A DNA stretch of 64,000 nt from Massilia atriviolacea (lineage in GTDB: Bacteria; Pseudomonadota; Gammaproteobacteria; Burkholderiales; Burkholderiaceae_D): NCBI RefSeq assembly GCF_003953935.1, contig NZ_RXLQ01000003.1, positions 434,001-498,000 on the forward strand. Direction: 5' to 3'. Shown here piece after piece: positions 1 to 64,000 of this stretch. The notes under the pieces are model-generated. The model was given only the letters and a program-made list of their open reading frames with translations. It was not told the origin of the DNA and made no database searches. Numbering within the stretch: position 1 is the stretch's first letter; each line of letters begins with the position of its first letter. Both the position numbers and the translations under genes were made by a program.

Positions 1-1
1 A

Positions 2-643
2 GGCAGCCGTTTCCGCTTCGCGGGCAAGCGGATCGAGATGTCGGCCAGCAAGTTGTCGCTGCGCTGCGAGGGGCTGGAGATCGATGCCGCCTTCGGCGCG
101 CCTGGCGCACCGCTGCTGCTGGCCGTGGGCCCGGTGCAGGGCGGGGCGGTGCATGCGACGCAGAAATCGTCGGGGCTGGCGCTGACGGGCATGCTGCGCG
201 TCGGCGCACAGGCTTGTTCGCTCGCTGGCGGGGTGGCCAGCTTCGACTATTCCAACGGCTTGCTGGCGCGCGAGACCGCGTGGCGCTGGGCCTCGGCGCA
301 CAGCCTGGCGCTGGGCTTCAACTTGCAGGCCGGCTACTTCGGCGCGCACGAGAATGCCTTGTGGCTGGACGGGCAGTTGATCGGCCTCGGCGCCGCCACG
401 TTCGTGTTCGACGCGGCCGATCCGATGGCGCCCTGGCATGTCTTCACCGATGACGGCTTGCTCGACCTGCATTTTACGCCGGAAGGCTGCCGGCGCGAGG
501 ACAAGAACCTGCTGGTGGCGGCAAGCCGCTACGTGCAGCCCATCGGCAGCTTTTCCGGATGGGTGAGGGCGAGCGCCGCTGCGCCCAGACGCGTGGTGAC
601 ACGCCTGCCCGGCGTGACCGAAGACCACGCGTCGCGCTGGTAG
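2..643 (+). CDS. DUF2804 family protein, C-terminal part
   Basis: The reading frame is open from the first bases of the window, so the gene starts upstream and only about 213 C-terminal residues are visible. The segment FDYSNGLLARETAWRW, the GFNLQAG...HENALW stretch and the PWHVFTDDGLLDLHF block near the end look like DUF2804, a family without an established function that is related to carotenoid-hydratase/lipocalin-like beta-barrel proteins. No signal peptide can be judged. It ends 30 bp before the sigma70 promoter of the next gene, so the two are probably not co-transcribed. The family call rests on recalled motif pattern, not a search. Confidence 0.7.
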   Translation, partial: GSRFRFAGKRIEMSASKLSLRCEGLEIDAAFGAPGAPLLLAVGPVQGGAVHATQKSSGLALTGMLRVGAQACSLAGGVASFDYSNGLLARETAWRWASAHSLALGFNLQAGYFGAHENALWLDGQLIGLGAATFVFDAADPMAPWHVFTDDGLLDLHFTPEGCRREDKNLLVAASRYVQPIGSFSGWVRASAAAPRRVVTRLPGVTEDHASRW

Positions 644-674
644 GGCGTGCGCGCGACAGCCATTTCTTTTTATC

Positions 675-703
675 TTGACATCAAAATTCAATCGGCATAT
701 ATT
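675..703 (+). promoter_or_regulatory. sigma70 promoter for the GH16 gene
   Basis: A perfect -35 TTGACA (675-680) is followed after exactly 17 bp by TATATT (698-703). The expected start near 710 leaves a leader of about 340 nt before the GTG start at 1050. No other gene lies between, so the promoter should serve the GH16 gene or a leader RNA. Confidence 0.7.
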
Positions 704-717
704 TCACATTCCTGATT

Positions 718-731
718 TGGAAGCGTTTCCA
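718..731. promoter_or_regulatory. LacI-family (cre-like) operator
   Basis: TGGAAGCGTTTCCA is a near-perfect dyad around a central CG and matches the LacI/GalR-family pattern TGNAANCGNTTNCA at every fixed position. It lies about 8 to 21 bases downstream of the predicted transcription start, a classic repressor position. A carbohydrate-responsive LacI-type repressor would fit a beta-glucanase gene; no such regulator is encoded nearby. Confidence 0.65.
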
Positions 732-979
732 TAACGGGAAGAATGTGAAGTTTCTTCGCTCCAATAATCGATAAAGCGCCCATGCCATGGGCTTGCACTG
801 CGGCAGGCAAGGAGACCGTTGCCGCACCTGAATCGCCCATGCAGCAGGCGCCCGCGCACCTGGCTTGTTCCGCTCAACCCCTGCCGTCCCGCGCACTACG
901 CCCGAGGCCGCCCCCCAGTTCCACGCGTATCCTGCCCGGCTCCCTGCGAGCGCCGGGCACAGCGCGGCGAAGACGATAT

Positions 980-993
980 TGGAATCGTTCCCA
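980..993. promoter_or_regulatory. second LacI-type operator-like site
   Basis: TGGAATCGTTCCCA matches the same TGNAANCGNTTNCA pattern with one mismatch and lies 57 bases before the GTG start of the GH16 gene. Together with the 718-731 site, 262 bp away, it could allow looping repression. Weaker than the first site. Confidence 0.4.
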
Positions 994-1049
994 CAACGGT
1001 TTCCGCTGCCTCGCCGCATTTTTATGAAGCGTAGTCATCAGGAGACATT

Positions 1050-2969
<1,920 letters not shown>

Positions 2970-2977
2970 GCGGCAAG

Positions 2978-3012
2978 GGCGAGGCGGCTGGCATTAACGT
3001 GGCCGCCTCGCC
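2978..3012 (+). terminator. Hairpin after the GH16 gene
   Basis: An 11-bp perfect stem GGCGAGGCGGC / GCCGCCTCGCC with a 13-nt loop begins 8 bases after the stop codon. No T-run follows, so it may act as an mRNA-stabilising hairpin or weak terminator. Confidence 0.5.
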
Positions 3013-3053
3013 TGTCGTATAAAATGCGGCAAGGTCCAACATGCTGCACGGTG

Positions 3054-3530
3054 ATGAAAAAACTACTTGACGATATGCTCTCGCGCGACCCGCATCGGGT
3101 GTGGTCCGCAGCGGGAGCGGTGATTCGGCTGCGCGACAGCGCGGCGCTCGACGTGCTCGCTGCGCATAGCGACGACATGCGGCGCGCGACAGGCACGCTC
3201 GCGCTGGGCGGGGCCGTGTTTCCGAATGCGGAGCACCTGCGTTTCGCGCTGAGAAAGCTGGAATTTCATCGCGACCGGCAGGGCTGCCTGTGCGCGCTGT
3301 ACCCGGAATACCTGATGTATAACCCGCATCGGGAAGAGCAGGATGGACACGTGCGCATCGACGCCGTCACCACCCCGCAAGATGCATGGGGCGCGGACCT
3401 CGCCTGCACCTGCCGCCATTGCGGGAGCCGCTTCCATGTGCAAGAGCGCGAATCGCATTACACCTGGTGGGGATGGAAGGCGCTCGCTGCGGCCGATCAG
3501 TCGTCGGCGTCCAGCCAGAAGATGGCGTAG
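3054..3530 (+). CDS. Hypothetical protein with Cys-rich C-terminal segment
   Basis: 158 aa if the ATG at 3054 is used; a TTG/ATG ten codons earlier (3024) is possible. The N-terminal two thirds are helical with an alpha-repeat flavour (RDPHRVWSAAGAVIRLRD, then a second similar helix pair); the C-terminal part has Cys at 78, 80, 118, 120 and 123 (CTCRHCG), which could bind a metal. No signal peptide or membrane segment. I do not recognise the family. The last 34 bases overlap, tail to tail, with the opposite-strand gene that ends at 3497. No obvious Shine-Dalgarno sequence. Confidence 0.6.
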   Translation: MKKLLDDMLSRDPHRVWSAAGAVIRLRDSAALDVLAAHSDDMRRATGTLALGGAVFPNAEHLRFALRKLEFHRDRQGCLCALYPEYLMYNPHREEQDGHVRIDAVTTPQDAWGADLACTCRHCGSRFHVQERESHYTWWGWKALAAADQSSASSQKMA

Positions 3531-4036
3531 GCCTTGGCCGGGGTCTTTTCGGTCGGCTTTTCGATCTGGACCTGGGCGCTGTCTTCCGCCACCAGGCTGC
3601 GCCAGTTGGGAATGCCGGCATTGGCAAACACGGCGGTCGCTTTCGACGCCAGGCTGATATCGAGCGCCAGGCGGGCATTGCGCGCACCCGTCTTGGCGTA
3701 ACTGACGCCGCGCAGTTCGAAGCCGAAAGCGGTCAGCCAAGGTTCCCACAGGCCCGATTCCACGCCCTGCACGATGCGGTCGAACATATCCTTGAGCGGC
3801 AAGCCTTTTTTGATCACGCCGCGCAGCGGTTCGAGCGACGGCGCGGTGCGCGCATCGGTCGACAGCTTGCCAGCGCCACGGTCGCCGATCGCCTTGATTT
3901 CCTTGGAAAAGGCGGCATCGCGCTCGGTGTAATCGCGCATGCGCGAGAAAAACTCGGTGCTGAGGAAGGGATTGTCCGGGCGGCCGGCTGGTTCCTCGGA
4001 CGCGCGTTTGGCCGGAGGCTGTTTTTTGGTGGTCAT
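3497..4036 (-). CDS. Hypothetical protein
   Basis: 179 aa, soluble, with a Lys/Pro-rich start (MTTKKQPPAKRASEEP) and an alpha/beta body containing SGLWEPWLTAFGFELRG. It is 36 bp downstream of another unrecognised gene (4073-4783) on the same strand and may be co-transcribed with it. No domain recognised, no signal peptide. Coding is supported by the length, third-position GC and the absence of a better frame; the convergent overlap with the gene ending at 3530 is unusual but short. Confidence 0.6.
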   Translation of the reverse strand: MTTKKQPPAKRASEEPAGRPDNPFLSTEFFSRMRDYTERDAAFSKEIKAIGDRGAGKLSTDARTAPSLEPLRGVIKKGLPLKDMFDRIVQGVESGLWEPWLTAFGFELRGVSYAKTGARNARLALDISLASKATAVFANAGIPNWRSLVAEDSAQVQIEKPTEKTPAKAYAIFWLDADD

Positions 4037-4072
4037 AGGTTCGAAACTGGAGTGTAAGGGACGTAGTTTAAC

Positions 4073-4783
4073 TTACTTGCCGAGCAGGGCGAGCGACGCA
4101 TTCCACTGTCCCAGCCACGGATAGAGGAAATCGTGCGCCTGGAACGCGCGTTTCAGCTGCGAAATCGGCACCCGGTACACATCGTTCATTCCCAGCGCGA
4201 GCGTCACCGGATTCCACATGGCCTGCTTTTTCGATTTGCGCGCGCTGCCCTTGATGCGCGCGCCTTCATCGCCGAAGATCCCGCCGGCGTCGTCGAGCGC
4301 GCGGCTCATGTCGATCCGCAGCATGGCGCTGAAGGCCGCCATCGCCTCATCCTTGCTGATGCCGACCCGCGCTTCAAGCGCCGATTCGACGATCGCCGGC
4401 TTCGGTTCCGCATCGCGTTTGAGTTTGACGACCAGCCGTTCCAGCTCCTTTTTGAGAAAGCGCAGCTCGTGCAGCGCGCGCCGGAAACCCGGCGCCGGCA
4501 GCTGCGCCACGATTCTATAGACGTCCTTGGTGACCGTGATCAGCACATCCTCGCTGCCGGCCGCCAGGCGCGCGGTGTCGGCTTCCAGGAAGATCGGCGC
4601 CGCATAGCCGCCGTTGGCGTCGCCGAACAGGTCGGCGTGATTGGCGTCGTAATCGAGCCAGACGTAAGGCGTGAGTCCGTTTTCCAGCAGCCTGGCCAGG
4701 GTCCACGGCGTGCCGGTTTGCTGTTCCAGCCAGGCGCAGGATTGTTCGGTGGTCGCCCGAAACGGGAGTTCGATGATCGTCAT
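4073..4783 (-). CDS. Hypothetical protein
   Basis: 236 aa from the ATG at 4783 (MTIIELPFRATTEQS). An in-frame extension to 4870 gives only low-complexity Ala and is not used. The N-terminal part contains LEQQTGTPWTLARLLENGLTP followed by WLDYD, a pattern I associate with Burkholderiales proteins of unknown function; the middle is a basic helical region (FLKKELERLVVKLKRD) and the end is aromatic. No signal peptide. The start faces the divergent MBL-fold gene at 4906, so the 122-bp gap must hold both promoters. Confidence 0.6.
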   Translation of the reverse strand: MTIIELPFRATTEQSCAWLEQQTGTPWTLARLLENGLTPYVWLDYDANHADLFGDANGGYAAPIFLEADTARLAAGSEDVLITVTKDVYRIVAQLPAPGFRRALHELRFLKKELERLVVKLKRDAEPKPAIVESALEARVGISKDEAMAAFSAMLRIDMSRALDDAGGIFGDEGARIKGSARKSKKQAMWNPVTLALGMNDVYRVPISQLKRAFQAHDFLYPWLGQWNASLALLGK

Positions 4784-4905
4784 TGTTTGTCCGCTTGCAG
4801 AAAGTGAGTCGCCGGAGGTCGGCCAATACCGCCATGATAGGCGATCCGCCGCCGCAGCAGCAGCCGGCATGTCGGGATGGCATGGCGCGTGAGATAATGG
4901 CCGCC

Positions 4906-6252
4906 ATGACGCTTACCATCTCCAGGATTCTCCACGCCGGCTACGTGTTCGAATGCGCGGGTGCGCGCATCGCTTTCGATCCCGTGGTCGAAAATCCGTT
5001 CAGCCGCAATTGCCACGCCTTTCCCGACGTCCGTTTCGATCATGCGCAGTTGCGCGACGTGCGTTTCGACGCCGTCTTCATTTCGCACTTCCACGACGAC
5101 CACTGCTCGTTCGACAGCCTGGACCTGCTGGACCGCGCCACGCCGATGTATATCTACTGCCTGTTCGACGAATTGTTCGACATGGTGCGCGAACTGGGCT
5201 TCGTTCACGTTTACCCGCTGCGCATCGACACGCCGGTGCAGGTCGGCGCGATGACCGTGACCCCGCGCGAAGCGATGGATGCGGACGTGGATTCGATGTT
5301 CCACATCCAGGCCGGCGGGCTCAATGTGCTCAATGTCGTCGATTCGTGGATCGATCCGCACATGCTGCCGGCATTGGCGCGCTTTGCGCCGTGGGACATG
5401 GTGCTGTGGCCATTCCAGACCATGCGCGAAATCGAGGTGCTGTCGCCATCGCGCGCCGCACCCGCGCCGCCGCGCCTGCCGGAAGAATGGATCGACCAGC
5501 TGACGGCGCTCAAGCCGCGCTATGTGGTGCCCAGTTCCTGCCAGTTCGTGCAGGAGCCGTGGTCCTGGTATAACCACGCGTTTTTCCCGATCGCCTACCG
5601 CCAGTTCGAGGAGGAAGTGGGCGCGGCCTTGCCGGATGCCCGGATCGTGCGCATGAATCCCTCGGTCTCGTTCGTACTCGATCGCGATGGGCTTACCGCT
5701 GCGCCGCCGTTGGCGTGGGTGGTGCCGGTGGGCGAGCAGGATGTCGATTACCGCTACCAAGGCCATGCGGCGCCGCCGCGCACGGCCGACATTGCGCGCC
5801 ATTTCGCGCCGCTGACGGCGGCCCAGCAAACGCGCGTGATGGATTACTGCGCATCGGGCCTGCTGGACAAATATCGCGGCATGGAACTGCCGGAAGAGAG
5901 TTTTTTCGAGAAGCCGCGCGTGTGGCGTTTATCGGTCTTCGATCATGCGGGAGAGGGCACGCATTTTCATTACCGGATCGAGGGCGACGCTATCGAGCCG
6001 ATTGACGGCGCGCCGGATGCCTTGTCGTGGACGACCGAAGTACCAGGCGCCAGGCTGTATGCGGCGCTGGAACTGGGCGAGGCGCTGACGTCGATGTACA
6101 TGCGCATGAACGATGCGGTATTCGATGCGCAGACCGAGGCCGATCTGCGCGATGCGGAACTGGTGGACGACCCCTTGATCCGCTGCCTGTTCAACGACGT
6201 TTTCGGGGCGTATCAGGCGGCCCAGCTGCGGCGCATCAAGCAAGGCAGCTGA
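4906..6252 (+). CDS. MBL-fold metallo-hydrolase
   Basis: 448 aa from ATG 4906; ATG 4897 three codons upstream is equally possible and no clear ribosome site decides. The metallo-beta-lactamase metal motif is HFHDDH at residues 61-66. DPVVENPFSR early on and the extended C-terminal half (about 270-448, with FEKPRVWRLSVFDHAG) set it apart from short hydrolases; this C-terminal half is not a domain I recognise. Cytoplasmic, as there is no signal. The substrate cannot be inferred. It ends directly against the convergent FHA gene (stop codons adjacent at 6252/6253). Confidence 0.75.
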   Translation: MTLTISRILHAGYVFECAGARIAFDPVVENPFSRNCHAFPDVRFDHAQLRDVRFDAVFISHFHDDHCSFDSLDLLDRATPMYIYCLFDELFDMVRELGFVHVYPLRIDTPVQVGAMTVTPREAMDADVDSMFHIQAGGLNVLNVVDSWIDPHMLPALARFAPWDMVLWPFQTMREIEVLSPSRAAPAPPRLPEEWIDQLTALKPRYVVPSSCQFVQEPWSWYNHAFFPIAYRQFEEEVGAALPDARIVRMNPSVSFVLDRDGLTAAPPLAWVVPVGEQDVDYRYQGHAAPPRTADIARHFAPLTAAQQTRVMDYCASGLLDKYRGMELPEESFFEKPRVWRLSVFDHAGEGTHFHYRIEGDAIEPIDGAPDALSWTTEVPGARLYAALELGEALTSMYMRMNDAVFDAQTEADLRDAELVDDPLIRCLFNDVFGAYQAAQLRRIKQGS

Positions 6253-7776
6253 CTACGCGGTGTACATCTCCACCGCCGCATGCGTCGATTTCAGCGCCGT
6301 GCGCACGATCCAGCATTCCGGATACGACTCGCTGGCAAAGCGCGTATGGCGCGGGAACTGCGCCAGCCGGTCGAGCGCCGCGCCGGGACTGAGCGCGGTT
6401 TCCTTGCCGGTGGCCGGGTCCAGATGCCAGAAACCGCCATTCTGGTGATACAGGACCGGCATCACGGCCGCCCTCGGGGCCGCGCCGAACGGCGCCAGCG
6501 GGAAACCCGGATGCTTGCCCGGCTCTAAAAAGTAAAAACACTCGGCATGCGCGCCCTGGTCGATTCGGTGCACGATCACCCCGTGCGGCATCACCGCCGT
6601 GACATTGAGCACCACGATCCCCTTGATGCTGGCCGACAGCTCGATGCGCATCCCCAGCCGCAGCGGCACCGGCTTGTTCTTGCCCGGCCAGACGCCGTCG
6701 AGCAGGATCCCGTAGCGCGACACATCTTCGATCTCGAAGCCGTTCATGCCGCGCCGGATCACCGCGTGGCGCCCCGACAGGCGGCGCGTGAGGCCGTCGC
6801 GGTCCTGTCCGTCTTCGCCAAAGTGGGTCAGCAGCACGTCCGCCTCGGGGTCGTACAGTTCGAAACGGCCCAGCACGCATTCCGGCATGGCGAACAGGCG
6901 CACCTGGCGCTGCGAACCGGCCTCGGGCGCCGCGTTGACCAGGCAGGCGCAGGCGGTCGGGTGCGGATGCGGCTCGGCCTGCGAGGGCACGTCGATCTCG
7001 ATCAGGTCTTCGTCCCAGGCGATGGTCGAAAAGCCCATGTCGACCTTGCCCGGCTTGGCGTCCAGGTTCAGGTTGGCGATCGACGCATTGCGCGCATGCA
7101 CGTCGATGTCGAGCCGGCCGCCGCCGGCCTGGGCGTCGACCCGGGCGATGGAAGCGTCGTCGGCCATCACGCGCACGTTCTTGTGGGTCGACAGGAAAGT
7201 CTGGTGGATTTCGGTCAGGGTGGCGTCCGGACGCGGCACCAGGATGACCAGCGTGCAGACCCATTTGTGGCGAATCCGCCCGTCTTGCTGGTTGAACAGC
7301 TCGACTTCGATGCGGTATTGCCCGTGTTCCTTGTCGCGCGAGGAAAATTCGATGAACAGCGGCCGCCAGTCGCCGCGCAGGGTGCGCACGAAGGAGTGGC
7401 GCGCATTGCCCTGCGCGATCAGCGCCGATTGCAGTTGCATCGTCACCAGCGGCGCACTGTCGGGCGGCATGCCGCGCAGCTCGACCTTGATGGCCTGGCG
7501 TCCGCCGGCGGCGCGCGGGTCGAAGCCGCTGACGTGCAGGTGAGGGCGTTGGAGCAGCGGCGGCGCCTCGTCCGGATAGCTGAACGGGGCCGCCTCGGGT
7601 TTGGCGCTCGGGCGCGCGCTGCGCAGGGCGGTGATCAGCTCATAACTGGAATTGGCCGGTGCCACGGCCGCCGGCGCCGGAATGGCAGCCTGGGCATGAC
7701 CGTTCGCGCATGCAGTTTCCCCTGGCATGACCCAGAAGGTGCAATGCGGATGCAAGGGATTGTTGCATTTTTTCAT
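6253..7776 (-). CDS. FHA domain protein with N-terminal zinc-ribbon-like motif
   Basis: 507 aa. The N-terminus carries Cys4, Cys12, Cys23 and several His (CNNPLHPHC ... ACANGH), a probable metal-binding knuckle as seen in kinase-associated ribbon proteins. A beta-rich segment (about 75-185) has no name I can give. The FHA domain lies at about 291-390 with the conserved GR (303-304), SGRH (334-337) and DVSRYGILLDG, so phosphothreonine binding is likely. It follows the PP2C phosphatase gene by 117 bp on the same strand, and the kinase/SEDS operon lies 3 kb upstream. Likely role: reader or scaffold for Ser/Thr phosphorylation; partner unknown. Confidence 0.8.
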   Translation of the reverse strand: MKKCNNPLHPHCTFWVMPGETACANGHAQAAIPAPAAVAPANSSYELITALRSARPSAKPEAAPFSYPDEAPPLLQRPHLHVSGFDPRAAGGRQAIKVELRGMPPDSAPLVTMQLQSALIAQGNARHSFVRTLRGDWRPLFIEFSSRDKEHGQYRIEVELFNQQDGRIRHKWVCTLVILVPRPDATLTEIHQTFLSTHKNVRVMADDASIARVDAQAGGGRLDIDVHARNASIANLNLDAKPGKVDMGFSTIAWDEDLIEIDVPSQAEPHPHPTACACLVNAAPEAGSQRQVRLFAMPECVLGRFELYDPEADVLLTHFGEDGQDRDGLTRRLSGRHAVIRRGMNGFEIEDVSRYGILLDGVWPGKNKPVPLRLGMRIELSASIKGIVVLNVTAVMPHGVIVHRIDQGAHAECFYFLEPGKHPGFPLAPFGAAPRAAVMPVLYHQNGGFWHLDPATGKETALSPGAALDRLAQFPRHTRFASESYPECWIVRTALKSTHAAVEMYTA

Positions 7777-7855
7777 AGCAATATTCGCCGTTCGTGAGTG
7801 TCAAAGCTTACGCGCTTTTCTTGAAGTGTGGCACGCCAAACGTCTGTGCCTAACA

Positions 7856-7886
7856 ACAATATTTGTGTTTTGAAACAACATATTGT
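7856..7886. promoter_or_regulatory. AT-rich dyad upstream of the FHA gene
   Basis: ACAATAT (7856-7862) and ATATTGT (7880-7886) form a 7-bp inverted repeat with a 17-nt AT-rich centre, in the 117-bp gap between the phosphatase stop and the FHA start. In a GC-rich neighbourhood this suggests a protein-binding site or promoter; the regulator is unknown. Confidence 0.35.
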
Positions 7887-7893
7887 CGGGTCA

Positions 7894-8877
7894 TCAAGGT
7901 GCTCCGCGACAAAGTTGTTCGCTCGCTATCGGCGCCGCCGTGTCATCGTTCATCAGCGGGCGCAGCACGATGGCGGTCAGGTTGTCGATATGCAGCTCGG
8001 GCGGCGGATTGCTTGTCATTTCGGCAAACAGGGCCTCGGTCATGGCGCGCGCGCTGTGCTGCGCCTTGAACAAGCCCGGCCAGCGCGCCAGCCAGGCGCA
8101 GGGATCGGCGCAGGCCCAGAAGCCGTCGCTGGCCAGCAGGTACACCGCGCGCGGATCGAGTTCCAGCGCGCGCCGGTCGGGCAGGTGGTACAGATACGAG
8201 GGCAGGTTGCGCGGCGACAGTTCGTACAGCCCATCGGCCAGTTCGGCCGGATTGGCGAAGGCATTGCCGAGGATGAACGCTTGCGAAATCTGGCAGCGAT
8301 GCTCGCCGTGCACCTGCTGCCACCACTCGTGTTCGCCCAGCAGGCCGCACATCGCAAATGCCGTCGCCGGAACATGGTCGATGGTCATCGGCGTGACTTG
8401 CATATCGATAATTTCGTACAGGCGCGAATCGCCCACGTGGTACAGCAGGGCGGGCTTGCCGGGGCGCAGTTCGAGCATGGTCAGGGTGGTGCCGGGGCGC
8501 TTGCCGGAAGCCGGGTCGACGCCGAAATGCGCCTGCAGCTGGGCGTGCAGCAGGTCGAGCCGCGCCGACAGTTCGCCCAGCGAATGGCAGGCCGGCATCG
8601 CCAGCAGGCCGCCGACGACCGCTTCGGCCGCTTCGCGCCCGCGCCCATGTCCGCCCATGCCGTCGAGCACCGCCACGCGCAGGTGGCCGGCCGGCCAGTC
8701 CGCCACCTGCTGGCGCTGCCCGGCTTGTTCGTGCAGGAATGCGGCACTGCCGCTGCTGTCGATGACGAGGTAATTATCCTGGTTCTCCAGGCGTGGCGGC
8801 GCACCGGCGCCGGCGCTGGACTGCACCGACACGTCGAGATAGGGGCCGCAATCGAGGCTGGGAGTGACAGTTGTCAT
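7894..8877 (-). CDS. PP2C-family Ser/Thr protein phosphatase
   Basis: 327 aa from ATG 8877. The PPM/PP2C metal and phosphate motifs are all present: ENQDNY (31-36), VLDGMGGHG with D72, PGTTLTML, HVGDSRLY, LLASDGFWA and DNLTAIVLR near the C-terminus. It should dephosphorylate Ser/Thr residues in the cytoplasm with Mn/Mg. An insert of about 60 residues between VGDSRLY and LLASDG is longer than in minimal family members. Neighbours are an FHA protein downstream and an MFS exporter upstream; the only kinase in the window that could oppose it is at 15076-16044. No clear Shine-Dalgarno sequence. Confidence 0.9.
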   Translation of the reverse strand: MTTVTPSLDCGPYLDVSVQSSAGAGAPPRLENQDNYLVIDSSGSAAFLHEQAGQRQQVADWPAGHLRVAVLDGMGGHGRGREAAEAVVGGLLAMPACHSLGELSARLDLLHAQLQAHFGVDPASGKRPGTTLTMLELRPGKPALLYHVGDSRLYEIIDMQVTPMTIDHVPATAFAMCGLLGEHEWWQQVHGEHRCQISQAFILGNAFANPAELADGLYELSPRNLPSYLYHLPDRRALELDPRAVYLLASDGFWACADPCAWLARWPGLFKAQHSARAMTEALFAEMTSNPPPELHIDNLTAIVLRPLMNDDTAAPIASEQLCRGAP

Positions 8878-8943
8878 CGCGTTTGACGCAGTGTGTGGCA
8901 ATGGTGACAGCTTATCCGAGACCTTGCCGCAGCAAAACGACGA

Positions 8944-10197
8944 TCAGATGGAGGTTTCCCGCTTTCCTGTCGCGAGTGCGATGGCGTTGACGATGACGCA
9001 GGCGCCGGCGGCGGCCAGCGCGGCCTGCACGCCGACCTTGTCGGCCAGCGCGCCCCAGACCATGCTGCCGAGCGTGTAGCCGCCGGCCATGACGAACAGG
9101 TAGATCGACAGGGTGCGTGCGCGTATGCTTGGCGGAAAAGCCAGCTGCGCCGCCGCGTTCAGGGTCGACACCGTGGCCGACCACGCCATCCCGGCCACGA
9201 CAATGAGCGGCACCAGCACCATCAGCGAGCGGATCATGGGCAGCAGGCACAGCATGGCGCCGTAGACCAGCAGCGAGGCACTGAGCAGGCGCGTCTTACC
9301 GATGCGGCAACGCAGCGAGGGCAGCACGAAGGCGCCGCACACCGCACCCGCGCCCAGGCTGCCCATCAGGATGCCGAACACGCTCGAATCCATGTGCAGC
9401 ACTTGCTTGACGAACACCGGCAGCAAGGCCGCAAAGGCAATCGTCGAGAAAAACACGGTGCAGACGTTGAGCAGGATGTGCCGGTAGCGCCCGCAGCCGA
9501 GCGCGGTCGACACGCCGAGTTTCAGGCTGCTGGCAAAATCGATCCTGCCGCGCGGTTCGGGCACGCCGTCGCGCCACCACGACCAGTACACCGTCAGCAA
9601 ACCGACGAAAGAGAGTGCATTGACCAGGAACAGCGCGCCGGCGCCGACCCAGTTGAACAGCAAGCCGCCCAGTGCCGGCCCGAGGATGGCCGCCACGTTG
9701 TAGCTCAGGTTGTTCAGGGTGGCCGCCGCTTCCACCTCGTCCGGCTCGACCAGGCCGGACATCGACGCTTGCCATGCCGGCCACATGAAGGCGGCGCCGG
9801 TGCCCATGCAGAAGGTCAATGCCAGCACGGGCCCCGCCGAAATCCGCCCGCTGATCGCCAGCGCCGCCATGACGCAGGCGCACAGGGCCATGAACAGATT
9901 ACAGAAGAACAAAAACTTGGGCCGGTCGACGGCGTCGGCAATCACGCCGGCAAACAGGGCAAACAGGAAGATGGGAATGTAACTGGCGGTCTGCACCAGG
10001 CTGGCCGTGGACGCCGAGCTGGCCACCAGCGTAATCAGCCAGGCCGAGGCGAACGTCTGGGTCCAGGTGCCGAGGTTCGATATCAGGTTGGCGGTCCACA
10101 GCTGCCGGAAGCGCGCGTGGCGCAGCGGCTTCGACAAGGGCACCTTTGCGCGCAGCGACGGCGCCGGCAAGGGGACGGACAGGCTCGGTTTGGACAT
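8944..10197 (-). CDS. MFS transporter (EntS-like/MFS_3)
   Basis: 417 aa with about 12 hydrophobic segments. The start RFRQLWTANLISNLGTW and the motif FAGVIADAVDRPK after the second segment are typical of the MFS_3/transmembrane secretion effector branch that contains the enterobactin exporter EntS and several drug and siderophore exporters. Predicted inner-membrane, proton-driven efflux pump; the substrate cannot be told. It precedes the phosphatase gene by 66 bp on the same strand but has no obvious functional link to it. The divergent GNAT gene starts 115 bp away. Confidence 0.85.
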   Translation of the reverse strand: MSKPSLSVPLPAPSLRAKVPLSKPLRHARFRQLWTANLISNLGTWTQTFASAWLITLVASSASTASLVQTASYIPIFLFALFAGVIADAVDRPKFLFFCNLFMALCACVMAALAISGRISAGPVLALTFCMGTGAAFMWPAWQASMSGLVEPDEVEAAATLNNLSYNVAAILGPALGGLLFNWVGAGALFLVNALSFVGLLTVYWSWWRDGVPEPRGRIDFASSLKLGVSTALGCGRYRHILLNVCTVFFSTIAFAALLPVFVKQVLHMDSSVFGILMGSLGAGAVCGAFVLPSLRCRIGKTRLLSASLLVYGAMLCLLPMIRSLMVLVPLIVVAGMAWSATVSTLNAAAQLAFPPSIRARTLSIYLFVMAGGYTLGSMVWGALADKVGVQAALAAAGACVIVNAIALATGKRETSI

Positions 10198-10311
10198 GAT
10201 CGTTCCAGTCTACGGCGCGCCCGTGCCGTGCGTCAACACGCAGACACAAATGGTTTCACATTCGCGGTCAAAGGTGCACAATGGCGGCTTGCCAATCCGA
10301 CCAGAGCGAGC

Positions 10312-10767
10312 ATGCGTATCCGTCCTATCGAGCACAGCGATGTCCCGGCCGTGGCCGCTTTATTCCGCGCGCTGGCCACCGAATTCATTGTCCACGAATC
10401 GCCGCCGGAAGCGGCCGCCACCTTCCTGCGCGACAATGACGAGGCAGGTTTCCAGGGTTTTCTGCGCCTGGGACATGCCTATCACGTCGCCGAGATCGAC
10501 GGCGAACTGGCCGGCTTCATCGCCATTCGCGAGCGCCAGCACCTGTATCACATGTTCGTCGCCAAGCGCTTCCACCGGCGCGGCGTCGCCCGCGCCCTGT
10601 GGGACGTGGCGCGGCGCGCGGCGATCGTGGCCGGCGGCGACGGCAGCTTTACCGTCAACGCCTCCAACTACGCGCTGCCGGTCTACCAAGCCATGGGCTT
10701 CGAGCGCAGCGCGCCGATGCAGTGCGTCAATGGCTTGTATTTCAACCCGATGCAGCGGCCGGCCTGA
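10312..10767 (+). CDS. GNAT family N-acetyltransferase
   Basis: 151 aa from ATG 10312. The acetyl-CoA binding segment is HMFVAKRFHRRGVARALW (motif A, with the R-x-x-G-x-A core), followed by NASNYALPVYQAMGFE (motif B), which are diagnostic for GNAT acetyltransferases. The start MRIRPIEHSDVPAVAALF is the usual first beta-alpha unit. Substrate unknown. Its stop is seven bases from the convergent SH3 gene. Confidence 0.85.
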   Translation: MRIRPIEHSDVPAVAALFRALATEFIVHESPPEAAATFLRDNDEAGFQGFLRLGHAYHVAEIDGELAGFIAIRERQHLYHMFVAKRFHRRGVARALWDVARRAAIVAGGDGSFTVNASNYALPVYQAMGFERSAPMQCVNGLYFNPMQRPA

Positions 10768-10774
10768 CGCTGCG

Positions 10775-11212
10775 TCAACGCCGTGCTTCCTCCGCGCGCC
10801 GCAGCCACAGGCTGCTCGACCAGCCGCGCACGTCCCTGCCGTCGATGCGCGCGCTGACCTGCCACCAGTCGCCGTCGCGCAGGCCGGTCGTGGTGACCAC
10901 CGTGCCTGCCGGCGCCACCGCGATGCGCGGCGCGCCGATGCCTTTGCCAGCGCGCAGGTTCAGGTCGTCGAAGACGGTGTAGCTCACGCCCGCCAGCAGC
11001 GGCTGCGCCGTCGCGGCCATGACCGGCTGCGCCGCCGGCAGCAGCGACAGCAGCAGGGCGCCCAGGCCCCAGGTCCCGGCGGCCAGGATGCTGGCCGCGC
11101 GCAGGTTCGGGCGGCGCCACCAGCGCGCGGGCGTGAGCCACGCCGCCAGCACCAGCGTGGCGATCAGGCCGGCCGCATAGGCGAGCACGGTCAGGTAGGT
11201 GGCGCTTGGCAT
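10775..11212 (-). CDS. Membrane protein with bacterial SH3 domain
   Basis: 145 aa. ATG 11212 is preceded by AAGGAG. Two membrane segments (about 5-25 and 40-60) are followed by an SH3b-like domain at about 76-138 (DLNLRAGKGI ... GDWWQVSARIDGRDVRGWSSSLWL). SH3b domains often bind peptidoglycan or peptides, and by topology the domain is likely periplasmic. It is the last gene of the kinase/SEDS/FHA-like operon, 10 bp after the FHA-like gene, so a cell-wall-sensing or wall-anchoring role in that system is a reasonable inference. Confidence 0.75.
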   Translation of the reverse strand: MPSATYLTVLAYAAGLIATLVLAAWLTPARWWRRPNLRAASILAAGTWGLGALLLSLLPAAQPVMAATAQPLLAGVSYTVFDDLNLRAGKGIGAPRIAVAPAGTVVTTTGLRDGDWWQVSARIDGRDVRGWSSSLWLRRAEEARR

Positions 11213-11222
11213 GGCTGTCTCC

Positions 11223-12728
11223 TTATGCGTCGAAACGCAGCACATAGTGGCCCGCCACCAGATGGTGACCGGCGGGCAGCAGGTAGGGCTGGTCGGCGCT
11301 GGCCTCGCCGATGCTGGCGACAAAGGCGAGCTTCTCGTCGAGGTGATACAGGGCCTGGGTGGCGGACAGGCGGCCGATCAGGTAGCCGCCCGGTCCCGCT
11401 TCGAAGCTGAAGGCGCTGCGCGACAGGCCGATGCGGTCGGCGCTGGCGCTGTCGGCACCGCCGGCAAGGCGCAGGAAGCGCGGCGAATCGAGCACGCGCA
11501 GCGCGGCCAGCATCGGCGCGCTGCGTCCGAAGGCGAAGCGCGCACCGCCGGCCACCGGCTCGGCGACCGGGTGCGGCAGGCGCAGGATGGCGCAATAGCG
11601 TTCGGCCATGGCGGGAGCGACCGCCAGCAGGTCCACCGCGCGCGCGTCGGCCGGGGTGAAGGTGGCGGGTGCGGCGATCGGCTGGCGGCCGGCGCCGCTG
11701 AGCGCGTACAGCTGGTCGTCCGCATCGACGCCGACACCGAGCACCGCCGCTTCGCCTTCGCTTGCCAGCATCAGCGACGGGGCCAGGCCGATTTCCATCG
11801 ACACGGCGCCGGTATCGCGGTAGCGCGACAGGCAGGGCAGCGCCAGGCCGACCAGGCTGACCCGCTGTTGCGCCAGCGGGGCGTAGGTGGCGTCGCTGGG
11901 GGCCGGACGATGACTGAACGGCACGGCGGTGTCGCCGCTGTCGATGCCGGGGGTGGCGCGCGGCTTCCAGACGGCGGCCGGTTTTGCCGCCGGGGCGGGG
12001 ATCGGAGCCGAACCGCTGCGCCGTACACGCATCAGGAGGCGCGCCGCCGGGTCGCCCTTGGCGCTGGCGACGTAATGGCCGGTCAGCGCGTCGAGCGCGC
12101 AGTCGAATGCGCCCTTGGGCCGCACCTGTACCTCGATCGGGGCGTCGGGGCCATCGTTCACCAGCAAGATCGCGCCCGCCCCGCCGAACGGCCAGGCCGG
12201 CACCGCGTGACTGGCGCTGTCGGCGTCGTGGCCGATCAGCGCCAGGCGCTGCTGCGGGTAGATCGGGCATACCGCCTGCCAGACCACGCTGTCGCGCGAG
12301 GTCTCCACTGTATACAAGGGCTGTTCGCCGGCGGCCGGGAGGTAGACCGCGTGGCCGAACTTGACTTCGACCTGGCCCGGTTCCAGCGCATCGGTGCCGA
12401 CCACGTCGTAGCGCACGTCGTCGCTGCCGAGCAGGTCGCCGAAGTCCTTCTGGTGCAGGGCCGTGAGCGACTGCGCCAGGTCGCGCACGCGGGCGCCGCG
12501 CGTCAGGTGGCGGTCGTCGTCGAGTTCGTCCTGCGCCAGCATGAGGGTAATGTGGGAGAAGCAGCGCGTCGGCGCGCGTCCGCGATGCTCGCGCGGGGAG
12601 CGCTCCAGCAGGTCGCGCAGCAGGGGGCGGCGCGAGAACAGGGCCAGGCCGGGCGCCTGCCACAGCGTTTCGGCGTTGAACACATCGTTCACCTTGCCCA
12701 GGACTTCATGTTGGACGTAGACCGGCAT
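11223..12728 (-). CDS. FHA-like domain protein of the SEDS/kinase operon
   Basis: 501 aa; ATG 12728 has a strong GAGGAG site. The first 240 residues (MPVYVQHEVLGKVNDVF onward) match nothing I recognise; they are acidic and beta-rich with no signal or membrane segment. The C-terminal 110 residues (FGRSAPMLAALRVL, then SADRIGLSRSAFSFE and GGYLIGRLSATQALYHLD) follow the strand order and the GR/S..x/loop pattern of an FHA domain, although the Ser-x-x-His core is altered to SRSAF. The start overlaps the end of the SEDS gene by 40 bp. Predicted cytoplasmic phosphopeptide-binding adaptor; the domain call is by pattern and needs a profile search. Confidence 0.65.
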   Translation of the reverse strand: MPVYVQHEVLGKVNDVFNAETLWQAPGLALFSRRPLLRDLLERSPREHRGRAPTRCFSHITLMLAQDELDDDRHLTRGARVRDLAQSLTALHQKDFGDLLGSDDVRYDVVGTDALEPGQVEVKFGHAVYLPAAGEQPLYTVETSRDSVVWQAVCPIYPQQRLALIGHDADSASHAVPAWPFGGAGAILLVNDGPDAPIEVQVRPKGAFDCALDALTGHYVASAKGDPAARLLMRVRRSGSAPIPAPAAKPAAVWKPRATPGIDSGDTAVPFSHRPAPSDATYAPLAQQRVSLVGLALPCLSRYRDTGAVSMEIGLAPSLMLASEGEAAVLGVGVDADDQLYALSGAGRQPIAAPATFTPADARAVDLLAVAPAMAERYCAILRLPHPVAEPVAGGARFAFGRSAPMLAALRVLDSPRFLRLAGGADSASADRIGLSRSAFSFEAGPGGYLIGRLSATQALYHLDEKLAFVASIGEASADQPYLLPAGHHLVAGHYVLRFDA

Positions 12729-15079
12729 GGTTGATTCTCCTCGAATGATTGCGCACTGATTGCACTGAACGCTAGCAGGGGGCAGATGAAAAACAGCAGG
12801 TGGCTGCCGCCGGCCGACAGAAAACTCATGGGCTGGCCCATGATCGGGAAGATCGCCAGGTTGGTCCCCCACGACAGCAGAAAATGACCCAGCACGAAAG
12901 CCGCGCCGCCGCACAGGGCGAAGCAGCGGAAGCGCCACAGCCAGGCCTGGCGGAAGTCGCGCGTGCGCTCGCTGGCCCCGAAACAGCGCGCCGCCGTCTG
13001 CAGCAGCCCGACCAGGAACAGCGCCTGCAGCGCCCACAGGGCCAGGGCGCCCAGCAAGCCGTGGCGGTTCAGGAAGAAGGAGGGCGCAAAATCGTCCTGC
13101 ACCGCCGGAATATGCAGCGCGCTGCCGCCCGGCTGGCCCATGGCGCCCAGGCCCAGCCGGCTGTCGGCACCCCACCACGCGCCTTCGGCGATGGCGCGCG
13201 CGGCCAGCAGCAACTGCTGGCCGGTATGCGGGTGCCGGGCCGGATCGAGCCACACCATGAAGCGGTCGGCATAAAAGCCCCACTGCGCCACTTCGGCCAC
13301 GCCCGCGCTGCGCAGCCAGGCGATGCTGCCGGCGGCCACGCAGGCCGCGCCGAACAGGGCGGCGGTGGCGGCGTGCTTGCGGGTGGCCAGCGACCAGGCC
13401 AGGGCCATCGCCATGCACCACACCAGCAACAGGATCAGGGGCGAATAATCGTCCACCTGGACCAGGGCCAGCCCGAGCAGCGCGGCAAACAGCAGCACCG
13501 GCGCGGCCAGGCGCAGCCAGCGCCGCGCGGGACTCGAATGCTCCGGCATGTGCGCATGCCAGCCAAGCCCGATGGCCAGGCAATGCGCGCTCAGGGCGGT
13601 CAGGGCCAGCTTGGCAAATTCGACCGGCTGCAGGTCGAACACGCCGGTCTCGTCGCCGAAGACGACCTGCATCAGCAACGCGGCCAGCGCCGCCAGCGCG
13701 AACAGCGCGAGCACCCATTCGAGGCGATTTTGCGGCATGGCCGGCGCCGTGGCGCGCATCCGCAGGCGCAGGTGCGCACCGGCGCCAAGGCCGATCGCCA
13801 GCAAGGCCACCGATTTCTGGAAGTGGCGCAGCGCGGCCGATTCGGCGCCGCCGAAGCCCAGTTCGAGCTGCGCCAGCAGGCCCACCGCCAGCAGCAGCAC
13901 GCCGGCGGCGGTGGCAAGGGTCAGGCGCGCCGGCACCAGCAGGCAGCCCCACAGCGCGGCCCAGGCCAGCAGCATCGACCAGCCCACGCCCGGCGCGCTG
14001 CCGGAGCGCTGGAACAGCAGCGCGGCCACGCCGGCGACGCCCAAGAGCGCACTGGCGCCGGCCGCCAGCCGGATCGCACGCCCGGTATCGCGCATAAATG
14101 GCCAGGCTCCGCGCTGCCAGTTCACCCCCGCCGCCACCGCCAGCAGGAGGCACAGGCCCAGCGCCACCGTCCACGGGCGCCCGGACGGCAGCGTCCAGAT
14201 GCCGCGCTTGCGCCACTGCCACGCCACTTGCGGCGGCAGCAGCGCGTCGGCTTCGGCATACAGCGCCACATGGCGCTGCGGCAGCAGGTGCAGCACGGCG
14301 CCGTCGATCCGCACGCCCATGCGGGTGCGGCCGGCCACCAGCGTCTGCACGCCATCGAGCGCTTCGGCGCTGCGCGCCAGGTCGGCCTGTCCTTCGGGCG
14401 TCGAGATCATCAGCGGCGCGCGTTCGGCCGCGCCGGACAGCAGCAGGCCGTCGCGTGCGCGCGCGATGCTGGCGCTGGCGCCTTCCACATAAGCGATGCC
14501 GAGCCGGTTGCCGCAGTACAGATTGCCGCCGAAGCTGAGCGGACGCGCCACCGTCAGCGCCTGCGGCATGGCGCGGTTCCACAGCGCGATGGCGCGCGCG
14601 GCGAGGCCGGCGTCCGGGCAGGCCGCCTGCGCGCCGCCGTTGCGGTACAGGGTGGCGCCGTCGTAGCGCCATTCGGCGCTTGGGCCGGAAAAGGCAAGCC
14701 GGCGCGGGTCGGCCTCGCTCACGACAAAGCGCGCCGCGCCGATACGCAAGCTCTGGCCGGCGCGCAGCGCGGTCGACCCCATGCGGCGATCCACGCCATC
14801 GCGCTGGAGCAGCACTTGCTTGCCGGCGCTGACGTTGCTGGCCCACCAGCTGCCGTCGGCGGCGCGGCGCAGGCCCAGGTGGGCGTGGTCGGCCTGGGGC
14901 GCGGCCAGTTCGGCGCCGCCCACGGTGAGCGCTTCCCCGGGCCGCAGCGTCACCGAAATCCGCTCGGGCGACCAGGCCGGCGGCGCGCGCCACAGGCAGA
15001 CCAGCTGCAGCAGGCACAGGACCGCGAGCAGGGCGGCGGTCAGGAGAAAACCGGGAGAACGGCCGGCAAGGCGCATCAT
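12689..15079 (-). CDS. SEDS (RodA/FtsW-type) membrane protein with N-terminal FHA-like domain
   Basis: 796 aa, about twice a normal RodA/FtsW. One membrane segment (10-30) is followed by an FHA-like beta domain (about 40-122), a mixed region to 300, then roughly ten or more membrane segments. SEDS signatures are clear: DLQPVEFAKLAL (482-493), HIPAVQDDFAPSFF (656-669) where D662/D663 sits at the place of the catalytic Asp of RodA/FtsW, and IFPIMGQPMSFLSAGGS (743-759), matching the G-l-P-x-x-G-x-P-x-P-F-x-S-x-G-G-S signature. It should polymerise lipid II-type glycan strands or be a derived homologue. The start overlaps the kinase stop (ATGA). No class B PBP is next to it. Confidence 0.8.
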   Translation of the reverse strand: MMRLAGRSPGFLLTAALLAVLCLLQLVCLWRAPPAWSPERISVTLRPGEALTVGGAELAAPQADHAHLGLRRAADGSWWASNVSAGKQVLLQRDGVDRRMGSTALRAGQSLRIGAARFVVSEADPRRLAFSGPSAEWRYDGATLYRNGGAQAACPDAGLAARAIALWNRAMPQALTVARPLSFGGNLYCGNRLGIAYVEGASASIARARDGLLLSGAAERAPLMISTPEGQADLARSAEALDGVQTLVAGRTRMGVRIDGAVLHLLPQRHVALYAEADALLPPQVAWQWRKRGIWTLPSGRPWTVALGLCLLLAVAAGVNWQRGAWPFMRDTGRAIRLAAGASALLGVAGVAALLFQRSGSAPGVGWSMLLAWAALWGCLLVPARLTLATAAGVLLLAVGLLAQLELGFGGAESAALRHFQKSVALLAIGLGAGAHLRLRMRATAPAMPQNRLEWVLALFALAALAALLMQVVFGDETGVFDLQPVEFAKLALTALSAHCLAIGLGWHAHMPEHSSPARRWLRLAAPVLLFAALLGLALVQVDDYSPLILLLVWCMAMALAWSLATRKHAATAALFGAACVAAGSIAWLRSAGVAEVAQWGFYADRFMVWLDPARHPHTGQQLLLAARAIAEGAWWGADSRLGLGAMGQPGGSALHIPAVQDDFAPSFFLNRHGLLGALALWALQALFLVGLLQTAARCFGASERTRDFRQAWLWRFRCFALCGGAAFVLGHFLLSWGTNLAIFPIMGQPMSFLSAGGSHLLFFICPLLAFSAISAQSFEENQPCRSTSNMKSWAR

Positions 15080-16044
15080 GGCTGCGCGCCCGGCGCCAGG
15101 ACGGCGCGGATGGCGCCGATCATGCGGCTGACCTGCATGGCGTGGGATGGGCGTTGCGCGCGCTCGGCCTGGAGCAGGGTGCGCAGCAGGTGCAGCGCCT
15201 CGGATGCGCCGCCGTCGCCCTGGCGGCCGAAGGCGCGCGCGAAATGCGCCGCTTCATCGTCGTGCAGGGTCGGAGGAAGGCGGTTGCCGTGGCGTGCCAG
15301 CAGCATGGCCGCGCCTTCGCCGCGGTGTTCGCGGTACGCCTGGCCGCAGTCGCTGCAAAAGCGCAGCGGCAGGCCTCCCGTGACGAGGTAGTAGAACAGC
15401 GCCCCCAGGGCGAAGTAGTCGGTGCGGGTGTCGGTATGGTAGCTGCCGTCGGCATCCGGGAAAAACTGTTCCGGCCCCTGCCAGCTGGCCGTGCCGGCGT
15501 AGGTGCCGGCCCGGCCGTCGGCCAGCAGGCGGCTGGTGCCGAAGTCCGCCAGCTTGACGCTGCCGTGCCGGCGCGACAGCAGCACGTTGGCCGGCTTCAG
15601 GTCCAGGTAGGACCATCCGTACTGGTGCACCTTGGCCAGCGCCTGGTTGATCTGCGCCAGCCAGTCGAGCAGCTGCGCGTTGCTTATCGGCCGGCCGGCA
15701 TCGCGTTCGATGGCGATATGCCGCCCAAGGTCGGTGTCGAGCAGTTCGAGCGCCATGACCGGCAGGCCATCGTGTTCGCCGCTGTCGAGCAGGCGCACGA
15801 GGTGACGCTCGTCCCATGGCGCGAGCGACCGCAGGAAGGCGATTTCCTTGCGGGCGCTGGCGATCCAGCGTTCCTGCTGCAAGGGATGGGCGCGCGCCAT
15901 CTGGTCGCGGTTGACCAGCTTGAGCGCCACTTCGCCGCGCGGGCCCATCGCCCTCCACACGACGCCGTAGGCGGAGCCGCCCAACTGGCCGCACAGGCGG
16001 TACTGGCCCGCGCCGAGTGCGATGATCGCTTCCGCTGTTTCCAT
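15076..16044 (-). CDS. Serine/threonine protein kinase (Hanks type)
   Basis: 322 aa from ATG 16044 (GGGGGGACAGC upstream). Kinase motifs are complete: glycine loop LGGSAYGV (21-28), Lys42 in VALKLV, Glu67 in RKEIAFL, catalytic YLDLKPAN with D148, K150 and N153 (YLD instead of HRD), DFG at 167-169, WQGPEQFF in the activation region, and D..TDYFALGALFYYLVTG. No membrane anchor or PASTA repeats, so it is cytoplasmic. First gene of the operon kinase, SEDS, FHA-like, SH3. Likely phosphorylates FHA partners or the SEDS protein; the PP2C phosphatase at 7894-8877 is the natural opponent. Confidence 0.9.
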   Translation of the reverse strand: METAEAIIALGAGQYRLCGQLGGSAYGVVWRAMGPRGEVALKLVNRDQMARAHPLQQERWIASARKEIAFLRSLAPWDERHLVRLLDSGEHDGLPVMALELLDTDLGRHIAIERDAGRPISNAQLLDWLAQINQALAKVHQYGWSYLDLKPANVLLSRRHGSVKLADFGTSRLLADGRAGTYAGTASWQGPEQFFPDADGSYHTDTRTDYFALGALFYYLVTGGLPLRFCSDCGQAYREHRGEGAAMLLARHGNRLPPTLHDDEAAHFARAFGRQGDGGASEALHLLRTLLQAERAQRPSHAMQVSRMIGAIRAVLAPGAQP

Positions 16045-16118
16045 GCTGTCCCCCCGTGGCGCCGGCACCTGCCGTCAGCAGGTCAATAGCGGAGGGGGCG
16101 AGAAAGGGGCGGGTCGAC

Positions 16119-16146
16119 AAAAAAAGGGCACGATAATCTCGTGCCC
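16119..16146 (-). terminator. Rho-independent terminator of the glycine-zipper gene
   Basis: On the minus strand GGGCACGA/TCGTGCCC (stem 16126-16133 with 16139-16146, 5-nt loop) is followed by seven T. It lies 28 bp after the stop of the gene at 16175-16651 and separates it from the kinase operon. Confidence 0.85.
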
Positions 16147-16174
16147 CGGGCAAAACAGGAAGCGCTGGCCGCGA

Positions 16175-16651
16175 TTAACGGCCGTATCCGTGGCCGTATC
16201 CATGACCGCGACCGCGTCCATGGCCGTAGCCGTGGTGATGGTGGCGGCGGCCACGCTCGACATACACGACCGCCGGTGGGCCGTAGTAGCGCGGAGGCGG
16301 CGCGTAATACACCGGGGCCGGCTGGTAGTAGCTGCGCGATTCGACATACACGCGTGCCGGCTCGCGGTACGGACGCTCGTAGCGGCGCTCGTCGTAGCGG
16401 GTCTCGTAGCGCGTATCGTAACGGTTGTCGTAGTAGCCACGGTTGCTGTCGCGGGTGCTGACCGAATTGCCGACCACCGCACCGAGCACGCCGCCGACCA
16501 GGGCGCCGTTGCGCGATCCGGTACTGTGCCCGATGGCTGCACCGGCCACTGCGCCGATCGCCGTATTGACGCCACGGTCGCTAGCCATTGCGGTGGAGGA
16601 GAGGGCCGCTGCGGCCAGCATCACCGCACCAACAAATTTTGTATTCAACAT
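16175..16651 (-). CDS. Glycine-zipper envelope protein with Tyr/Arg/His-rich tail
   Basis: 158 aa from ATG 16651 with AAAGGAAA upstream. A signal peptide (MLNTKFVGAVMLAAAALSSTAMA) is followed by a glycine-zipper 2TM segment (NTAIGAVAGAAIGHSTG and ALVGGVLGAVVGNS), then by a long Tyr/Arg/Pro-rich stretch and a His/Gly tail (HHHHGYGHGRGRGHGYG). Such proteins are small periplasmic or outer-membrane proteins of the YMGG/SlyB-like group; the His-rich end could bind metal. It is a single-gene unit with its own terminator. Confidence 0.75.
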   Translation of the reverse strand: MLNTKFVGAVMLAAAALSSTAMASDRGVNTAIGAVAGAAIGHSTGSRNGALVGGVLGAVVGNSVSTRDSNRGYYDNRYDTRYETRYDERRYERPYREPARVYVESRSYYQPAPVYYAPPPRYYGPPAVVYVERGRRHHHHGYGHGRGRGHGYGHGYGR

Positions 16652-16865
16652 AGCGTTTCCTTTGGCCTCAACCGAGATCGGGATGATCACGCAAGCGCTG
16701 GGGCATGACTCCACTATAGTCCCGCTTCATGCGAACACCATTCTTAATACATAATCTTACAAATCCGGGCATCGTGTAACAAGGCCGGCCAGCGATCTTT
16801 CCCCTTGCGTATGCCGCCCGCCGCCCCATCTGATACCGGTTACCCTCCCGATTCCGGACTTGCCC

Positions 16866-17999
16866 ATGCATGCGCGCGCCATCTTCATCGTACTGGCACT
16901 TCTGTCAATGTTGCATGTGTATATAGGCATGCGGCTTGTTCCCGCCATCGATCCCGGGCCGCCGGGCGTGGCCGTGGCCATCGCGCTGCTGGCGGCATCG
17001 ACCCTGCTGATGCCGGCCGGCCTGCTGTCGGTCCGCTTCAAGCGCTGGCGCTGGTCCGACCAGCTGGCGTGGGCCGGCATGCTGACCATGGGGCTGTTCT
17101 CGTCGCTGCTGGTCCTGACCTTGCTGCGCGACCTGGCGCTGCTGGCGCTGACCGTGTTCGGCGCCGCCGGCGACCAGGTGGTGCGCGGCACGGCGATTGC
17201 GGTGCCGCTGGTGGCGCTGGGCGTGACCCTGGTCGGCCTGGTCAACGCGCGCCGGGTGGCGCGCGTGGTCGAGGTGGACGTGCCGATCGCCGGCCTGCCG
17301 CCGGAGCTGCACGGCTACTCGATCGTGCAGATCTCGGACCTGCATGTCGGCCCGACCATCAAGCGCGGCTACCTGAACGCCATCGTCACCAAGGTCAACG
17401 CGCTCGAACCCGACGCCATCGCGATCACCGGCGACACGGTCGACGGCAGCGTGCGGCGCCTGCGCCTGCACACCGAGCCGCTGGCGCGCCTGTCGGCCCG
17501 CGACGGCGCATTTTTCGTCACCGGCAACCACGAATACTATTCCGGCGCCGACGAATGGATCGCCGAGATGCGCCGCCTCGGCCTGACGGTGCTGATGAAC
17601 CAGCACGTCGTGTGCGAACGCGGCGACGCGGCATTGATGATCGCCGGCGTGACCGACTTCACCGCCCACCACTTCAACGAATCGCACCGCAGCAATCCGC
17701 GCGCGGCGGCGGCCGGCGCGCCCGCTCACGTGGCGGTGCGCATCCTGCTCGCGCACCAGCCGCGCAGCGCGCCGGCGGCGGCGGACGCCGGCTTTCACCT
17801 GCAACTGTCGGGCCATACGCACGGCGGCCAGTTCTTCCCGTGGAACCTGTTCGTGCCCTTGCAGCAGCCGTTCACGGCGGGCCTGAACCGCATGCGCGAA
17901 CTATGGGTGTACACCAGCCGGGGCACCGGCTACTGGGGGCCGCCCAAGCGCTTCGGCGCGCCGTCCGAGATCACGCGCGTGCGCCTGGTGACAGCCTGA
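16866..17999 (+). CDS. Membrane-anchored metallophosphoesterase
   Basis: 377 aa from ATG 16866. Four hydrophobic segments in the first 130 residues, then a calcineurin-like phosphoesterase domain with the full metal set: SDLHVGP (D158, H160), ITGDTVDG, GNHEYYSG, and SGHTHGGQFFP near the C-terminus. This is the YaeI-like architecture. Substrates of this branch are mostly unknown; phosphodiester or pyrophosphate hydrolysis of lipid-linked molecules (UDP-2,3-diacylglucosamine-like) is possible. Single gene between the glycine-zipper gene (divergent) and the M28 peptidase 76 bp downstream. Confidence 0.85.
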   Translation: MHARAIFIVLALLSMLHVYIGMRLVPAIDPGPPGVAVAIALLAASTLLMPAGLLSVRFKRWRWSDQLAWAGMLTMGLFSSLLVLTLLRDLALLALTVFGAAGDQVVRGTAIAVPLVALGVTLVGLVNARRVARVVEVDVPIAGLPPELHGYSIVQISDLHVGPTIKRGYLNAIVTKVNALEPDAIAITGDTVDGSVRRLRLHTEPLARLSARDGAFFVTGNHEYYSGADEWIAEMRRLGLTVLMNQHVVCERGDAALMIAGVTDFTAHHFNESHRSNPRAAAAGAPAHVAVRILLAHQPRSAPAAADAGFHLQLSGHTHGGQFFPWNLFVPLQQPFTAGLNRMRELWVYTSRGTGYWGPPKRFGAPSEITRVRLVTA

Positions 18000-18075
18000 C
18001 CGCAACCATCCCCGGCACGGATGGCGCAAATGCGCTATCGTTGGCATCCCTCTGCCATCTTCAAGGATTGAACGC

Positions 18076-19512
18076 ATGTCACGCACGCTCCGCCAGCCCG
18101 TCTTGTCCCTTCTCGCCGCCAGCATGATCAGTGGCGGCGCGTTCGCCGCCGCACCCGGCAACGACCCCGCCGCGCTGGCGAAGATCCGCGACACCGCGCT
18201 CGAAAGCGACTGGGCCTACGAGCGCCTGGCCGACATGACGGACCTGATCGGTCCGCGCCTGTCCGGATCGGCCGGCGCCGCCGCCGCCGTGACCCAGGTG
18301 GCCGACGCCATGCGCAAGCTGGGCGCCACCGTCACGCTGCAGCCGGTCAAGGTGCCGCACTGGGTGCGCGGCGAAGAAAAGGGCGAACTGGTGGACTATC
18401 GCGGGCGTCCGGCCGGCGTGACCCAGCGCGTGGTGCTGACCGCCCTGGGCGGCTCGTCGGCCACCCCGGCGGCGGGATTGGTGGCGCCGGTGATCGTGGT
18501 GCGCAGCTTCGACGAACTCAAGGCGCGCGGCGCCGCCGTCAAGGGCAGCATCGTGCTGTTCGACGTGGCCTTCGACCAGGGCATGGCCGACCGCGGGCAA
18601 GCCTCGCAAGCCTACCGCCAGGGCGCCCGCTACCGGGTCGGCGGGCCGCGCATGGCCGCCGAGATGGGCGCGGCGGCGGCGCTGGTGCGCTCGGTCGGCG
18701 GCGCCGACTTCCGCCTGCCGCACACCGGCACCGGCGGCATGCAGGACGGCGCGCGGATTCCGGCGGCGGCGGTGAGCGCCGAAGACGCCATGCTGATGGT
18801 GCGCCTGGCCGCGCGCGGGCCGCTCTCGATGCGCCTGACGCTCACGCCGCAGAACCTGCCCGACGCCGACAGTTTCAACGTCATCGCCGACCTGCCCGGC
18901 ACCGACAAGGCCGACGAAATCGTGATCGTCTCGGGCCACCTCGATTCCTGGGACCTGGCCACCGGCGCCCACGACGACGGCGCCGGCGTGGCCAGCGCGA
19001 TGGCGGTGATCGAGACGCTGAAAAAGCTCGACTACCGCCCGCGCCGCACCATCCGCGTGATCGCCTGGGCCAACGAGGAAAACGGCGGGCGCGGTGCGCA
19101 AGCCTACTACGAGGCGAACAAGGCGGCGGTGGGCAAGCAGATCGCCGCCATCGAAAGCGACTCCGGCGCCGGGCGCCCGTTCGGCCTGCGCGCCAGCGTG
19201 CTCGCGCGCGATGTGGCGCAATTTGCGCCGCTGCAGGCCGCGCTGGAACCGATGGGCGCCGGCGCCTTCCAGCGCGCCGATGTGCTCAGCACGGGCGACC
19301 TGCACGAACTCGAACAGGCGGGCGTGCCGAGTTTTTCGCCACTGATCGACACATCGACCTACTTCCACTATCACCATACGGCGGCCGATACGCTCGACAA
19401 GGTCGACCCGGAAAACCTGCGCCGCCATGTGGCCTTGATGACCGCCACCACCTGGTTCCTGGCCAACACCGACAAGCCGGTGGCGCGCTGGGTGGACGCC
19501 GCCAGACAATAG
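18076..19512 (+). CDS. Secreted M28 family peptidase (aminopeptidase-like)
   Basis: 478 aa; ATG 18076 follows CAAGGATTGAACGC. Signal peptide 1-26 (cleaves after AFAAA). A protease-associated (PA)-like insert lies at about 120-260. The M28 zinc site is present: SGHLDSWD (H288), GAHDDGAGVA (H299, D300), ANEENGG (E334/E335) and ESDSGAG, with a late YHHTAADTLDKVD. Predicted periplasmic or secreted co-catalytic di-zinc aminopeptidase or carboxypeptidase Q-like enzyme of the PGCP type. Convergent with the MBL gene ending at 19521. Confidence 0.9.
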   Translation: MSRTLRQPVLSLLAASMISGGAFAAAPGNDPAALAKIRDTALESDWAYERLADMTDLIGPRLSGSAGAAAAVTQVADAMRKLGATVTLQPVKVPHWVRGEEKGELVDYRGRPAGVTQRVVLTALGGSSATPAAGLVAPVIVVRSFDELKARGAAVKGSIVLFDVAFDQGMADRGQASQAYRQGARYRVGGPRMAAEMGAAAALVRSVGGADFRLPHTGTGGMQDGARIPAAAVSAEDAMLMVRLAARGPLSMRLTLTPQNLPDADSFNVIADLPGTDKADEIVIVSGHLDSWDLATGAHDDGAGVASAMAVIETLKKLDYRPRRTIRVIAWANEENGGRGAQAYYEANKAAVGKQIAAIESDSGAGRPFGLRASVLARDVAQFAPLQAALEPMGAGAFQRADVLSTGDLHELEQAGVPSFSPLIDTSTYFHYHHTAADTLDKVDPENLRRHVALMTATTWFLANTDKPVARWVDAARQ

Positions 19513-19520
19513 GCGACCGC

Positions 19521-20390
19521 TCAGAAAGCGTTCAGCGGGATCTTCAGGTAGCGCACGCCGTTGTCCTCGGGGTCCGGCAGGTGGCCGGCGTTGAGGTTGA
19601 CCTGGATCGCCGGCAGGATCAGGGTCGGCATGGCCAGGGTGGCGTCGCGCCGCGTGCGCATCGCCACGAAGTCGGCTTCGCTCACGCCGTCGTGCACATG
19701 GATGTTGTGGGCGCGCTGGTCGGCGACCGTGGTTTCCCATGCCGGTGCGCGGCCTTGCGGCGGATAGTCGTGGCACATGAACAGGCGCGTGGCCGGGGGC
19801 AGGGCGAGGATGCGCCGCACCGACCGGAACAGCTGCGATGCGCTGCCGCCGGGGAAGTCGCAGCGCGCCGTGCCCACATCGGGCATGAACAGGGTATCGC
19901 CCACGAACACGGCGTCGCCGATGCGGTAGGCCATGTCGGCCGGTGTGTGTCCCGGCACGTGCAGCGCGTGCGCTTGCAGCTCGCCGATGGCGAATTGTTC
20001 GTCCGGTTCGAACAGGTGGTTGAAGCGGGTCGGCTCGCCCGCATCGGCAAACAGCGCCGAAAAAGCGCGCTGCACGGTGCGGATGCCGGCGCCGATGGCG
20101 GTGCGTCCGCCCAGTTGCGCGGCCAGGTAAGGCGCGGCCGACAGATGGTCGGCGTGGGCATGGGTTTCGAGCAGCCACGCCACCGTGAGTGCGTGCGCGC
20201 GCACGAAAGCGACGACGCGGTCGGCCGATGTGGTGGACGTGCGCCCGGATGTGGGATCGAAATCGAGCACCGGATCGATGATCGCGCATGGCGTGCCGGG
20301 GCCCGCGTGGACCACGTAGGTGACGGTGGCGGTGCTGTCGTCGAAGAAGGGCTGGATCTGCGCTGGCGTGGAATGGATGGCGGTCGTCAT
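19521..20390 (-). CDS. MBL-fold hydrolase, persulfide dioxygenase/BlH-like
   Basis: 289 aa. Metal motif THAHADH with H77, H79, D81 and H82, then PGHTPADMAYRIGDAVFVGDTLFMPD and GTARCDFPGGSA, the pattern of ETHE1/Blh-type persulfide dioxygenases rather than glyoxalase II. The C-terminus extends into ILPAIQVNLNAGHLPDPEDNG, a block common to the bacterial Blh group. These enzymes oxidise glutathione persulfide or related sulfane sulfur in the cytoplasm, protecting against sulfide. No rhodanese or regulator is adjacent, so the assignment rests on sequence alone. Confidence 0.75.
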   Translation of the reverse strand: MTTAIHSTPAQIQPFFDDSTATVTYVVHAGPGTPCAIIDPVLDFDPTSGRTSTTSADRVVAFVRAHALTVAWLLETHAHADHLSAAPYLAAQLGGRTAIGAGIRTVQRAFSALFADAGEPTRFNHLFEPDEQFAIGELQAHALHVPGHTPADMAYRIGDAVFVGDTLFMPDVGTARCDFPGGSASQLFRSVRRILALPPATRLFMCHDYPPQGRAPAWETTVADQRAHNIHVHDGVSEADFVAMRTRRDATLAMPTLILPAIQVNLNAGHLPDPEDNGVRYLKIPLNAF

Positions 20391-20430
20391 GGCGCGATTA
20401 TAAGCTGACCGGGCGCGGCGGCAAGGCGTG

Positions 20431-20466
20431 AAAAAGCCCGGCGGTTCCGTTGGGAACTGGCCGGGC
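20431..20466 (-). terminator. Rho-independent terminator of the small membrane protein gene
   Basis: Minus strand: GCCCGGC/GCCGGGC outer stem (20436-20442 with 20460-20466) and GTTCC/GGAAC inner stem, followed by five T (20431-20435). It lies 18 bp after the stop at 20485. Confidence 0.8.
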
Positions 20467-20484
20467 TGGATGAGCGTGGATCGA

Positions 20485-20676
20485 CTACAGGTTCAGGCGT
20501 GGCAGGTAGCCGCCTGGAATGATGCCGAAGACCGACAGGACGATCAGGATCAGGAGAATGATGAACAGCACGCGGACGATCTGCGCCACCGGGGCGGGCA
20601 GTGGCAGCATGCTGACGAGCCACCAGATCAATCCGAAGATGACCAGGTAGATGATGAGGCTGATGAGGATATTCAT
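20485..20676 (-). CDS. Small hydrophobic membrane protein
   Basis: 63 aa with AGGAAAACAACA before the ATG at 20676. Two membrane segments (about 3-23 and 30-52) linked by a Pro-containing turn (LPLPAPVAQ), with GYLPRLNL at the end. This is the Thivi_2564-like/small-membrane-protein type that is common in proteobacteria and of unknown function. It is a monocistronic unit with its own terminator. Confidence 0.75.
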   Translation of the reverse strand: MNILISLIIYLVIFGLIWWLVSMLPLPAPVAQIVRVLFIILLILIVLSVFGIIPGGYLPRLNL

Positions 20677-20802
20677 TGTTGTTTTCCTATACGGCTGTTG
20701 TTATATAAGTAGTGCGTCGGAGTAGACAGAACCGACGATATCGGAAAAGCATGCGTCGATCCGTTCGGTAGGGCACATAAGCCGGTGTCTGGCGCGGGCG
20801 GA

Positions 20803-21890
20803 TGTCCACCCCGGTGCCAGGTCTGACAATCGGACACTGTCCACCCCGGTGCCAGGTCTGACAATCGGACACGGCCTCGGCATTAATGCAGCTCGGTTCG
20901 TGTCCACATCTGTCCACCCCGGTGCCAGGTCTGACAATCGGACACGGCCTCGGCATTAATGCAGCTCGGTTCGTGTCCACAGCTGTCCACCCCGGTGCCA
21001 GGTCTGACAATTGTCCACCCCGGTGCCAGGTCTGACAATTGTCCACCCCGGTGCCAGGTCTGACAATTGTCCACCCCGGTGCCAGGTCTGACAATCGGAC
21101 ACGGCCTCGGCATTAACGTGGTTCAGCTTGTCCACATCGGTGCCAGGTCTGACAATCGGACACGGCCTCGGCATTAATGCAGCTCAGCTCGTGTCCACAC
21201 CGGTGCCAGGTCTGACAATTGTCCACCCCGGTGCCAGGTCTGACAATCGGACCCGGCCTCGGCATCAACGTGGTTCAGCTCGTGTCCGAATGTCAGGTCC
21301 ACACCAGTGCCAGGTCTGACAATCGGACCCGGCCTCGGCATCAACGTGGTTCAGCTCGTGTCCGAATGTCAGGTCCACACCAGTGCCAGGTCTGACAATC
21401 GGACCCGGCCTCGGCATCAACGTGGTTCAGCTTGCCCACATCGGTGCCAGGTCTGACAATCGGACACTGTCCACCCCGGTGCCAGGTCTGACAATCGGAC
21501 ACGGCCTCGGCATCAACGTGGTTCAGCTTGTCCACATCGGTGCCAGGTCTGACTGTCCACATCGGTGCCAGGTCTGACAATCGGACACGGCCTCGGCATC
21601 AACGTGGTTCAGCTCGTGTCCGAATGTCATGTCCACACCAGTGCCAGGTCTGACAATCGGACACGGCCTCGGCATCAACGTGGTTCAGCTCGTGTCCGAA
21701 TCTCAGACCTGGCACCGGGAGGGACAAGACCTGGCACCGGGAGGGACACGGCCTCGGCATCAACGTGGTTCAGCTCGTGTCCGAATGTCAGACCTGGCAC
21801 CGGGTGGGACACGGCCTCGGCATCAACGTGGCTCAGCTCGTGTCCGAATGTCAGACCTGGCACCGGGGTGGACACGGACTCGGCGTTGGG
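20803..21890. repeat. REP-like array of two alternating short elements, about 1.1 kb
   Basis: Two elements alternate. Element A has the core GGTGCCAGGTCTGAC and is bounded by TGTCC and GGACA. Forward copies begin at 20813, 20848, 20921, 20994, 21022, 21050, 21078, 21139, 21202, 21230, 21306, 21382, 21443, 21478, 21539, 21564 and 21640; inverted copies are at 21703, 21726 (degenerate), 21787 and 21850. Element B (GGCCTCGGCATYAAYG..., about 38 nt, bounded by GGACACG and CGTGTCC, so a hairpin) begins at 20873, 20946, 21103, 21164, 21255, 21331, 21407, 21503, 21589, 21665, 21750 and 21813. Period varies from 25 to 76 bp. Reading frames through it (SDLAPGW...) are judged artefacts. Confidence 0.9.
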
Positions 21891-21919
21891 CAGCGGTGTC
21901 GTTGCCGGCGGGGGCGTTT

Positions 21920-22291
21920 TTAGTCGACCGGGACGCGGCGGATGGCGCGGGCGCGGCCGCGGAAGGGGCGGCCGTACATGGTCTGGATGCCGCTCGTGAA
22001 ATTCTGCCCCCACACCAGGTGCGCACGCGGCTCCTGCGTTTCGCATGACCAGTACCATACCCGCTGGAAATGTTCGTGCAGATTGGCGTACAGCAGGGCC
22101 AGCTCGCGCCGCGTCGGCAATTCCCCGCCGCAGGCCAGCGCCCAATCGCGGGCGATTCCCCACGGAACATCTTCCACTTCTTCCGGCAACAGCACCAGGT
22201 GGTGGTCGCGGCTGTTGTTCTTTCCAAGTATTAAACCAGCGTAGTGCTCGCCGGCGGGGAGGGTGTGTTTGACAGCGGTGTAGTCGCGCAT
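21920..22291 (-). CDS. DUF1566-like (Lcl C-terminal) protein
   Basis: 123 aa from ATG 22291, which has GGAG six bases upstream. The core DWALACGGELPTRRELALLY followed by FQRVWYWSCE and GRARAIRRVPVD is the DUF1566/Lcl C-terminal fold, seen in surface and phage tail-tip proteins; here it stands alone without a signal peptide. It ends 30 bp from the repeat array, which could have displaced downstream sequence. Divergent from the beta-helix lipoprotein gene. Confidence 0.65.
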   Translation of the reverse strand: MRDYTAVKHTLPAGEHYAGLILGKNNSRDHHLVLLPEEVEDVPWGIARDWALACGGELPTRRELALLYANLHEHFQRVWYWSCETQEPRAHLVWGQNFTSGIQTMYGRPFRGRARAIRRVPVD

Positions 22292-22378
22292 GGGGGCTCC
22301 GTCATGGTGGTTGTCCTCCTTAGAGCAGCCCGACGCACGCGAGTTGCACCGCCGCGTTTGATTTCCATCCGGAAAATA

Positions 22379-22418
22379 CAAGTATGGTTCACATACTTGA
22401 CAAAAATTTTCCTGTCAA
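22379..22418. promoter_or_regulatory. Two overlapping dyads in a divergent intergenic region
   Basis: CAAGTATG-N5-CATACTTG (22379-22399) is a perfect 8-bp inverted repeat. TTGACA-N10-TGTCAA (22397-22418) overlaps its right end. They lie between the DUF1566-like gene and the beta-helix gene in an AT-rich patch and look like operators of a dimeric regulator. TTGACA at 22397 could also be a -35 box, but no good -10 follows at 17 bp. Confidence 0.5.
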
Positions 22419-22487
22419 ATCATTGAACCTAATCATTTGATCCCGCTCAAACCTTGCTCATTCACGTCACAAGGTAAGGAACCTGTA

Positions 22488-23966
22488 ATGAAAAAATTTG
22501 TCACCTTTGCTTCGGAAATCCGTGTCAACGCGTTGCTTTGCAGCAGCATGACGGTCTTGCTGGCCGCTTGCGGCGGCGGCAGCGGCGAACAGGGCTTGTC
22601 CCAGGCTAAGCAACAAACGCAGACCGCCGGCACCATGGTCAGTGTCGCCGCCGCCGCCACCGAGGCGTCGCCGGCCGACGCGCTGATGGCCGTCCGTGCC
22701 GATGGCGAGCAATCCGGATCCGCTGCTGTCGTCGCCCAGGATATCGCCGTCCAGGCGGCGGACGCCGCCCCAGCCAATTACAGCGAAAAGGATTTTGCCC
22801 TGGTCGGCTACGGCGCCGGCGACGCCATGCCCGCCAGCGCCACCGCCTACGGCGCCACCGATGCGGCTGCGCTGGCCGCCGCCGGCGCGCCCCTGGGCGC
22901 CGATGCCAGTTCCCCGGCCTCGGCCGTGATTCCCTCGACGACCTACAAGTTCTACGTGGCGCCGAACGGCAACGACAACAACGCCGGCAGCGCGTCCGCG
23001 CCGTTCAGGACGATCGCCCGGGCGGCGCGCGCCGCCAGGGCCAGCACCACCGTCTTTGTGGCGCCCGGCACCTACGCCGGCGGCATCAAGACCACCGTCA
23101 GCGGCAATGCCTCGGGGCGCATCTACTTTGTCTCGACCACCAAATGGGGCGCGAAGATCGTCGTTGCCGGTTCCAGCGGCAAGGCCGGTTGGGATAATCG
23201 CGGCAACTACGTCGATATCGTCGGCTTCGAAGTCAACGGGAACGGCGGCAAGTGGACCAGCGGCATCTACAACGGCGGTTCCTACGATATGATTCGCGGC
23301 AATTACGTGCACCATGTCGCCAAGGGTGTCGGCTGCAACAGCGCCGGCGGGTCGGCGATCGGCGTGGACAGCTACTACAAGGGCGTCAAGTCGGACGTGG
23401 TCGGCAACCTCGTGCACGATATCGGCCCGGCCGGCTGCCGCTTTATCCAGGGCATTTATGTCAGCACCTCGGGCAGCGTGAAGAACAATGTGGTCTACCG
23501 CGTGTCGGAAGGCGCGATCCACCTGTGGCACGACGCCAACCGCGTGATCATCACGAATAACACGGTGACGACCTCGAACACCGGCATCATCGTCGGCGGC
23601 GGCGACTTCTATCACACCAGGGGACCGGCCGATTACATTGCCGTGTACAGCAACATCGTATACGACAACAAGATGGGCATTTCGGAGCAGGGCAAGACGG
23701 GCAAGAACAATACCTACCGCAACAACTTGGTATTCAAGAACTCGACCTACAACTTCCAGCTCAAGAATGGCCTGAGCCACTCGGGCACCGTCAGTTCCGA
23801 GCCCCTGTTCGTGTCGTACACCCGCACCGGCACGCCGGACCTGCGCCTGAGCAGCAGCTCGCCTGCGATCGGGCGCGCTACCCCGACCGAGGCGTTGCCG
23901 TACGACTTCCTGGAACGTCCGCGCGATACCAGCACCGGTTTCGACATCGGCGCCTATCAGCACTAA
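22488..23966 (+). CDS. Parallel beta-helix lipoprotein
   Basis: 492 aa from ATG 22488 with AAGGTAAGGA upstream. Lipobox LLAACGGG puts the lipidated Cys at about residue 28. An Ala-rich linker to about 150 is followed by KFYVAPNGNDNNAGSASAPF (the DUF1565 start of right-handed beta-helix proteins) and repeated NNxV coils (NYVHHVAKG, NLVHDIG, NNVVYRV, NNTVTTSNTG), ending FDIGAYQH. Such folds are polysaccharide lyases or hydrolases, or binding scaffolds; no catalytic set can be named. Outer-membrane or surface location is likely. Possibly controlled by the dyads at 22379-22418. Confidence 0.85.
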   Translation: MKKFVTFASEIRVNALLCSSMTVLLAACGGGSGEQGLSQAKQQTQTAGTMVSVAAAATEASPADALMAVRADGEQSGSAAVVAQDIAVQAADAAPANYSEKDFALVGYGAGDAMPASATAYGATDAAALAAAGAPLGADASSPASAVIPSTTYKFYVAPNGNDNNAGSASAPFRTIARAARAARASTTVFVAPGTYAGGIKTTVSGNASGRIYFVSTTKWGAKIVVAGSSGKAGWDNRGNYVDIVGFEVNGNGGKWTSGIYNGGSYDMIRGNYVHHVAKGVGCNSAGGSAIGVDSYYKGVKSDVVGNLVHDIGPAGCRFIQGIYVSTSGSVKNNVVYRVSEGAIHLWHDANRVIITNNTVTTSNTGIIVGGGDFYHTRGPADYIAVYSNIVYDNKMGISEQGKTGKNNTYRNNLVFKNSTYNFQLKNGLSHSGTVSSEPLFVSYTRTGTPDLRLSSSSPAIGRATPTEALPYDFLERPRDTSTGFDIGAYQH

Positions 23967-24034
23967 TCGCCCTTGAAACAGCGGTAACTCCCCCGATGCG
24001 CATGGCCGGTGACGGCTGGCGCATCGTCAATACG

Positions 24035-24062
24035 GCACGCCCGGCTCCGCGAGCGGGCGTGC
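24035..24062. terminator. Hairpin between the beta-helix and sugar dehydrogenase genes
   Basis: GCACGCCCG/CGGGCGTGC forms a perfect 9-bp stem with a 10-nt loop, 69 bp after the beta-helix stop. No T-run follows, so termination is uncertain. Confidence 0.4.
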
Positions 24063-24122
24063 GCATTCGGCAGCGATCCGGTACGATGAAGGGAGAACCC
24101 CAATCGTCGAAGGAGAAACCTG

Positions 24123-25280
24123 ATGTTGCCTACCCCATTGTCTTGCTGTATCGCTGCCGCACTGAGCGCGCTGGCGCTGCCCGCCGCGCTGGCCCAGTTG
24201 CCCACCAGCGATGCGCCGCCCGCCGCCAAAGGCTGGCGCGCGGAAACGGTGAGCGAAGGCTTGTCGCATCCCTGGGCCATGGGCTGGCTGCCGGACGGCC
24301 GCCTGCTGGTCACTACCAAGAACGGCAAGCTGTATCTGCTCAAGGGCAAGCGCTTCGAGGAGGTGCCGATGGACGGCTTGCCGCCGGTCTTCTCCAACGG
24401 GCAGGGCGGCTTGCTCGACATCGCCGTCCATCCGGGCGACAAGACCAATCCCCGCATCTACATGACCATGGCCACCGGTACCGACGAGGCCAACCGGACC
24501 ACCCTGGTGCAGGGCGTGTTCGACGGCAAGCGCGTGAGCGGCATCAAGACCCTGTTCCGCGCCCAGCCCGACAAGAGCGGCGGCCAGCACTTCGGCTCGC
24601 GCCTGCTGTGGCACAAGGACGGCACCTTGTTGATGAGCATCGGCGATGGCGGTAATCCGCCGCAGCAGATCGGCGGCATGCTGGCGCGCGACCAGGCCCA
24701 GAACCTGGGCAGCCACAACGGTTCGATCCTGCGCCTGACCGATGCCGGCAAGGCCGCACCGGGCAATCCGCTGGCCAGCCGTCCGGGCGCGCTGCCGGAA
24801 ATCTGGAGCTACGGCCACCGCAACATCCAGGGCATGGCGCTCGACGCCAGCGGCCGCGTGTGGGCGACCGAACACGGACCGCGCGGCGGCGATGAACTGA
24901 ACCTGGTCGAAGCCGGTCAAAACTATGGCTGGCCGCTGCAAAGCTACGGGCGCGATTACCGCACGGGCGAAGCGGTCGGCCAGCCGGTGGTGCCCGGCAT
25001 GACCCAACCCCGGATTGCGTGGGTGCCATCGCCGGGCGCGTCCGGCCTGGTGCAGTACAGCGGCAGCCAGTTCCCCCAATGGCGCGGCAGCCTGTTCAGC
25101 GGCGGCCTGGCCACCACGGACCTGCGACGCATCGTGCTCGACAAGGATGCGAACGTGGTCGCGCAGGAACGCCTCAATATCGGCAAGCGCGTGCGCGATG
25201 TGCGCCAGGGGCCGGATGGCCATCTGTACGTGATGACGGACGAAGATAACGGCCAGTTGCTGCGGATCGTGGCCCAGTGA
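24123..25280 (+). CDS. PQQ-dependent soluble aldose sugar dehydrogenase
   Basis: 385 aa; GAAGGAG precedes ATG 24123. Signal peptide 1-24 (ALAALPAALA type, cleaving near AQLPTS). Six-bladed propeller of the GDH-B/YliI (Asd) family: SHPWAMGWLPDGRLLVT, GQGGLLDIAVHP, SIGDGG, SYGHRNIQGMALD and ATEHGPRGGDELNLV, which carry the PQQ/Ca-binding and catalytic His positions. It would oxidise aldose sugars in the periplasm and pass electrons to the respiratory chain; PQQ synthesis genes are not in the window. Single gene. Confidence 0.9.
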   Translation: MLPTPLSCCIAAALSALALPAALAQLPTSDAPPAAKGWRAETVSEGLSHPWAMGWLPDGRLLVTTKNGKLYLLKGKRFEEVPMDGLPPVFSNGQGGLLDIAVHPGDKTNPRIYMTMATGTDEANRTTLVQGVFDGKRVSGIKTLFRAQPDKSGGQHFGSRLLWHKDGTLLMSIGDGGNPPQQIGGMLARDQAQNLGSHNGSILRLTDAGKAAPGNPLASRPGALPEIWSYGHRNIQGMALDASGRVWATEHGPRGGDELNLVEAGQNYGWPLQSYGRDYRTGEAVGQPVVPGMTQPRIAWVPSPGASGLVQYSGSQFPQWRGSLFSGGLATTDLRRIVLDKDANVVAQERLNIGKRVRDVRQGPDGHLYVMTDEDNGQLLRIVAQ

Positions 25281-25358
25281 ACCGGCGCGGTAAGCCTGCG
25301 CAGTAAACCGGCGCAGTAAAGCGGCGCAGTAAAGCGGCGCAGTAAACCGGCGCCGTAA
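25281..25358. repeat. 13-bp tandem repeat, six copies
   Basis: Beginning at the base after the stop codon, six 13-bp units follow the pattern ACCGGCGCAGTAA with one or two changes each (starts 25281, 25294, 25307, 25320, 25333, 25346). Every unit carries TAA in the same unit position; as 13 is not a multiple of three, the repeats put stop codons in all forward frames. Confidence 0.9.
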
Positions 25359-25366
25359 ACGGCGGC

Positions 25367-25440
25367 GGCCCGCCGCAGCGCATGTCGATTGCGCTGCGGC
25401 GGGCCGACATGGCCGCGTCACCCCGGGGCCGGGGTGACGC
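25367..25440. terminator. Twin long hairpins between convergent genes
   Basis: Two perfect inverted repeats: GGCCCGCCGCAGCGCA with its complement (25367-25382 and 25390-25405, 7-nt loop), and GCGTCACCCCGG with its complement (25415-25426 and 25429-25440). They separate the sugar dehydrogenase from the convergent DUF4214 gene and probably terminate or protect transcripts from both sides, although neither has a T-run. Confidence 0.6.
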
Positions 25441-25453
25441 CGGCGCCCGGGTC

Positions 25454-26821
25454 CTAGAAGAACAGGGCCGGTGCGTCGCCCGCGCTTTCCAGGCCGACCA
25501 GTTCGATCGCCGGGCTGTCCGCCTGCGCGAACGGCACATCGCCCGCATGGTCGGGTGCGCTCTTCGGCGTGCTGATCTTGACCAGGGCCCGGTCGACGTC
25601 CTTCTGGAAGTTCGGCACATTGCTCCATGGGCTGACCGACGCCAGCAGGTCGCGCACGGTGGCGGCGGCCGAGGCGGTCGAATACACCGCCGCTTTTTCA
25701 GGGGTATCGAGCGTGAAGGTGAAGTTCGACGCGATGTCGACCTTGTTGGCCACGATCGCCTTGTCCGACAAGCCCTGGGCCGTCGTGTTGTTCTGCGCGC
25801 CGGCCATGATCGACAGCGAGGCGTTGGCGCGCGTCAATGCGCCCGAATCGATGGCGTTGGCCCAGAAGGCCAGGCCTTCCTGGTCGGGAGCGCGGTTGAG
25901 CACGTTGGTGTAGATGGCGTTGACGAAGGCCTTGCTGTCGCCCGAATACAGGGCTTTAGATTCGGCGCTCAGGCCGAAGGAATCGATCAGGCTGCGGATG
26001 TTCTGGTCGGTGTTGTACTTGGCCGCCAGCTCGTTGACGGTGGTCGGTGCGTTCAGTTTCGCCAGCTGGTCCTGGAAGCTGACCAGCCCGCCCGCATCGG
26101 CGGCGCGGCCGAAATAGCTCACGTACAGGGACTGGGTCAGCTCGGTGTACTTGATGTCGATGGTTTTGTCGGCAAACTTGATCTGCTCGACACCGGTGAG
26201 CACATCGGGTGCGTCGGTGCCGCTTTTGGTCGACACGGTCAGGCTGTCGCCGGACTTGAGGAGCTTGACGGCGGCACGGTTGCCGCTGTAGCTGACACTG
26301 TCGAAACCGGCGCCGGCATTGATGTTTTCCTTGAACGTGGTGGCGACCAGGGCGTCGTCGCCCGCCGTGCCGTTCAGGGCGTACGGTGCGATGCCCGGTG
26401 CGGGGATCGAGTCCTTGTCGCCGTAGATGCCGATGCCGGCCAGGGTCGCGCCGGACTGCTTCCAGCCTGCCCACATATAAAAGGTGCCGGAATAGGGCGC
26501 CACGAAGTCGTTCAGGACCGAGGCGTCCTTGAGCGTTTCTTTTTCGCTGCCGGCGAGCGCATTGCCGTGCTGGTCGTAAATGATGATCATGCTCGGATCG
26601 ATGTCGCTGAAACTGAGGAAGTCGTAATTCATGCCCTCGGTGCCGGTCCACGAAAAGGTCGGCGAGGCACTGCGCGCGCTCGTGGTGAACTCGGCCTGGA
26701 TATCCCAGCCCTCGGTGTTGCTGCCACTGGTCGGCTTGTAGTCGCCAAAGACCAGCTTGTGCGCATTGACCATCATCAGCGGCGGCAGGTCGGGGAAGAG
26801 ATCGATCGTCTTGTAAGTCAT
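25454..26821 (-). CDS. DUF4214 surface protein (RTX-related)
   Basis: 455 aa; ATG 26821 has AAAGGACC upstream. The N-terminal 150 residues form a pre-peptidase-like beta domain (EFTTSARSASPTFSW, YAPYSGTFYMW-like). A degenerate calcium-binding/RTX-type strand region follows (NGTAGDDALVATTF ... DVLTGVEQIKFAD), then DUF4214 helices (SLYVSYFGRAADAGGLVSF and AIYTNVLNRAPDQEGLAFW). DUF4214 is linked to secreted S-layer-like or adhesive proteins; no N-terminal signal exists, so type I secretion through a C-terminal signal is inferred. No T1SS genes lie nearby. Confidence 0.85.
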   Translation of the reverse strand: MTYKTIDLFPDLPPLMMVNAHKLVFGDYKPTSGSNTEGWDIQAEFTTSARSASPTFSWTGTEGMNYDFLSFSDIDPSMIIIYDQHGNALAGSEKETLKDASVLNDFVAPYSGTFYMWAGWKQSGATLAGIGIYGDKDSIPAPGIAPYALNGTAGDDALVATTFKENINAGAGFDSVSYSGNRAAVKLLKSGDSLTVSTKSGTDAPDVLTGVEQIKFADKTIDIKYTELTQSLYVSYFGRAADAGGLVSFQDQLAKLNAPTTVNELAAKYNTDQNIRSLIDSFGLSAESKALYSGDSKAFVNAIYTNVLNRAPDQEGLAFWANAIDSGALTRANASLSIMAGAQNNTTAQGLSDKAIVANKVDIASNFTFTLDTPEKAAVYSTASAAATVRDLLASVSPWSNVPNFQKDVDRALVKISTPKSAPDHAGDVPFAQADSPAIELVGLESAGDAPALFF

Positions 26822-26927
26822 TCTGGTCCTTTGGGGCAATATTTTCTAAGGTTCACACTTTATAAAAATTTCCAGCTTGAATTCTATTCAATTGTAACTA
26901 AGCAACGTTGAAGTGATGTAAAAGACG

Positions 26928-26953
26928 AAAAAAAGCCCACGCGGGCGTGGGCT
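26928..26953 (-). terminator. Rho-independent terminator of the lectin gene
   Basis: Minus strand: AGCCCACG/CGTGGGCT stem (26934-26941 with 26946-26953) with a 4-nt loop, then seven T. It starts 46 bp after the lectin stop codon. Confidence 0.85.
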
Positions 26954-26998
26954 GCGGTGAAGCGATGCTCTGTTAACTACTTGTTTTAACGACGCGAT

Positions 26999-28324
26999 TT
27001 AACTGCCCATGCCGTTGCCCATCTGCGCCGCCTGGTCCGCCCGCTCGGCGCCGCTGTCGGCGGCATCGGCCGCGCCCACCGGGGTCTGGCCGAAGTTCTG
27101 GATGATCCCGCCCATGCCCTCGTAGCCGGTGAGCGACGGCCCCCAGCTGCTGCCGTTCCACCACTTGTGGTAGAGCGCGCTGTCCGAGCCGGTGGCGAAC
27201 ACATCGAGCCGGTTCGCCGCCCACGCGACCACCCTCGGCTGCGAGGACAGGATGCCGCCCATGTTTTCGAAGCCCGTCACCGACGGTCCCCAGCTGCTGC
27301 CGTTCCACCATTTGTGATACAGCGCGCTGTCGGTGCCCACCACGAACACGTCGAGCCGGTTCGGTCCCCACGCCACCACCTCGGGGTTGCCGATGCACAC
27401 GCCGCCCAGGCGTTCCAGGTTGTTCCCTGCGGGCAGCCACTGGCTGCCGTTCCACCACTTGTGATACAGCGCGCCATCGGTGCCGGTGACGAACACATCG
27501 AGGCGGTTAGCGCCCCATGCCACCGCGCGCGGCGCCGAGGTGCACACGCCGCCCAGGCGCTCGTAGCCGGTCAGCGACGGCCCCCAGTTGCTGCCGTCCC
27601 ACCACTTGTGGTACAGCGCGCGGTCGGTGCCGATCACGAACACGTCGAGCCGGTTCGGTCCCCAGGACACCACTTCGGGCTGCTCCATGATGATGCCGCC
27701 CATGTTTTCATAACCGGTCAGCGACGGTCCCCAGGTGCTGCCGCTGCGCCACTTGTGGTACAGGGCGCGGTCGGTGCCGAGCACGAACACGTCGAGCCGG
27801 TTGGGTCCCCACGAAATGGCGCGCGGGTCGCCGATGATCACCCCGCCCAGGCTGGTGTAGCCGGTCAGCGACGGGACCCAGGCGCTGCCGTTGAAGGCCT
27901 TGTGGTACAGGGCGCTGTCGGTGCCGGTGACGAACAGGTCGAGCCGGTTGGGCTGGGTCGAGATGGCTTGCGGCACGCTGGTGCCGATGCCGCCCATGAA
28001 CTCGTAGCCGGTCAGGGACGGGTTCCAGCTCGCCCCGTTCCACCACTTGTGATACATGCCGCGGTTGGTGCCGAGGGTGAACACGTCGAGCCGGTTCGGG
28101 CCCCAGGCCACCACCGGGCCCGAACTGGGCTTGCGCGGGCCGGCCTGGGCCGCCAGCGTCTCCGCATCCTGGGTGTCGGCCTGGGCCGCCGCCGCAGGAT
28201 GGCTCATCATGCCCGCGCCCGGCATGCCCTGGGCGTTCGCGGCGCTATTGCCCGCGCCGCCGCCGGCGTGATCCATCGCGCCGCTGTTCATGGTCGTCGT
28301 CACTTCCGATTGCATCGATCTCAT
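26999..28324 (-). CDS. PLL-like seven-bladed beta-propeller lectin
   Basis: 441 aa from ATG 28324 with GGAAGGG upstream. After a 70-residue low-complexity Gly/Ala/Met leader, seven repeats of 49 residues follow the pattern WGPNRLDVFVxGTDxALYHKWW-(N/D)G-SxW-PSLTGYExMGG. These are DUF346-type repeats as in PLL lectins of Photorhabdus, which bind fucose or O-methylated sugars between blades. No signal peptide. Repeats 3, 4, 6 and 7 are nearly identical, suggesting recent duplication or conversion. Monocistronic, with its own terminator; divergent from the galactose locus. Confidence 0.85.
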   Translation of the reverse strand: MRSMQSEVTTTMNSGAMDHAGGGAGNSAANAQGMPGAGMMSHPAAAAQADTQDAETLAAQAGPRKPSSGPVVAWGPNRLDVFTLGTNRGMYHKWWNGASWNPSLTGYEFMGGIGTSVPQAISTQPNRLDLFVTGTDSALYHKAFNGSAWVPSLTGYTSLGGVIIGDPRAISWGPNRLDVFVLGTDRALYHKWRSGSTWGPSLTGYENMGGIIMEQPEVVSWGPNRLDVFVIGTDRALYHKWWDGSNWGPSLTGYERLGGVCTSAPRAVAWGANRLDVFVTGTDGALYHKWWNGSQWLPAGNNLERLGGVCIGNPEVVAWGPNRLDVFVVGTDSALYHKWWNGSSWGPSVTGFENMGGILSSQPRVVAWAANRLDVFATGSDSALYHKWWNGSSWGPSLTGYEGMGGIIQNFGQTPVGAADAADSGAERADQAAQMGNGMGS

Positions 28325-28531
28325 GCTCAATCCCTTCCGGTTGGTTGATGGTCTTCCTGCCCGGCGACGTCAAGAGCGTGCGCGTGCAGGCCTGTGACAA
28401 GTATCGAGATATTTCCAATGGGAACTTTTGATGGATGTGCAAGCAGCTTCATGCGCATGTGTTCCTCGCGAATCGGTCGTGACCCAGGTCAAACCGTCGG
28501 AACAGCATAGCGGCCGGGGCGACGGCGCGCT

Positions 28532-28552
28532 AGCTATGCGATTTGCGTATAG
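28532..28552. promoter_or_regulatory. Dyad operator upstream of dgoD
   Basis: CTATGCG-N5-CGTATAG is an inverted repeat with one mismatch, 78 bp before dgoD. The 21-bp stretch 28532-28552 is identical at 17 positions to 35258-35278 upstream of dgoK. Size, AT content and position fit a LysR-type site, presumably for the regulator at 34305-35258. Confidence 0.65.
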
Positions 28553-28629
28553 ATTTTTCGCGAACTTTCATATTTCGGGCTTGGCTCGCAGGCTTAGACT
28601 GTTTCTCATTCTTGACTAATGGCTAAGCA

Positions 28630-29778
28630 ATGAAAATCATCAAACTGACGACGTACCGGGTGCCGCCGCGCTGGATGCTGTTGAAGATCGAGACAGACGA
28701 AGGCATCGTCGGCTGGGGCGAACCGGTGATCGAAGGGCGCGCGCGCACGGTCGAAGCGGCCGTCCACGAGATGACGCCATTGTTGATCGGCCAGGACCCG
28801 GGCCGCATCAACGACCTGTGGCAAGCCATGTACCGCGGCGGCTTTTACCGCGGCGGCGCGATTTTGATGAGCGCCATCGCCGGCATCGACCAGGCCCTGT
28901 GGGACATCAAGGGCAAGGCGCTCGGGGTGCCGGTCTACGACCTGCTGGGCGGCCGGGTGCGCGACAAGATGAAAATGTACAGCTGGGTCGGCGGCGACCG
29001 GCCGTCCGACGTCATCGCCGGCATCGGCAAGCTGCGCGCGCTCGGCATCGACACCTTCAAGATGAACGGCACCGAAGAACTGCGCATGCTGGACAGCGCG
29101 CGCGCGGTCGACCAGGCGGTCGGACGCATCGCCGAGATCCGCGAAGCGTTCGGCAACGACATCGAATTCGGCATCGACTTCCACGGCCGCGTGGCGGCGC
29201 CCATGGCCAAGGTGCTGCTGCGCGCACTCGAACCCTACCGCCCGCTGTTCGTCGAAGAGCCGGTGCTGGCCGAGCAGGCCGAGTACTATCCGCGCCTGGC
29301 CGAATCGACCTCGATCCCGCTGGCGGCCGGCGAACGCATGTACTCGCGCTTCGAATTCAAGCGCGTGCTGGAGCAGGGCGGCCTGGCGATCCTGCAGCCC
29401 GACCTGTCGCACGCCGGCGGCATCACCGAATGCGTCAGGATCGCGGCCATGGCCGAAGCCTACGATGTCGCAGTGGCGCCGCATTGCCCGCTCGGCCCCG
29501 TGGCGCTGGCGGCCTGCCTGCACCTGGATTTCGTCTCGCACAACGCCGTGCTGCAGGAACAGAGCATGGGCATCCATTACAACCAGGGCGCCGAACTGCT
29601 CGACTACGTCAAGAACAAGGACGACTTCCGCATGGACGGCGGCTATATCGCCGCCCTGACCAAGCCGGGCCTCGGTGTCGAGGTCGACGAAGAGCGCGTG
29701 ATCGAAGCGAGCAAGAACGCGCCCGACTGGCATAACCCGCTGTGGCGCCACGAGGATGGCAGCGTCGCCGAGTGGTAG
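28630..29778 (+). CDS. dgoD: D-galactonate dehydratase
   Basis: 382 aa, the length of E. coli DgoD. Enolase-superfamily enzyme that dehydrates D-galactonate to 2-dehydro-3-deoxy-D-galactonate. Mg ligands D183 (GIDFHG), E209 (FVEEPV) and E235 (AAGERM), and the catalytic bases H185 and H285 (APHCPLGP), fall at the E. coli residue numbers. The start [25 protein letters not shown] is typical. First gene of the galactose operon; its stop overlaps the lactonase start. An operator-like dyad lies 78 bp upstream. Confidence 0.97.
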
Positions 29779-30656
29779 CCGTCCTGACGTCGCCGCCGCC
29801 GCCGCCGTCGCCGCCGCCGTCGCAGCTTGCACGCCTGTCGCACCATCCGGGCCGCAGCCTGCGCTGGGATGCGCAAGGCCGCCGCTGGTGGTGGGCCGGC
29901 AGCGACGCCCATGCGGTGCACGCCTGCGCCGAGCGGCAAGGCGCGCCGCTGCTCTGCCGCCTGCCCGACGCCGCCGGCCTGCTGGCGCACTGCCGCTCCG
30001 GACGCATGCTGCTCGGCCTCGCCAAGCGCCTCGGCCTGGCGCAGCCGGACCGGCAGGCCGGCGCGCGCCAGTTGCGCCTGCAGCCGCTGGTGGCGGTGGA
30101 CGCCGCCGAGCCGCGCACCGCGGTCAGCGACGGTTGCACCGACCGGCGCGGCTTCCTGGTGTTCGGTACCCGTAACGTGGCCGAGGATGGCCGCGCCATC
30201 GGCAGTTTTTATCAGTATTCGCGCCAGCATGGCTTGCGCCGCCTGGCCTTGCCGGTGGTGGCCGAAGCGAGCGCGATCTGTTTCAGCGCGGACGGCAGGC
30301 GCATGTTCTTCGCCGACGCCCGCGCCAGCGCGATCATGGCCTGCGAGTACGACGCCGACGCCGGCGCCGTGCGCGCCGTCGAGGTGTTTGCGCAGCTGGC
30401 GCCCGGCGCGGGTGCGCGCGGCGCCGCGCTCGACGCCGACGGCTGCCTGTGGAGCGCCCAGCCCGGCCAGCTGCTGCGCTACGCCGCCGATGGAAAAGTA
30501 GTACAGCGCATCGCGCACGATTGCACCAGCATCGCCTTTGGCGGCGCCGGCCTCGCTCAGCTCGCCGCCGTCGGCGCGGGCGGCTTGTTCACCGTCCCTG
30601 TGCCCGGCGTCGCGGGCCAGGCCGACAGTCCGTTCGACGATCATCCATCACAATAA
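29772..30656 (+). CDS. SMP-30/regucalcin-like sugar lactonase (galactonolactonase)
   Basis: 294 aa if the GTG at 29772 starts translation, overlapping the dgoD stop by 7 bases. Six-bladed propeller with family blocks in altered form: [18 protein letters not shown] (usual NDG..D..GR.W.GT), [17 protein letters not shown] and [12 protein letters not shown]. It should hydrolyse D-galactono-lactone to D-galactonate, linking the sugar dehydrogenase to DgoD. The N-terminal 25 residues are Pro-rich ([11 protein letters not shown]) and unusual for the family, so a later start is conceivable. The sequence is more divergent than its neighbours. Confidence 0.8.
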
Positions 30657-30677
30657 TGAAATAAACAGGAGACCACC

Positions 30678-31664
30678 ATGCATACACGTACCTTCGCAAA
30701 ACTCGCCGCCGCAGCCCTGCTGACGTGCGCTTTCGGCGCCGCCCACGCGGCCGATCCGGTCAAGATCGGCTTCCTGGTCAAGCAGGCCGAGGAACCGTGG
30801 TTCCAGGATGAGTGGCGTTTCGCCGAGCAGGCCGCCAAGGACAAGGGCTTCACCCTGATCAAGATCGGCATTCCGAACGGCGAAAAAATGATCGCCGCGA
30901 TCGACAACCTGGCAGCGCAAAAGGCCCAGGGCTTCGTCATCTGCGCGCCCGACGTCAAGCTGGGCAAGGCGGTCGAACGCGCCGCCGCGCGCAACAACAT
31001 GAAAGTCATCTCGGTCGACGACCGCCTGCTCGATGGCGCCGGCAAGCCGCTGGCGTCGGTGCCGCACATGGGCATTTCGGGCTACGAGATCGGCAAGCAG
31101 GTGGGCGCCGGACTGGCCGCCGAAATCAGGGCGCGCGGCTGGAACCCGGCCGAGGTCGGCATCCTGCGCGTGTCCTACGACCAGCTGCCGACCGCCAGGG
31201 AGCGCACCATGGGCGCGGTCGACGCGCTGAAAGCGGCCGGCATCCCGGCGGCCAACGTGGTCGACGCCCCGCAGTCCAAGACCGACACCGAATCGGCCTT
31301 CAACGCCGCCAACATCGCCTACACCAAGCAGCAGCGCTTCAAGAAGTGGGTGGCGGTGGCCCTGAACGACGAATCGGTCATGGGGGCGGTGCGCGCCGCC
31401 GAAGGACGCGGCATGCGCGCCGACGCCATGATCGGCATCGGCATCGGCGGCAGCAAGACGGCGCAGAACGAATTCGCCAAGCCCCAGGCGACCGGCTTTT
31501 TCGGCACTGTGATGATCAGCCCCAAACGCCACGGCTACGAGACCGCCGCCAACCTGTACGACTGGATCGTCTCGAACAGGCAGCCGGCCGCCGAAACCCT
31601 CACCGCCGGCATGCTCATGACGCGCGCCAATGCCGCCAAGGTGCGCGCCGAGATGGGGCAGTGA
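30678..31664 (+). CDS. araF: ABC transporter periplasmic arabinose/galactose-binding protein
   Basis: 328 aa; CAGGAGACCACC precedes the ATG. Signal peptide ends at AHA. Close to E. coli AraF throughout: KIGFLVKQAEEPWFQDEW, NGEKMIAAIDNLAAQKAQGFVIC, MKVISVDDRLLD, NDESVMGAVRA and ATGFFGTVMISPKRHGYE. E. coli AraF binds L-arabinose and also D-galactose; in this locus D-galactose (or both) is the likely ligand. Followed by the ATPase (7 bp) and the permease. Confidence 0.92.
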   Translation: MHTRTFAKLAAAALLTCAFGAAHAADPVKIGFLVKQAEEPWFQDEWRFAEQAAKDKGFTLIKIGIPNGEKMIAAIDNLAAQKAQGFVICAPDVKLGKAVERAAARNNMKVISVDDRLLDGAGKPLASVPHMGISGYEIGKQVGAGLAAEIRARGWNPAEVGILRVSYDQLPTARERTMGAVDALKAAGIPAANVVDAPQSKTDTESAFNAANIAYTKQQRFKKWVAVALNDESVMGAVRAAEGRGMRADAMIGIGIGGSKTAQNEFAKPQATGFFGTVMISPKRHGYETAANLYDWIVSNRQPAAETLTAGMLMTRANAAKVRAEMGQ

Positions 31665-31670
31665 GCGACG

Positions 31671-33236
31671 ATGTCCGCTTACCTCCAGTTTGACCAGGTC
31701 TCGAAGCACTTCCCCGGCGTGATCGCGCTCGGGGGCGTGAGCTTCGAGGCCCACGCCGGAACCGTGCATGGCCTGCTGGGCGAAAACGGCGCCGGCAAGT
31801 CGACCCTGCTCAAGATCCTGGGCGGGCAATACCGCCCGGACGGCGGGCGCCTGCTGCTGGACGGACGCGAAGTGCGCTTCGGTTCGGCCAGCGACGCCAT
31901 CGCCGCCGGCGTGTCCATCATCCACCAGGAACTGCAGTACGTTCCCGAGCTGACGGTGGCCGAGAACGTCCTGCTGGGGCGCATGCCGACCCGCATGGGC
32001 TTTCTCGACAAGGCCGCCGCCAACAGGATGGTGTCGGAGCGGCTGGCGAAGATCGGTGTCGACCTCGACCCCGGCGCGCGCCTGGCCGACCTCTCGATCG
32101 CCCAGCGCCAGATGGTCGAGATCTGCAAGGCCGTGATGCAGGACGCCCGGGTCATCGCCTTCGACGAGCCGACCAGCAGCCTGTCGCACCGCGAAACCGA
32201 GATCCTGTTCCGCCTGGTGCGCGAGCTGCGCGCCGACGGGCGCACCCTGATCTACATCTCGCACCGGCTGGAAGAACTGTACGCGCTGTGCGACGCCTGC
32301 ACCATCTTCCGCGACGGCCGCAAGGTCGCCACCCACCCGGTGATGGCCGAGGTGCCGCGCGAGCGCTTGATCGGCGACATGGTCGGGCGCGAACTGAGCG
32401 ACATCTACGACTACCGCCAACGCGCACTGGGGGCCGAACGCCTGACCGTGCGCGGCATGCTCGAGGGCTGCGATTTTTCGGTGCGCGCCGGCGAAGTGCT
32501 GGGCTTTTTCGGCCTGGTGGGCGCGGGACGCAGCGAATTGATGCGCCAGATGTACGGCGCCGACAAGCGCGCGCCCGGTACCGTGCTGCTCGATGGCGCC
32601 CCGGTACCGATGGGCGGGCCGTCGGCGGCGATTGCGGCCGGCATCGTCCTGTGTCCGGAAGACCGCAAGGAGCAGGGCATCCTGGCCCAGTCCTCGGTGG
32701 CCGAGAACATCAACATCAGCTGCCGCCGCCATGCGCTGCTGGGCGGCGTGTTCCTGCGCCATGCGCGCGAGGCCGCGCTGGCCGACGAATTCATCGCGCG
32801 CCTGCGCATCAAGACCCCCAGCCGCGAGCAGGAAATCCGCCTGCTCTCGGGCGGCAACCAGCAGAAAGTGATCCTGGCGCGCTGGCTGGCCGAACCGGGC
32901 CTGAAGGTGCTGGTGCTGGACGAGCCGACGCGCGGCATCGACGTGGGCGCCAAGAACGACATTTACCGCATCATCCACGACGTGGCCGCGCGCGGCTGTT
33001 GCGTGATCGTGGTGTCGAGCGAGCTGCCGGAAGTGCTGGGCATCGCCGACCGCGTGGCGGTGATGCGCGACGGCCGCATCGTCGGCCAGCTGGAGCGCGG
33101 CGAGGCCGACGAAAAAGCGGTACTGCGCCTGGCGCTGCCGGACACCGTGGCCGATACCGATACCGATAGCAACAACAACGATGACGACAACGACAACGGC
33201 GCCAGCGCCGCCACCCCTTCCCGGAGAACCGCATGA
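31671..33236 (+). CDS. araG: Sugar ABC transporter ATP-binding protein
   Basis: 521 aa with two ABC domains. Domain 1 has Walker [10 protein letters not shown], signature-region [11 protein letters not shown] and Walker [13 protein letters not shown]; domain 2 has the usual degenerate Walker [19 protein letters not shown] and [11 protein letters not shown]. This is the AraG/MglA/RbsA type. The last 30 residues are an acidic Asp/Asn/Thr run ([16 protein letters not shown]) absent from E. coli AraG, which looks like a repeat expansion. The stop overlaps the permease start (ATGA). Confidence 0.92.
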
Positions 33237-34219
33237 GCACCATCCCCGTCACCCACAGCGGCGCCCCCGCGCCGGCCGGCCGCCAGCGCGCCCTCCTGAT
33301 CGAATACAGCATGCCGCTGGCATACGCGCTGCTGTTCGCGGTGCTGGCCGCCACCGTCGATAACTTTTTCTCGGTCGCCAACGTGGTCGGGCTGATGCTG
33401 TCGGTCGCGCAGATCGGCATGGTCGCCTGCACCATGATGCTGTGCCTGGCCTCGCGCGACTTCGACCTCTCGGTCGGCTCGACCATCGCCTTTGCCGGCG
33501 TGCTCGGGGCGATGGTGCTGGAACGCACCGGCAGCGTGGCGCTGGCGGTCGGGGCCGGCCTCGGTGCCGGTGCGCTGATCGGCGCCGGCAACGGCGTGCT
33601 GATCGCTTACCTGCGCGTGAACGCCCTGATCGCCACCCTGGCCACCATGCTGATGGTGCGCGGCCTGGCCTTCATCGCCTCGCAAGGGCAGGCGGTCGGC
33701 ATCAATTCCGACGCCTTCATCGCCTTCGGCGACACCCGCGTGGTCGGCCTGCCGCTGCCGGTGCTGGTGGCGGGCGCCTGCTTCCTGGTGTTCGGCGTGC
33801 TGCTCAATCATACGGTGTTCGGCCGTAACACCCTGGCCATCGGCGGCAATCCGGAAGCGGCGCGGCTGGCGGGCGTCAAGGTCGAGAAGCTGCGCGTCTG
33901 GATCTTCCTGCTGCAAGGGCTGGTCACCGCGATGGCGGGCCTGATCCTGGCCTCGCGCATCACCAGCGGCCAGCCGAATGCGGCGCAGGGCTTCGAGCTC
34001 GATGTGATCTCGGCCTGCGTGCTGGGGGGCGTGTCGCTGCAGGGCGGCAAGGCGCGCATTTTCGGGGTGCTGATCGGGGTGCTGATCATGGGCACCGTGG
34101 AAAACGTGATGAACCTGCTGAACGTCGATTCCTTCTACCAGTACCTGGTGCGCGGTTCGATCCTGCTGGCGGCGGTGCTGCTCGATCAGCTCAAGGCCCG
34201 TGGAGAACGCCGCAGCTGA
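33233..34219 (+). CDS. araH: Sugar ABC transporter permease
   Basis: 328 aa, eight to ten hydrophobic segments, BPD_transp_2 family: [32 protein letters not shown], the [20 protein letters not shown] block and [23 protein letters not shown] are the usual AraH/RbsC features. Forms the membrane channel with the AraG-like ATPase. Starts inside the araG stop codon. Ends 85 bp before the LysR regulator. Confidence 0.92.
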
Positions 34220-34247
34220 GCCGGTAGCATGTCGGAGGTCATACATG

Positions 34248-34275
34248 TTGACGATTTAGCCATTGCGCATATATC
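34248..34275 (+). promoter_or_regulatory. Promoter of the LysR regulator gene
   Basis: TTGACG (34248-34253), 16-bp spacer, TATATC (34270-34275); the predicted start leaves a leader of about 25 nt before ATG 34305. The regulator therefore seems to have its own transcript inside the cluster. Confidence 0.5.
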
Positions 34276-34304
34276 ATCGACATCCTTGAAACCGATTGCC
34301 CGCC

Positions 34305-35258
34305 ATGCCCGATCCACGCTCCGACCGCTTCGTCCGCTCGCACCTCAAGACCCGCCACCTGGTGCTGCTGGTCGAACTGGGGCGGCACGGCTCCATCATG
34401 CACGCGGCCCAGGCCGCCAACCTGACCCAGCCGGCCGCTTCCAAGCTGCTCGGCGAACTCGAACACGCGCTCGGCGTGCAACTGTTCGAACGCCTGCCGC
34501 GCGGCGTCTCGCCGACCTGGTACGGCCAGGTGCTGATCCGGCGCGCCGGCGCGGCCCTGGCCGAGATGGACGCGGCCCACCAGGAAGTGATGGAACTGCT
34601 GTCCGGCCTGCGCGGCCGGGTCGACGTGGGCACCGTGCTCACGCCATCGACCAGCCTGGTGCCGGAAGCGGTCAACCTGCTCAAGACGCGCCACGCGCGC
34701 GTGCATGTATCGATCAGCGTCGATACCAGCAAGATCCTGGTGCAGCGCCTGCGTGCCGGCGAACTGGACCTGGTGGTGGGGCGCATCCTCGATACCGGCG
34801 CCGCCGCCGAGCTGCATTTCGAGCCGGTCACCGACGAACCGCACAGCCTGATCGCGCGCGCCGGCCATCCGCTGGCCGCGCGCACCGATCTCACGCTCGA
34901 CGAACTGGCGCGCCAGGGCTGGATCCTGCCGCCCAACGGCAGCATCCTGCGCGACCGCCTGACCGCCCTGTTCCTCGCGCGCGGCCTCGAACCGCCGGCC
35001 GAAACGGTGGAAACCCTGGCCCTGCCGGTGATCGCCCACCTGCTGACCGGCAGCGACATGGTGGTAGCGCTTCCCATCGAACTCGTGCAACCCTACCTGC
35101 AAACCGGCCTGCTGACCGTGCTGCCGTTCGACCTCGGCATTCGCATGGACATGTACGGCATCGTCACGCGCCGCCATCATCAACTCTCGCCCGGGGCCGA
35201 GAGCATGCTGGCGACCATGCGCGAAGTGGCGGCGCTGCGCTATCCGCCAAGCGCCTGA
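34305..35258 (+). CDS. LysR-family regulator of the galactose locus
   Basis: 317 aa from ATG 34305. N-terminal winged HTH at about 15-75 (HLVLLVELGRHGSIMHAAQAANLTQPAASKLL), then the LysR effector domain (RVDVGTVLTPSTSL, ELDLVVGRIL). The first helix type and context recall GbpR-like regulators of galactose/arabinose uptake in alpha- and betaproteobacteria. It sits between the transporter and dgoK; its stop overlaps the dyad at 35258-35278 and a sister dyad lies before dgoD. A galactose-pathway intermediate is the likely inducer. Confidence 0.88.
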   Translation: MPDPRSDRFVRSHLKTRHLVLLVELGRHGSIMHAAQAANLTQPAASKLLGELEHALGVQLFERLPRGVSPTWYGQVLIRRAGAALAEMDAAHQEVMELLSGLRGRVDVGTVLTPSTSLVPEAVNLLKTRHARVHVSISVDTSKILVQRLRAGELDLVVGRILDTGAAAELHFEPVTDEPHSLIARAGHPLAARTDLTLDELARQGWILPPNGSILRDRLTALFLARGLEPPAETVETLALPVIAHLLTGSDMVVALPIELVQPYLQTGLLTVLPFDLGIRMDMYGIVTRRHHQLSPGAESMLATMREVAALRYPPSA

Positions 35259-35278
35259 GCTATACGATTTCCGTATGC
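35258..35278. promoter_or_regulatory. Dyad operator upstream of dgoK
   Basis: AGCTATACGATTTCCGTATGC shares 17 of 21 bases with 28532-28552 upstream of dgoD and has the same dyad CTATRCG-N5-CGTAT. It lies 178 bp before dgoK. The rest of the 197-bp gap (35259-35455) contains a short GAGGGCTTAAGG-type repeat and no gene. Confidence 0.65.
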
Positions 35279-35455
35279 TTCTGTCTGAATAAGCAATTGG
35301 AATCCTATTCCGGGAATCCGTAGCATGCCATCATGAGACCGAACTTTTGCCGCGTCTTGCTGTCGATAGCTTGAGGGCTCGAGCGAGGGCTTAAGGCGAG
35401 GGCTTAAGGCCAGGGCCGCAGGCGCCCGCGCGCCGTTCATATTCAGAGAGAAAGC

Positions 35456-36331
35456 ATGCACAAGCAATTACTTGGAATCGACTGGGGAACCAGCAACCGG
35501 CGCGCCTACCTGGCCGGGCGCGACGGCAAATGCCTCGCCCGCCACGCGGACGACCAGGGCCTGCTGGCCGTCGGCGGCAACTTTGCCGCCTCGCTGGCCA
35601 GCCTGCGCGCGCGCATGGAGGTCGCGCCGGACGTGCCGGTCGTCATGTCGGGCATGGTCGGCTCGGCCAGCGGCTGGCAGGAAGTACCCTATCTCGATAC
35701 CAGCGTGCCGCTGACCGGCCTGCCGTCCCGGCTGGCGCCGGTGCGCGGCCACCCCGGCTGCTTCATCGTGCCCGGCTACTGCGCGCGCGACGGCGCGGTG
35801 GACGTGATGCGCGGCGAAGAGACGCAGTTGCTGGGCGCCGTCGGGCGCGGCCTGCTCGATGGCTGGGTGGTGCTGCCCGGCACCCACAGCAAATGGGTTT
35901 ACCTGCGCGGCGGCAAAGTCGACCAGCTGGTCACGTACATGACCGGCGAACTGTTTTCGATGCTGGCCGCCGGCGGCACCCTGGCCGCCCTGATGGCTTG
36001 CGGACTCGACGACGAGAGCGCCTTCGGCGCCGGCCTGCAGGAAGCGCGCCGCGCGCGCCCGCTGTCGAACGCGCTGTTCGGCGTGCGCGCGCGCGTGGTG
36101 TCGAACAGCATGGCGGCCGCGCAGGCGCGCTCGTTTGTCAGCGGCCTGCTGATCGGCGCCGAGTTCGTGGCGGCGCAAGGCCACGCCGACGGCGCCATCG
36201 ACATCATCGGCTCGCCCGCGCTGAGCGCCCGCTACGAGGAGGCGGCGTTGCATTTCGGCATGCCGGCGCGCGTGCACGACCCGGACGAGGTCTACCTGGC
36301 CGCGCTGGCCTACTTTTTCGAAAGCCTTTGA
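35456..36331 (+). CDS. dgoK: 2-dehydro-3-deoxygalactonokinase
   Basis: 291 aa; AGAGAGAAAGC precedes the ATG. Phosphorylates 2-dehydro-3-deoxy-D-galactonate at C6 with ATP. Sugar-kinase fold of the DgoK family: LLGIDWGTSNRRAYL at the start, MSGMVGSASGWQEVPYLD, VPGTHSKWVYL-type block (LPGTHSKWVYL) and TGELFSML. Ends two bases before dgoA, so the two are translationally coupled. An operator-like dyad lies upstream. Confidence 0.95.
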   Translation: MHKQLLGIDWGTSNRRAYLAGRDGKCLARHADDQGLLAVGGNFAASLASLRARMEVAPDVPVVMSGMVGSASGWQEVPYLDTSVPLTGLPSRLAPVRGHPGCFIVPGYCARDGAVDVMRGEETQLLGAVGRGLLDGWVVLPGTHSKWVYLRGGKVDQLVTYMTGELFSMLAAGGTLAALMACGLDDESAFGAGLQEARRARPLSNALFGVRARVVSNSMAAAQARSFVSGLLIGAEFVAAQGHADGAIDIIGSPALSARYEEAALHFGMPARVHDPDEVYLAALAYFFESL

Positions 36332-36333
36332 CC

Positions 36334-36957
36334 ATGGATACGACCCAATTGAACCCGCCCCTGGTCGCCATCCTGCGCGGCCTCCAGCCGGGCGAGGCCG
36401 AAGCGGCCGGCGCGGCCCTGTTCGCGGCCGGCTTTCGCCTGCTGGAAGTGCCGCTCAACCGGCCCGGCGCGCTGGAAGCGATCGCGCTGCTGGCGCGCAT
36501 GGCCCCGGCCGGCGCCATTGTCGGCGGCGGCACCATGCTGAGCGTGGCCGATGTGGAGGCGGTGCACGCGGCCGGCGGCCGCATGCTGGTCGCGCCCAAC
36601 TGCAACACGCAGGTGATCGCGCGCGCCGCCGCCCTCGGCATGCTGTGCGCGCCCGGCGTGGCGACCCCGAGCGAAGCGTTCGACGCGCTCGCGGCCGGCG
36701 CCCATGCGCTCAAGATTTTCCCTGCCGAAATGGTCGGCTACGCCGGCCTGAAAGCCTTCAAGACCGTGTTGCCGCCGGGTACGCCCCTGTGGCCGGTCGG
36801 CGGCGTCTCGCCCGGCAGCATGGCCGACTGGGTCGCGGCCGGCGCCAGCGGATTCGGCATCGGCGGGGCGCTGTATGCGCCGGGCGCCACGCCCGCGATA
36901 CTGAGTTCGCGCGCGCACGCCTTTGTCGACGCCTGGCAGGCCGCGCAGAACAGCTGA
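36334..36957 (+). CDS. dgoA: 2-dehydro-3-deoxy-6-phosphogalactonate aldolase
   Basis: 207 aa, close to E. coli DgoA length. Cleaves KDPGal to pyruvate and glyceraldehyde-3-phosphate through a Schiff base. LVAILRGLQPGEA, LEVPLNRPGALEAI, IVGGGTMLSVADV and the Lys127 motif ALKIFPAEMVG identify the KDPG/KDPGal class I aldolase family; PVGGVSPGSMADW is the phosphate-binding end. In E. coli dgoA is fused or adjacent to dgoD; here it follows dgoK. Confidence 0.95.
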   Translation: MDTTQLNPPLVAILRGLQPGEAEAAGAALFAAGFRLLEVPLNRPGALEAIALLARMAPAGAIVGGGTMLSVADVEAVHAAGGRMLVAPNCNTQVIARAAALGMLCAPGVATPSEAFDALAAGAHALKIFPAEMVGYAGLKAFKTVLPPGTPLWPVGGVSPGSMADWVAAGASGFGIGGALYAPGATPAILSSRAHAFVDAWQAAQNS

Positions 36958-36962
36958 CAGGA

Positions 36963-37079
36963 ATCGGCAAGATCAACAAGATCGGCAAGATCGGCAAGAT
37001 CGGCAAGATCAGCAAGATCAGCAAGATCAACCAGATCAACAAGATCAGCAAGACCAACAAGATCAACCAGATCAACAAT
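36963..37079. repeat. 9-bp minisatellite, 13 copies
   Basis: Thirteen perfect-length 9-bp units based on ATCRRCAAG (ATCGGCAAG, ATCAACAAG, ATCAGCAAG, ATCAACCAG) fill the gap between dgoA and the dehydrogenase gene. Each unit is in frame with itself, so it encodes endless IGK/INK/ISK tripeptides on one strand, but no initiation site supports translation. It separates dgoA from the ribosome site of the next gene. Confidence 0.95.
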
Positions 37080-37097
37080 GCAGAGACAGGAAACACC

Positions 37098-37862
37098 ATG
37101 GAATTTGCGACTTACCCGAGCCTGGCCGGCAAAGCCGTGTTTGTCACCGGCGGCGGCTCGGGCATCGGGGCCGATATCGTGGCCGCCTTTGCGCGCCAGG
37201 GCGCGCGCGTGGCCTTTGCCGACCGCGACATCGCCGCCTCCACCGAACTGGTCGACGGCCTGGCGGGCACGGTCGCGCACACGCCGTACTTTATCGGCTG
37301 CGACCTGTCCGATATCGATGCCCTGCGCGCCAGCGTGAAGGCGGCCGGCGAGCAACTGGGCGACTTCGATGTGCTGGTCAACAACGCCGCCAACGACGAA
37401 CGCCACGACTTCCTGCAGGTCACGCCCGAGTACTTCGACGCCAAAATGGCGATCAACCTGAAGGTGGCGTTTTTCGCGGCCCAGGCGGTGCTGGAAGGCA
37501 TGCGCCGGCGCGGCGGCGGCGCGATCGTCAACCTCGGCTCGACCGGCTGGAAGAACAAGGTGGCCGGCTACCCGGTCTACGCCGCCGCCAAGTCGGCCGT
37601 GAACGGCCTCACGCGCAGCCTGGCGCGCGAGTACGGCAAGAGCGGGATTCGCGTCAACACGCTCACGCCGGGCTGGGTGATGACCCCGCGCCAGCGCGAC
37701 AAATGGGTGGACGCGCAGGGCGAACGCGCCATGGATGAGAACCAGTGCCTGCCCGGACGCATCGTCGGCCAGGACGTTGCCAGCATGGCGCTGTTCCTCG
37801 GCGCGCATGACAGCCGCATGATCACGGCCCAGGAGTTCGTGGTCGACGCCGGCTGGACCTGA
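37098..37862 (+). CDS. SDR family sugar (galactose) 1-dehydrogenase
   Basis: 254 aa; ACAGGAAACACC precedes ATG 37098. Short-chain dehydrogenase with TGGGSGIGADI (NAD(P) binding), NNAANDERHDF, and catalytic GST...YPVYAAAKSA (Tyr-x-x-x-Lys). The W-rich LGSTGWKNKVAGYPVY and PGRIVGQDVASM segments are typical of the SDR group annotated as galactose or arabinose dehydrogenases. It would convert D-galactose to galactonolactone, the first step of the pathway whose remaining enzymes are encoded upstream. Substrate is inferred from context. Confidence 0.85.
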   Translation: MEFATYPSLAGKAVFVTGGGSGIGADIVAAFARQGARVAFADRDIAASTELVDGLAGTVAHTPYFIGCDLSDIDALRASVKAAGEQLGDFDVLVNNAANDERHDFLQVTPEYFDAKMAINLKVAFFAAQAVLEGMRRRGGGAIVNLGSTGWKNKVAGYPVYAAAKSAVNGLTRSLAREYGKSGIRVNTLTPGWVMTPRQRDKWVDAQGERAMDENQCLPGRIVGQDVASMALFLGAHDSRMITAQEFVVDAGWT

Positions 37863-37943
37863 GGCGGTTTCAACGGTGCGCCAAGTTGTGAATGTTACAA
37901 GTTAAAATTGTCAACAAGAACGACGAAAAGGCGCAACGAGGGG

Positions 37944-38381
37944 ATGGTTTTGGTGACTTGGTTATACGATGAGGCGGGCAGGGCGTCCGCCATCCTGGAT
38001 GAATTCTGCCTGCGCACCATCGATGGCGAGCCGGCCGGCTATGTGTTCGGCCTCTCGGCGTTTTCGATCAAGGGCGAGCACATCGGCTGGTTCGAGGACG
38101 GCGTGCTGTACGACGTCGAAAACCGCATTCTCGGCTTCCTGGCCGGCGCGCGCGGCATGGCGCACGACTTTCCGGCGCTCCAGCCGCCGCCGCCCGAGCC
38201 GGTCTTCGGCAAGCGCCCCAACGTGCCGACCCTGCGCGCGCGCCCGGTGCGCCGGCCGGCCGGCGGCTGGTCGCGCCACGCCCTGGCCGACTATGTCGAC
38301 AGCGGCGCGCCCGCCGCGGCGGCCCCGGTCGGCGCACTGCTGCCGGCCGCCCATTCCTCGCTGAACGACGCGCCGGGCTGA
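37944..38381 (+). CDS. 4-fold beta flower-like protein
   Basis: 145 aa from ATG 37944; a GTG at 37953 sits at a better distance from the GAGGGG ribosome site, and a TTG at 37908 is less likely. Short repeated beta units WLYDEAGRASAILD, FCLRTIDGEPAGYVFG, IKGEHIGWFEDGVLYD and GFLAGARGM match the 4-fold beta flower repeat common in betaproteobacteria. The rest is a Pro/Arg/Ala-rich tail. Function unknown. Not obviously part of the galactose operon (81-bp gap). Confidence 0.7.
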   Translation: MVLVTWLYDEAGRASAILDEFCLRTIDGEPAGYVFGLSAFSIKGEHIGWFEDGVLYDVENRILGFLAGARGMAHDFPALQPPPPEPVFGKRPNVPTLRARPVRRPAGGWSRHALADYVDSGAPAAAAPVGALLPAAHSSLNDAPG

Positions 38382-38522
38382 ACGCCAGGCGCTTGTTGCC
38401 ACCTGTCTACGCTGGACAAAACGTACGTCGCTTGCCTTCACAAAAATGATACGATCCTGCATGCGCGGCCGCTTTGGGACGCGCATGATCCCTATTATTG
38501 GCGACTACCACCCAGGCATCGG

Positions 38523-41054
38523 ATGCGTCTGACATTTGATTTTCTTTCCAACGGCGGAGAACTGGGCGCCCTGATGCGCGCCAGGGACTGGAGCACGACG
38601 CCGCTCGGTCCGCCCGAACACTGGCCCACGCTGCTCAAAAGCACGATTCGCCTGATCCTCAGCTCCAGCCACCCGATGTTCCTGTGGTGGGGCAAGGACC
38701 TGATCCAGTTCTACAACGACGCCTACCGCCTGACCATGGGGCCGGAGCGCCATCCGAGCGCGCTGGGCGGGCGCGGGCGCGAGTGCTGGGACGAAATCTG
38801 GCCCATCATCGGCCCGCAGATCGCGCTGGTCATGAGCGGCGGCGGCAGCACCTGGAACGAAGACCAGCTGGTGCCGGTCACGCGCCACGGCAAGCGCGAA
38901 GACGTCTGGTGGACTTACGGCTACAGCCCGATCGAGGACCACGAGGGCGTGCACGGGGTGCTGGTGGTGTGCAACGACGTGACCGCGCGCCACAATGCCA
39001 ATGCCGCGCTGGAACGCATGAACCTGGCCCTGACCGAACAGATCACCCAGCGCGAGCACGCCCAGCGCCACGAAGCGATCCAGACCACGCAACGGCTGCG
39101 CGCCGAACAGGCCCTGCGCGAACAGCGCGAAGCCGAAACCATGCGCCTGCGCTCGCTGTTCGAGCAAGCCCACGGCTTCATGTGCATCCTGCGCGGACCG
39201 CAGCATGTTTTCGAATTCGCCAATTCGGCTTACCTGCGCCTGGTGGGCGAACGCACGCTGATCGGCAAGACCGTGCGCGAAGCGCTGCCGGACGTGGTCG
39301 GGCAAGGATTTTTCGAGCTGCTCGACGGCGTGTATGCCAGCGGCAAGCCGTACAAGGCCGGCGACCTGCGCATCGAACTGCAACAGGCGCCTGGCGGCGC
39401 GCCGACCCAGGCGTATATCGACTTCGTCTACCAGCCGATTGTCGAGAACGGCGCTGTCGGCGGGATCTTCGTGCAGGGCTTCGACGTGACCGACCGCAGC
39501 ATGGCGCGCCAGGCCCTGCAACACAGCGAACTGCGCCTGAAAGAAGGCATGAAAGCGGCGCGCATGGCAGTGTGGGACTGGGACCTGCACAGCAACGATG
39601 TGGTGTTTTCGGACAACGCGCCCGAACTGTTCGGCGCCAGCTGGACCAATATGCGCCATGTCTGGCACTGTATCGACCCCGACGACCTGAAACGGGTGGA
39701 ACTTGCGCGCCGCGAGGCGCTCCAATCGAATGGGAGCTACAGCGAAGTGGTGCGCCTGCGCCGGCCCGACAACGGCCAGCTGGTCTGGTTGCAGGTGTAC
39801 GCCACCGTGGTGCCGGACGAGGCCGGGCATGCCGCCTGCATCCGCGGCGTGTCGATCGACGTCAGCGCGCGCAAGCGGGCCGAGGAATCCCTGCGCGAGG
39901 CGGCGCGCCACAAGGATGAATTCCTGGCGATGCTGTCGCACGAACTGCGCAATCCGCTCGCGCCGATTCGTTCGGCGGCGCACTTGCTGGCCATGGCGCC
40001 CGACGACACCGCGCGCGTAAAAATGTCGAGCGTCATCATCGAACGCCAGGTCAACCATATGACCAGCCTGATCAACGACCTGCTCGACGTGTCGCGGGTC
40101 AACACGGGGCTGGTGGTGCTCGACAAGCAGGTGATCGACGTGCACCAGGTGGTGCTGGAATCGGTCGAGCAGACCCAGCCGCTGATCAGCGAACGCGGCC
40201 ACGAGCTGGTGCTGGACCTGCCGGCCGAGGGCGAGGTGGCGCTGCTGGGCGACCGCAAGCGGCTGGTGCAGGTGCTGACCAACCTGCTGCACAATGCGGC
40301 CAAGTACACGCCGGGCGGCGGCCGGATCGCGGTCGAGGTCAGCCACCATGGCGACACGGTCGAGTTGCATGTGCGCGACAACGGCATTGGCGTCGAAGCC
40401 ATGCTGATGCCGCATATTTTTGAATTGTTCAGGCAAGAAAAGCGCTCGTCCGACCGCTCGCAGGGCGGGCTCGGCCTGGGGCTGGCGCTGGTGCGCAGCC
40501 TGGTGCTGCTGCATGGCGGGCACGTGACGGCGGCCAGTCCGGGGCCGGGGGAGGGCGCGACCTTTTCGGTGTACCTGCAAAAGCACGCGCTCGCCGGCGA
40601 TGGCGGCGAGGCGACGCGCGGACCCGGCAGCCATGCGGGCGAAGGCTTGCGCCTGATGCTGGTGGACGACAACAAGGATGCCGCCAATGCCATGGCGATG
40701 GTGCTGGAATCGGCCGGCCACGTGGTCAGGGTCGAGCACGATCCGCACCACGCGCTCGACACCGTGGCCAGTTTCGCGCCGGACGCCTGCCTGCTCGACA
40801 TCGGCCTGCCCGGCATGGACGGCAACGAACTGGCGCGCCGGCTCAGGGCCAGCGCGCACGCGCGCGCGGCCACCCTGATCGCCGTGACCGGCTACGGCAA
40901 CAAATACGACAAGGCCAGCGCGGTGCGGGCCGGCTTCGACCATTATTTCGTCAAGCCGGCCAACACGGCCGAACTGATCGGCGTGCTGGCCCGGATCAAG
41001 CCGGTGCGGCGCGCCAGGCAGGAAGCGCCGCTGGCCGAGCGCATCGAAGGCTGA
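38523..41054 (+). CDS. PAS-containing hybrid histidine kinase
   Basis: 843 aa, no membrane segment. Order: PAS-like domain (about 15-155; LGPPEHWPTLLKSTIRLIL start), coiled coil (155-205), PAS domain (about 205-320), PAS with PAC (about 330-455), HisKA with the phospho-His near residue 475 (LAMLSHELRNPLAPIRS), HATPase with LLHNAAKYTP, DNGIGVEA and GGLGLGLALV, and a C-terminal receiver (about 705-830) with LVDDNKDAANA and LLDIGLPGMDG. Soluble sensor of an intracellular signal; the hybrid receiver implies a phosphorelay or a feedback role, and no separate output protein is nearby. Confidence 0.93.
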   Translation: MRLTFDFLSNGGELGALMRARDWSTTPLGPPEHWPTLLKSTIRLILSSSHPMFLWWGKDLIQFYNDAYRLTMGPERHPSALGGRGRECWDEIWPIIGPQIALVMSGGGSTWNEDQLVPVTRHGKREDVWWTYGYSPIEDHEGVHGVLVVCNDVTARHNANAALERMNLALTEQITQREHAQRHEAIQTTQRLRAEQALREQREAETMRLRSLFEQAHGFMCILRGPQHVFEFANSAYLRLVGERTLIGKTVREALPDVVGQGFFELLDGVYASGKPYKAGDLRIELQQAPGGAPTQAYIDFVYQPIVENGAVGGIFVQGFDVTDRSMARQALQHSELRLKEGMKAARMAVWDWDLHSNDVVFSDNAPELFGASWTNMRHVWHCIDPDDLKRVELARREALQSNGSYSEVVRLRRPDNGQLVWLQVYATVVPDEAGHAACIRGVSIDVSARKRAEESLREAARHKDEFLAMLSHELRNPLAPIRSAAHLLAMAPDDTARVKMSSVIIERQVNHMTSLINDLLDVSRVNTGLVVLDKQVIDVHQVVLESVEQTQPLISERGHELVLDLPAEGEVALLGDRKRLVQVLTNLLHNAAKYTPGGGRIAVEVSHHGDTVELHVRDNGIGVEAMLMPHIFELFRQEKRSSDRSQGGLGLGLALVRSLVLLHGGHVTAASPGPGEGATFSVYLQKHALAGDGGEATRGPGSHAGEGLRLMLVDDNKDAANAMAMVLESAGHVVRVEHDPHHALDTVASFAPDACLLDIGLPGMDGNELARRLRASAHARAATLIAVTGYGNKYDKASAVRAGFDHYFVKPANTAELIGVLARIKPVRRARQEAPLAERIEG

Positions 41055-41229
41055 GGCCGGTGGCGTGGACGAAAAACGGCGGCACTGGTTGCCGTTCGGG
41101 TCCGGCGCCGCTTCGCGTGGCGCGAACGGCCGGCTGCCTTGCGGGCGGGGAATTCCGATGTCGTATTGAAAACGCAATTTTTCGCGCTGGTGATAAAGTT
41201 TGGCATCATTCAACTTCCAGTCAGTTCCC

Positions 41230-42192
41230 ATGCCCGCGCCGCTTTTTATCATCCTTAACGCCGGTTCCGGCCACGCCGAAACCGAGCTCCAGCGCACGAC
41301 CATCGAAGACCTGCTCACCGCCGCCGGGCGCGAATTCGAGCTTGCCGTGGTCGACCAGGCGGGCGAGCTGGCCGACATCGCCCGCCATATGGCAGGGCGC
41401 GCCTGCGAGGCCGGCGGCGTGCTCGTTGCCGCCGGCGGCGACGGCACCATCAACACGGTGGCGCGCCAGGCGGTGGAAAGCGGCTGCCAGTTCGGCGTGC
41501 TGCCGCAAGGCACCTTCAACTATTTCGGCCGCACCCACCATATCCCCGAAGACCTGGGCGAGGCGGTGCAGGCGCTGCTGACGGCGCGGGTCGAGTCGGT
41601 GCAGGTGGGGCTGGTCAACGAACGCGTGTTTCTGGTCAACGCCAGCATCGGGCTGTATCCCAGGCTGCTGGAGGAACGCGAGATCGACAAGAAACAGTTC
41701 GGCCGCAGCCGGCTGGTGGCCCTGCTCTCGGCCTTGAAAACGGTGCTCGGATCGTACCGGCACCTGCACATTACGGTCGAGCTCAACGGCAAGACGCGCA
41801 CCCTGCGCACGCCGACCCTGTTTGTCGGCAACAACCGCTTGCAGATGGAACAGGTCGGCTTTGCGCCGCTGGCCGAGCGCATCGAAGACGGCAAGCTGGC
41901 CGCGCTGGCGCCGCAGCCGGTGGGCAAGCTCGGCATGCTGGCCTTGCTGGCGCGCGGCGCGCTCGGGCGCCTTGCCGACGCGCCCAACCTGCACGCCTTC
42001 GGCCTGACCCGCATGACCGTCAGGCAGCGCGGGCTGGCGGGGCGGCGCCGCATGAAGGTCGCGATCGACGGCGAAATCACCCACCTGGACGCGCCGCTGG
42101 TGTTTCGCGTGCTGGAAGGGCAGCTGCTGCTGCTCAAGCCGGTGCAGGCCAGCGCGCAGGCCGGGGTCGAGCAGATGGCGCTCGCCTCCTGA
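41230..42192 (+). CDS. Diacylglycerol/lipid kinase family protein
   Basis: 320 aa from ATG 41230. DAGK catalytic fold: PLFIILNAGSGHAE start, VAAGGDGTINTVARQ (ATP-binding GGDGT), LPQGTFNYFGRTHHIP, NASIGLYPRLLEEREI. Related to YegS/DgkB-type lipid kinases; probably phosphorylates a membrane lipid at the cytoplasmic face. The preceding 175 bp hold no gene; a GC-rich hairpin-like stretch near 41115-41150 is all I see there. Confidence 0.85.
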   Translation: MPAPLFIILNAGSGHAETELQRTTIEDLLTAAGREFELAVVDQAGELADIARHMAGRACEAGGVLVAAGGDGTINTVARQAVESGCQFGVLPQGTFNYFGRTHHIPEDLGEAVQALLTARVESVQVGLVNERVFLVNASIGLYPRLLEEREIDKKQFGRSRLVALLSALKTVLGSYRHLHITVELNGKTRTLRTPTLFVGNNRLQMEQVGFAPLAERIEDGKLAALAPQPVGKLGMLALLARGALGRLADAPNLHAFGLTRMTVRQRGLAGRRRMKVAIDGEITHLDAPLVFRVLEGQLLLLKPVQASAQAGVEQMALAS

Positions 42193-42281
42193 GGCCGGAA
42201 CACATTTTTTGGGCCGGCGGCCGCCAGCGTCCGTATTGACTGGTCTACAATGCGGCCTTGTCCGTATGAACCTGGTCGACC

Positions 42282-42959
42282 ATGAACGCTTTCAAGCTGA
42301 TGCGCAGTACCCACCGCCACCCGTCCGCCATCCTGCTGATGGTGCAACTGCTCGGGATGATGCTGTATCCCTTCATCGAATCGACCCCGAGCGGGCTGGT
42401 GGTGTTCAACGCCTTCGGCATCATCGTGCTCGGCTTCACCACCCGCATGGTGCGGCGCACCCCGGGCCACGCCTGGATCAGCGCCAGCATCGCGCTGCCG
42501 ATCATCGTCCTACTGGTGCTGCAGATGGCGTTCGGCCGCAAGGACCTGCTGCCCTGGTCGTCCGCGCTCGAAGCGCTGTTCTATTTTTATGCCGCGGCCA
42601 GCCTGATCGCCTACATGATGGAAGACCGGCTCGCCACCACCGACGAACTGTTCGCCGCCGGCGCCACCTTCACCCTGATCGCCTGGGGCTTCACGCACCT
42701 GTTCGTGCTGGTGCAGGCCATGCATCCCGGGACCTATGCGGCCGCCGTGAATGCCGCCGATGCGCGCACCTGGACCGAACTCAATTACCTCAGCTTCGCG
42801 CTGCTCTCGAGCACCGGCATCGGCGACGTGATTCCGCTGACCGCGCATGCGCGCGCGCTGGCCAGCGTCGAAATGTTCGTCGGCCTGATCTACCTGGCGG
42901 CGGTGGTCTCGCGCCTGATCGGCTTTACCCTGCAGCAGACCAAGGACGGGCGCGACTAG
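42282..42959 (+). CDS. Ion channel (K+ channel-like) membrane protein
   Basis: 225 aa with about six hydrophobic segments. The last two flank a pore loop LSFALLSSTGIGDVIPLTAHAR in which the filter reads TGIGD instead of the canonical TVGYGD; the following helix (SVEMFVGLIYLAAVVSRLIGF) is the usual inner helix. The first four segments lack the charged S4 of voltage channels. Stop codon one base away from the convergent MocR gene. Confidence 0.8.
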   Translation: MNAFKLMRSTHRHPSAILLMVQLLGMMLYPFIESTPSGLVVFNAFGIIVLGFTTRMVRRTPGHAWISASIALPIIVLLVLQMAFGRKDLLPWSSALEALFYFYAAASLIAYMMEDRLATTDELFAAGATFTLIAWGFTHLFVLVQAMHPGTYAAAVNAADARTWTELNYLSFALLSSTGIGDVIPLTAHARALASVEMFVGLIYLAAVVSRLIGFTLQQTKDGRD

Positions 42960-42960
42960 G

Positions 42961-44382
42961 CTAGCGTTGCAGCTGGGCGTGCACGATGCGTCCGACCGTG
43001 GCCAGCGCCGCTTCGGCGTGCGCGTCCCACTGGTGGCCGTAGTTCAGGCGCAGGCAATTCTCGAAGCCCGGCTGCGGCGAAAAGATCGGGCCGGGCGCCA
43101 CGCTGATGCCTTCGGCCAGGGCGGCCGCGTGCACCGCCAGGGCGTCGACCGCGCCCGGCAGCTCCAGCCATAGCAGATAACCGCCCTTGGGCCGCGTGAC
43201 GCGGGTGCCCTCGGGGAAGTGGCGCCGCACGGCCTCCATGAACACCGCCTGCTGGGCTGCCAGGGTGTGGCGCAGCAGGCGCAGGTGGCGGTCGTAACCG
43301 CCTTTTTCCAGGTACAGCGCCAGCGCGCCCTGGGCCGGCGCGCAGGTGGTCAGGGTGCTGGCCAGCTTCTGGCGCGCCAGCTGGCGCGTGTAGCGGCCGC
43401 CCGCCACCCACCCGACCCGGTAGCCTGGCGCCAGGCATTTCGAGAATGAGGAACAGTGCATCACCAGGCCCTCGGTATCGAAGGCCTTGGCCGGGAGCGG
43501 GCGCTTGTCGCCGAAATACAGCTCGCCGAAGACATCGTCCTCGATCAGCGGCACCTGGTAGCGCGCCAGCAGGCGCACCAGGTCGCGCTTTTTCTCGTCG
43601 GGCATCAGGCTGCCGAGCGGATTCTGGAAGTTCGTCATCAGCCAGCACGCCTTGGGGCGATGCCGCTCCAGCGCGCGTTCGGCCGCCGCCAGGTCCATGC
43701 CATCGCGCGGGTGGGTCGGCACTGCGATCGCCTCCAGGCCCTGGCGCTCGATCGCCTGCAGCGACCCGTAGAAGGCGGGCGACTCGATCAGCACCGCGTC
43801 GCCGGGGCGCGCGATCGCCATCAGGCACAGGTTCAGCGCTTCCAGCGCGCCGTTGGTGACCACGATCTCGTCGGCGTGCACGGTCATGCCCTCGATCAGA
43901 TAGCGCAGCGAGAGCTGGCGCCGCAGGCGCGCGTTGCCGGGGGTGAGATCGTCGACGCTGGCCCAGGGATCGAGCTGCTGCACGCTGGTGCTCATCAGGC
44001 GTGCCAGGCGCGCCAGCGGGAACAGCAGCGGGCTCGGAAAGGCCGAGCCGAACGGCACCACATCGCGCCGCATGGTCGTTTCGAGCAGGTCGAAGACGCG
44101 TTCGCTCATGGCCAGGGGCTGGGCGTCTTCTGCGGGGCGCGACGCGGTATCGGGTTCCGGCGGCAAGCGTTCGGCGCTGACGCTGACGAAATAGCCGGAG
44201 CGCTCGCGCGCCTGCACCAGGCCCTGGGCTTCGAGGGTGTAATAGGCCTCGAACACGGTGGCGGGGCTGACCCCGCGGCTGGCGCTGGTCTTGCGCACGG
44301 ACGGCAGGCGGTCGCCGGGCTGCAGCGCGCCGCTCAGGATCGATTCGGAAATATCGCGCGCAAGCGCCTCGTAAAGTTTCAT
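42961..44382 (-). CDS. MocR-type PLP-dependent transcriptional regulator
   Basis: 473 aa from ATG 44382. N-terminal GntR winged helix (about 1-70; LYEALARDISESILSGALQPG, SVRKTSASRGVSPATV) linked to an aminotransferase fold with ALEALNLC, FQNPLGSLM, IEDDVFGELYF and the PLP lysine in SSFSKCLAPGYRVGW. These fusions (PdxR, GabR, TauR) sense an amine or PLP. The target is not adjacent. The upstream 350 bp hold the REP-like element at 44478-44717 and no further gene. Confidence 0.92.
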   Translation of the reverse strand: MKLYEALARDISESILSGALQPGDRLPSVRKTSASRGVSPATVFEAYYTLEAQGLVQARERSGYFVSVSAERLPPEPDTASRPAEDAQPLAMSERVFDLLETTMRRDVVPFGSAFPSPLLFPLARLARLMSTSVQQLDPWASVDDLTPGNARLRRQLSLRYLIEGMTVHADEIVVTNGALEALNLCLMAIARPGDAVLIESPAFYGSLQAIERQGLEAIAVPTHPRDGMDLAAAERALERHRPKACWLMTNFQNPLGSLMPDEKKRDLVRLLARYQVPLIEDDVFGELYFGDKRPLPAKAFDTEGLVMHCSSFSKCLAPGYRVGWVAGGRYTRQLARQKLASTLTTCAPAQGALALYLEKGGYDRHLRLLRHTLAAQQAVFMEAVRRHFPEGTRVTRPKGGYLLWLELPGAVDALAVHAAALAEGISVAPGPIFSPQPGFENCLRLNYGHQWDAHAEAALATVGRIVHAQLQR

Positions 44383-44477
44383 GATGCAGCAACGGCCCGA
44401 GGGGGGCGGAAGACGGAATGGCTGCATCTTAATGCAAATCCGCCGCGCCGGCCTTTCCACCATCCAACGCCCCGTCC

Positions 44478-44717
44478 CAACCGGGGGCAGACCGCCGACT
44501 CGAAACACCGTTACATCACCGCCCCGGCACAACCGGGGTCAGAGCTTTAATTAGCAATACTGTGACATGCGCGCCGGCATCCTTTTCGCCAACCGCCGTC
44601 AATGGCACGGCTGTTACTCCAATTGTAAAAATGTTGCTAATTAAAGCTCTGACCCCGGTTGTAGGAATTTGCTGGTTTGATGTTAAAAGTTTCGAATCAG
44701 AGCTCTGACCCCGGTGG
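44478..44717. repeat. REP-like inverted repeat element
   Basis: A perfect 29-bp inverted repeat (44529-44557 and 44634-44662; arms ACAACCGGGGTCAGAGCTTT... ) flanks a 76-bp spacer. Two partial arm copies lie outside: CAACCGGGGGCAGAC (44478-44492) and AGAGCTCTGACCCCGGTG (44700-44717). The short GGGGTCAGAGCT/AGCTCTGACCCC core resembles REP sequences mobilised by REP-associated tyrosine transposases; no transposase is present here. Confidence 0.85.
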
Positions 44718-44731
44718 GCGGCGGTTCGGGT

Positions 44732-45943
44732 TCAGGTGTTGCGGAAGATCAGTTCTTTCATCCGTTGCAGGCGCGGGTAGACCACCGGCACGGTCAGCAT
44801 CGTGCTGGCAATCGCCATCAGCAGCAGGGCGGTGAAGGTCTCGCTGGTAATGATCTGCTTGTCGAGCAGGATGTTGACGAAGATGATCATGATCAGGGCC
44901 TTGGTCTGCAGCAGCCAGCCGATAATCCCCGCTTCACCCTTTTTCCACTTGAGAATGCGTCCGGCGATGTGCGCGCCGATCAGCTTGCCGCCCACCGATG
45001 CCACCAGCAGCACCCCGGCGGCGATGAAGACGGCGGCGCTGCCCATGTCCCAGTTGGTGCGCAGCCCCGTGCTCAGGAAGTAGACCGGCATGATCGCCAG
45101 CAGCACGTGGTGCCGCATCAGGTCCATTTTTGCCTGGTCGAACCAGTGCGCGTCCATCACCGCGCCGGCCAGGAAGGCGCCGACCATGAAGTGCAGGCCG
45201 GCCCAGTCGGCCCCGAAACCGCACAGCGCCAGCCAGATCAGGCCGACGTACCAGCGGTCGCGCTCCTCCAGCCAGACCATCAGGCGCCGGTACAGGACCG
45301 TGGCGATGCCGAACACCAGCAAAAACCCGACCTGGCGGCCGACCCGGTCCCAGTCGAGCAGGATCAGGGCCAGTACGCCCCAGATGGCAATGTCGTCCAG
45401 GCTGGCGTAGCGCAGGATGCGCTGGCCGATCGGCTGGCGCAGGATGTCGAGCTTTTCCATCAGCAGGATCAGGATCGGCAGCGCCGTTACCGCACAGGCC
45501 ATGCCGACGCCGACCACGAATTGCCAGGTCATCGCCTTCGGTCCGATCCAGCCGGCGTAGCCGAGCATCCCGGCCGCCACCACGGCGCCGAACACCAGCG
45601 GAACGCCCAGCGCGAGCACCGAGGTGATCGTCGTTTCGCGGCGGTGCGCCCAGGCTTGCTTGAGGTCGAGCTCGATGCCGGCGATCATGACGAAGATCAT
45701 GACCGCCCACCAGGCAATCCCGTTCATGGCCAGCATGACGGAGGGGTTGAAGATGAATTTGTAGTAATCCGGATAAACTGCACCCATCACCCCCGGCCCG
45801 AGCAACACCCCGGTGATGATCTGCACCACCACCAGCGGGGCGTAGTAATCGGTCTTCAATACGCGCCAGATCAGGTAGGGAATGGTGAAAATCAGGAGCA
45901 TCGCGAGGAGGAAGATCTCCGTCGTGTTCATGGCGGTGTGCAT
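44732..45943 (-). CDS. CPA2 family cation:proton antiporter
   Basis: 403 aa with about 11-12 membrane segments: LLIFTIPYLIWRVLKTDYYAPLVVVQIITGVLLGPG, FVMIAGIELDLKQ and ACAVTALPILILLMEK are the Na+/H+ exchanger (KefB/KefC-like) hallmarks; ASLDDIAIWGVLALILL carries the likely ion-binding acidic pair. No TrkA-N domain follows, so it is the short form. ATG 45943 is chosen; ATG 45931 is possible. The stop lies 15 bp from the REP-like element. Confidence 0.88.
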   Translation of the reverse strand: MHTAMNTTEIFLLAMLLIFTIPYLIWRVLKTDYYAPLVVVQIITGVLLGPGVMGAVYPDYYKFIFNPSVMLAMNGIAWWAVMIFVMIAGIELDLKQAWAHRRETTITSVLALGVPLVFGAVVAAGMLGYAGWIGPKAMTWQFVVGVGMACAVTALPILILLMEKLDILRQPIGQRILRYASLDDIAIWGVLALILLDWDRVGRQVGFLLVFGIATVLYRRLMVWLEERDRWYVGLIWLALCGFGADWAGLHFMVGAFLAGAVMDAHWFDQAKMDLMRHHVLLAIMPVYFLSTGLRTNWDMGSAAVFIAAGVLLVASVGGKLIGAHIAGRILKWKKGEAGIIGWLLQTKALIMIIFVNILLDKQIITSETFTALLLMAIASTMLTVPVVYPRLQRMKELIFRNT

Positions 45944-46044
45944 GGGATTTGTCTCGTTGTTGTGATGGGATGCGCGCGAATGTGCCCTCGCGCTGCTTGC
46001 TGCGGTACGTAGTAAAGTTTCATCAGTGCCGCAGACCGATGCTA

Positions 46045-46081
46045 GCTCAACAATTGAGCAAATTCAACAATTATGTTGGAA
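46045..46081. promoter_or_regulatory. Adjacent AT-rich dyads between divergent genes
   Basis: GCTCAACAATTGAGC (46045-46059) is a 6-bp inverted repeat around CAA, and TTCAACA-N4-TGTTGGAA (46063-46081) is a second dyad. Both contain TCAACAATT, giving a 17-bp spaced direct repeat (46047, 46064). They lie in the 290-bp gap between the antiporter and the 46234 gene, and probably act as operators for the antiporter. Confidence 0.45.
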
Positions 46082-46233
46082 TGAGAAAGTGGTACGACGC
46101 CCGATGACGGCGGCTGTCGATCAGTTGTGAGGAGGCAACAATATGTTCGCGGCGCTGGTGGCGTCATTACGCGGCGCGGTATAGTGGGTGCTGCCGCCGG
46201 CCCCGCCGCCCACAGTCTGTCGGAGACCATCCC

Positions 46234-46818
46234 ATGTCCCACTCATCCGAAACGCGCATTTTTACCGCACCCGCCGCCAGCATCCGCTCGCCGCTCGCCA
46301 GCGCCGAGGATTACGAGGCCCTGGCGCACGGCCCCGGCGCGGTGGCCTGCGCGCGCACCGACAAGCTGCATCACATCTTCGGCAGCACGCGCAGCGGTTA
46401 TGCGATCTACTATTTTGGCGACATCCTGGCCAACTTCGATTTTCCGGCGTTGACCTTCCTGACCGACAGCGGCCAGCAATATGCCTTCGAAGGCGAGTAC
46501 GGCACCACGCTGGTCGAGGTGCTCGACGCGCAGAAGCAGCGCGCCGTGATCGAGCAGATGAACGCCTTGTTCGCCGCCCTCAGGGCCGATCCCTCGATTG
46601 CCTACGACGCCGAAACCTTCGGCCATCTGTCCGATGGCGATATCGAAAACGCGCTGGCGCGCGATTACGTCAGCGGCAGGCCGTACGCCGATACCCAGGT
46701 ATATGGCGACGAGGGCGATACGGCCGACTACCTGTTTACCTACCTGCGCAGCGTGCTCAAGGTAGTCGAAAACGCGCTGGAGGAAGGCCTGCTCGTCATT
46801 TACAGCGCCGAGATGTAA
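46234..46818 (+). CDS. Hypothetical protein
   Basis: 194 aa starting MSHSSETRIFTAPA. Soluble alpha/beta protein with no signal peptide; FGDILANFDFPALTFLTDSGQ and TLVEVLDAQKQRAVIEQMNALF are the best-defined segments, and the C-terminus is acidic with ALEEGLLVIYSAEM. I do not recognise the family. Coding is supported by clear third-position GC and the position between two regulated gaps. Confidence 0.65.
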   Translation: MSHSSETRIFTAPAASIRSPLASAEDYEALAHGPGAVACARTDKLHHIFGSTRSGYAIYYFGDILANFDFPALTFLTDSGQQYAFEGEYGTTLVEVLDAQKQRAVIEQMNALFAALRADPSIAYDAETFGHLSDGDIENALARDYVSGRPYADTQVYGDEGDTADYLFTYLRSVLKVVENALEEGLLVIYSAEM

Positions 46819-46846
46819 GCGGCCGCCAGGTCACTCCCTCACTCCC

Positions 46847-47299
46847 TCACTCCGTCACCGTGGCCGGCGTAATCGGCCGATCGACGATATATTCGATGCC
46901 TTCGCTATCGGCCTTGAGCACGCGCAGCCGCATGCCTTTGAAACCGGTCTTCGTCGGGCCATAGGCAAGCAGTTCGTACGACAGGTCCTGGTTGAATGCG
47001 GGCCGCGTGCGGTTATTCATGAATTCGCGGTAAGCGATCTTGACTTCACCCTTGCTCACGCCCTGGTAAAGCACCTCGACATGAAACGGGTTCACCTCAG
47101 GCGCAACGCTGTCGCTCGTCTCCACCGTGTATTCCACCGGCGACGCGAGCGGGAAGTAGACGTCGTCGTTGGCGAAGGTGGTCGCATCGAACACGCCATT
47201 GCCCTTGCGGCCGACCAGGCAGGCGCTGACATTGTTATTGCCATTTAAAGCCCGGTCCCGCCACCGTTTGGGAGCGGGGCGGGACCGGGAAGCGTTCAT
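46847..47299 (-). pseudogene. Hypothetical protein, probably 5'-truncated
   Basis: The conserved-looking part (SACLVGRKGNGVFDATTFANDDVYFPL to the end) occupies about 130 codons from 47240 down to 46847. The only in-frame ATG (47299) would place translation through the terminator hairpin of the upstream gene, and the first 20 codons read as basic filler (MNASRSRPAPKRWRDRALNG). A signal peptide or other N-terminus seems to be missing, so I treat it as a truncated gene. An alternative is a non-ATG start. Family not recognised. Confidence 0.45.
47243..47289 (-). terminator. Terminator of the Svx-like gene
   Basis: Perfect 12-bp stem CCCGGTCCCGCC/GGCGGGACCGGG (47251-47262 with 47278-47289) followed on the minus strand by TTTAAAT. 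It lies 30 bp after the stop at 47319. Confidence 0.7.
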
Positions 47300-47318
47300 C
47301 GCTGCGTCGCTGCGCCGT

Positions 47319-49439
47319 TTACGGGCGCCACACCGGCCTTGCCTTGGTGTTGATATCGGTCGCCTGTCCCGTCCTCGATTCGGCATCGACGAAGCCGGAG
47401 CGATTCCCCGAGCTTAGATTCAGGCCGGTGCCACGGTATTCCACATCGCCGTACAGGTTCAGCGTGCCCGATGCGACCTGCGCCCGTTCGAAGAATCCCA
47501 ATGGATAGAAGGTGGTACGCACCTGGGCTGCGCCGCCGACGATGAAGGCGTTGTCGCCATTATTACCGCGCTCGCCGATGACGCTCAAGCCGCCCACCGT
47601 GCCGCCCGATACGCTGCCGTTGGCGATGATGGCCTGGTCCTCGATGCGGGCATTGCCGGTGACCGAATTACCCGCCATGACCGTCGCGTACGGGCCGACG
47701 TAGACGCTGGCCGGTGTCGTCGACGGCGCGCAGCCGCCGCCGTTGGCATGCCGTGCGGTGCCGGTCGGGCATGGATCGCGCTGGCCGTTCTGGAAGCCTT
47801 GCGGCCAGGCGTTGGCCAGTTCGATCATGTACGGATAGCGCCAGATGGTCCCATATTCCTGTTCGGCGACGATGGTCTTGAAGACCGAGGGCGTGGCCGT
47901 CACCACCAGGAACAGCGGTTCGCCCGGATTGACCTTGTAGGTCAGGTTGCCGTCCAGGCCCTTCTGCAAGGCGCTGTAGCGCGGCGCGCTGAACTGCGCG
48001 TTGGTGGCCACCAGGCCCCAGCGGAAGTCGGCATCGGAACCGGGCTGGTTTACGCCCCGGAACTTGACGCTGACGGTGGTGGCGCCGCTGGCCGGATACA
48101 GGCGTACCACGTTGTAGCCGAAGCGCTGCGGCGCGCCGTAGTGGGGCGAGACGAAGCGGCGGTTGCCGGTCCAGTTGCTGTCGAGCGCTTCGAGCGGCAT
48201 CAGGCGGTGCAGGCGCTCGGACTTGTCGGTCTGGGTGATATTGCCATAGGCGTTGCGGAAGGCGTCGGGCGTGGCCTTGTAGTCCCACGTCACGTTATGC
48301 ATCGCCCAGTCGCCGAAAAAGTCGTTGAGCTGCGAGATGCTCCATCCGCGCGACTTCTGGATGTTGGTGAACGGGTCCGGACCGGGCGTGGTGAAGATCT
48401 GGTTGGTCGCGACCGGGCACTGTTTGTCCTTCAGGTACTCCATGAACTGCCAGTTGCAGTAGCGGTCGCGGCTCGATCCGAGGTAGAGGTGGGGCGCGTT
48501 CGCCAGCATCTCGGAGCAGTGGGCTTCGTTCTTGTACTCGGGCAGCTGGTGCGGCGTGTAGTTGGCGTGGCTCTCGGCGATCCAGCCGCAGGTGTTCGAA
48601 TCGGGGCAGCCAAGACCGCCGTTGTAAGCCATCCAGTACTGCCAGGCGTGGGTGAATTCGTGGGTCAGGCCCCAGTGGTCTTTCAGGGCGCCGGGCCCCA
48701 CCCACATGCCGACCCGGTCGCGCGCCCAGCCGCCGGCGGTCAGGCCGTCGGTGGAGTGGATGTGGATCGATGGCTTGATCTTGGTGGCCGTGTTGTAGAA
48801 CGGCTCGGGCATGAACAGGTTGCTGTTGAACAGATTGTGCCAGACCGTGTTTTCGAGCGTGGTCACGGCCAGATTGAGGTCGGCGTCGGAGACCTGTTCG
48901 TCGGAGTAGAAGGCAAAGTGCGCCGATTCCTTGACCAGCCGGTAGTTCGCGCGGTCGGGCGACGGGCCGCCCGCAGTCCAGGTACCCGGCGTGCTGGCGG
49001 GCTTGCTGGTGTCGCAGCCGGTGGCCCAGACGGTGGTGGTCGTGCCGGCGTCGACCACCGGGGTTGGCGTCGGAGTCGGCGTCGGCGTGGGCGTCGGAGT
49101 AGGCGTCGGCGTGGGTGTCGGAGTAGGCGTAGGGGTCGGAGTAGGCGTAGGGGTGGGCGGACCGATCGCACAGTACTTCTTCTTGCCCGCGATCGGATCG
49201 CCAAATGTCGCGTTGGTGCACGCCACATTGCCGGAAAGGGTTTTAGTGACCCACTTGTCGCTGGCGCCATACGACACGGAGCGCTTGCTGCTACCGACAA
49301 CGCAGGTTTCTTTCTCGGTGGCGCACTTGGTGTAGCCCCTCGGCCAGTCGGCGGCAGACGCCGGCAGCGCTGCGCTCCAGGCCAGCAGCGCACTGGCGCT
49401 GGCGATCAATGTCTTGCGGATCAGTTGAGTCATTTCCAT
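47319..49439 (-). CDS. Svx/AvrXca-like secreted metallopeptidase
   Basis: 706 aa. Signal peptide ends near residue 29 (LPASA). A Cys-rich module (31-93: YTKCATEKETC ... VSYGASDKWV ... FGDPIAGKKKYC), often attached to secreted plant-polysaccharide enzymes, is followed by a Pro-Thr linker (about 95-133). The main domain carries GLTHEFTHAW with HEFTH at 260-264 (zinc) and a downstream GWIAESHANY that can give the third ligand, plus GWARDRVGMWVGPGALKDHWG, as in the Svx virulence protein of Pectobacterium and AvrXca of Xanthomonas. The C-terminal part is beta-rich (adhesin-like NSVTGNARIEDQA). Predicted extracellular, probably through type II secretion. Confidence 0.8.
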   Translation of the reverse strand: MEMTQLIRKTLIASASALLAWSAALPASAADWPRGYTKCATEKETCVVGSSKRSVSYGASDKWVTKTLSGNVACTNATFGDPIAGKKKYCAIGPPTPTPTPTPTPTPTPTPTPTPTPTPTPTPTPTPVVDAGTTTTVWATGCDTSKPASTPGTWTAGGPSPDRANYRLVKESAHFAFYSDEQVSDADLNLAVTTLENTVWHNLFNSNLFMPEPFYNTATKIKPSIHIHSTDGLTAGGWARDRVGMWVGPGALKDHWGLTHEFTHAWQYWMAYNGGLGCPDSNTCGWIAESHANYTPHQLPEYKNEAHCSEMLANAPHLYLGSSRDRYCNWQFMEYLKDKQCPVATNQIFTTPGPDPFTNIQKSRGWSISQLNDFFGDWAMHNVTWDYKATPDAFRNAYGNITQTDKSERLHRLMPLEALDSNWTGNRRFVSPHYGAPQRFGYNVVRLYPASGATTVSVKFRGVNQPGSDADFRWGLVATNAQFSAPRYSALQKGLDGNLTYKVNPGEPLFLVVTATPSVFKTIVAEQEYGTIWRYPYMIELANAWPQGFQNGQRDPCPTGTARHANGGGCAPSTTPASVYVGPYATVMAGNSVTGNARIEDQAIIANGSVSGGTVGGLSVIGERGNNGDNAFIVGGAAQVRTTFYPLGFFERAQVASGTLNLYGDVEYRGTGLNLSSGNRSGFVDAESRTGQATDINTKARPVWRP

Positions 49440-49655
49440 CCCTGTAATGTTGTACAACGTGAAATTGTATGTTATCAGATGACTTATTGTATTGGTAACT
49501 TCTGGCGCGTTTTTACAACGATATTTTTTCGGCTGGGACGGCTCGCGCAAGGCGCTTGGCTTCCCGGGCGGACGTGCGTTCCTCGGCACGAGTCGTCCCC
49601 GTGCACGGGAAAAGTGGCCGTATCGACCATATCCTGTGCTAAAATCCTGCCCGCT

Positions 49656-49742
49656 GCCCGGATGGTGAAACTGGTAGACACCCGAGACTTAAAATCTCGT
49701 GCTCGTAAGGGCGTGCCGGTTCGATTCCGGCTCCGGGCACCA
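49656..49742 (+). tRNA. tRNA-Leu (anticodon TAA)
   Basis: 87 nt. Acceptor stem GCCCGGA/TCCGGGC, discriminator A and encoded CCA (49740-49742). Anticodon loop CTTAAAA with TAA; a long variable arm (TGCTCGTAAGGGCGT) marks a class II tRNA; T-loop GGTTCGATTCC. The prophage integrase follows 150 bp downstream, so its 3' end is the likely attachment site; the gene is intact. Confidence 0.97.
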
Positions 49743-49766
49743 CAGCATACTTGCAGGAAATAATCG

Positions 49767-49813
49767 AAAAGCGCCGTATCCCTCCTATCATAGAGGGATG
49801 CGGCGCTTTTTTT
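49767..49813 (+). terminator. Rho-independent terminator after tRNA-Leu
   Basis: A long stem AAAAGCGCCG-T-ATCCCTC / GAGGGAT-G-CGGCGCTTTT with an 8-nt loop and seven T (49807-49813). It terminates the tRNA transcript and insulates the prophage; four A on the left side make it weakly bidirectional. Confidence 0.9.
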
Positions 49814-49864
49814 ACGTCCGCTCCTGACGAAAGTTAACGGAAATACGCCATTCCGGTGCTACCA

Positions 49865-49895
49865 TTTGCCAAAAATTGGCAAAGGATTTGGCAAA
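49865..49895. promoter_or_regulatory. Three TTGGCAAA sites at the integrase start
   Basis: TTTGCCAA (49865-49872), TTGGCAAA (49876-49883) and TTGGCAAA (49888-49895) form one inverted and one 12-bp spaced direct repeat directly before the integrase ATG, covering its ribosome site. They may be arm-type integrase or excisionase sites, or an autoregulatory operator. Confidence 0.5.
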
Positions 49896-50843
49896 ATGGC
49901 GGCTCCAAAGAAGGTAGATGGGCGGTGGCAGCATCGCGTAATGGTGAAGGGAAAACGAACTTCCGGGACGTTTGACACGAAGGCTGCGGCGCTTGCCTGG
50001 GAGGCCGAGCAGCGAACGGCCGTTGTTGGCGGCGGCGCTACAACACAAACCTGCATAGACGCCTTCGACCGATATGAGCGAGACGTTTCGCGAAAGAAGA
50101 AAGGCGCCAAGTGGGAGAAATTGCGCCTGGCTGCGTTTGGTCGTAGCGCGCTTGGCCCGGTGCTGATGCGCGATGTGAGCTCGGTGCATGTGGCCGCGTG
50201 GCGCGATGCCAGGCTGAAATCGGTTCAAGGGTCGACCGTGCAGCGAGAAATGAATCTCCTGTCGAACGTTTTCATGGTCGCATGGAAGGAATGGAAATGG
50301 ATCACGGCCAGTCCGACAACCGATGTAAAGCGCCCGGAGGAAAATAAGCCGCGTTTTCGGCGGATCACGCCTGACGAAATTGGCGAGATGTGCGTTGCGC
50401 TGGGCTGGCACAACAAGGCGCCAAAGACCAGGCTGCAACAAGTGGCGGCGGTCTTCCTGTTTGCCCTGGAAACGGCCATGAGGGCAGGGGAGATATGCAA
50501 GCTGGGGGCGGGTGATGTATCCGGGCGGGTGGCCACGGTGCGCGACACCAAGAACGGAGATACTCGTCACGTTCCACTGTCGCCGCGTGCAGTCGAGCTA
50601 TGGGGTATGTGCCCGAAAGGTTTTGGCGTTACGCCTGAGCTGCTGGACGCGAATTTCCGCAAGGCTCGGAATACCACTTCGATTGAGGGGATGACGTTTC
50701 ACGATACCCGGCACGAAGCGATTACGCGCCTAGCCAAGAAACTGCATGTTCTCGACCTGGCGCGCATGGTGGGGCACAAGGATATCCGCAAACTGATGAT
50801 CTACTATAACGAAAGTGCTGAGGACATCGCCGCGAAATTATGA
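49896..50843 (+). CDS. int: Tyrosine recombinase (phage integrase)
   Basis: 315 aa from ATG 49896 (AAGGATTTGGCAAA upstream); a TTG at 49866 is unlikely. N-terminal arm-binding-like region (MAAPKKVDGRWQHRVMVKGKR), SAM-like core domain, then catalytic R196 (ETAMRAGEI), H269 and R272 (FHDTRHEA), H294 (MVGHKDI) and Tyr303 or 304 (LMIYYN). Integrates the phage, presumably into the tRNA-Leu next door. Ends with a 6-bp convergent overlap with the xis-like gene. Confidence 0.95.
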   Translation: MAAPKKVDGRWQHRVMVKGKRTSGTFDTKAAALAWEAEQRTAVVGGGATTQTCIDAFDRYERDVSRKKKGAKWEKLRLAAFGRSALGPVLMRDVSSVHVAAWRDARLKSVQGSTVQREMNLLSNVFMVAWKEWKWITASPTTDVKRPEENKPRFRRITPDEIGEMCVALGWHNKAPKTRLQQVAAVFLFALETAMRAGEICKLGAGDVSGRVATVRDTKNGDTRHVPLSPRAVELWGMCPKGFGVTPELLDANFRKARNTTSIEGMTFHDTRHEAITRLAKKLHVLDLARMVGHKDIRKLMIYYNESAEDIAAKL

Positions 50844-51092
50844 CGTTTGGCGCTCCAGCCAGGCTACGACCTCGCGCGCCTTGTAGAGCGCCTGGCCGCG
50901 CGCCGCGCCCGGCAGCCGCATAGCCTTCGGAAAGCTGGGCTGCACAACCACCTCGCGGCGAATGGTGTTCTGCGACCGCTTCATGTACCGGGCGATGTGC
51001 TCGACATCCCACGCGTCGATCTGGACCGGCAGCGGCGCCGGCTGGGCCGCCAGTCGTGCGAGCAATTTCTCAAGCATTTCTTCTGCGCTCAT
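50838..51092 (-). CDS. Excisionase-like small DNA-binding protein
   Basis: 84 aa. A short winged-helix/MerR-like motif, DVEHIARYMKRSQNTIRREV, follows a helical start; VQPSFPKAMRLPGAARGQALYKAREVVAWLERQ is the typical AlpA/Xis-type wing and helix. It is the last gene of the leftward operon and lies against the integrase, the usual place of xis. AAAGGTGG precedes the ATG; start overlaps the stop of the upstream gene. Confidence 0.7.
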   Translation of the reverse strand: MSAEEMLEKLLARLAAQPAPLPVQIDAWDVEHIARYMKRSQNTIRREVVVQPSFPKAMRLPGAARGQALYKAREVVAWLERQTS

Positions 51093-51274
51093 ATCAAGCC
51101 ACCTTTCTCTTCACCATCATCCAGATCGATTATTTTCCTGGGCACCTCGGCGCCGTCGCTCTCGTCGCCCAGCTCGTGGGCTTCCGGCTTGGGCGGTTCG
51201 ATGGGCGCGTGGAATATCCGCTCCCAGGCGTCATCCGGTATATGCCCCGGCCGGCGCGCGCTGCCCTTACTCAT
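51089..51274 (-). CDS. Small acidic phage protein
   Basis: 61 aa, MSKGSARRPGHIPDDAWERIF then an acidic tail ending EEKGGLI. No domain recognised. Its stop overlaps the xis-like ATG (ATGA) and its start overlaps the previous gene's end by 8 bp, so translation is coupled. Confidence 0.65.
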   Translation of the reverse strand: MSKGSARRPGHIPDDAWERIFHAPIEPPKPEAHELGDESDGAEVPRKIIDLDDGEEKGGLI

Positions 51275-52454
51275 GGCCGCCGCCGATCTGCGCCAAGAGC
51301 GCGCGCTTCAAGTCGAAGATGCCAGCGCATCGCCCCGCCGTGAATTTCTCGTTGGCCGCATCCTCGTCGCAATTGTTGACCTCGTCGGCCAGGGCGTTGA
51401 TGGCGGCTTTCACTGCAGCGCGTAGGTCCGTCGCCGGTTGCGCGGGAACGGTCGGCGCTGGCTCTGCTGCTACAGGGGCGGCGAAAAGAGGATGCCAATC
51501 ATTTTTTGACTTCGGCCGTTCCGCGCCGTCGACCAAAACTCGGTGTGCAACATAGCGCGCCGGACCGTTCTGGCTGTCTTCGTTCACGTCTAACTGCGTG
51601 TCGGCATACCACGCCACTGGCTCCGCATGCTCTGCTGGCTTCGATGCGGCGACAAAGTCGGCCAGCTTTGCTTCGCGTGCTTCGCGCTGCAAGTCGCCTA
51701 TAAAATCGTCCGTATTCGTTTCTGGCTCAACAGTCAGCATCGACACGAAATGCTCCAGCTGCGCGGGCGTGAACGCGATCATGCCGTGGTAATCGGTGTT
51801 GGCCTTCGACCAGCGCAGTTTGTCGCGCCATGATCCTGCTGGCGCAGCAGCGGCACGAGCGGCGCGCCACATAGCACCGGGGATGCCAGCCCACGCGATG
51901 TCCAAGACCTGCTGCGGCGCGGAAGGGTCTACCTGTCGGAAAGCTGCGGCGAATGCCTTGCGATCATCCCCCGCCGGCGCATCTGGCGCGCTGGCAGTCT
52001 GCGCGCCGTGCGCCCTTGCCAGCGCCGATAGAAACTTGAGGCGGGCCAACACCACGCGCAGCTTCACGCCCTTGCGCAGCGTCACCGCGTCATCGACAAG
52101 ATCGCAGGGGATCGGCCAGTCCAACGGATCGCCCGTCACCTCATCCCCGCTGGCCGCACGCTGGGCGATGTGGGCGCGGGCTTGCCATACGGTCCACATG
52201 CGCTGGCAGCGGCTCGCCCCATAATCAGCGCCATTCCACGATGCCGACACGCCGGGGAATTCGCGCTCGAACAGCGCCCGCTCATCCGGCGTATCAATGC
52301 TGCCCTGCGCTGGCGCGGCTTGGAGGGCGGCGATTTCGGCCAAGGCATTTGATGCCAGAATGTGTCCGTGATCGTCACTCGGGCCATCATTTGCAATGCA
52401 TTCATTTTTGATTCGGGTCAGCGCCTCGATGGCGGCTTGAATAGGGATGGTCAT
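51267..52454 (-). CDS. Phage early protein, Eaa/Ea22-like
   Basis: 395 aa. The composition and short motifs (IQAAIEALTRI start, MWTVWQARAHI, EPVAWYADTQ, DWHPLFAAP) are those of the variable Ea/Eaa-type early proteins of lambdoid phages, which have no defined function. The C-terminus (IFDLKRALLAQIGGGHE) is helical. Ala/Pro-rich low-complexity links suggest modular growth. Overlaps neighbours by 4 and 8 bp. Confidence 0.7.
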   Translation of the reverse strand: MTIPIQAAIEALTRIKNECIANDGPSDDHGHILASNALAEIAALQAAPAQGSIDTPDERALFEREFPGVSASWNGADYGASRCQRMWTVWQARAHIAQRAASGDEVTGDPLDWPIPCDLVDDAVTLRKGVKLRVVLARLKFLSALARAHGAQTASAPDAPAGDDRKAFAAAFRQVDPSAPQQVLDIAWAGIPGAMWRAARAAAAPAGSWRDKLRWSKANTDYHGMIAFTPAQLEHFVSMLTVEPETNTDDFIGDLQREAREAKLADFVAASKPAEHAEPVAWYADTQLDVNEDSQNGPARYVAHRVLVDGAERPKSKNDWHPLFAAPVAAEPAPTVPAQPATDLRAAVKAAINALADEVNNCDEDAANEKFTAGRCAGIFDLKRALLAQIGGGHE

Positions 52455-52639
52455 GGTGCGTCCTTTTTCGGTGGTTCAAATGTTTTACCGGTTCCATCGC
52501 AGCCACTGCAAGGAGGACTTCCGTTATGGTCGTAGTAGCCGCTTCCGTTGCAGGCTGTGCATTTTTTCTGCTTCCAGCCGTTCACGTACTTTTCAAAATA
52601 CGCGATCCGCTCTGCCTTGCGTTCAAGGAATGGGCTCAT
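52451..52639 (-). CDS. Small zinc-ribbon (DnaJ-type CxxCxGxG) protein
   Basis: 62 aa with KKCTACNGSGYYDHNGSPPC and CSGCDGTGKTF: two CxxCxGxG-type knuckles as in the DnaJ zinc centre. Probably binds one zinc and a protein or nucleic-acid partner. Start and stop each overlap a neighbour by 4 bp. Confidence 0.7.
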   Translation of the reverse strand: MSPFLERKAERIAYFEKYVNGWKQKKCTACNGSGYYDHNGSPPCSGCDGTGKTFEPPKKDAP

Positions 52640-53154
52640 TCCACCCCTCCCTTGATGCGCGCCTCGATAGCGCGGGCGAAGGAAATATACGGCTCGGCAT
52701 CTTGATCCGTTACTGAAAATGGAGCGACGGCGCTACCTGCCCCACCCCATCCGAGTTCGTTCTTGGCGGCAATTCTCAGAATTTCCTCATCCGTCAGCGC
52801 GGCCTCCTCAACTGGCGCAGCCGATGCGAGGGCGGCGCGAGCGAGGCCCCTGAAATAGTCTCTTTCTTCTGCGGGATCGTTGCCGCTGTGGGTATGCGTG
52901 AAATCCGTAGCGGTGTCCCACTTATCCCAGCCGACCGACAGCGCCATTGCTTTTGCCGCTGCCTCAATCGCGCTGCGCAGGTCGGGCGCACCGGCTGCGG
53001 CTTCTAGCTCGGTGATGCGGGCGATCAGCGCCAAGACTGTTTGCGTATCGAGTGCGTCATAATATTCCTGTTGAAATTGCTCCAACTCGGAATTTGTGCC
53101 GGGCGCGCATTGCGCTTGGATTGCGAGCCGCTTCAATTCTTTCGTATCCATCAT
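52636..53154 (-). CDS. Phage early hypothetical protein
   Basis: 172 aa: MMDTKELKRLAIQAQ, ALIARITELEAAAG and a C-terminal ALTDEEILRIAAKNELGW, which recurs in phage Ea22-like proteins. Predicted helical, soluble; no function known. Eight bases separate it from the upstream gene and its stop overlaps the zinc-ribbon gene. Confidence 0.65.
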   Translation of the reverse strand: MMDTKELKRLAIQAQCAPGTNSELEQFQQEYYDALDTQTVLALIARITELEAAAGAPDLRSAIEAAAKAMALSVGWDKWDTATDFTHTHSGNDPAEERDYFRGLARAALASAAPVEEAALTDEEILRIAAKNELGWGGAGSAVAPFSVTDQDAEPYISFARAIEARIKGGVE

Positions 53155-53162
53155 CTCTCCCG

Positions 53163-53657
53163 TTATTGTTGTGCTGCATCGCGCGCCAGCTCGGCGCGCA
53201 CGTTCGTTGAATTAATGCCGTGCCGGATGCGGCGGATTACCTCGTTCGACGCCCGGTCGATGTCGATGGCGCGGACGTTTTCCAGTTGCGTGTCGTGGCA
53301 GGCGAGCGCCTTGTTCATGGCGGCCAGCTCGTCACCCCGGAACACGAAGCGGCCCATGGTCATGGCGCGCTTGCCGACCGCCATCAGCGCATCCCGGCCC
53401 GCGATGGTCTCGGCGCGGAACTCGTCGCCAATGCCTTGCTCGCACATCACGTTGGCGATGTTGATGGCGCCGACCAGCAGATCCCATTCTTCCCGGCCGC
53501 CCGTGCCAGTCGTCAGCGCCGCCATGGCCGCGTGGTTCCGGATATTCAGCACGCGCAAGTGGCTGGCGTGGTCGCCGCTCATGCCGCCGAAGACCTCGGA
53601 CAGCGGGTTCAGCGAGACCGGCTTCGGGCGGTAGCGCTTATTGCGCGGCTTCTTCAT
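53163..53657 (-). CDS. Phage hypothetical protein
   Basis: 164 aa from ATG 53657 (MKKPRNKRYRPKPVSLNP). A basic N-terminus is followed by a helical body with NHAAMAALTTGTGGREEWDLL and RGDELAAMNKALACHDTQ. Pattern seen in early regions of betaproteobacterial prophages; no function assigned. The start overlaps the stop of the wHTH gene (ATGA). Confidence 0.65.
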   Translation of the reverse strand: MKKPRNKRYRPKPVSLNPLSEVFGGMSGDHASHLRVLNIRNHAAMAALTTGTGGREEWDLLVGAINIANVMCEQGIGDEFRAETIAGRDALMAVGKRAMTMGRFVFRGDELAAMNKALACHDTQLENVRAIDIDRASNEVIRRIRHGINSTNVRAELARDAAQQ

Positions 53658-54010
53658 GAGCGCACCGCTTGGCCGAATAGCGCCGCCACCAAGGGGTCGC
53701 GCACCGCGTGCATTGGGAAGGTCTTCACTGTGCGGCATGACTGGATTTCGATATCGAGCGGCGCCTTATCTCCGGGACCGAACCAGTACAGCGCGCAGGC
53801 AACCTTTCCATTCTCTCCGCGCTGCCGCTGGCTGTGCGCCTCGCCCGCGCGCATCACTCGAAACAGGTAGCCTTGAACCGTGGGCTTTGGCAGTCCGATT
53901 GCCGCAGCCAAGTTGTGCGCGATCAGCGGCCCGTGCTTCTCCAGGTAGGCCAGCATTAAGTCAGTGTTTGCCCGGTGCTGCGCTGGGCTGAATTTGCTTT
54001 GGGTGCGCAT
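53654..54010 (-). CDS. Winged-helix DNA-binding phage protein
   Basis: 118 aa from ATG 54010. LMLAYLEKHGPLIAHNLAAAIGLPKPTVQGYLFRV is a helix-turn-helix of the MarR/winged-helix kind, followed by a wing (GEAHSQRQRGENGKVACALYWFG). Probably a transcription factor of the early region. 11 bp after the DUF1367 gene. Confidence 0.7.
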   Translation of the reverse strand: MRTQSKFSPAQHRANTDLMLAYLEKHGPLIAHNLAAAIGLPKPTVQGYLFRVMRAGEAHSQRQRGENGKVACALYWFGPGDKAPLDIEIQSCRTVKTFPMHAVRDPLVAALFGQAVRS

Positions 54011-54021
54011 GTCTCTGCCTT

Positions 54022-54483
54022 TCAGGTGAAGCTGAGCAGTTGGTCGACAATCCGGTCGAGATCGGAGCGCTGCATGTCGCGCATGATGTGCTTGAGCACC
54101 GCGTTGATGATGCTGTTGTACAGGCGGTCTTTCTCGGCGTCGTTCATGCTGGAGAACGACCAGCTTTTCGCAATCAGCCGGATCGTGCCGTCGAGGCGCA
54201 CGCGCGTTTCGTAAAAGCCGGCCAGGATCGTGATGTCCTCGCGGAACTGGTCGAATTGCTTCTCGACCTGCTGGCCCTTGTATTCCTTCTCGCCGGGCTC
54301 CCAGCACTCAAACGCGTAGTTGGCGAGCGCAAACAGCTTTCGGTGAAACGCGACGTTGTTGTTCCGCTTGATTTCGACGGTGACGCCGGCGCCGAGCTTG
54401 AGCTTTTGCAGGAACTCGACCGCCTGCTGATCGACCGGCACTAGCGCGCCCCCGGCTGCTTTGGTGAGGACGATGGCAGTCAT
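54022..54483 (-). CDS. DUF1367 family phage protein
   Basis: 153 aa. VEIKRNNNVAFHRKLFALANYAFE and DGTIRLIAKSWSFSSMNDAEKDRLYNSI are the hallmark blocks of DUF1367 (NinB-neighbour type), found near phage recombination genes. Function unknown. Start overlaps the preceding stop (ATGA). Confidence 0.8.
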   Translation of the reverse strand: MTAIVLTKAAGGALVPVDQQAVEFLQKLKLGAGVTVEIKRNNNVAFHRKLFALANYAFECWEPGEKEYKGQQVEKQFDQFREDITILAGFYETRVRLDGTIRLIAKSWSFSSMNDAEKDRLYNSIINAVLKHIMRDMQRSDLDRIVDQLLSFT

Positions 54484-54701
54484 GGCAGGGCCGCCCGCAG
54501 CGCAACGGTGTCGATGTGGTTCAGGCGGTCGATGGCCTGGCCGCGCGTCATGTCGAAGCTCTCGACCAGCACGTCCACAATTTCAACGTCGGTCGGCTCG
54601 GCGTCACTCACGTCGTCGGCCAGCTCGGCCAGCGACAGCGCGCGTGGCGCGGCGGCGGCCTGGCGCATCAGGTTCTGCATTCTTTCAAGCGTCGGGTTCA
54701 T
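54480..54701 (-). CDS. Small helical phage protein
   Basis: 73 aa, MNPTLERMQNLMRQAAAAPRALSLAELADDV..., acidic and all-helical, no known domain. Lies between exo and the DUF1367 gene with 4-bp overlaps on both sides. Confidence 0.65.
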   Translation of the reverse strand: MNPTLERMQNLMRQAAAAPRALSLAELADDVSDAEPTDVEIVDVLVESFDMTRGQAIDRLNHIDTVALRAALP

Positions 54702-55351
54702 GCCACTGCCTTTCTCAAAACGTTTTCGTAGGAGTCGACCAGTGCCTGGAAGCGCATAAGCTGGCGGACCATGCTGTCGATAAATTCGTCGTCACGGGCG
54801 ATGCGGCGCACGTACAGGTCTTTGCTGACGGCTTCCAGATCGGGCACGTACATGATGAAATCGCACCACTTGCGTCCGGTGATCCACATACCGCCTTGCA
54901 TCTGGTGCAAATATTCCGACACGTCGCCGGTCTGGATGATGTGCAGAATCTTCGCGCTGTCGATGGGCGCCTTGATTTCGATCAGGCCATCCGTGTCGAC
55001 CAGGCCGTCGGTCGAATATCCGAACAGGCCGTCATCGGTCAGGCAGACGCCAGCCTCGGTCACGAACGCCCCGGTGCGCGCCTCGTAGATCATGCGGGCC
55101 GACACTTCCATCGTGTGGCCGCGCTCAAGCACCCAGGCTTTCGGCGGCTCGCCGTGCGGCTTCTGGCTCACGCGCTCGATAGCCAGGTCGGCGGCGTAGC
55201 GCTCGGCGGCGGCGGTCGGGTCGCCCACCTTGCGCAGCCCGGACGTCCGGGTCATCAGGCTGATCGCGTCCGCGAAGCAAGAGGCGGTCGTCACGCCGCA
55301 GCGGGCCAGGTGCCATTCAGGCGTGCCCTGGGCGCATTCGATGAATTTCAT
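54698..55351 (-). CDS. exo: YqaJ/lambda-type recombination exonuclease
   Basis: 217 aa from ATG 55351. CAQGTPEWHLARCGVTTAS opening, STDGLVDTDGLIEIKAP with D115, E125 and K127 (the D-ExK nuclease core), and HQMQGGMWITGRKWCDFIMY define the YqaJ viral recombinase family. A 5'-3' dsDNA exonuclease that makes 3' tails for the annealing protein encoded just before it. The start overlaps the bet stop (ATGA). Confidence 0.93.
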   Translation of the reverse strand: MKFIECAQGTPEWHLARCGVTTASCFADAISLMTRTSGLRKVGDPTAAAERYAADLAIERVSQKPHGEPPKAWVLERGHTMEVSARMIYEARTGAFVTEAGVCLTDDGLFGYSTDGLVDTDGLIEIKAPIDSAKILHIIQTGDVSEYLHQMQGGMWITGRKWCDFIMYVPDLEAVSKDLYVRRIARDDEFIDSMVRQLMRFQALVDSYENVLRKAVA

Positions 55352-56214
55352 GGCTGCACCCCGCGCGCCAGGTCGGCGGCTTCCGCTTCTGCTTCGGTCA
55401 TCGGCTCGACATGCTCGACGGCGATGGCTGTTAGTTCCTTGCCGCGCTTGGCGACGGCAGCCTTCACCCGGTCGTATTCGGCCTTGTCGCCGGCGGCCTG
55501 CAATTCCTTGATCGCCACCTTCCAGACGGCCGTTACCTCTTCGGTGGTGGCGCACGCCTCGGCGGCTGCGGCCCAATCCTGCGTGATGGCATGCATCGCC
55601 ACCATCGGCTCAGGCTCGGCGCCCATGGCCTTGCCTTCCATTTCCTCGGCGGTAAGCTGGCTGCCGCATTCCGGGAAAGCTTTGCGCAGCGCCTGGGCTT
55701 CGGCGCACTTGGCGATCTGACCGCGTGGGCGCTTTGTCCACATGGCGTTTGGCGCGATGGATTTTTCCTTGCCACCCTTCACCGCGTAGTTCTCGATCCA
55801 GTATTCGATGACGGTGAACTTGGCAATCGTCCCACCTTCGAGCATGCGCTCCACGGTGATGCGGCACCATTCCGGATACCGCACGCTCTGGCCACCCAGG
55901 ACTTCCTCGATCATGGGGCCGAACTCTGGCTCGGACATACCTGCGAACTGGCCGGTGCGTGATGCTTGCGTGCGGTACAGGTTCACGCCCGGCATGATCA
56001 CGTCGCGCATGCCGCCCTGCTTGCCGTCCCACATCGGCACGATGTGCACCGGCTTCTGCATCGGGTCCAGCCCTGCCGCCTGGCAGTAGCCGAGCACCAG
56101 GCGGACCGAGTTGATGTTCGCGCCGGGGTAGAGCGAGTTTTGCAGGACCAGGATTACGTCGTCTTCGGTCTGCGGCACCAAGCCGGCTTGCTGTTGAACT
56201 GCGAGGTTACTCAT
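55348..56214 (-). CDS. bet: Single-strand annealing protein Bet
   Basis: 288 aa from ATG 56214, preceded by CTGGAG at 7 nt. QNSLYPGANINSVRLVLGYCQAAGLDP, KPVHIVPMWDGKQGG and IAKCAEAQALRKAFPECGSQLTAEEM are the lambda Bet/RecT-family blocks. It anneals complementary single strands and works with the exonuclease. The C-terminal 60 residues are acidic and helical. Order bet-exo from PL, as in lambda apart from the missing gam. Confidence 0.93.
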   Translation of the reverse strand: MSNLAVQQQAGLVPQTEDDVILVLQNSLYPGANINSVRLVLGYCQAAGLDPMQKPVHIVPMWDGKQGGMRDVIMPGVNLYRTQASRTGQFAGMSEPEFGPMIEEVLGGQSVRYPEWCRITVERMLEGGTIAKFTVIEYWIENYAVKGGKEKSIAPNAMWTKRPRGQIAKCAEAQALRKAFPECGSQLTAEEMEGKAMGAEPEPMVAMHAITQDWAAAAEACATTEEVTAVWKVAIKELQAAGDKAEYDRVKAAVAKRGKELTAIAVEHVEPMTEAEAEAADLARGVQP

Positions 56215-56320
56215 GTGCATACTCCAGTTGTTGTTCGATTTGCCCGCGCTCGTCGGCTTCGGCCATGACCAGCAGCAGGCCAAGGACGATCACGGTGGCG
56301 CGGAAGAAGTCGCGGATCAC
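56207..56320 (-). CDS. Short single-membrane-span phage protein
   Basis: 37 aa starting at GTG 56320 (VIRDFFRATVIVLGLLLVM...). One hydrophobic segment (about 7-21) and an acidic/Gln tail (EADERGQIEQQLEYAHE). Its GTG overlaps the upstream stop (GTGA, 56317-56320) and its end overlaps bet by 8 bp, so it sits exactly in the coupled chain; this is the main reason to accept it. Confidence 0.55.
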   Translation of the reverse strand: MIRDFFRATVIVLGLLLVMAEADERGQIEQQLEYAHE

Positions 56321-56649
56321 GGCGCATCTCCTGCTGCGGCGCGGGTGATAGCGCGCCGGGTTGCCGCGCCCTTGTCGCCGTTGTGCTCGGCCCACGTTTC
56401 GGTGAAGCACGTTTCGTTGTCCACCACGTCGATGTCGTCGTGGTTGATATAAAGGGTCAGGCTGCGCGCCACAGCAAGTCGCAACGAATCGCCGTCGTGC
56501 AAAAGCGGATTCCATATCCACCCGCCATTTGCCAGCAGCAACCCTGTCCCGATGGCCATATCTCGCCACGCGTCGCCGTGCGGCCACAGTGCGATCTGCG
56601 CAGCCTTCGCAGCCAGTTCCAGCAGCTCCCGGTCGGTGCGCGCGCTCAT
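56317..56649 (-). CDS. Phage hypothetical protein (DUF2591-like)
   Basis: 110 aa. ELLELAAKAAQIALWPHGDAWRD and GWIWNPLLHDGDSLRLAVARSL match the pattern of phage DUF2591 proteins (NINE-region type). No function known. 4-bp overlaps on both sides. Confidence 0.7.
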   Translation of the reverse strand: MSARTDRELLELAAKAAQIALWPHGDAWRDMAIGTGLLLANGGWIWNPLLHDGDSLRLAVARSLTLYINHDDIDVVDNETCFTETWAEHNGDKGAATRRAITRAAAGDAP

Positions 56650-56966
56650 GACTTACCTCCGGTTGCTTTGGCGATGGCCGCGCGAGCCTCGGCTACTGCG
56701 TTCTTCATGCCCGGATTCGTGCTTGAGCTTTCCATGTCGAAGCGTTCGGCAATGTCGTTCGCCAATTCGCGCAACGCCTCCAGCAGGTCCGGCGCGGCGG
56801 CGATCAGGTGGGCGTTGGCGCGCTGCTCAATGACTTGATTGGGCTCGCCCGGAGCAAAGCTGACTCCAGAGAAGGCGCAGCCAATCACGCCCCACGAGCA
56901 GCGGATATTTATTCCGCCACGAGCATTTGGCTCCAGTACCCACGGCCCCGGTGTATGCGCGCTCAT
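56646..56966 (-). CDS. Phage early protein of the HTPGPW type
   Basis: 106 aa from ATG 56966. MSAHTPGPWVLEPN at the start and ANAHLIAAAPDLLEALRELAND at the end are the two constant parts of a widespread phage early protein family without known function. Start and stop overlap neighbours by 4 bp. Confidence 0.75.
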   Translation of the reverse strand: MSAHTPGPWVLEPNARGGINIRCSWGVIGCAFSGVSFAPGEPNQVIEQRANAHLIAAAPDLLEALRELANDIAERFDMESSSTNPGMKNAVAEARAAIAKATGGKS

Positions 56967-57055
56967 GGCGCACCGTCCAGCATCAGCACGATCAGGTACA
57001 GCGCGGCAGCAGCACACATGCACGCGCCGGGGTGGCGGTCGAGGTAGCGGCTCAC
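56963..57055 (-). CDS. Micro-ORF, single-span membrane peptide
   Basis: 30 aa from GTG 57055: MSRYLDRHPGACMCAAAALY then LIVLMLDGAP. One short hydrophobic stretch with two Cys. Both ends overlap neighbours by 4 bp (GTGA at 57052-57055, ATGA at 56963-56966), and it fills what would otherwise be an 85-bp gap in a gapless operon. Confidence 0.5.
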   Translation of the reverse strand: MSRYLDRHPGACMCAAAALYLIVLMLDGAP

Positions 57056-57339
57056 GATGCTTGCTCCCCTTGCAGCCGCTCGGTCAGATCTGCGCGCCGC
57101 CGGGTCGCACTACCGGCTTCGGCGAACGATTTGCAGATGATGCTTTCGCAGGACGGCCCGACATTGCGGCCCTTGACGTTTCGCTCGGCGGGGCATCCAC
57201 TGGACTTCATCCATTTATCGCAGTCGCCGCAACGCCGTCCGATCTTGGATATATCGTTTGTTAATTCGTTGATGCGGACCTGCTTTTGCATGGCCGAGTC
57301 TGCGCGTCCGAGCGCGTCGAAGATTTGGTCGAGGCTCAT
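57052..57339 (-). CDS. Cys-containing phage protein
   Basis: 95 aa. A helical start (MSLDQIFDALGRADSAMQK) precedes GRRCGDCDKWMKSSGCPAER, a possible zinc site, and a later CESIICKSF. Phage early proteins with this layout are common and uncharacterised. 4-bp overlaps at both ends. Confidence 0.7.
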   Translation of the reverse strand: MSLDQIFDALGRADSAMQKQVRINELTNDISKIGRRCGDCDKWMKSSGCPAERNVKGRNVGPSCESIICKSFAEAGSATRRRADLTERLQGEQAS

Positions 57340-58175
57340 GGCGCTTCCTTGGCTGCGAGAATGGCGGCGTCGACGTGCTGGATGACCTTGGCAATGATTT
57401 CGTCTGTCGTGTATCCGCTGTGCCAGTTGCCGATCTGGCGTAACAGCTTGCGAAACTCTGGCGTGTCGATGCTTTTTTGCTGCGCCGGAATGGCCGGCTG
57501 GGCCGGCGCGGCGGTGCGTGCTGCCTCGATCAATTTTTGCTCCGCTTCTTCACAGCGTTTCAGCAACCCTTCCACACCGTGATGATGGCAATGCTGCACG
57601 AACAACTGCCGGGCGATAGTTGCGCCCTGCATCAGGCCCGTGCGCAATCCGTCGGTGTAATCGCTCGGCGCTGCCTGCTGCACCGGGGCGCTGTGCTCTG
57701 CCTTGATCGCTGCGAACACGCCAACAACGTTATGGTGCATAACGTTGATGCGCTCGGCGTGATGCACTTCCGCAGCAGATAGGCCGCATGCTGCCTGCTG
57801 CACCGGGGCGGGCGCGGCGATAGACTTGCGGGCAAGGATAAGCGGCCCGCAAGTATTCGCCCATACCCCATCGTCTTTGCCATCCATAAGCACTGCAATT
57901 TCCTCCAGCGCCGCATCCCTTGCCGCCCCCGGCATGCCCGGCACCTGCACCGTGCGCTGGTAGCCGTCAGGGCCGGGCGCGGTGCACGAGGACCAGCTCG
58001 GGGCGGATGGCGCGGCGGCGAGCATGGCGCGGTATTTAGCGATGTCTGCATTGCGCTGCATGCTTTGCACTGACTGGCCCTGCACGCCGGCGCTCTTTGG
58101 CTTTGCGGCCAGCATGTCGTCGGTCGGCTCGACCGGCACCAGCTTCCAGCCGCTCTGCAATTTCTGTTCGTTCAT
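57336..58175 (-). CDS. Phage early protein, Ea22-like
   Basis: 279 aa; CAGGGGATTACG precedes the ATG. WKLVPVEPTDDML is the standard opening of phage early proteins of the Ea22/WP type; the middle carries repeated APVQQAA units (near residues 122, 166 and 213 as a variant), and the C-terminus SIDTPEFRKLLRQIGNWHSG is conserved-looking. No function known. Confidence 0.7.
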   Translation of the reverse strand: MNEQKLQSGWKLVPVEPTDDMLAAKPKSAGVQGQSVQSMQRNADIAKYRAMLAAAPSAPSWSSCTAPGPDGYQRTVQVPGMPGAARDAALEEIAVLMDGKDDGVWANTCGPLILARKSIAAPAPVQQAACGLSAAEVHHAERINVMHHNVVGVFAAIKAEHSAPVQQAAPSDYTDGLRTGLMQGATIARQLFVQHCHHHGVEGLLKRCEEAEQKLIEAARTAAPAQPAIPAQQKSIDTPEFRKLLRQIGNWHSGYTTDEIIAKVIQHVDAAILAAKEAP

Positions 58176-58199
58176 CGTAATCCCCTGTGAGGTGGTGGG

Positions 58200-58219
58200 G
58201 CGCCGCCCGAAGGCAGCGC
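58200..58219 (-). other. UUCG hairpin in the leftward operon
   Basis: On the minus strand GCGCTGCC-TTCG-GGCGGCGC forms a 7-of-8-bp stem capped by a UUCG tetraloop, between the 51-aa gene and the 279-aa gene. It could be a processing, attenuation or antitermination element of the PL transcript. Confidence 0.4.
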
Positions 58220-58228
58220 GGGGTTGTG

Positions 58229-58384
58229 TTAGGCAATAGCCTTGGCGGCAATTTCTTGAATTGCGTCGCGGATCAAATGGCCGTCGCGCGATCCTTCCCG
58301 TGCAAGGCGTTCAATCTGCTTAAGGGCCGCCATGAGCAGCTCAATCTTTACATGCTCGCTTTCAGCTTCTTGTTTCGTGTCCAT
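58229..58384 (-). CDS. Small helical phage protein
   Basis: 51 aa from ATG 58384 (MDTKQEAESEHVKIELL ... EIAAKAIA). Entirely alpha-helical and charged. It lies in the leftward operon between the 107-aa and 279-aa genes; no good ribosome site is visible. Its codon use and position favour a real gene. Confidence 0.6.
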   Translation of the reverse strand: MDTKQEAESEHVKIELLMAALKQIERLAREGSRDGHLIRDAIQEIAAKAIA

Positions 58385-58469
58385 GATCTGCTTTCAGTAA
58401 GTGCGCCAGGCGGCGCTGTACTGCCGATGCCACCTCAAGGGTGGCGATGGATCGGCGGGGCGGGATGGG

Positions 58470-58793
58470 TCAGTTCAGGCCGCGATTCTTTTCCCACGGA
58501 CCCTGCATGGCTTCGTGCTTGGCGCGGGCTGCAATGCTCTTGCCGACTGGGCACATGTCGTGCTCGAAGTCGAGGTATTCGCCCATCTTTTCCAGCTGGG
58601 TGCCGGTGAACAGTTCGATGATGTTGGCGGTGCATCCGTGGGCGGTGATCGCCTCGACAATGTGGCCGTCGTCAGCGGTCGGGCGGGAGCCATACAGGTC
58701 CAGCTGGAGGGTGTCCGTCTGCTGCCAGCCCGCCAGCAGCAGGACGCCAGGAAGCTGCGAGGTGAGATTGCTGCTGTAGATCGGTGCGTTCAT
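58470..58793 (-). CDS. First gene of the leftward early operon, hypothetical
   Basis: 107 aa from ATG 58793, which has GGAG at 6 nt; ATG 58805 is possible. LPGVLLLAGWQQTDTLQLDLYGS and CTANIIELFTGTQLEKMGEY suggest a small alpha/beta protein. It is the PL-proximal gene, where lambda carries N; no Arg-rich RNA-binding start is present, so an N-like antiterminator is not evident. Confidence 0.65.
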   Translation of the reverse strand: MNAPIYSSNLTSQLPGVLLLAGWQQTDTLQLDLYGSRPTADDGHIVEAITAHGCTANIIELFTGTQLEKMGEYLDFEHDMCPVGKSIAARAKHEAMQGPWEKNRGLN

Positions 58794-58828
58794 TTGCGGC
58801 TCCATCTGGTTGCTGATTCGATGGAGTG

Positions 58829-58857
58829 AGTATAGAACTCTAAACAGCTACAGTCAA
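58829..58857 (-). promoter_or_regulatory. PL promoter
   Basis: On the minus strand TTGACT (58857-58852), 17-bp spacer, TATACT (58834-58829); start near 58822, 29 bp before the first gene. Identical hexamers to PR. Both boxes are covered by repressor operators. Confidence 0.85.
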
Positions 58858-58868
58858 GAGTTCTAAAC
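58830..58868. promoter_or_regulatory. OL: two repressor operators
   Basis: GTATAGAACTCTAAAC (58830-58845, two mismatches) and GTCAAGAGTTCTAAAC (58853-58868, three mismatches) match the 16-bp palindrome GTTTAGAATTCTAAAC. They cover the -10 and -35 boxes of PL. Confidence 0.8.
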
Positions 58869-58907
58869 TATTTTTGCGAAATAATTTCATCCTCGAATCG
58901 CGGGACG

Positions 58908-58931
58908 AAAAAAAGCCCCGGCTAGCGGGGC
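58908..58931 (-). terminator. Terminator of the moron gene
   Basis: Minus strand GCCCCG/CGGGGC stem (58915-58920 with 58926-58931), 5-nt loop, then seven T (58914-58908). Lies 59 bp after the adhesin-E-like stop and stops read-through into PL. Confidence 0.8.
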
Positions 58932-58989
58932 GTTGTTGGGTGGGGGTATCGTGAGCAGCGAGCAATGACCGGCGTCAACATGGGCGAAG

Positions 58990-59424
58990 CTATTTGCCCT
59001 TCTTTTTTACGCCTGACGTCCGCCGCTCCGCCACTCCGCAAATAAAGCCGGCTACATGCTCGCCGATAGTGTCCGGGACCATTTCACGTAGATTTTTTGG
59101 GTTAAATTCAGCATGACTTTGCTCAACAACGTCCCCACCTGAATCGTATGCCAGAAATTGCACGACCACCCCAGTTTTACTTCGGCAATCAACGTACTCA
59201 AGATATTTTGTTGAAACGTACTTCTTGACGGGGAAATTTTGAGTTTCCTGTGGCGCATCAAGATCGGTCTTCACCCAAGCTTTCCAGTATTTCCCCACCT
59301 GCGAGATTGAGTGAATATCGACACTCACTGTGCTGCTTTCGCCGCCCGTCACAGCAAGCCAGTCTGCGCTCTGCGCGATGCCGGGCAAGCAAAACAACAG
59401 CGTTATTGTAATAGCTATTTTCAT
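58990..59424 (-). CDS. Surface-adhesin E-like exported protein (moron)
   Basis: 144 aa from ATG 59424 (AATAGGTTAAAT upstream). Signal peptide MKIAITITLLFCLPGIAQS, then ADWLAVTGGESSTVSVDIHSI, KAWVKTDLDAPQE, KYLEYVDCRSKTG and an C-terminal HVAGFICGV: the pattern of surface-adhesin E (PF16747-type) proteins, with the two Cys that can pair. AT-richer and with its own terminator, inside the immunity region between cI and PL. Probably expressed in the lysogen and altering the host surface; a promoter could not be fixed. Confidence 0.7.
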   Translation of the reverse strand: MKIAITITLLFCLPGIAQSADWLAVTGGESSTVSVDIHSISQVGKYWKAWVKTDLDAPQETQNFPVKKYVSTKYLEYVDCRSKTGVVVQFLAYDSGGDVVEQSHAEFNPKNLREMVPDTIGEHVAGFICGVAERRTSGVKKKGK

Positions 59425-59610
59425 ATTTAACCTATTCGGCATCCTGGCGTGCCGTAGCGCCTTAAACAATAAACACAGGTGTTACTTTCTGTGAACTACG
59501 GGCAACTTTTAGTTACACAAAGGTAAGAATATGCGTTGCGGGTCGGGAACTTTCGGCGTAATCTTGACCTGTCCAAGCGCACCATTTTGTTGATCTGGCA
59601 CAGGGAAAAG

Positions 59611-59847
59611 ATGAAAGCCGAAAACGAATTTCTTGCAGTGCACAATGCCCTAAATCCGAGTCTGCGCGAGCTGTGGCTTGGCATAGGTCGGTCGATGGCC
59701 GCCGAATCTGCGCAGCCTGTTCCGCTCAAGGGGCGGCCTTTACTGCGCCTTATTCCGGGTCACCTCGGTGCGGATGAGAACATTCTTCATCGTGGCTCGG
59801 AACGCAATACGCCCCTCCTCATCCGTAAGCCTGTAGGCGGTCAATAA
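59611..59847 (+). CDS. Doubtful ORF opposite the repressor end
   Basis: 78 aa from ATG 59611, preceded by CAGGGAAAAG. The first 40 residues (MKAENEFLAVHNALNPSLRELWLGIGRS) read like a natural helical protein, but the last 36 codons overlap the antisense end of the repressor gene. It may be a real small gene with a late accidental tail, or a remnant. The rest of 59425-59739 shows no other gene. Confidence 0.3.
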   Translation: MKAENEFLAVHNALNPSLRELWLGIGRSMAAESAQPVPLKGRPLLRLIPGHLGADENILHRGSERNTPLLIRKPVGGQ

Positions 59848-60207
59848 CTGCTGCTCTTCCGCTGTCCCACACTTCGCGGTCAGCGCCTCATCCAATGTGA
59901 TCCGAGCCTCCTCGGCTGCCTCCGCCCGTGCCGCCGAGTGCCATGGGCGGTTGCCCTTCAAAAACGCCGCCGGCGGTTCATGCGGATCGCCGTCGCCTGT
60001 CATCAGCCAAATATGCGAGAAGCCCAGCTCGCGCTCGATGTTCAGGGCGTATCGGATATCTATTGACTTGATCTTGTCGTTGAGCCACTGGTTCACGACA
60101 CTTTTTGACGCGCCCGATGCCTTGATAAGCCCGGTCTGGCCGCGCTCCCCCTCCAATTCAGGGGTTTCCTTGTAGATAAAGGCCAATCTTTCGGACAGTA
60201 GTTTCAT
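59740..60207 (-). CDS. Prophage repressor (CI-like, without peptidase domain)
   Basis: 155 aa. N-terminal HTH (QTGLIKASGASKSVVNQWLNDKIKSI) with the family-typical IERELGFSHIWLMTGDGDP; after about residue 80 comes a helical segment (EAAEEARITLDEALTAK ... FRATMKNVLIRTE) rather than an S24/LexA-like autoprotease. The ATG touches the first OR operator. Maintains lysogeny by binding the five 16-bp operators; induction must work differently from lambda. Confidence 0.85.
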   Translation of the reverse strand: MKLLSERLAFIYKETPELEGERGQTGLIKASGASKSVVNQWLNDKIKSIDIRYALNIERELGFSHIWLMTGDGDPHEPPAAFLKGNRPWHSAARAEAAEEARITLDEALTAKCGTAEEQQLLTAYRLTDEEGRIAFRATMKNVLIRTEVTRNKAQ

Positions 60208-60271
60208 GTTAAGAATTCTAAACAAAGTTTGGTTTAGAGTGCTTGACTCGCTGCGGTTTAGCGTTCTATAC
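60208..60271. promoter_or_regulatory. OR: three repressor operators
   Basis: GTTAAGAATTCTAAAC (60208-60223, one mismatch to the 16-bp palindrome GTTTAGAATTCTAAAC), GTTTAGAGTGCTTGAC (60232-60247, four mismatches) and GTTTAGCGTTCTATAC (60256-60271, three). Centres are 24 bp apart throughout. The first abuts the repressor ATG; the other two cover the -35 and -10 of PR. Confidence 0.8.
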
Positions 60272-60272
60272 T
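60243..60272 (+). promoter_or_regulatory. PR promoter
   Basis: TTGACT (60243-60248), 18-bp spacer, TATACT (60267-60272), start near 60279, giving a leader of about 27 nt before the Cro-like ATG. Operators 2 and 3 of OR overlap the -35 and -10. Confidence 0.85.
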
Positions 60273-60305
60273 GGATGCAGTTTCATCCAACGCCGAAGGT
60301 AAGCC

Positions 60306-60527
60306 ATGTCAAAACATCTAGTTGAGCCGGGAAAAGTAATCGAACTTCTCGGCGGGAACGCCAAAACAGCCGCGCTGTGCGAGGTGACGCCTGGGGCGGT
60401 TTCGCAATGGCTTCACAACGGAATCCCCCGCACCCAGCTCAAGTATCTGCGAGCCGTCCGCCCGGACGTGTTCGGGGAAGCCCCGGCGAAACGCAAACGG
60501 CAGCGCACCCCCGCGCCGCCACCCTGA
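60306..60527 (+). CDS. Cro/YdaS-like regulator
   Basis: 73 aa. VIELLGGNAKTAALCEVTPGAVSQWLHNGIPRTQLKYLRAVRPD is a YdaS/Cro-type helix-turn-helix with recognition helix GAVSQWL; the tail is basic (PAKRKRQRTPAPPP). First gene under PR, divergent from the repressor. It should bind the same operators, mainly OR. Confidence 0.85.
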   Translation: MSKHLVEPGKVIELLGGNAKTAALCEVTPGAVSQWLHNGIPRTQLKYLRAVRPDVFGEAPAKRKRQRTPAPPP

Positions 60528-60584
60528 TCCATTGCAACAGAAGCATCCCCGAAGTCCCCACTGATCACCACAAGGAACCATCCC

Positions 60585-60833
60585 ATGAAAAGCAACCCGA
60601 ACGCTCGCAACATCTGTATCGAAATCCTCTTGAACGGCGCCGAGCGCAGCACGCTCGATGGCCTTCGCGGCGGCCTGGGCGCAAGCCCGTTCTTCCGCAG
60701 CCTGCTTCACGCCGAAGCGCGCACGCATGGTACGCCGCCAGCGCCGCCGAAGGAATCCCGACATTGCCGGGGTGCCGGACGCCCAGCCAGCCGCGCATCC
60801 ATCGCACGTCCGATGGTCCGGAGGCAGGTTTAA
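60585..60833 (+). CDS. Small phage protein, possible ribbon-helix-helix
   Basis: 82 aa; AAGGAACCATCCC precedes the ATG. MKSNPNARNICIEILLNGAERSTLDGLRGGLGASPFFRSLL has the strand-helix-helix spacing of an Arc-like fold; the second half is Arg/Pro-rich and looks less natural, so the true end could have shifted by mutation. No close family recognised. Confidence 0.5.
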   Translation: MKSNPNARNICIEILLNGAERSTLDGLRGGLGASPFFRSLLHAEARTHGTPPAPPKESRHCRGAGRPASRASIARPMVRRQV

Positions 60834-60894
60834 GGGTTTTCGATTACGAAACGAGCCAGCGCACAACGCAAGCCAATAACGAAGGAGCAACACA

Positions 60895-60951
60895 ATGACC
60901 AAGCAGACGAGCAAATACACCCGCAGCCAGCCGGCCGGAGGTGAATTGTGA
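60895..60951 (+). CDS. 18-aa leader-like micro-ORF
   Basis: MTKQTSKYTRSQPAGGEL with a strong GAAGGAG site 8 nt upstream. Its stop overlaps the GTG of the next gene (GTGA) and its last codons contain that gene's GGAGGTGA ribosome site, so it may serve only to couple or regulate translation. Confidence 0.45.
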   Translation: MTKQTSKYTRSQPAGGEL

Positions 60952-61145
60952 ATATCTACGACCTGATCGAGTTTCAACAGGGCGACGTCAAGTACAAAGA
61001 GGACAAGGCGCTTCCGCGCGCTGTCGCCATCGGCCACATCACCCCGGAGCAGGCCACCCGCAAGATCGCCTGTGCCAAAGCCATCCTCGCCACCCTGGAA
61101 ACGGTTCGCGACCTGAGTAAGAACCCAGGGGGCAAGCATGGATGA
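60948..61145 (+). CDS. Small phage protein
   Basis: 65 aa from GTG 60948 with GGAGGTGA upstream. MNIYDLIEFQQGDVKYKED ... HITPEQATRKIACAKAILATLETVRDLSKN: two charged helices, no domain recognised. Overlaps the next gene by 8 bp. Confidence 0.65.
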   Translation: MNIYDLIEFQQGDVKYKEDKALPRAVAIGHITPEQATRKIACAKAILATLETVRDLSKNPGGKHG

Positions 61146-61353
61146 ACCCATCATTCTCCGCGCCCGCATCGAGCGGAAGGGCTACAACGCCGCTCTTCGT
61201 GGCGATGCGCCTGACGCCCACCACATGAACCACGGGTCTGCCGCAATGGCCGACTGGAACCGTGGCTATGCATTGGGTTTGGCCGAAGCGGCAGAACCCC
61301 ATCATGCCCCAGCCGGCGCCGAGCGTATTGATGCGCGTCAGGCAGGTTGCTGA
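61138..61353 (+). CDS. Ribosome modulation factor-like small protein
   Basis: 71 aa. RIERKGYNAALRGDAPDAHHM ... MADWNRGYALGLAEA follows the RMF/CrpP pattern (G-x-x-A-x-x-G, then W-x-x-G). RMF dimerises ribosomes in stationary phase; phage-encoded versions are frequent and their role is unclear. Stop and next start share one base (TGATG). Confidence 0.55.
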   Translation: MDEPIILRARIERKGYNAALRGDAPDAHHMNHGSAAMADWNRGYALGLAEAAEPHHAPAGAERIDARQAGC

Positions 61354-62117
61354 TGGCCCGCGCGCGCAACATCAAACCCGGCCTCTACAAGAACGAGGAT
61401 TTGGCCGAGTGCTCGATCTGGGCGCGCTTCGTGTTCCCTGGCTTGTGGATGCTGGCTGACCGTGACGGCCGTATGGAAGATCGCCCGAAGCGCATCAAGG
61501 CCGAACTGCTGCCGTTCGACAACGCCGACGTTGACCAGCTTCTCGATGAGCTGGCCCGCTACGGCTTCATCCTGCGCTACGAGGTGGACGGCCAGCGGTA
61601 TATCCAAGTGCTCAAGTTCAGCGAGCACCAGACTCCACACGTCCGGGAACAGGCAAGCACCATACCTGCACCAGTCGAAACGGTGCCAAGCACAGCCAAG
61701 GCAGTGCCTAGGCATGACCTTGATGATGGCGTGTCATCGCCAAGATCGCCTGATTCTCTGATTCCCTCTTTACTGATACCTGATTCTCTGATTCCAGTAG
61801 AGGCAACACCCGCACCCGCAAAGCGCAAGGCCACAGCACCCGCTACGCGGTTGCCTGCTGACTGGCTTCCGACCGATGGCGATACCGAGTTCTGCAAAGC
61901 CGAACGTCCAGACCTCCGACTCACCGAGGTTGCAGACCGGTTCCGCGATTACTGGCATGCCATGCCGGGCACGAAGGGCCAGAAAGCCGACTGGAACGCG
62001 ACCTGGCGCAACTGGGTCCGCAACGAGCGGCGCGGCGTAGCGCAAGGCCCACCGCCCGGCGCCACGCCGAAGTTTGACCCCATTGCCTACGTGAACCGCA
62101 ACCGGATACCGCCATGA
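61353..62117 (+). CDS. Phage replication protein, O-like
   Basis: 254 aa from ATG 61353. N-terminal domain MARARNIKPGLYKNEDLAECSIWARFVFPGLWMLADRDGRMEDRPKR-like block (first 48 residues) is the widespread replication-initiation winged-helix start of phage O-type proteins; C-terminal DYWHAMPGTKGQKADWNATWRNWVRNE is the typical end. A low-complexity hinge (about 120-165, with SLIP repeats) is encoded by the CTGATTC repeats at 61750-61794. Followed by P with ATGA overlap. Confidence 0.85.
   Translation: MARARNIKPGLYKNEDLAECSIWARFVFPGLWMLADRDGRMEDRPKRIKAELLPFDNADVDQLLDELARYGFILRYEVDGQRYIQVLKFSEHQTPHVREQASTIPAPVETVPSTAKAVPRHDLDDGVSSPRSPDSLIPSLLIPDSLIPVEATPAPAKRKATAPATRLPADWLPTDGDTEFCKAERPDLRLTEVADRFRDYWHAMPGTKGQKADWNATWRNWVRNERRGVAQGPPPGATPKFDPIAYVNRNRIPP
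61750..61794. repeat. CTGATTC iteron cluster, possible phage origin
   Basis: Five heptamers CTGATTC or CTGATAC begin at 61750, 61758, 61773, 61780 and 61788, including a 17-bp direct repeat (61749-61765 and 61779-61795). They lie in the hinge-coding part of the O-like gene, as the lambda origin iterons lie within O, and are AT-richer than the surroundings. Confidence 0.5.
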
Positions 62118-62863
62118 CTCCACTGACCGTTTTAGACCTGCCTGCATCGTCATCGACCCGCCCGTATTCGCAGTGGTTCGAGCCGGCCGCATCGCTGGGG
62201 ATCGCCTTCATCGACCACCTGTTCAACCGCCTGGACGGCGCCTATCCGCACAAGTGGCGTTCGAACTTCGCCAATCAGCAGGCCATCGACAACTGGGCCG
62301 AAAGCTGGGTCGAGGCGTTCGAAGAGGAGCGCATCACGCCGGCCGACGTGAAGATCGGGCTGCGCGAGTGCCGCAAGCGCTTCACCTGGCCGCCGAGCTG
62401 TGCCGAGTTCATCCAAGCATGCCGCCCTGGTGCCGATCCGTTGATCGCCTACCACGAAGCGCTGGCCGGCTTGGAAGCGCGCGGCAAGGGAGAGATGGGC
62501 ACGTGGTCGCACCCGGCGATCTACTGGGCGGCAAGCCTGCTGCGCATGGACCTGATGGGCCAGACCTACGCCGTCGTGAAAGACCGCTGGGCCGCGCTGC
62601 TCAAGTCGCAGATGGAACGCGGCGAGTGGGCGCCAATTCCCCCGGCGCGTGTGCTGCTGCCGATGCCTGACGTATCGCCGGCTGCCAAGGCGCACGCCAC
62701 GAAGATGCTGGCTGACCTGGGCGCGAGCGGAATCATCAAGGGGCGCGGCGACGACTCGAAGGCATGGGCGAAGCGCATCCTCGACCGCCTGGAGCGCGGC
62801 GACAAGGCGCTGTCGAGCCTGCAAATCAGCTTCGCCAAGACGGCGATGGGAGCTACAGCATGA
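62114..62863 (+). CDS. Phage replication protein P-like
   Basis: 249 aa. FIDHLFNRLDGAYPHKWRSNFANQQAIDNWAESW and the GLRECRKRFTWPPSCAEFIQACRP block are the signature of lambda P-type helicase-recruiting proteins. It should load the host DnaB at the phage origin together with the O-like protein. ATGA overlaps at both ends. Confidence 0.85.
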   Translation: MTPLTVLDLPASSSTRPYSQWFEPAASLGIAFIDHLFNRLDGAYPHKWRSNFANQQAIDNWAESWVEAFEEERITPADVKIGLRECRKRFTWPPSCAEFIQACRPGADPLIAYHEALAGLEARGKGEMGTWSHPAIYWAASLLRMDLMGQTYAVVKDRWAALLKSQMERGEWAPIPPARVLLPMPDVSPAAKAHATKMLADLGASGIIKGRGDDSKAWAKRILDRLERGDKALSSLQISFAKTAMGATA

Positions 62864-63045
62864 GACTCGCCACCAACCACCTCGGCTACGCAGTCGAGCG
62901 CTTCGACGGCCCGACCATCGGATGGTTCGCCATCACCGATCCGTACAGCTTGCGCGAGTGGGCAGAAACCGCGCTGCATCTGATCGAGCGCACGCCGGGC
63001 GCCGAGTACCGCGTGTATCCGGCTATTTCACAAAAAGGAGAATGA
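62860..63045 (+). CDS. Small phage protein
   Basis: 61 aa, MRLATNHLGYAVERFDGPTIG ... GAEYRVYPAISQKGE, a compact beta-alpha protein, no family recognised. Starts inside the P stop codon and ends on the ribosome site of the next gene. Confidence 0.65.
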   Translation: MRLATNHLGYAVERFDGPTIGWFAITDPYSLREWAETALHLIERTPGAEYRVYPAISQKGE

Positions 63046-63046
63046 C

Positions 63047-63421
63047 ATGGGAGCATTTTGCGTTTATGGAATCAGCCGGTCGGTATGCAAGATCACGGCA
63101 ACGAAGAAGCAGCCAACAACAGGCAAAGGCACATCGAAGAGCCTGACGATTTCGGAGTTCGGCGCCGCGCGCGATGAGCTGGCCGAGAGGTTGTTCGCAG
63201 AAACGACCAAGCGCGGCAAGATTTCGCCAGAGCTGGACGCGCCGCAGTTTTGCATGGACTGGATCGCAGCCGGGAAAGACGAGGTCAAGGATTGCGTGAT
63301 CATGTCGCGCGGACCGAAGGTCGATAAAAACGGCGGCCCGGTCATCAAGCAGGGCGCGCCGGTGATGACGTGGGTCGAGTACGACCCGAAGTCGGCGCCA
63401 GCGTTCGGGCCGATGTCATGA
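63047..63421 (+). CDS. Phage hypothetical protein
   Basis: 124 aa; AAAGGAGAATGAC precedes ATG 63047. Basic, with TKKQPTTGKGTSKSLTISEFG, FCMDWIAAGKDEVKDCVIM and VMTWVEYDP. No domain recognised. Stop overlaps the next ATG. Confidence 0.65.
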   Translation: MGAFCVYGISRSVCKITATKKQPTTGKGTSKSLTISEFGAARDELAERLFAETTKRGKISPELDAPQFCMDWIAAGKDEVKDCVIMSRGPKVDKNGGPVIKQGAPVMTWVEYDPKSAPAFGPMS

Positions 63422-63486
63422 GGGTGACCATCTACGTCGAGGCCGACCCGCGCCAGCTCGTGCTGGATGAGGAGGTGCTGTCGTGA
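63418..63486 (+). CDS. 22-aa micro-ORF
   Basis: MRVTIYVEADPRQLVLDEEV plus LS. It starts inside the preceding stop (ATGA, 63418-63421) and ends inside the next start (GTGA, 63483-63486), and contains the GAGGAGG ribosome site of the PP-loop gene. It may be a true peptide or a coupling device. Confidence 0.45.
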   Translation: MRVTIYVEADPRQLVLDEEVLS

Positions 63487-64000
63487 CCACGCACATCGTT
63501 TGCTATTCCGGCGGGCACAGCTCGGCCCTGGTCGCGATTGAAACTACCCGCAAGCATGGACGCGACAACGTCATGCTCGTGAACCACGATATGCACGTGA
63601 CCGTTGAGGACGCTGACGTGAAGCGCTTCAAGCGCCAGGTTGCCGAGTATCTGGGTCTGCCGATCACCTTTGTCAATTACAAGGGCGCAAGCCTGGATCA
63701 ATTCGACGTGTCGGTCGAGTCCCAGGCGTTTAAGGTGGGGTCCGGGTCCGAGTTGTGCACTGCGCGGCTCAAGACCGAACCGTTCATGTCGTGGCTCAGC
63801 AAATCATTCCCGGGCAAGGACGTGGTGATTTACTACGGTTTCGACGCGAACGAGCGCGACCGTATCCAGCGCCGCACTGGCATCCTGGGCGCCCAGGGTT
63901 ACGCCACAGCCTATCCGCTGGCGTTCGGTGATCGAACAATCCTCTCGACCAAGGAAATCGACATCGAGCCGCCGCTCGGGTACTCGCAATTCAAGCACGC
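63483..64000 (+). CDS. PP-loop ATPase, PAPS reductase-like (5' part)
   Basis: Open to the window end: 172 codons from GTG 63483, with GAGGAGG 10 nt upstream. IVCYSGGHSSALVAIE carries the PP-loop (SGGHSS, 9-14; His where Asp or Lys is common); GSGSELCTARLKTEPFMSWL and VVIYYGFDANERDRIQRR follow, as in phage members of the PAPS reductase/adenylate-alpha-hydrolase family. Catalyses an AMP-forming activation; possible roles are sulfur metabolism or nucleotide/tRNA modification. The missing C-terminal end prevents a closer call. Confidence 0.8.
   Translation, partial: MTTHIVCYSGGHSSALVAIETTRKHGRDNVMLVNHDMHVTVEDADVKRFKRQVAEYLGLPITFVNYKGASLDQFDVSVESQAFKVGSGSELCTARLKTEPFMSWLSKSFPGKDVVIYYGFDANERDRIQRRTGILGAQGYATAYPLAFGDRTILSTKEIDIEPPLGYSQFKH

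Follow-up and report, generated by a model that had tools for sequence, protein, structure and literature searches.

Background

Most work on the control of wall synthesis by Ser/Thr phosphorylation has been done in Actinobacteria and Firmicutes. In mycobacteria, the locus fhaA-fhaB-pstP-rodA-pbpA-pknA-pknB brings together Ser/Thr kinases, a PP2C phosphatase, two FHA proteins, a SEDS protein and a class B PBP, a parts list given in PMC11898655, where FhaA is described as a globular N-domain, a long linker and a terminal FHA domain. Other points of comparison are the SEDS-bPBP pairs set aside for special tasks, such as SpoVE-SpoVD of the spore formers (PMC10693644, PMC12713402), and the RodA-PBP2 and FtsW-FtsI pairs of polymerase and transpeptidase (8tj3, 8bh1).

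We analyzed a window of 64,000 nucleotides from Massilia atriviolacea, in which a preliminary description had recognized an operon resembling the actinobacterial wall locus. The analogy proved stronger than first claimed, since the conserved gene set also includes a PP2C-like phosphatase, another FHA protein and a PBP of class B type, and so matches the mycobacterial one in its classes of parts. At the level of sequence, the FhaA_N profile gave no link to the actinobacterial genes; the Massilia genes lie in two convergent operons and the kinase is without PASTA domains, unlike in the mycobacterial operon. The SEDS protein also differs from its mycobacterial counterpart in being a fusion that carries an FHA-like domain outside the cytoplasm as well as additional helices, the PBP is giant, and an SPFH protein, a kinase-FGE fusion, an SH3 protein and four unassigned proteins are added to the set. 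Whereas the predicted architecture of the 501-aa protein of the locus, here called P501, resembles that of FhaA (N-domain, linker, C-terminal FHA), the FhaA_N profile (PF12401) found no match in it. Because both a PASTA kinase and an FhaA_N match are lacking, the locus is best seen as a likely functional analogue of the actinobacterial wall locus, and not as a member of it. Like SpoVE-SpoVD, the SEDS and PBP of Massilia may be an accessory pair kept for a special task, although they are not sporulation genes and are embedded in a kinase/phosphatase/FHA locus. They share the SEDS core fold, the catalytic Asp and, presumably, the polymerase-transpeptidase pairing with RodA-PBP2 and FtsW-FtsI, but the SEDS protein is very divergent from RodA and FtsW, carries ~380 extra N-terminal residues and has its own regulatory genes. 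A search of the open literature found no paper on this locus, judging by titles and abstract openings, and in a survey of conflict systems (eLife 2020, PMC7159879) the terms RodA, penicillin and Massilia are absent from the main text.

Results

The core operon and its recurrence

The preliminary description had reported a cluster of four genes in which the first two junctions are overlaps, of 4 and 40 bp, and the third a 10-bp gap, and this is exactly the arrangement in the window, on the minus strand, the order being kinase, SEDS-like protein, P501 and membrane SH3 protein. The window genes were compared by tblastn (E<=1e-5) with 79 loci from relatives, mainly Massilia, Duganella, Rugamonas, Pseudoduganella and other Oxalobacteraceae. 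P501 was found in 78 of the 79 and the SH3 protein in 76, while the kinase (KIN) was matched in 74, of which 73 are real; the match in locus L107, at 30% and on the minus strand, was discarded. The PP2C-like phosphatase and the FHA protein were each found in 72/79, and the complete six-gene set in 66/79, part of the absences being due to contig ends. Gene order was not violated in any of the 79 loci. KIN came first in 72/73 loci, its spacing from the SEDS gene ranging from a 20-bp overlap to 300 bp, and in 40 of the 66 six-gene loci no more than 200 bp separated the PP2C gene from the SH3 gene before it, with a gap of -4 to 89 nt in L041-L049. This recurrence of neighbors exceeds chance. Kinase, SEDS, P501 and SH3 genes do stay together across the related Oxalobacteraceae, as the operon claim would have it, but the operon extends further than the four genes; since six genes recur in 66/79 loci in a constant order, with PP2C close behind SH3 in relatives, the full operon is KIN-SEDS-P501-SH3-PP2C-FHA, and it is broken by insertion in the M. 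atriviolacea window. The insertions, which are outside the system, are a GNAT-like acetyltransferase between SH3 and PP2C (10312..10767, plus strand; in 32/79 loci and absent from, e.g., L041-L049) and an MFS-like transporter (8944..10197, minus strand; in 21/79 loci), both assigned to their families by eye. A separate observation concerns L111 (Massilia sp. H-1, CP087969.1), where the locus genes are in short, broken frames with odd spacing, possibly due to decay or to sequencing errors.

The SEDS-fusion protein

In SEDS proteins, an Asp in the fourth outer loop has a catalytic role. The 796-aa protein of the operon (12689..15079, minus strand) matches PF01098 at E 4.3e-22, with 79 bits against a cut-off of 26.4, and its predicted model, with 14 long helices, contains the SEDS core fold when compared with 8tj3 and 8bh1, in agreement with its first assignment. 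In an alignment with the genome's own RodA and FtsW, the residue encoded at 13091..13093 (minus strand), Asp663, falls on the catalytic Asp of RodA, namely D262 of E. coli and D255 of Thermus thermophilus, as judged from the own RodA aligned to PDB chains; the title of structure 6bas names D255A. Both the fold and the Asp in the fourth outer loop, by which we judged SEDS class, were therefore found, and Asp663 is retained in 74/74 SEDS sequences, the Asp, Glu and Lys of the active region being invariant in the 74. By sequence and predicted fold, the protein is a SEDS-family candidate for a glycan polymerase. Its extra beta-domain (residues 36-291; 14207..14974, minus strand) has an FHA-like fold in the model, is placed outside the cytoplasm, and carries an invariant Cys154/Cys189 pair. 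An 868-aa DUF4407-like membrane protein follows a C-terminal SEDS-like fragment in a Paracoccaceae MAG (L112:21-3568).

Kinase, phosphatase and FHA proteins

The first gene of the operon encodes KIN, a protein of 322 aa (15076..16044, minus strand) that was rightly described as a Hanks-type Ser/Thr kinase (PF00069, E 1.8e-31). Only kinase profiles of Pfam matched it, with no match for PASTA, and by eye no TM helix was seen; residues K42, D148 and DFG167-169, which we take to be catalytic, are retained in 73/73 aligned sequences. The PP2C-like phosphatase, an operon member in relatives (7894..8877, minus strand), was matched below cut-off by NF033484 (E 9.7e-10) and PF13672 (E 0.0024), and of the motifs that we presume to be catalytic, NQD, DGMGGH, [ST]DG and DN are present in 72/72 sequences and GDSR in 71/72. 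The FHA protein of 507 aa, also a member in relatives (6253..7776, minus strand), has its FHA domain at residues 310-380 (PF00498, 26.7 bits against a cut-off of 20.7), with G303, R304, S334 and H337, presumably the FHA motif residues, in 71/71. The SH3 membrane protein (10775..11212, minus strand) was correctly recognized, with an SH3_3 match (PF08239, E 1.7e-8) and two likely TM helices by eye.

P501 (11223..12728, minus strand), a predicted FhaA-like reader of 501 aa, matched no Pfam family. Its model (pLDDT 77, pTM 0.48) comprises an N-terminal alpha/beta domain, a beta domain, a low-confidence linker at ~240-285 and a C-terminal FHA fold (residues 286-501; 11226..11873, minus strand). The claim that P501 is FHA-like was borne out by this structure prediction but not by profile, as the Pfam FHA profile matched 0/60 homologues. 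G401-R402 and S436-R437 are conserved (R402 in 76/76, S436 in 75/76), and on the assumption that R402 and S436 are the Arg and Ser of the FHA phospho-Thr site, P501 appears to retain these putative site residues. In a Foldseek search with the model, 2lc0, the N-terminus of Rv0020c, whose likeness to P501 had been expected in advance, came at rank 28 (E 0.089, prob 0.84), where alpha/beta folds without any relation to it scored alike.

The giant PBP and the partner operon

The preliminary description had the PBP missing, which is true of the window only: a giant class B-type PBP (PF00905; G000:C23:416195-419263) sits on the same contig, ~15 kb before the window start. It was found as a homologue of the PBP of G330, a genome of another family (C23:416330-419227, 41% identity over query residues 62-1044). 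PF00905 is its sole Pfam match at E<=0.1, with GT51 absent, and the SxxK (S734/K737), SxN (S819/N821) and KTG (K997-G999) motifs are invariant in 7/7 aligned sequences, so that the protein has the features expected of a putative class B enzyme, transpeptidase motifs without GT51. It is the first gene of a partner operon that continues with four unassigned proteins, an SPFH (Band_7) protein with an N-terminal zinc ribbon and a kinase with a C-terminal FGE-sulfatase domain (the last two at L135:8324-12888, equal to G000:C23:423323-427887); PASTA had no Pfam match in the kinase-FGE protein. In relatives, the partner operon faces the SEDS operon, its last gene in G079 ending ~290 bp from the FHA gene, and in the M. 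atriviolacea genome ~12.4 kb lie between the partner operon and the FHA gene. Since this genome also has separate RodA and FtsW genes, with RodA adjoining another PBP, the SEDS and PBP of the locus are a third set.

Stop flags were raised in seven SEDS or PBP matches. Five of these stops are at the natural C-terminus (at least residue 779 of 796, or residue 1014 of 1017), the flagged SEDS of G056 shows no stop in tblastn, and the remaining match is a piece in G120 at a contig edge; the stop-check alignment covered no more than the C-terminal half of the SEDS protein in G155 and G171.

Distribution and reduced loci

Among 195 genomes of the family, P501 was found in 38, SEDS (E<=1e-40) in 35 and the PBP (E<=1e-60) in 35, both of the latter in 34, and neither SEDS nor PBP occurred without P501. 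The two discordant genomes, G091 and G108, are fragmented assemblies (610 and 520 contigs). SEDS/P501 and PBP shared a contig in 30 of the 35 PBP genomes, were convergent in all 30 and lay 12.0-30.5 kb apart, the other 5 having them on different contigs. As the genomes are related, the 34 joint occurrences are not 34 independent events. Three SEDS matches were found in 4/184 genomes of the class, including M. atriviolacea, which was also the only one of 369 class genomes with a match to the PBP profile (E<=1e-30). The P501 profile matched 2/398 genomes of the phylum, 7/399 of the order and 1/43 of the family of G330. Within the Pseudomonadota samples searched by profile, the locus resides in one Oxalobacteraceae group and, sporadically, in an outlier.

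That outlier, G330, was found by the P501 profile as a far relative; in its locus L119, kinase, SEDS, P501 and an SLT-LysM lytic transglycosylase are codirectional, and a 1054-aa transpeptidase-domain protein diverges from the kinase-SEDS-P501 operon, the listed frames overlapping by 6 bp. PP2C, an AAA ATPase and a caspase-FGE protein are near the locus. Around L119 and L154 of the same genome, there are several caspase (Peptidase_C14)-FGE-sulfatase proteins, a DUF4384-like protein and an AAA ATPase. Reduction of the locus is seen in G182 (completeness 100; L158, L148, L159), where the kinase frame is followed after 80 bp by P501, with no SEDS between them; the second operon likewise lacks the PBP at its other end, neither enzyme is found elsewhere in the genome, and eleven other locus genes are kept. 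G001 has only a kinase-P501-SH3 trio (L120:8386-11737), with SEDS, PBP, PP2C and FHA not found in the stretches around it. These two genomes indicate that the signaling set can persist without the synthase, and the absence of both enzymes from G182 that SEDS and PBP go together.

Discussion

With the gene content, its conservation, the two-operon layout, the predicted folds, the catalytic residues and the co-occurrence and joint absence of SEDS and PBP observed as above, the locus probably encodes a third, dedicated peptidoglycan synthase, in which the SEDS protein and the giant class B-type transpeptidase would be under kinase/PP2C/FHA control. It can be envisioned that the SEDS glycan polymerase encoded in the window pairs with the transpeptidase encoded outside it, while KIN and PP2C, co-operonic with SEDS, would determine how far local partners are phosphorylated. 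As cytoplasmic FHA proteins, P501 and the 507-aa protein would read this phosphorylation and gate or place the synthase, much as has been suggested for mycobacterial FhaA. On the wall side, which the SH3 protein would face together with the FHA-like domain that SEDS carries outside the cytoplasm, both may serve as sensors or binders of the wall; the SPFH protein could act as a scaffold, and the second kinase, the kinase-FGE protein of the partner operon, could add a second input. The peptidoglycan product, the contact between SEDS and PBP, the phosphorylation targets and the time of use are what we infer, as is phospho-control itself. We would put at even chances the broader reading that, in a Gram-negative lineage, an FhaA-like reader, a kinase, a phosphatase, a SEDS protein with a wall-side sensing domain of its own and a giant dedicated transpeptidase have come together, by independent assembly or ancient transfer, as a complete phospho-switched third wall synthase, serving a task in wall building other than elongation and division that is as yet without a name.

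The same parts could be read differently. The SEDS-like protein might handle another glycan (capsule, O-antigen-like or exopolysaccharide) that the transpeptidase-like protein anchors or modifies, making this a phospho-controlled polysaccharide system, which we consider unlikely. The persistence of signaling genes without SEDS and PBP in G182 and G001 would also suit two further explanations. According to one, the enzymes are without catalytic activity, kept as relics or scaffolds, and kinase/FHA signaling is all that matters; this is highly improbable, given that active-site residues are invariant over 74 SEDS and 7 PBP sequences and that, of the seven stop-flagged matches, five stop at the natural C-terminus and that of G056 shows none. 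According to the other, the locus is primarily a signaling or conflict (defense or programmed death) system whose core is the kinases, SPFH, FGE and, in G330, the caspase proteins, with the synthase as effector or guarded target. The caspase-FGE proteins beside the G330 locus and its sporadic occurrence in that family (1/43) are consistent with this, as is PADLOC, where KIN is closest to the mad6 and PD-T4-6 kinases and PP2C has a weak match (E 2.7e-4). However, the kinase matches are generic and PADLOC gives nothing for SEDS, P501, SH3 and FHA, and in the Oxalobacteraceae the locus has the same M28 peptidase and glycine-zipper neighbors (68/79 each), a constancy that fits a resident function of the cell better than a mobile defense island. 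We therefore regard a conflict system as quite unlikely.

If the locus does encode a third wall synthase, it would be a compact and apparently non-housekeeping version in free-living betaproteobacteria, in which phospho-gating of a SEDS-bPBP pair could be tested by deletions that should not kill. It also raises the question of which wall these bacteria build with it, for which G182, without both enzymes but with the regulators, offers a ready natural comparison.

Flanking genes

The glycine-zipper protein (PF13441) directly upstream of KIN (16175..16714, minus strand) is probably outside the system, though a conserved neighbor, and the M28 peptidase gene adjoins the locus. Between the two halves of the locus, the window carries a beta-lactamase-fold protein (PF13483; 4783-6252, plus strand) that is present in 4/79 related loci. 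The plus-strand gene at 1050-2969 encodes a secreted glycoside hydrolase-like protein, assigned by eye to family 16, whose C-terminal domain is preceded by a long Thr-Pro repeat linker.
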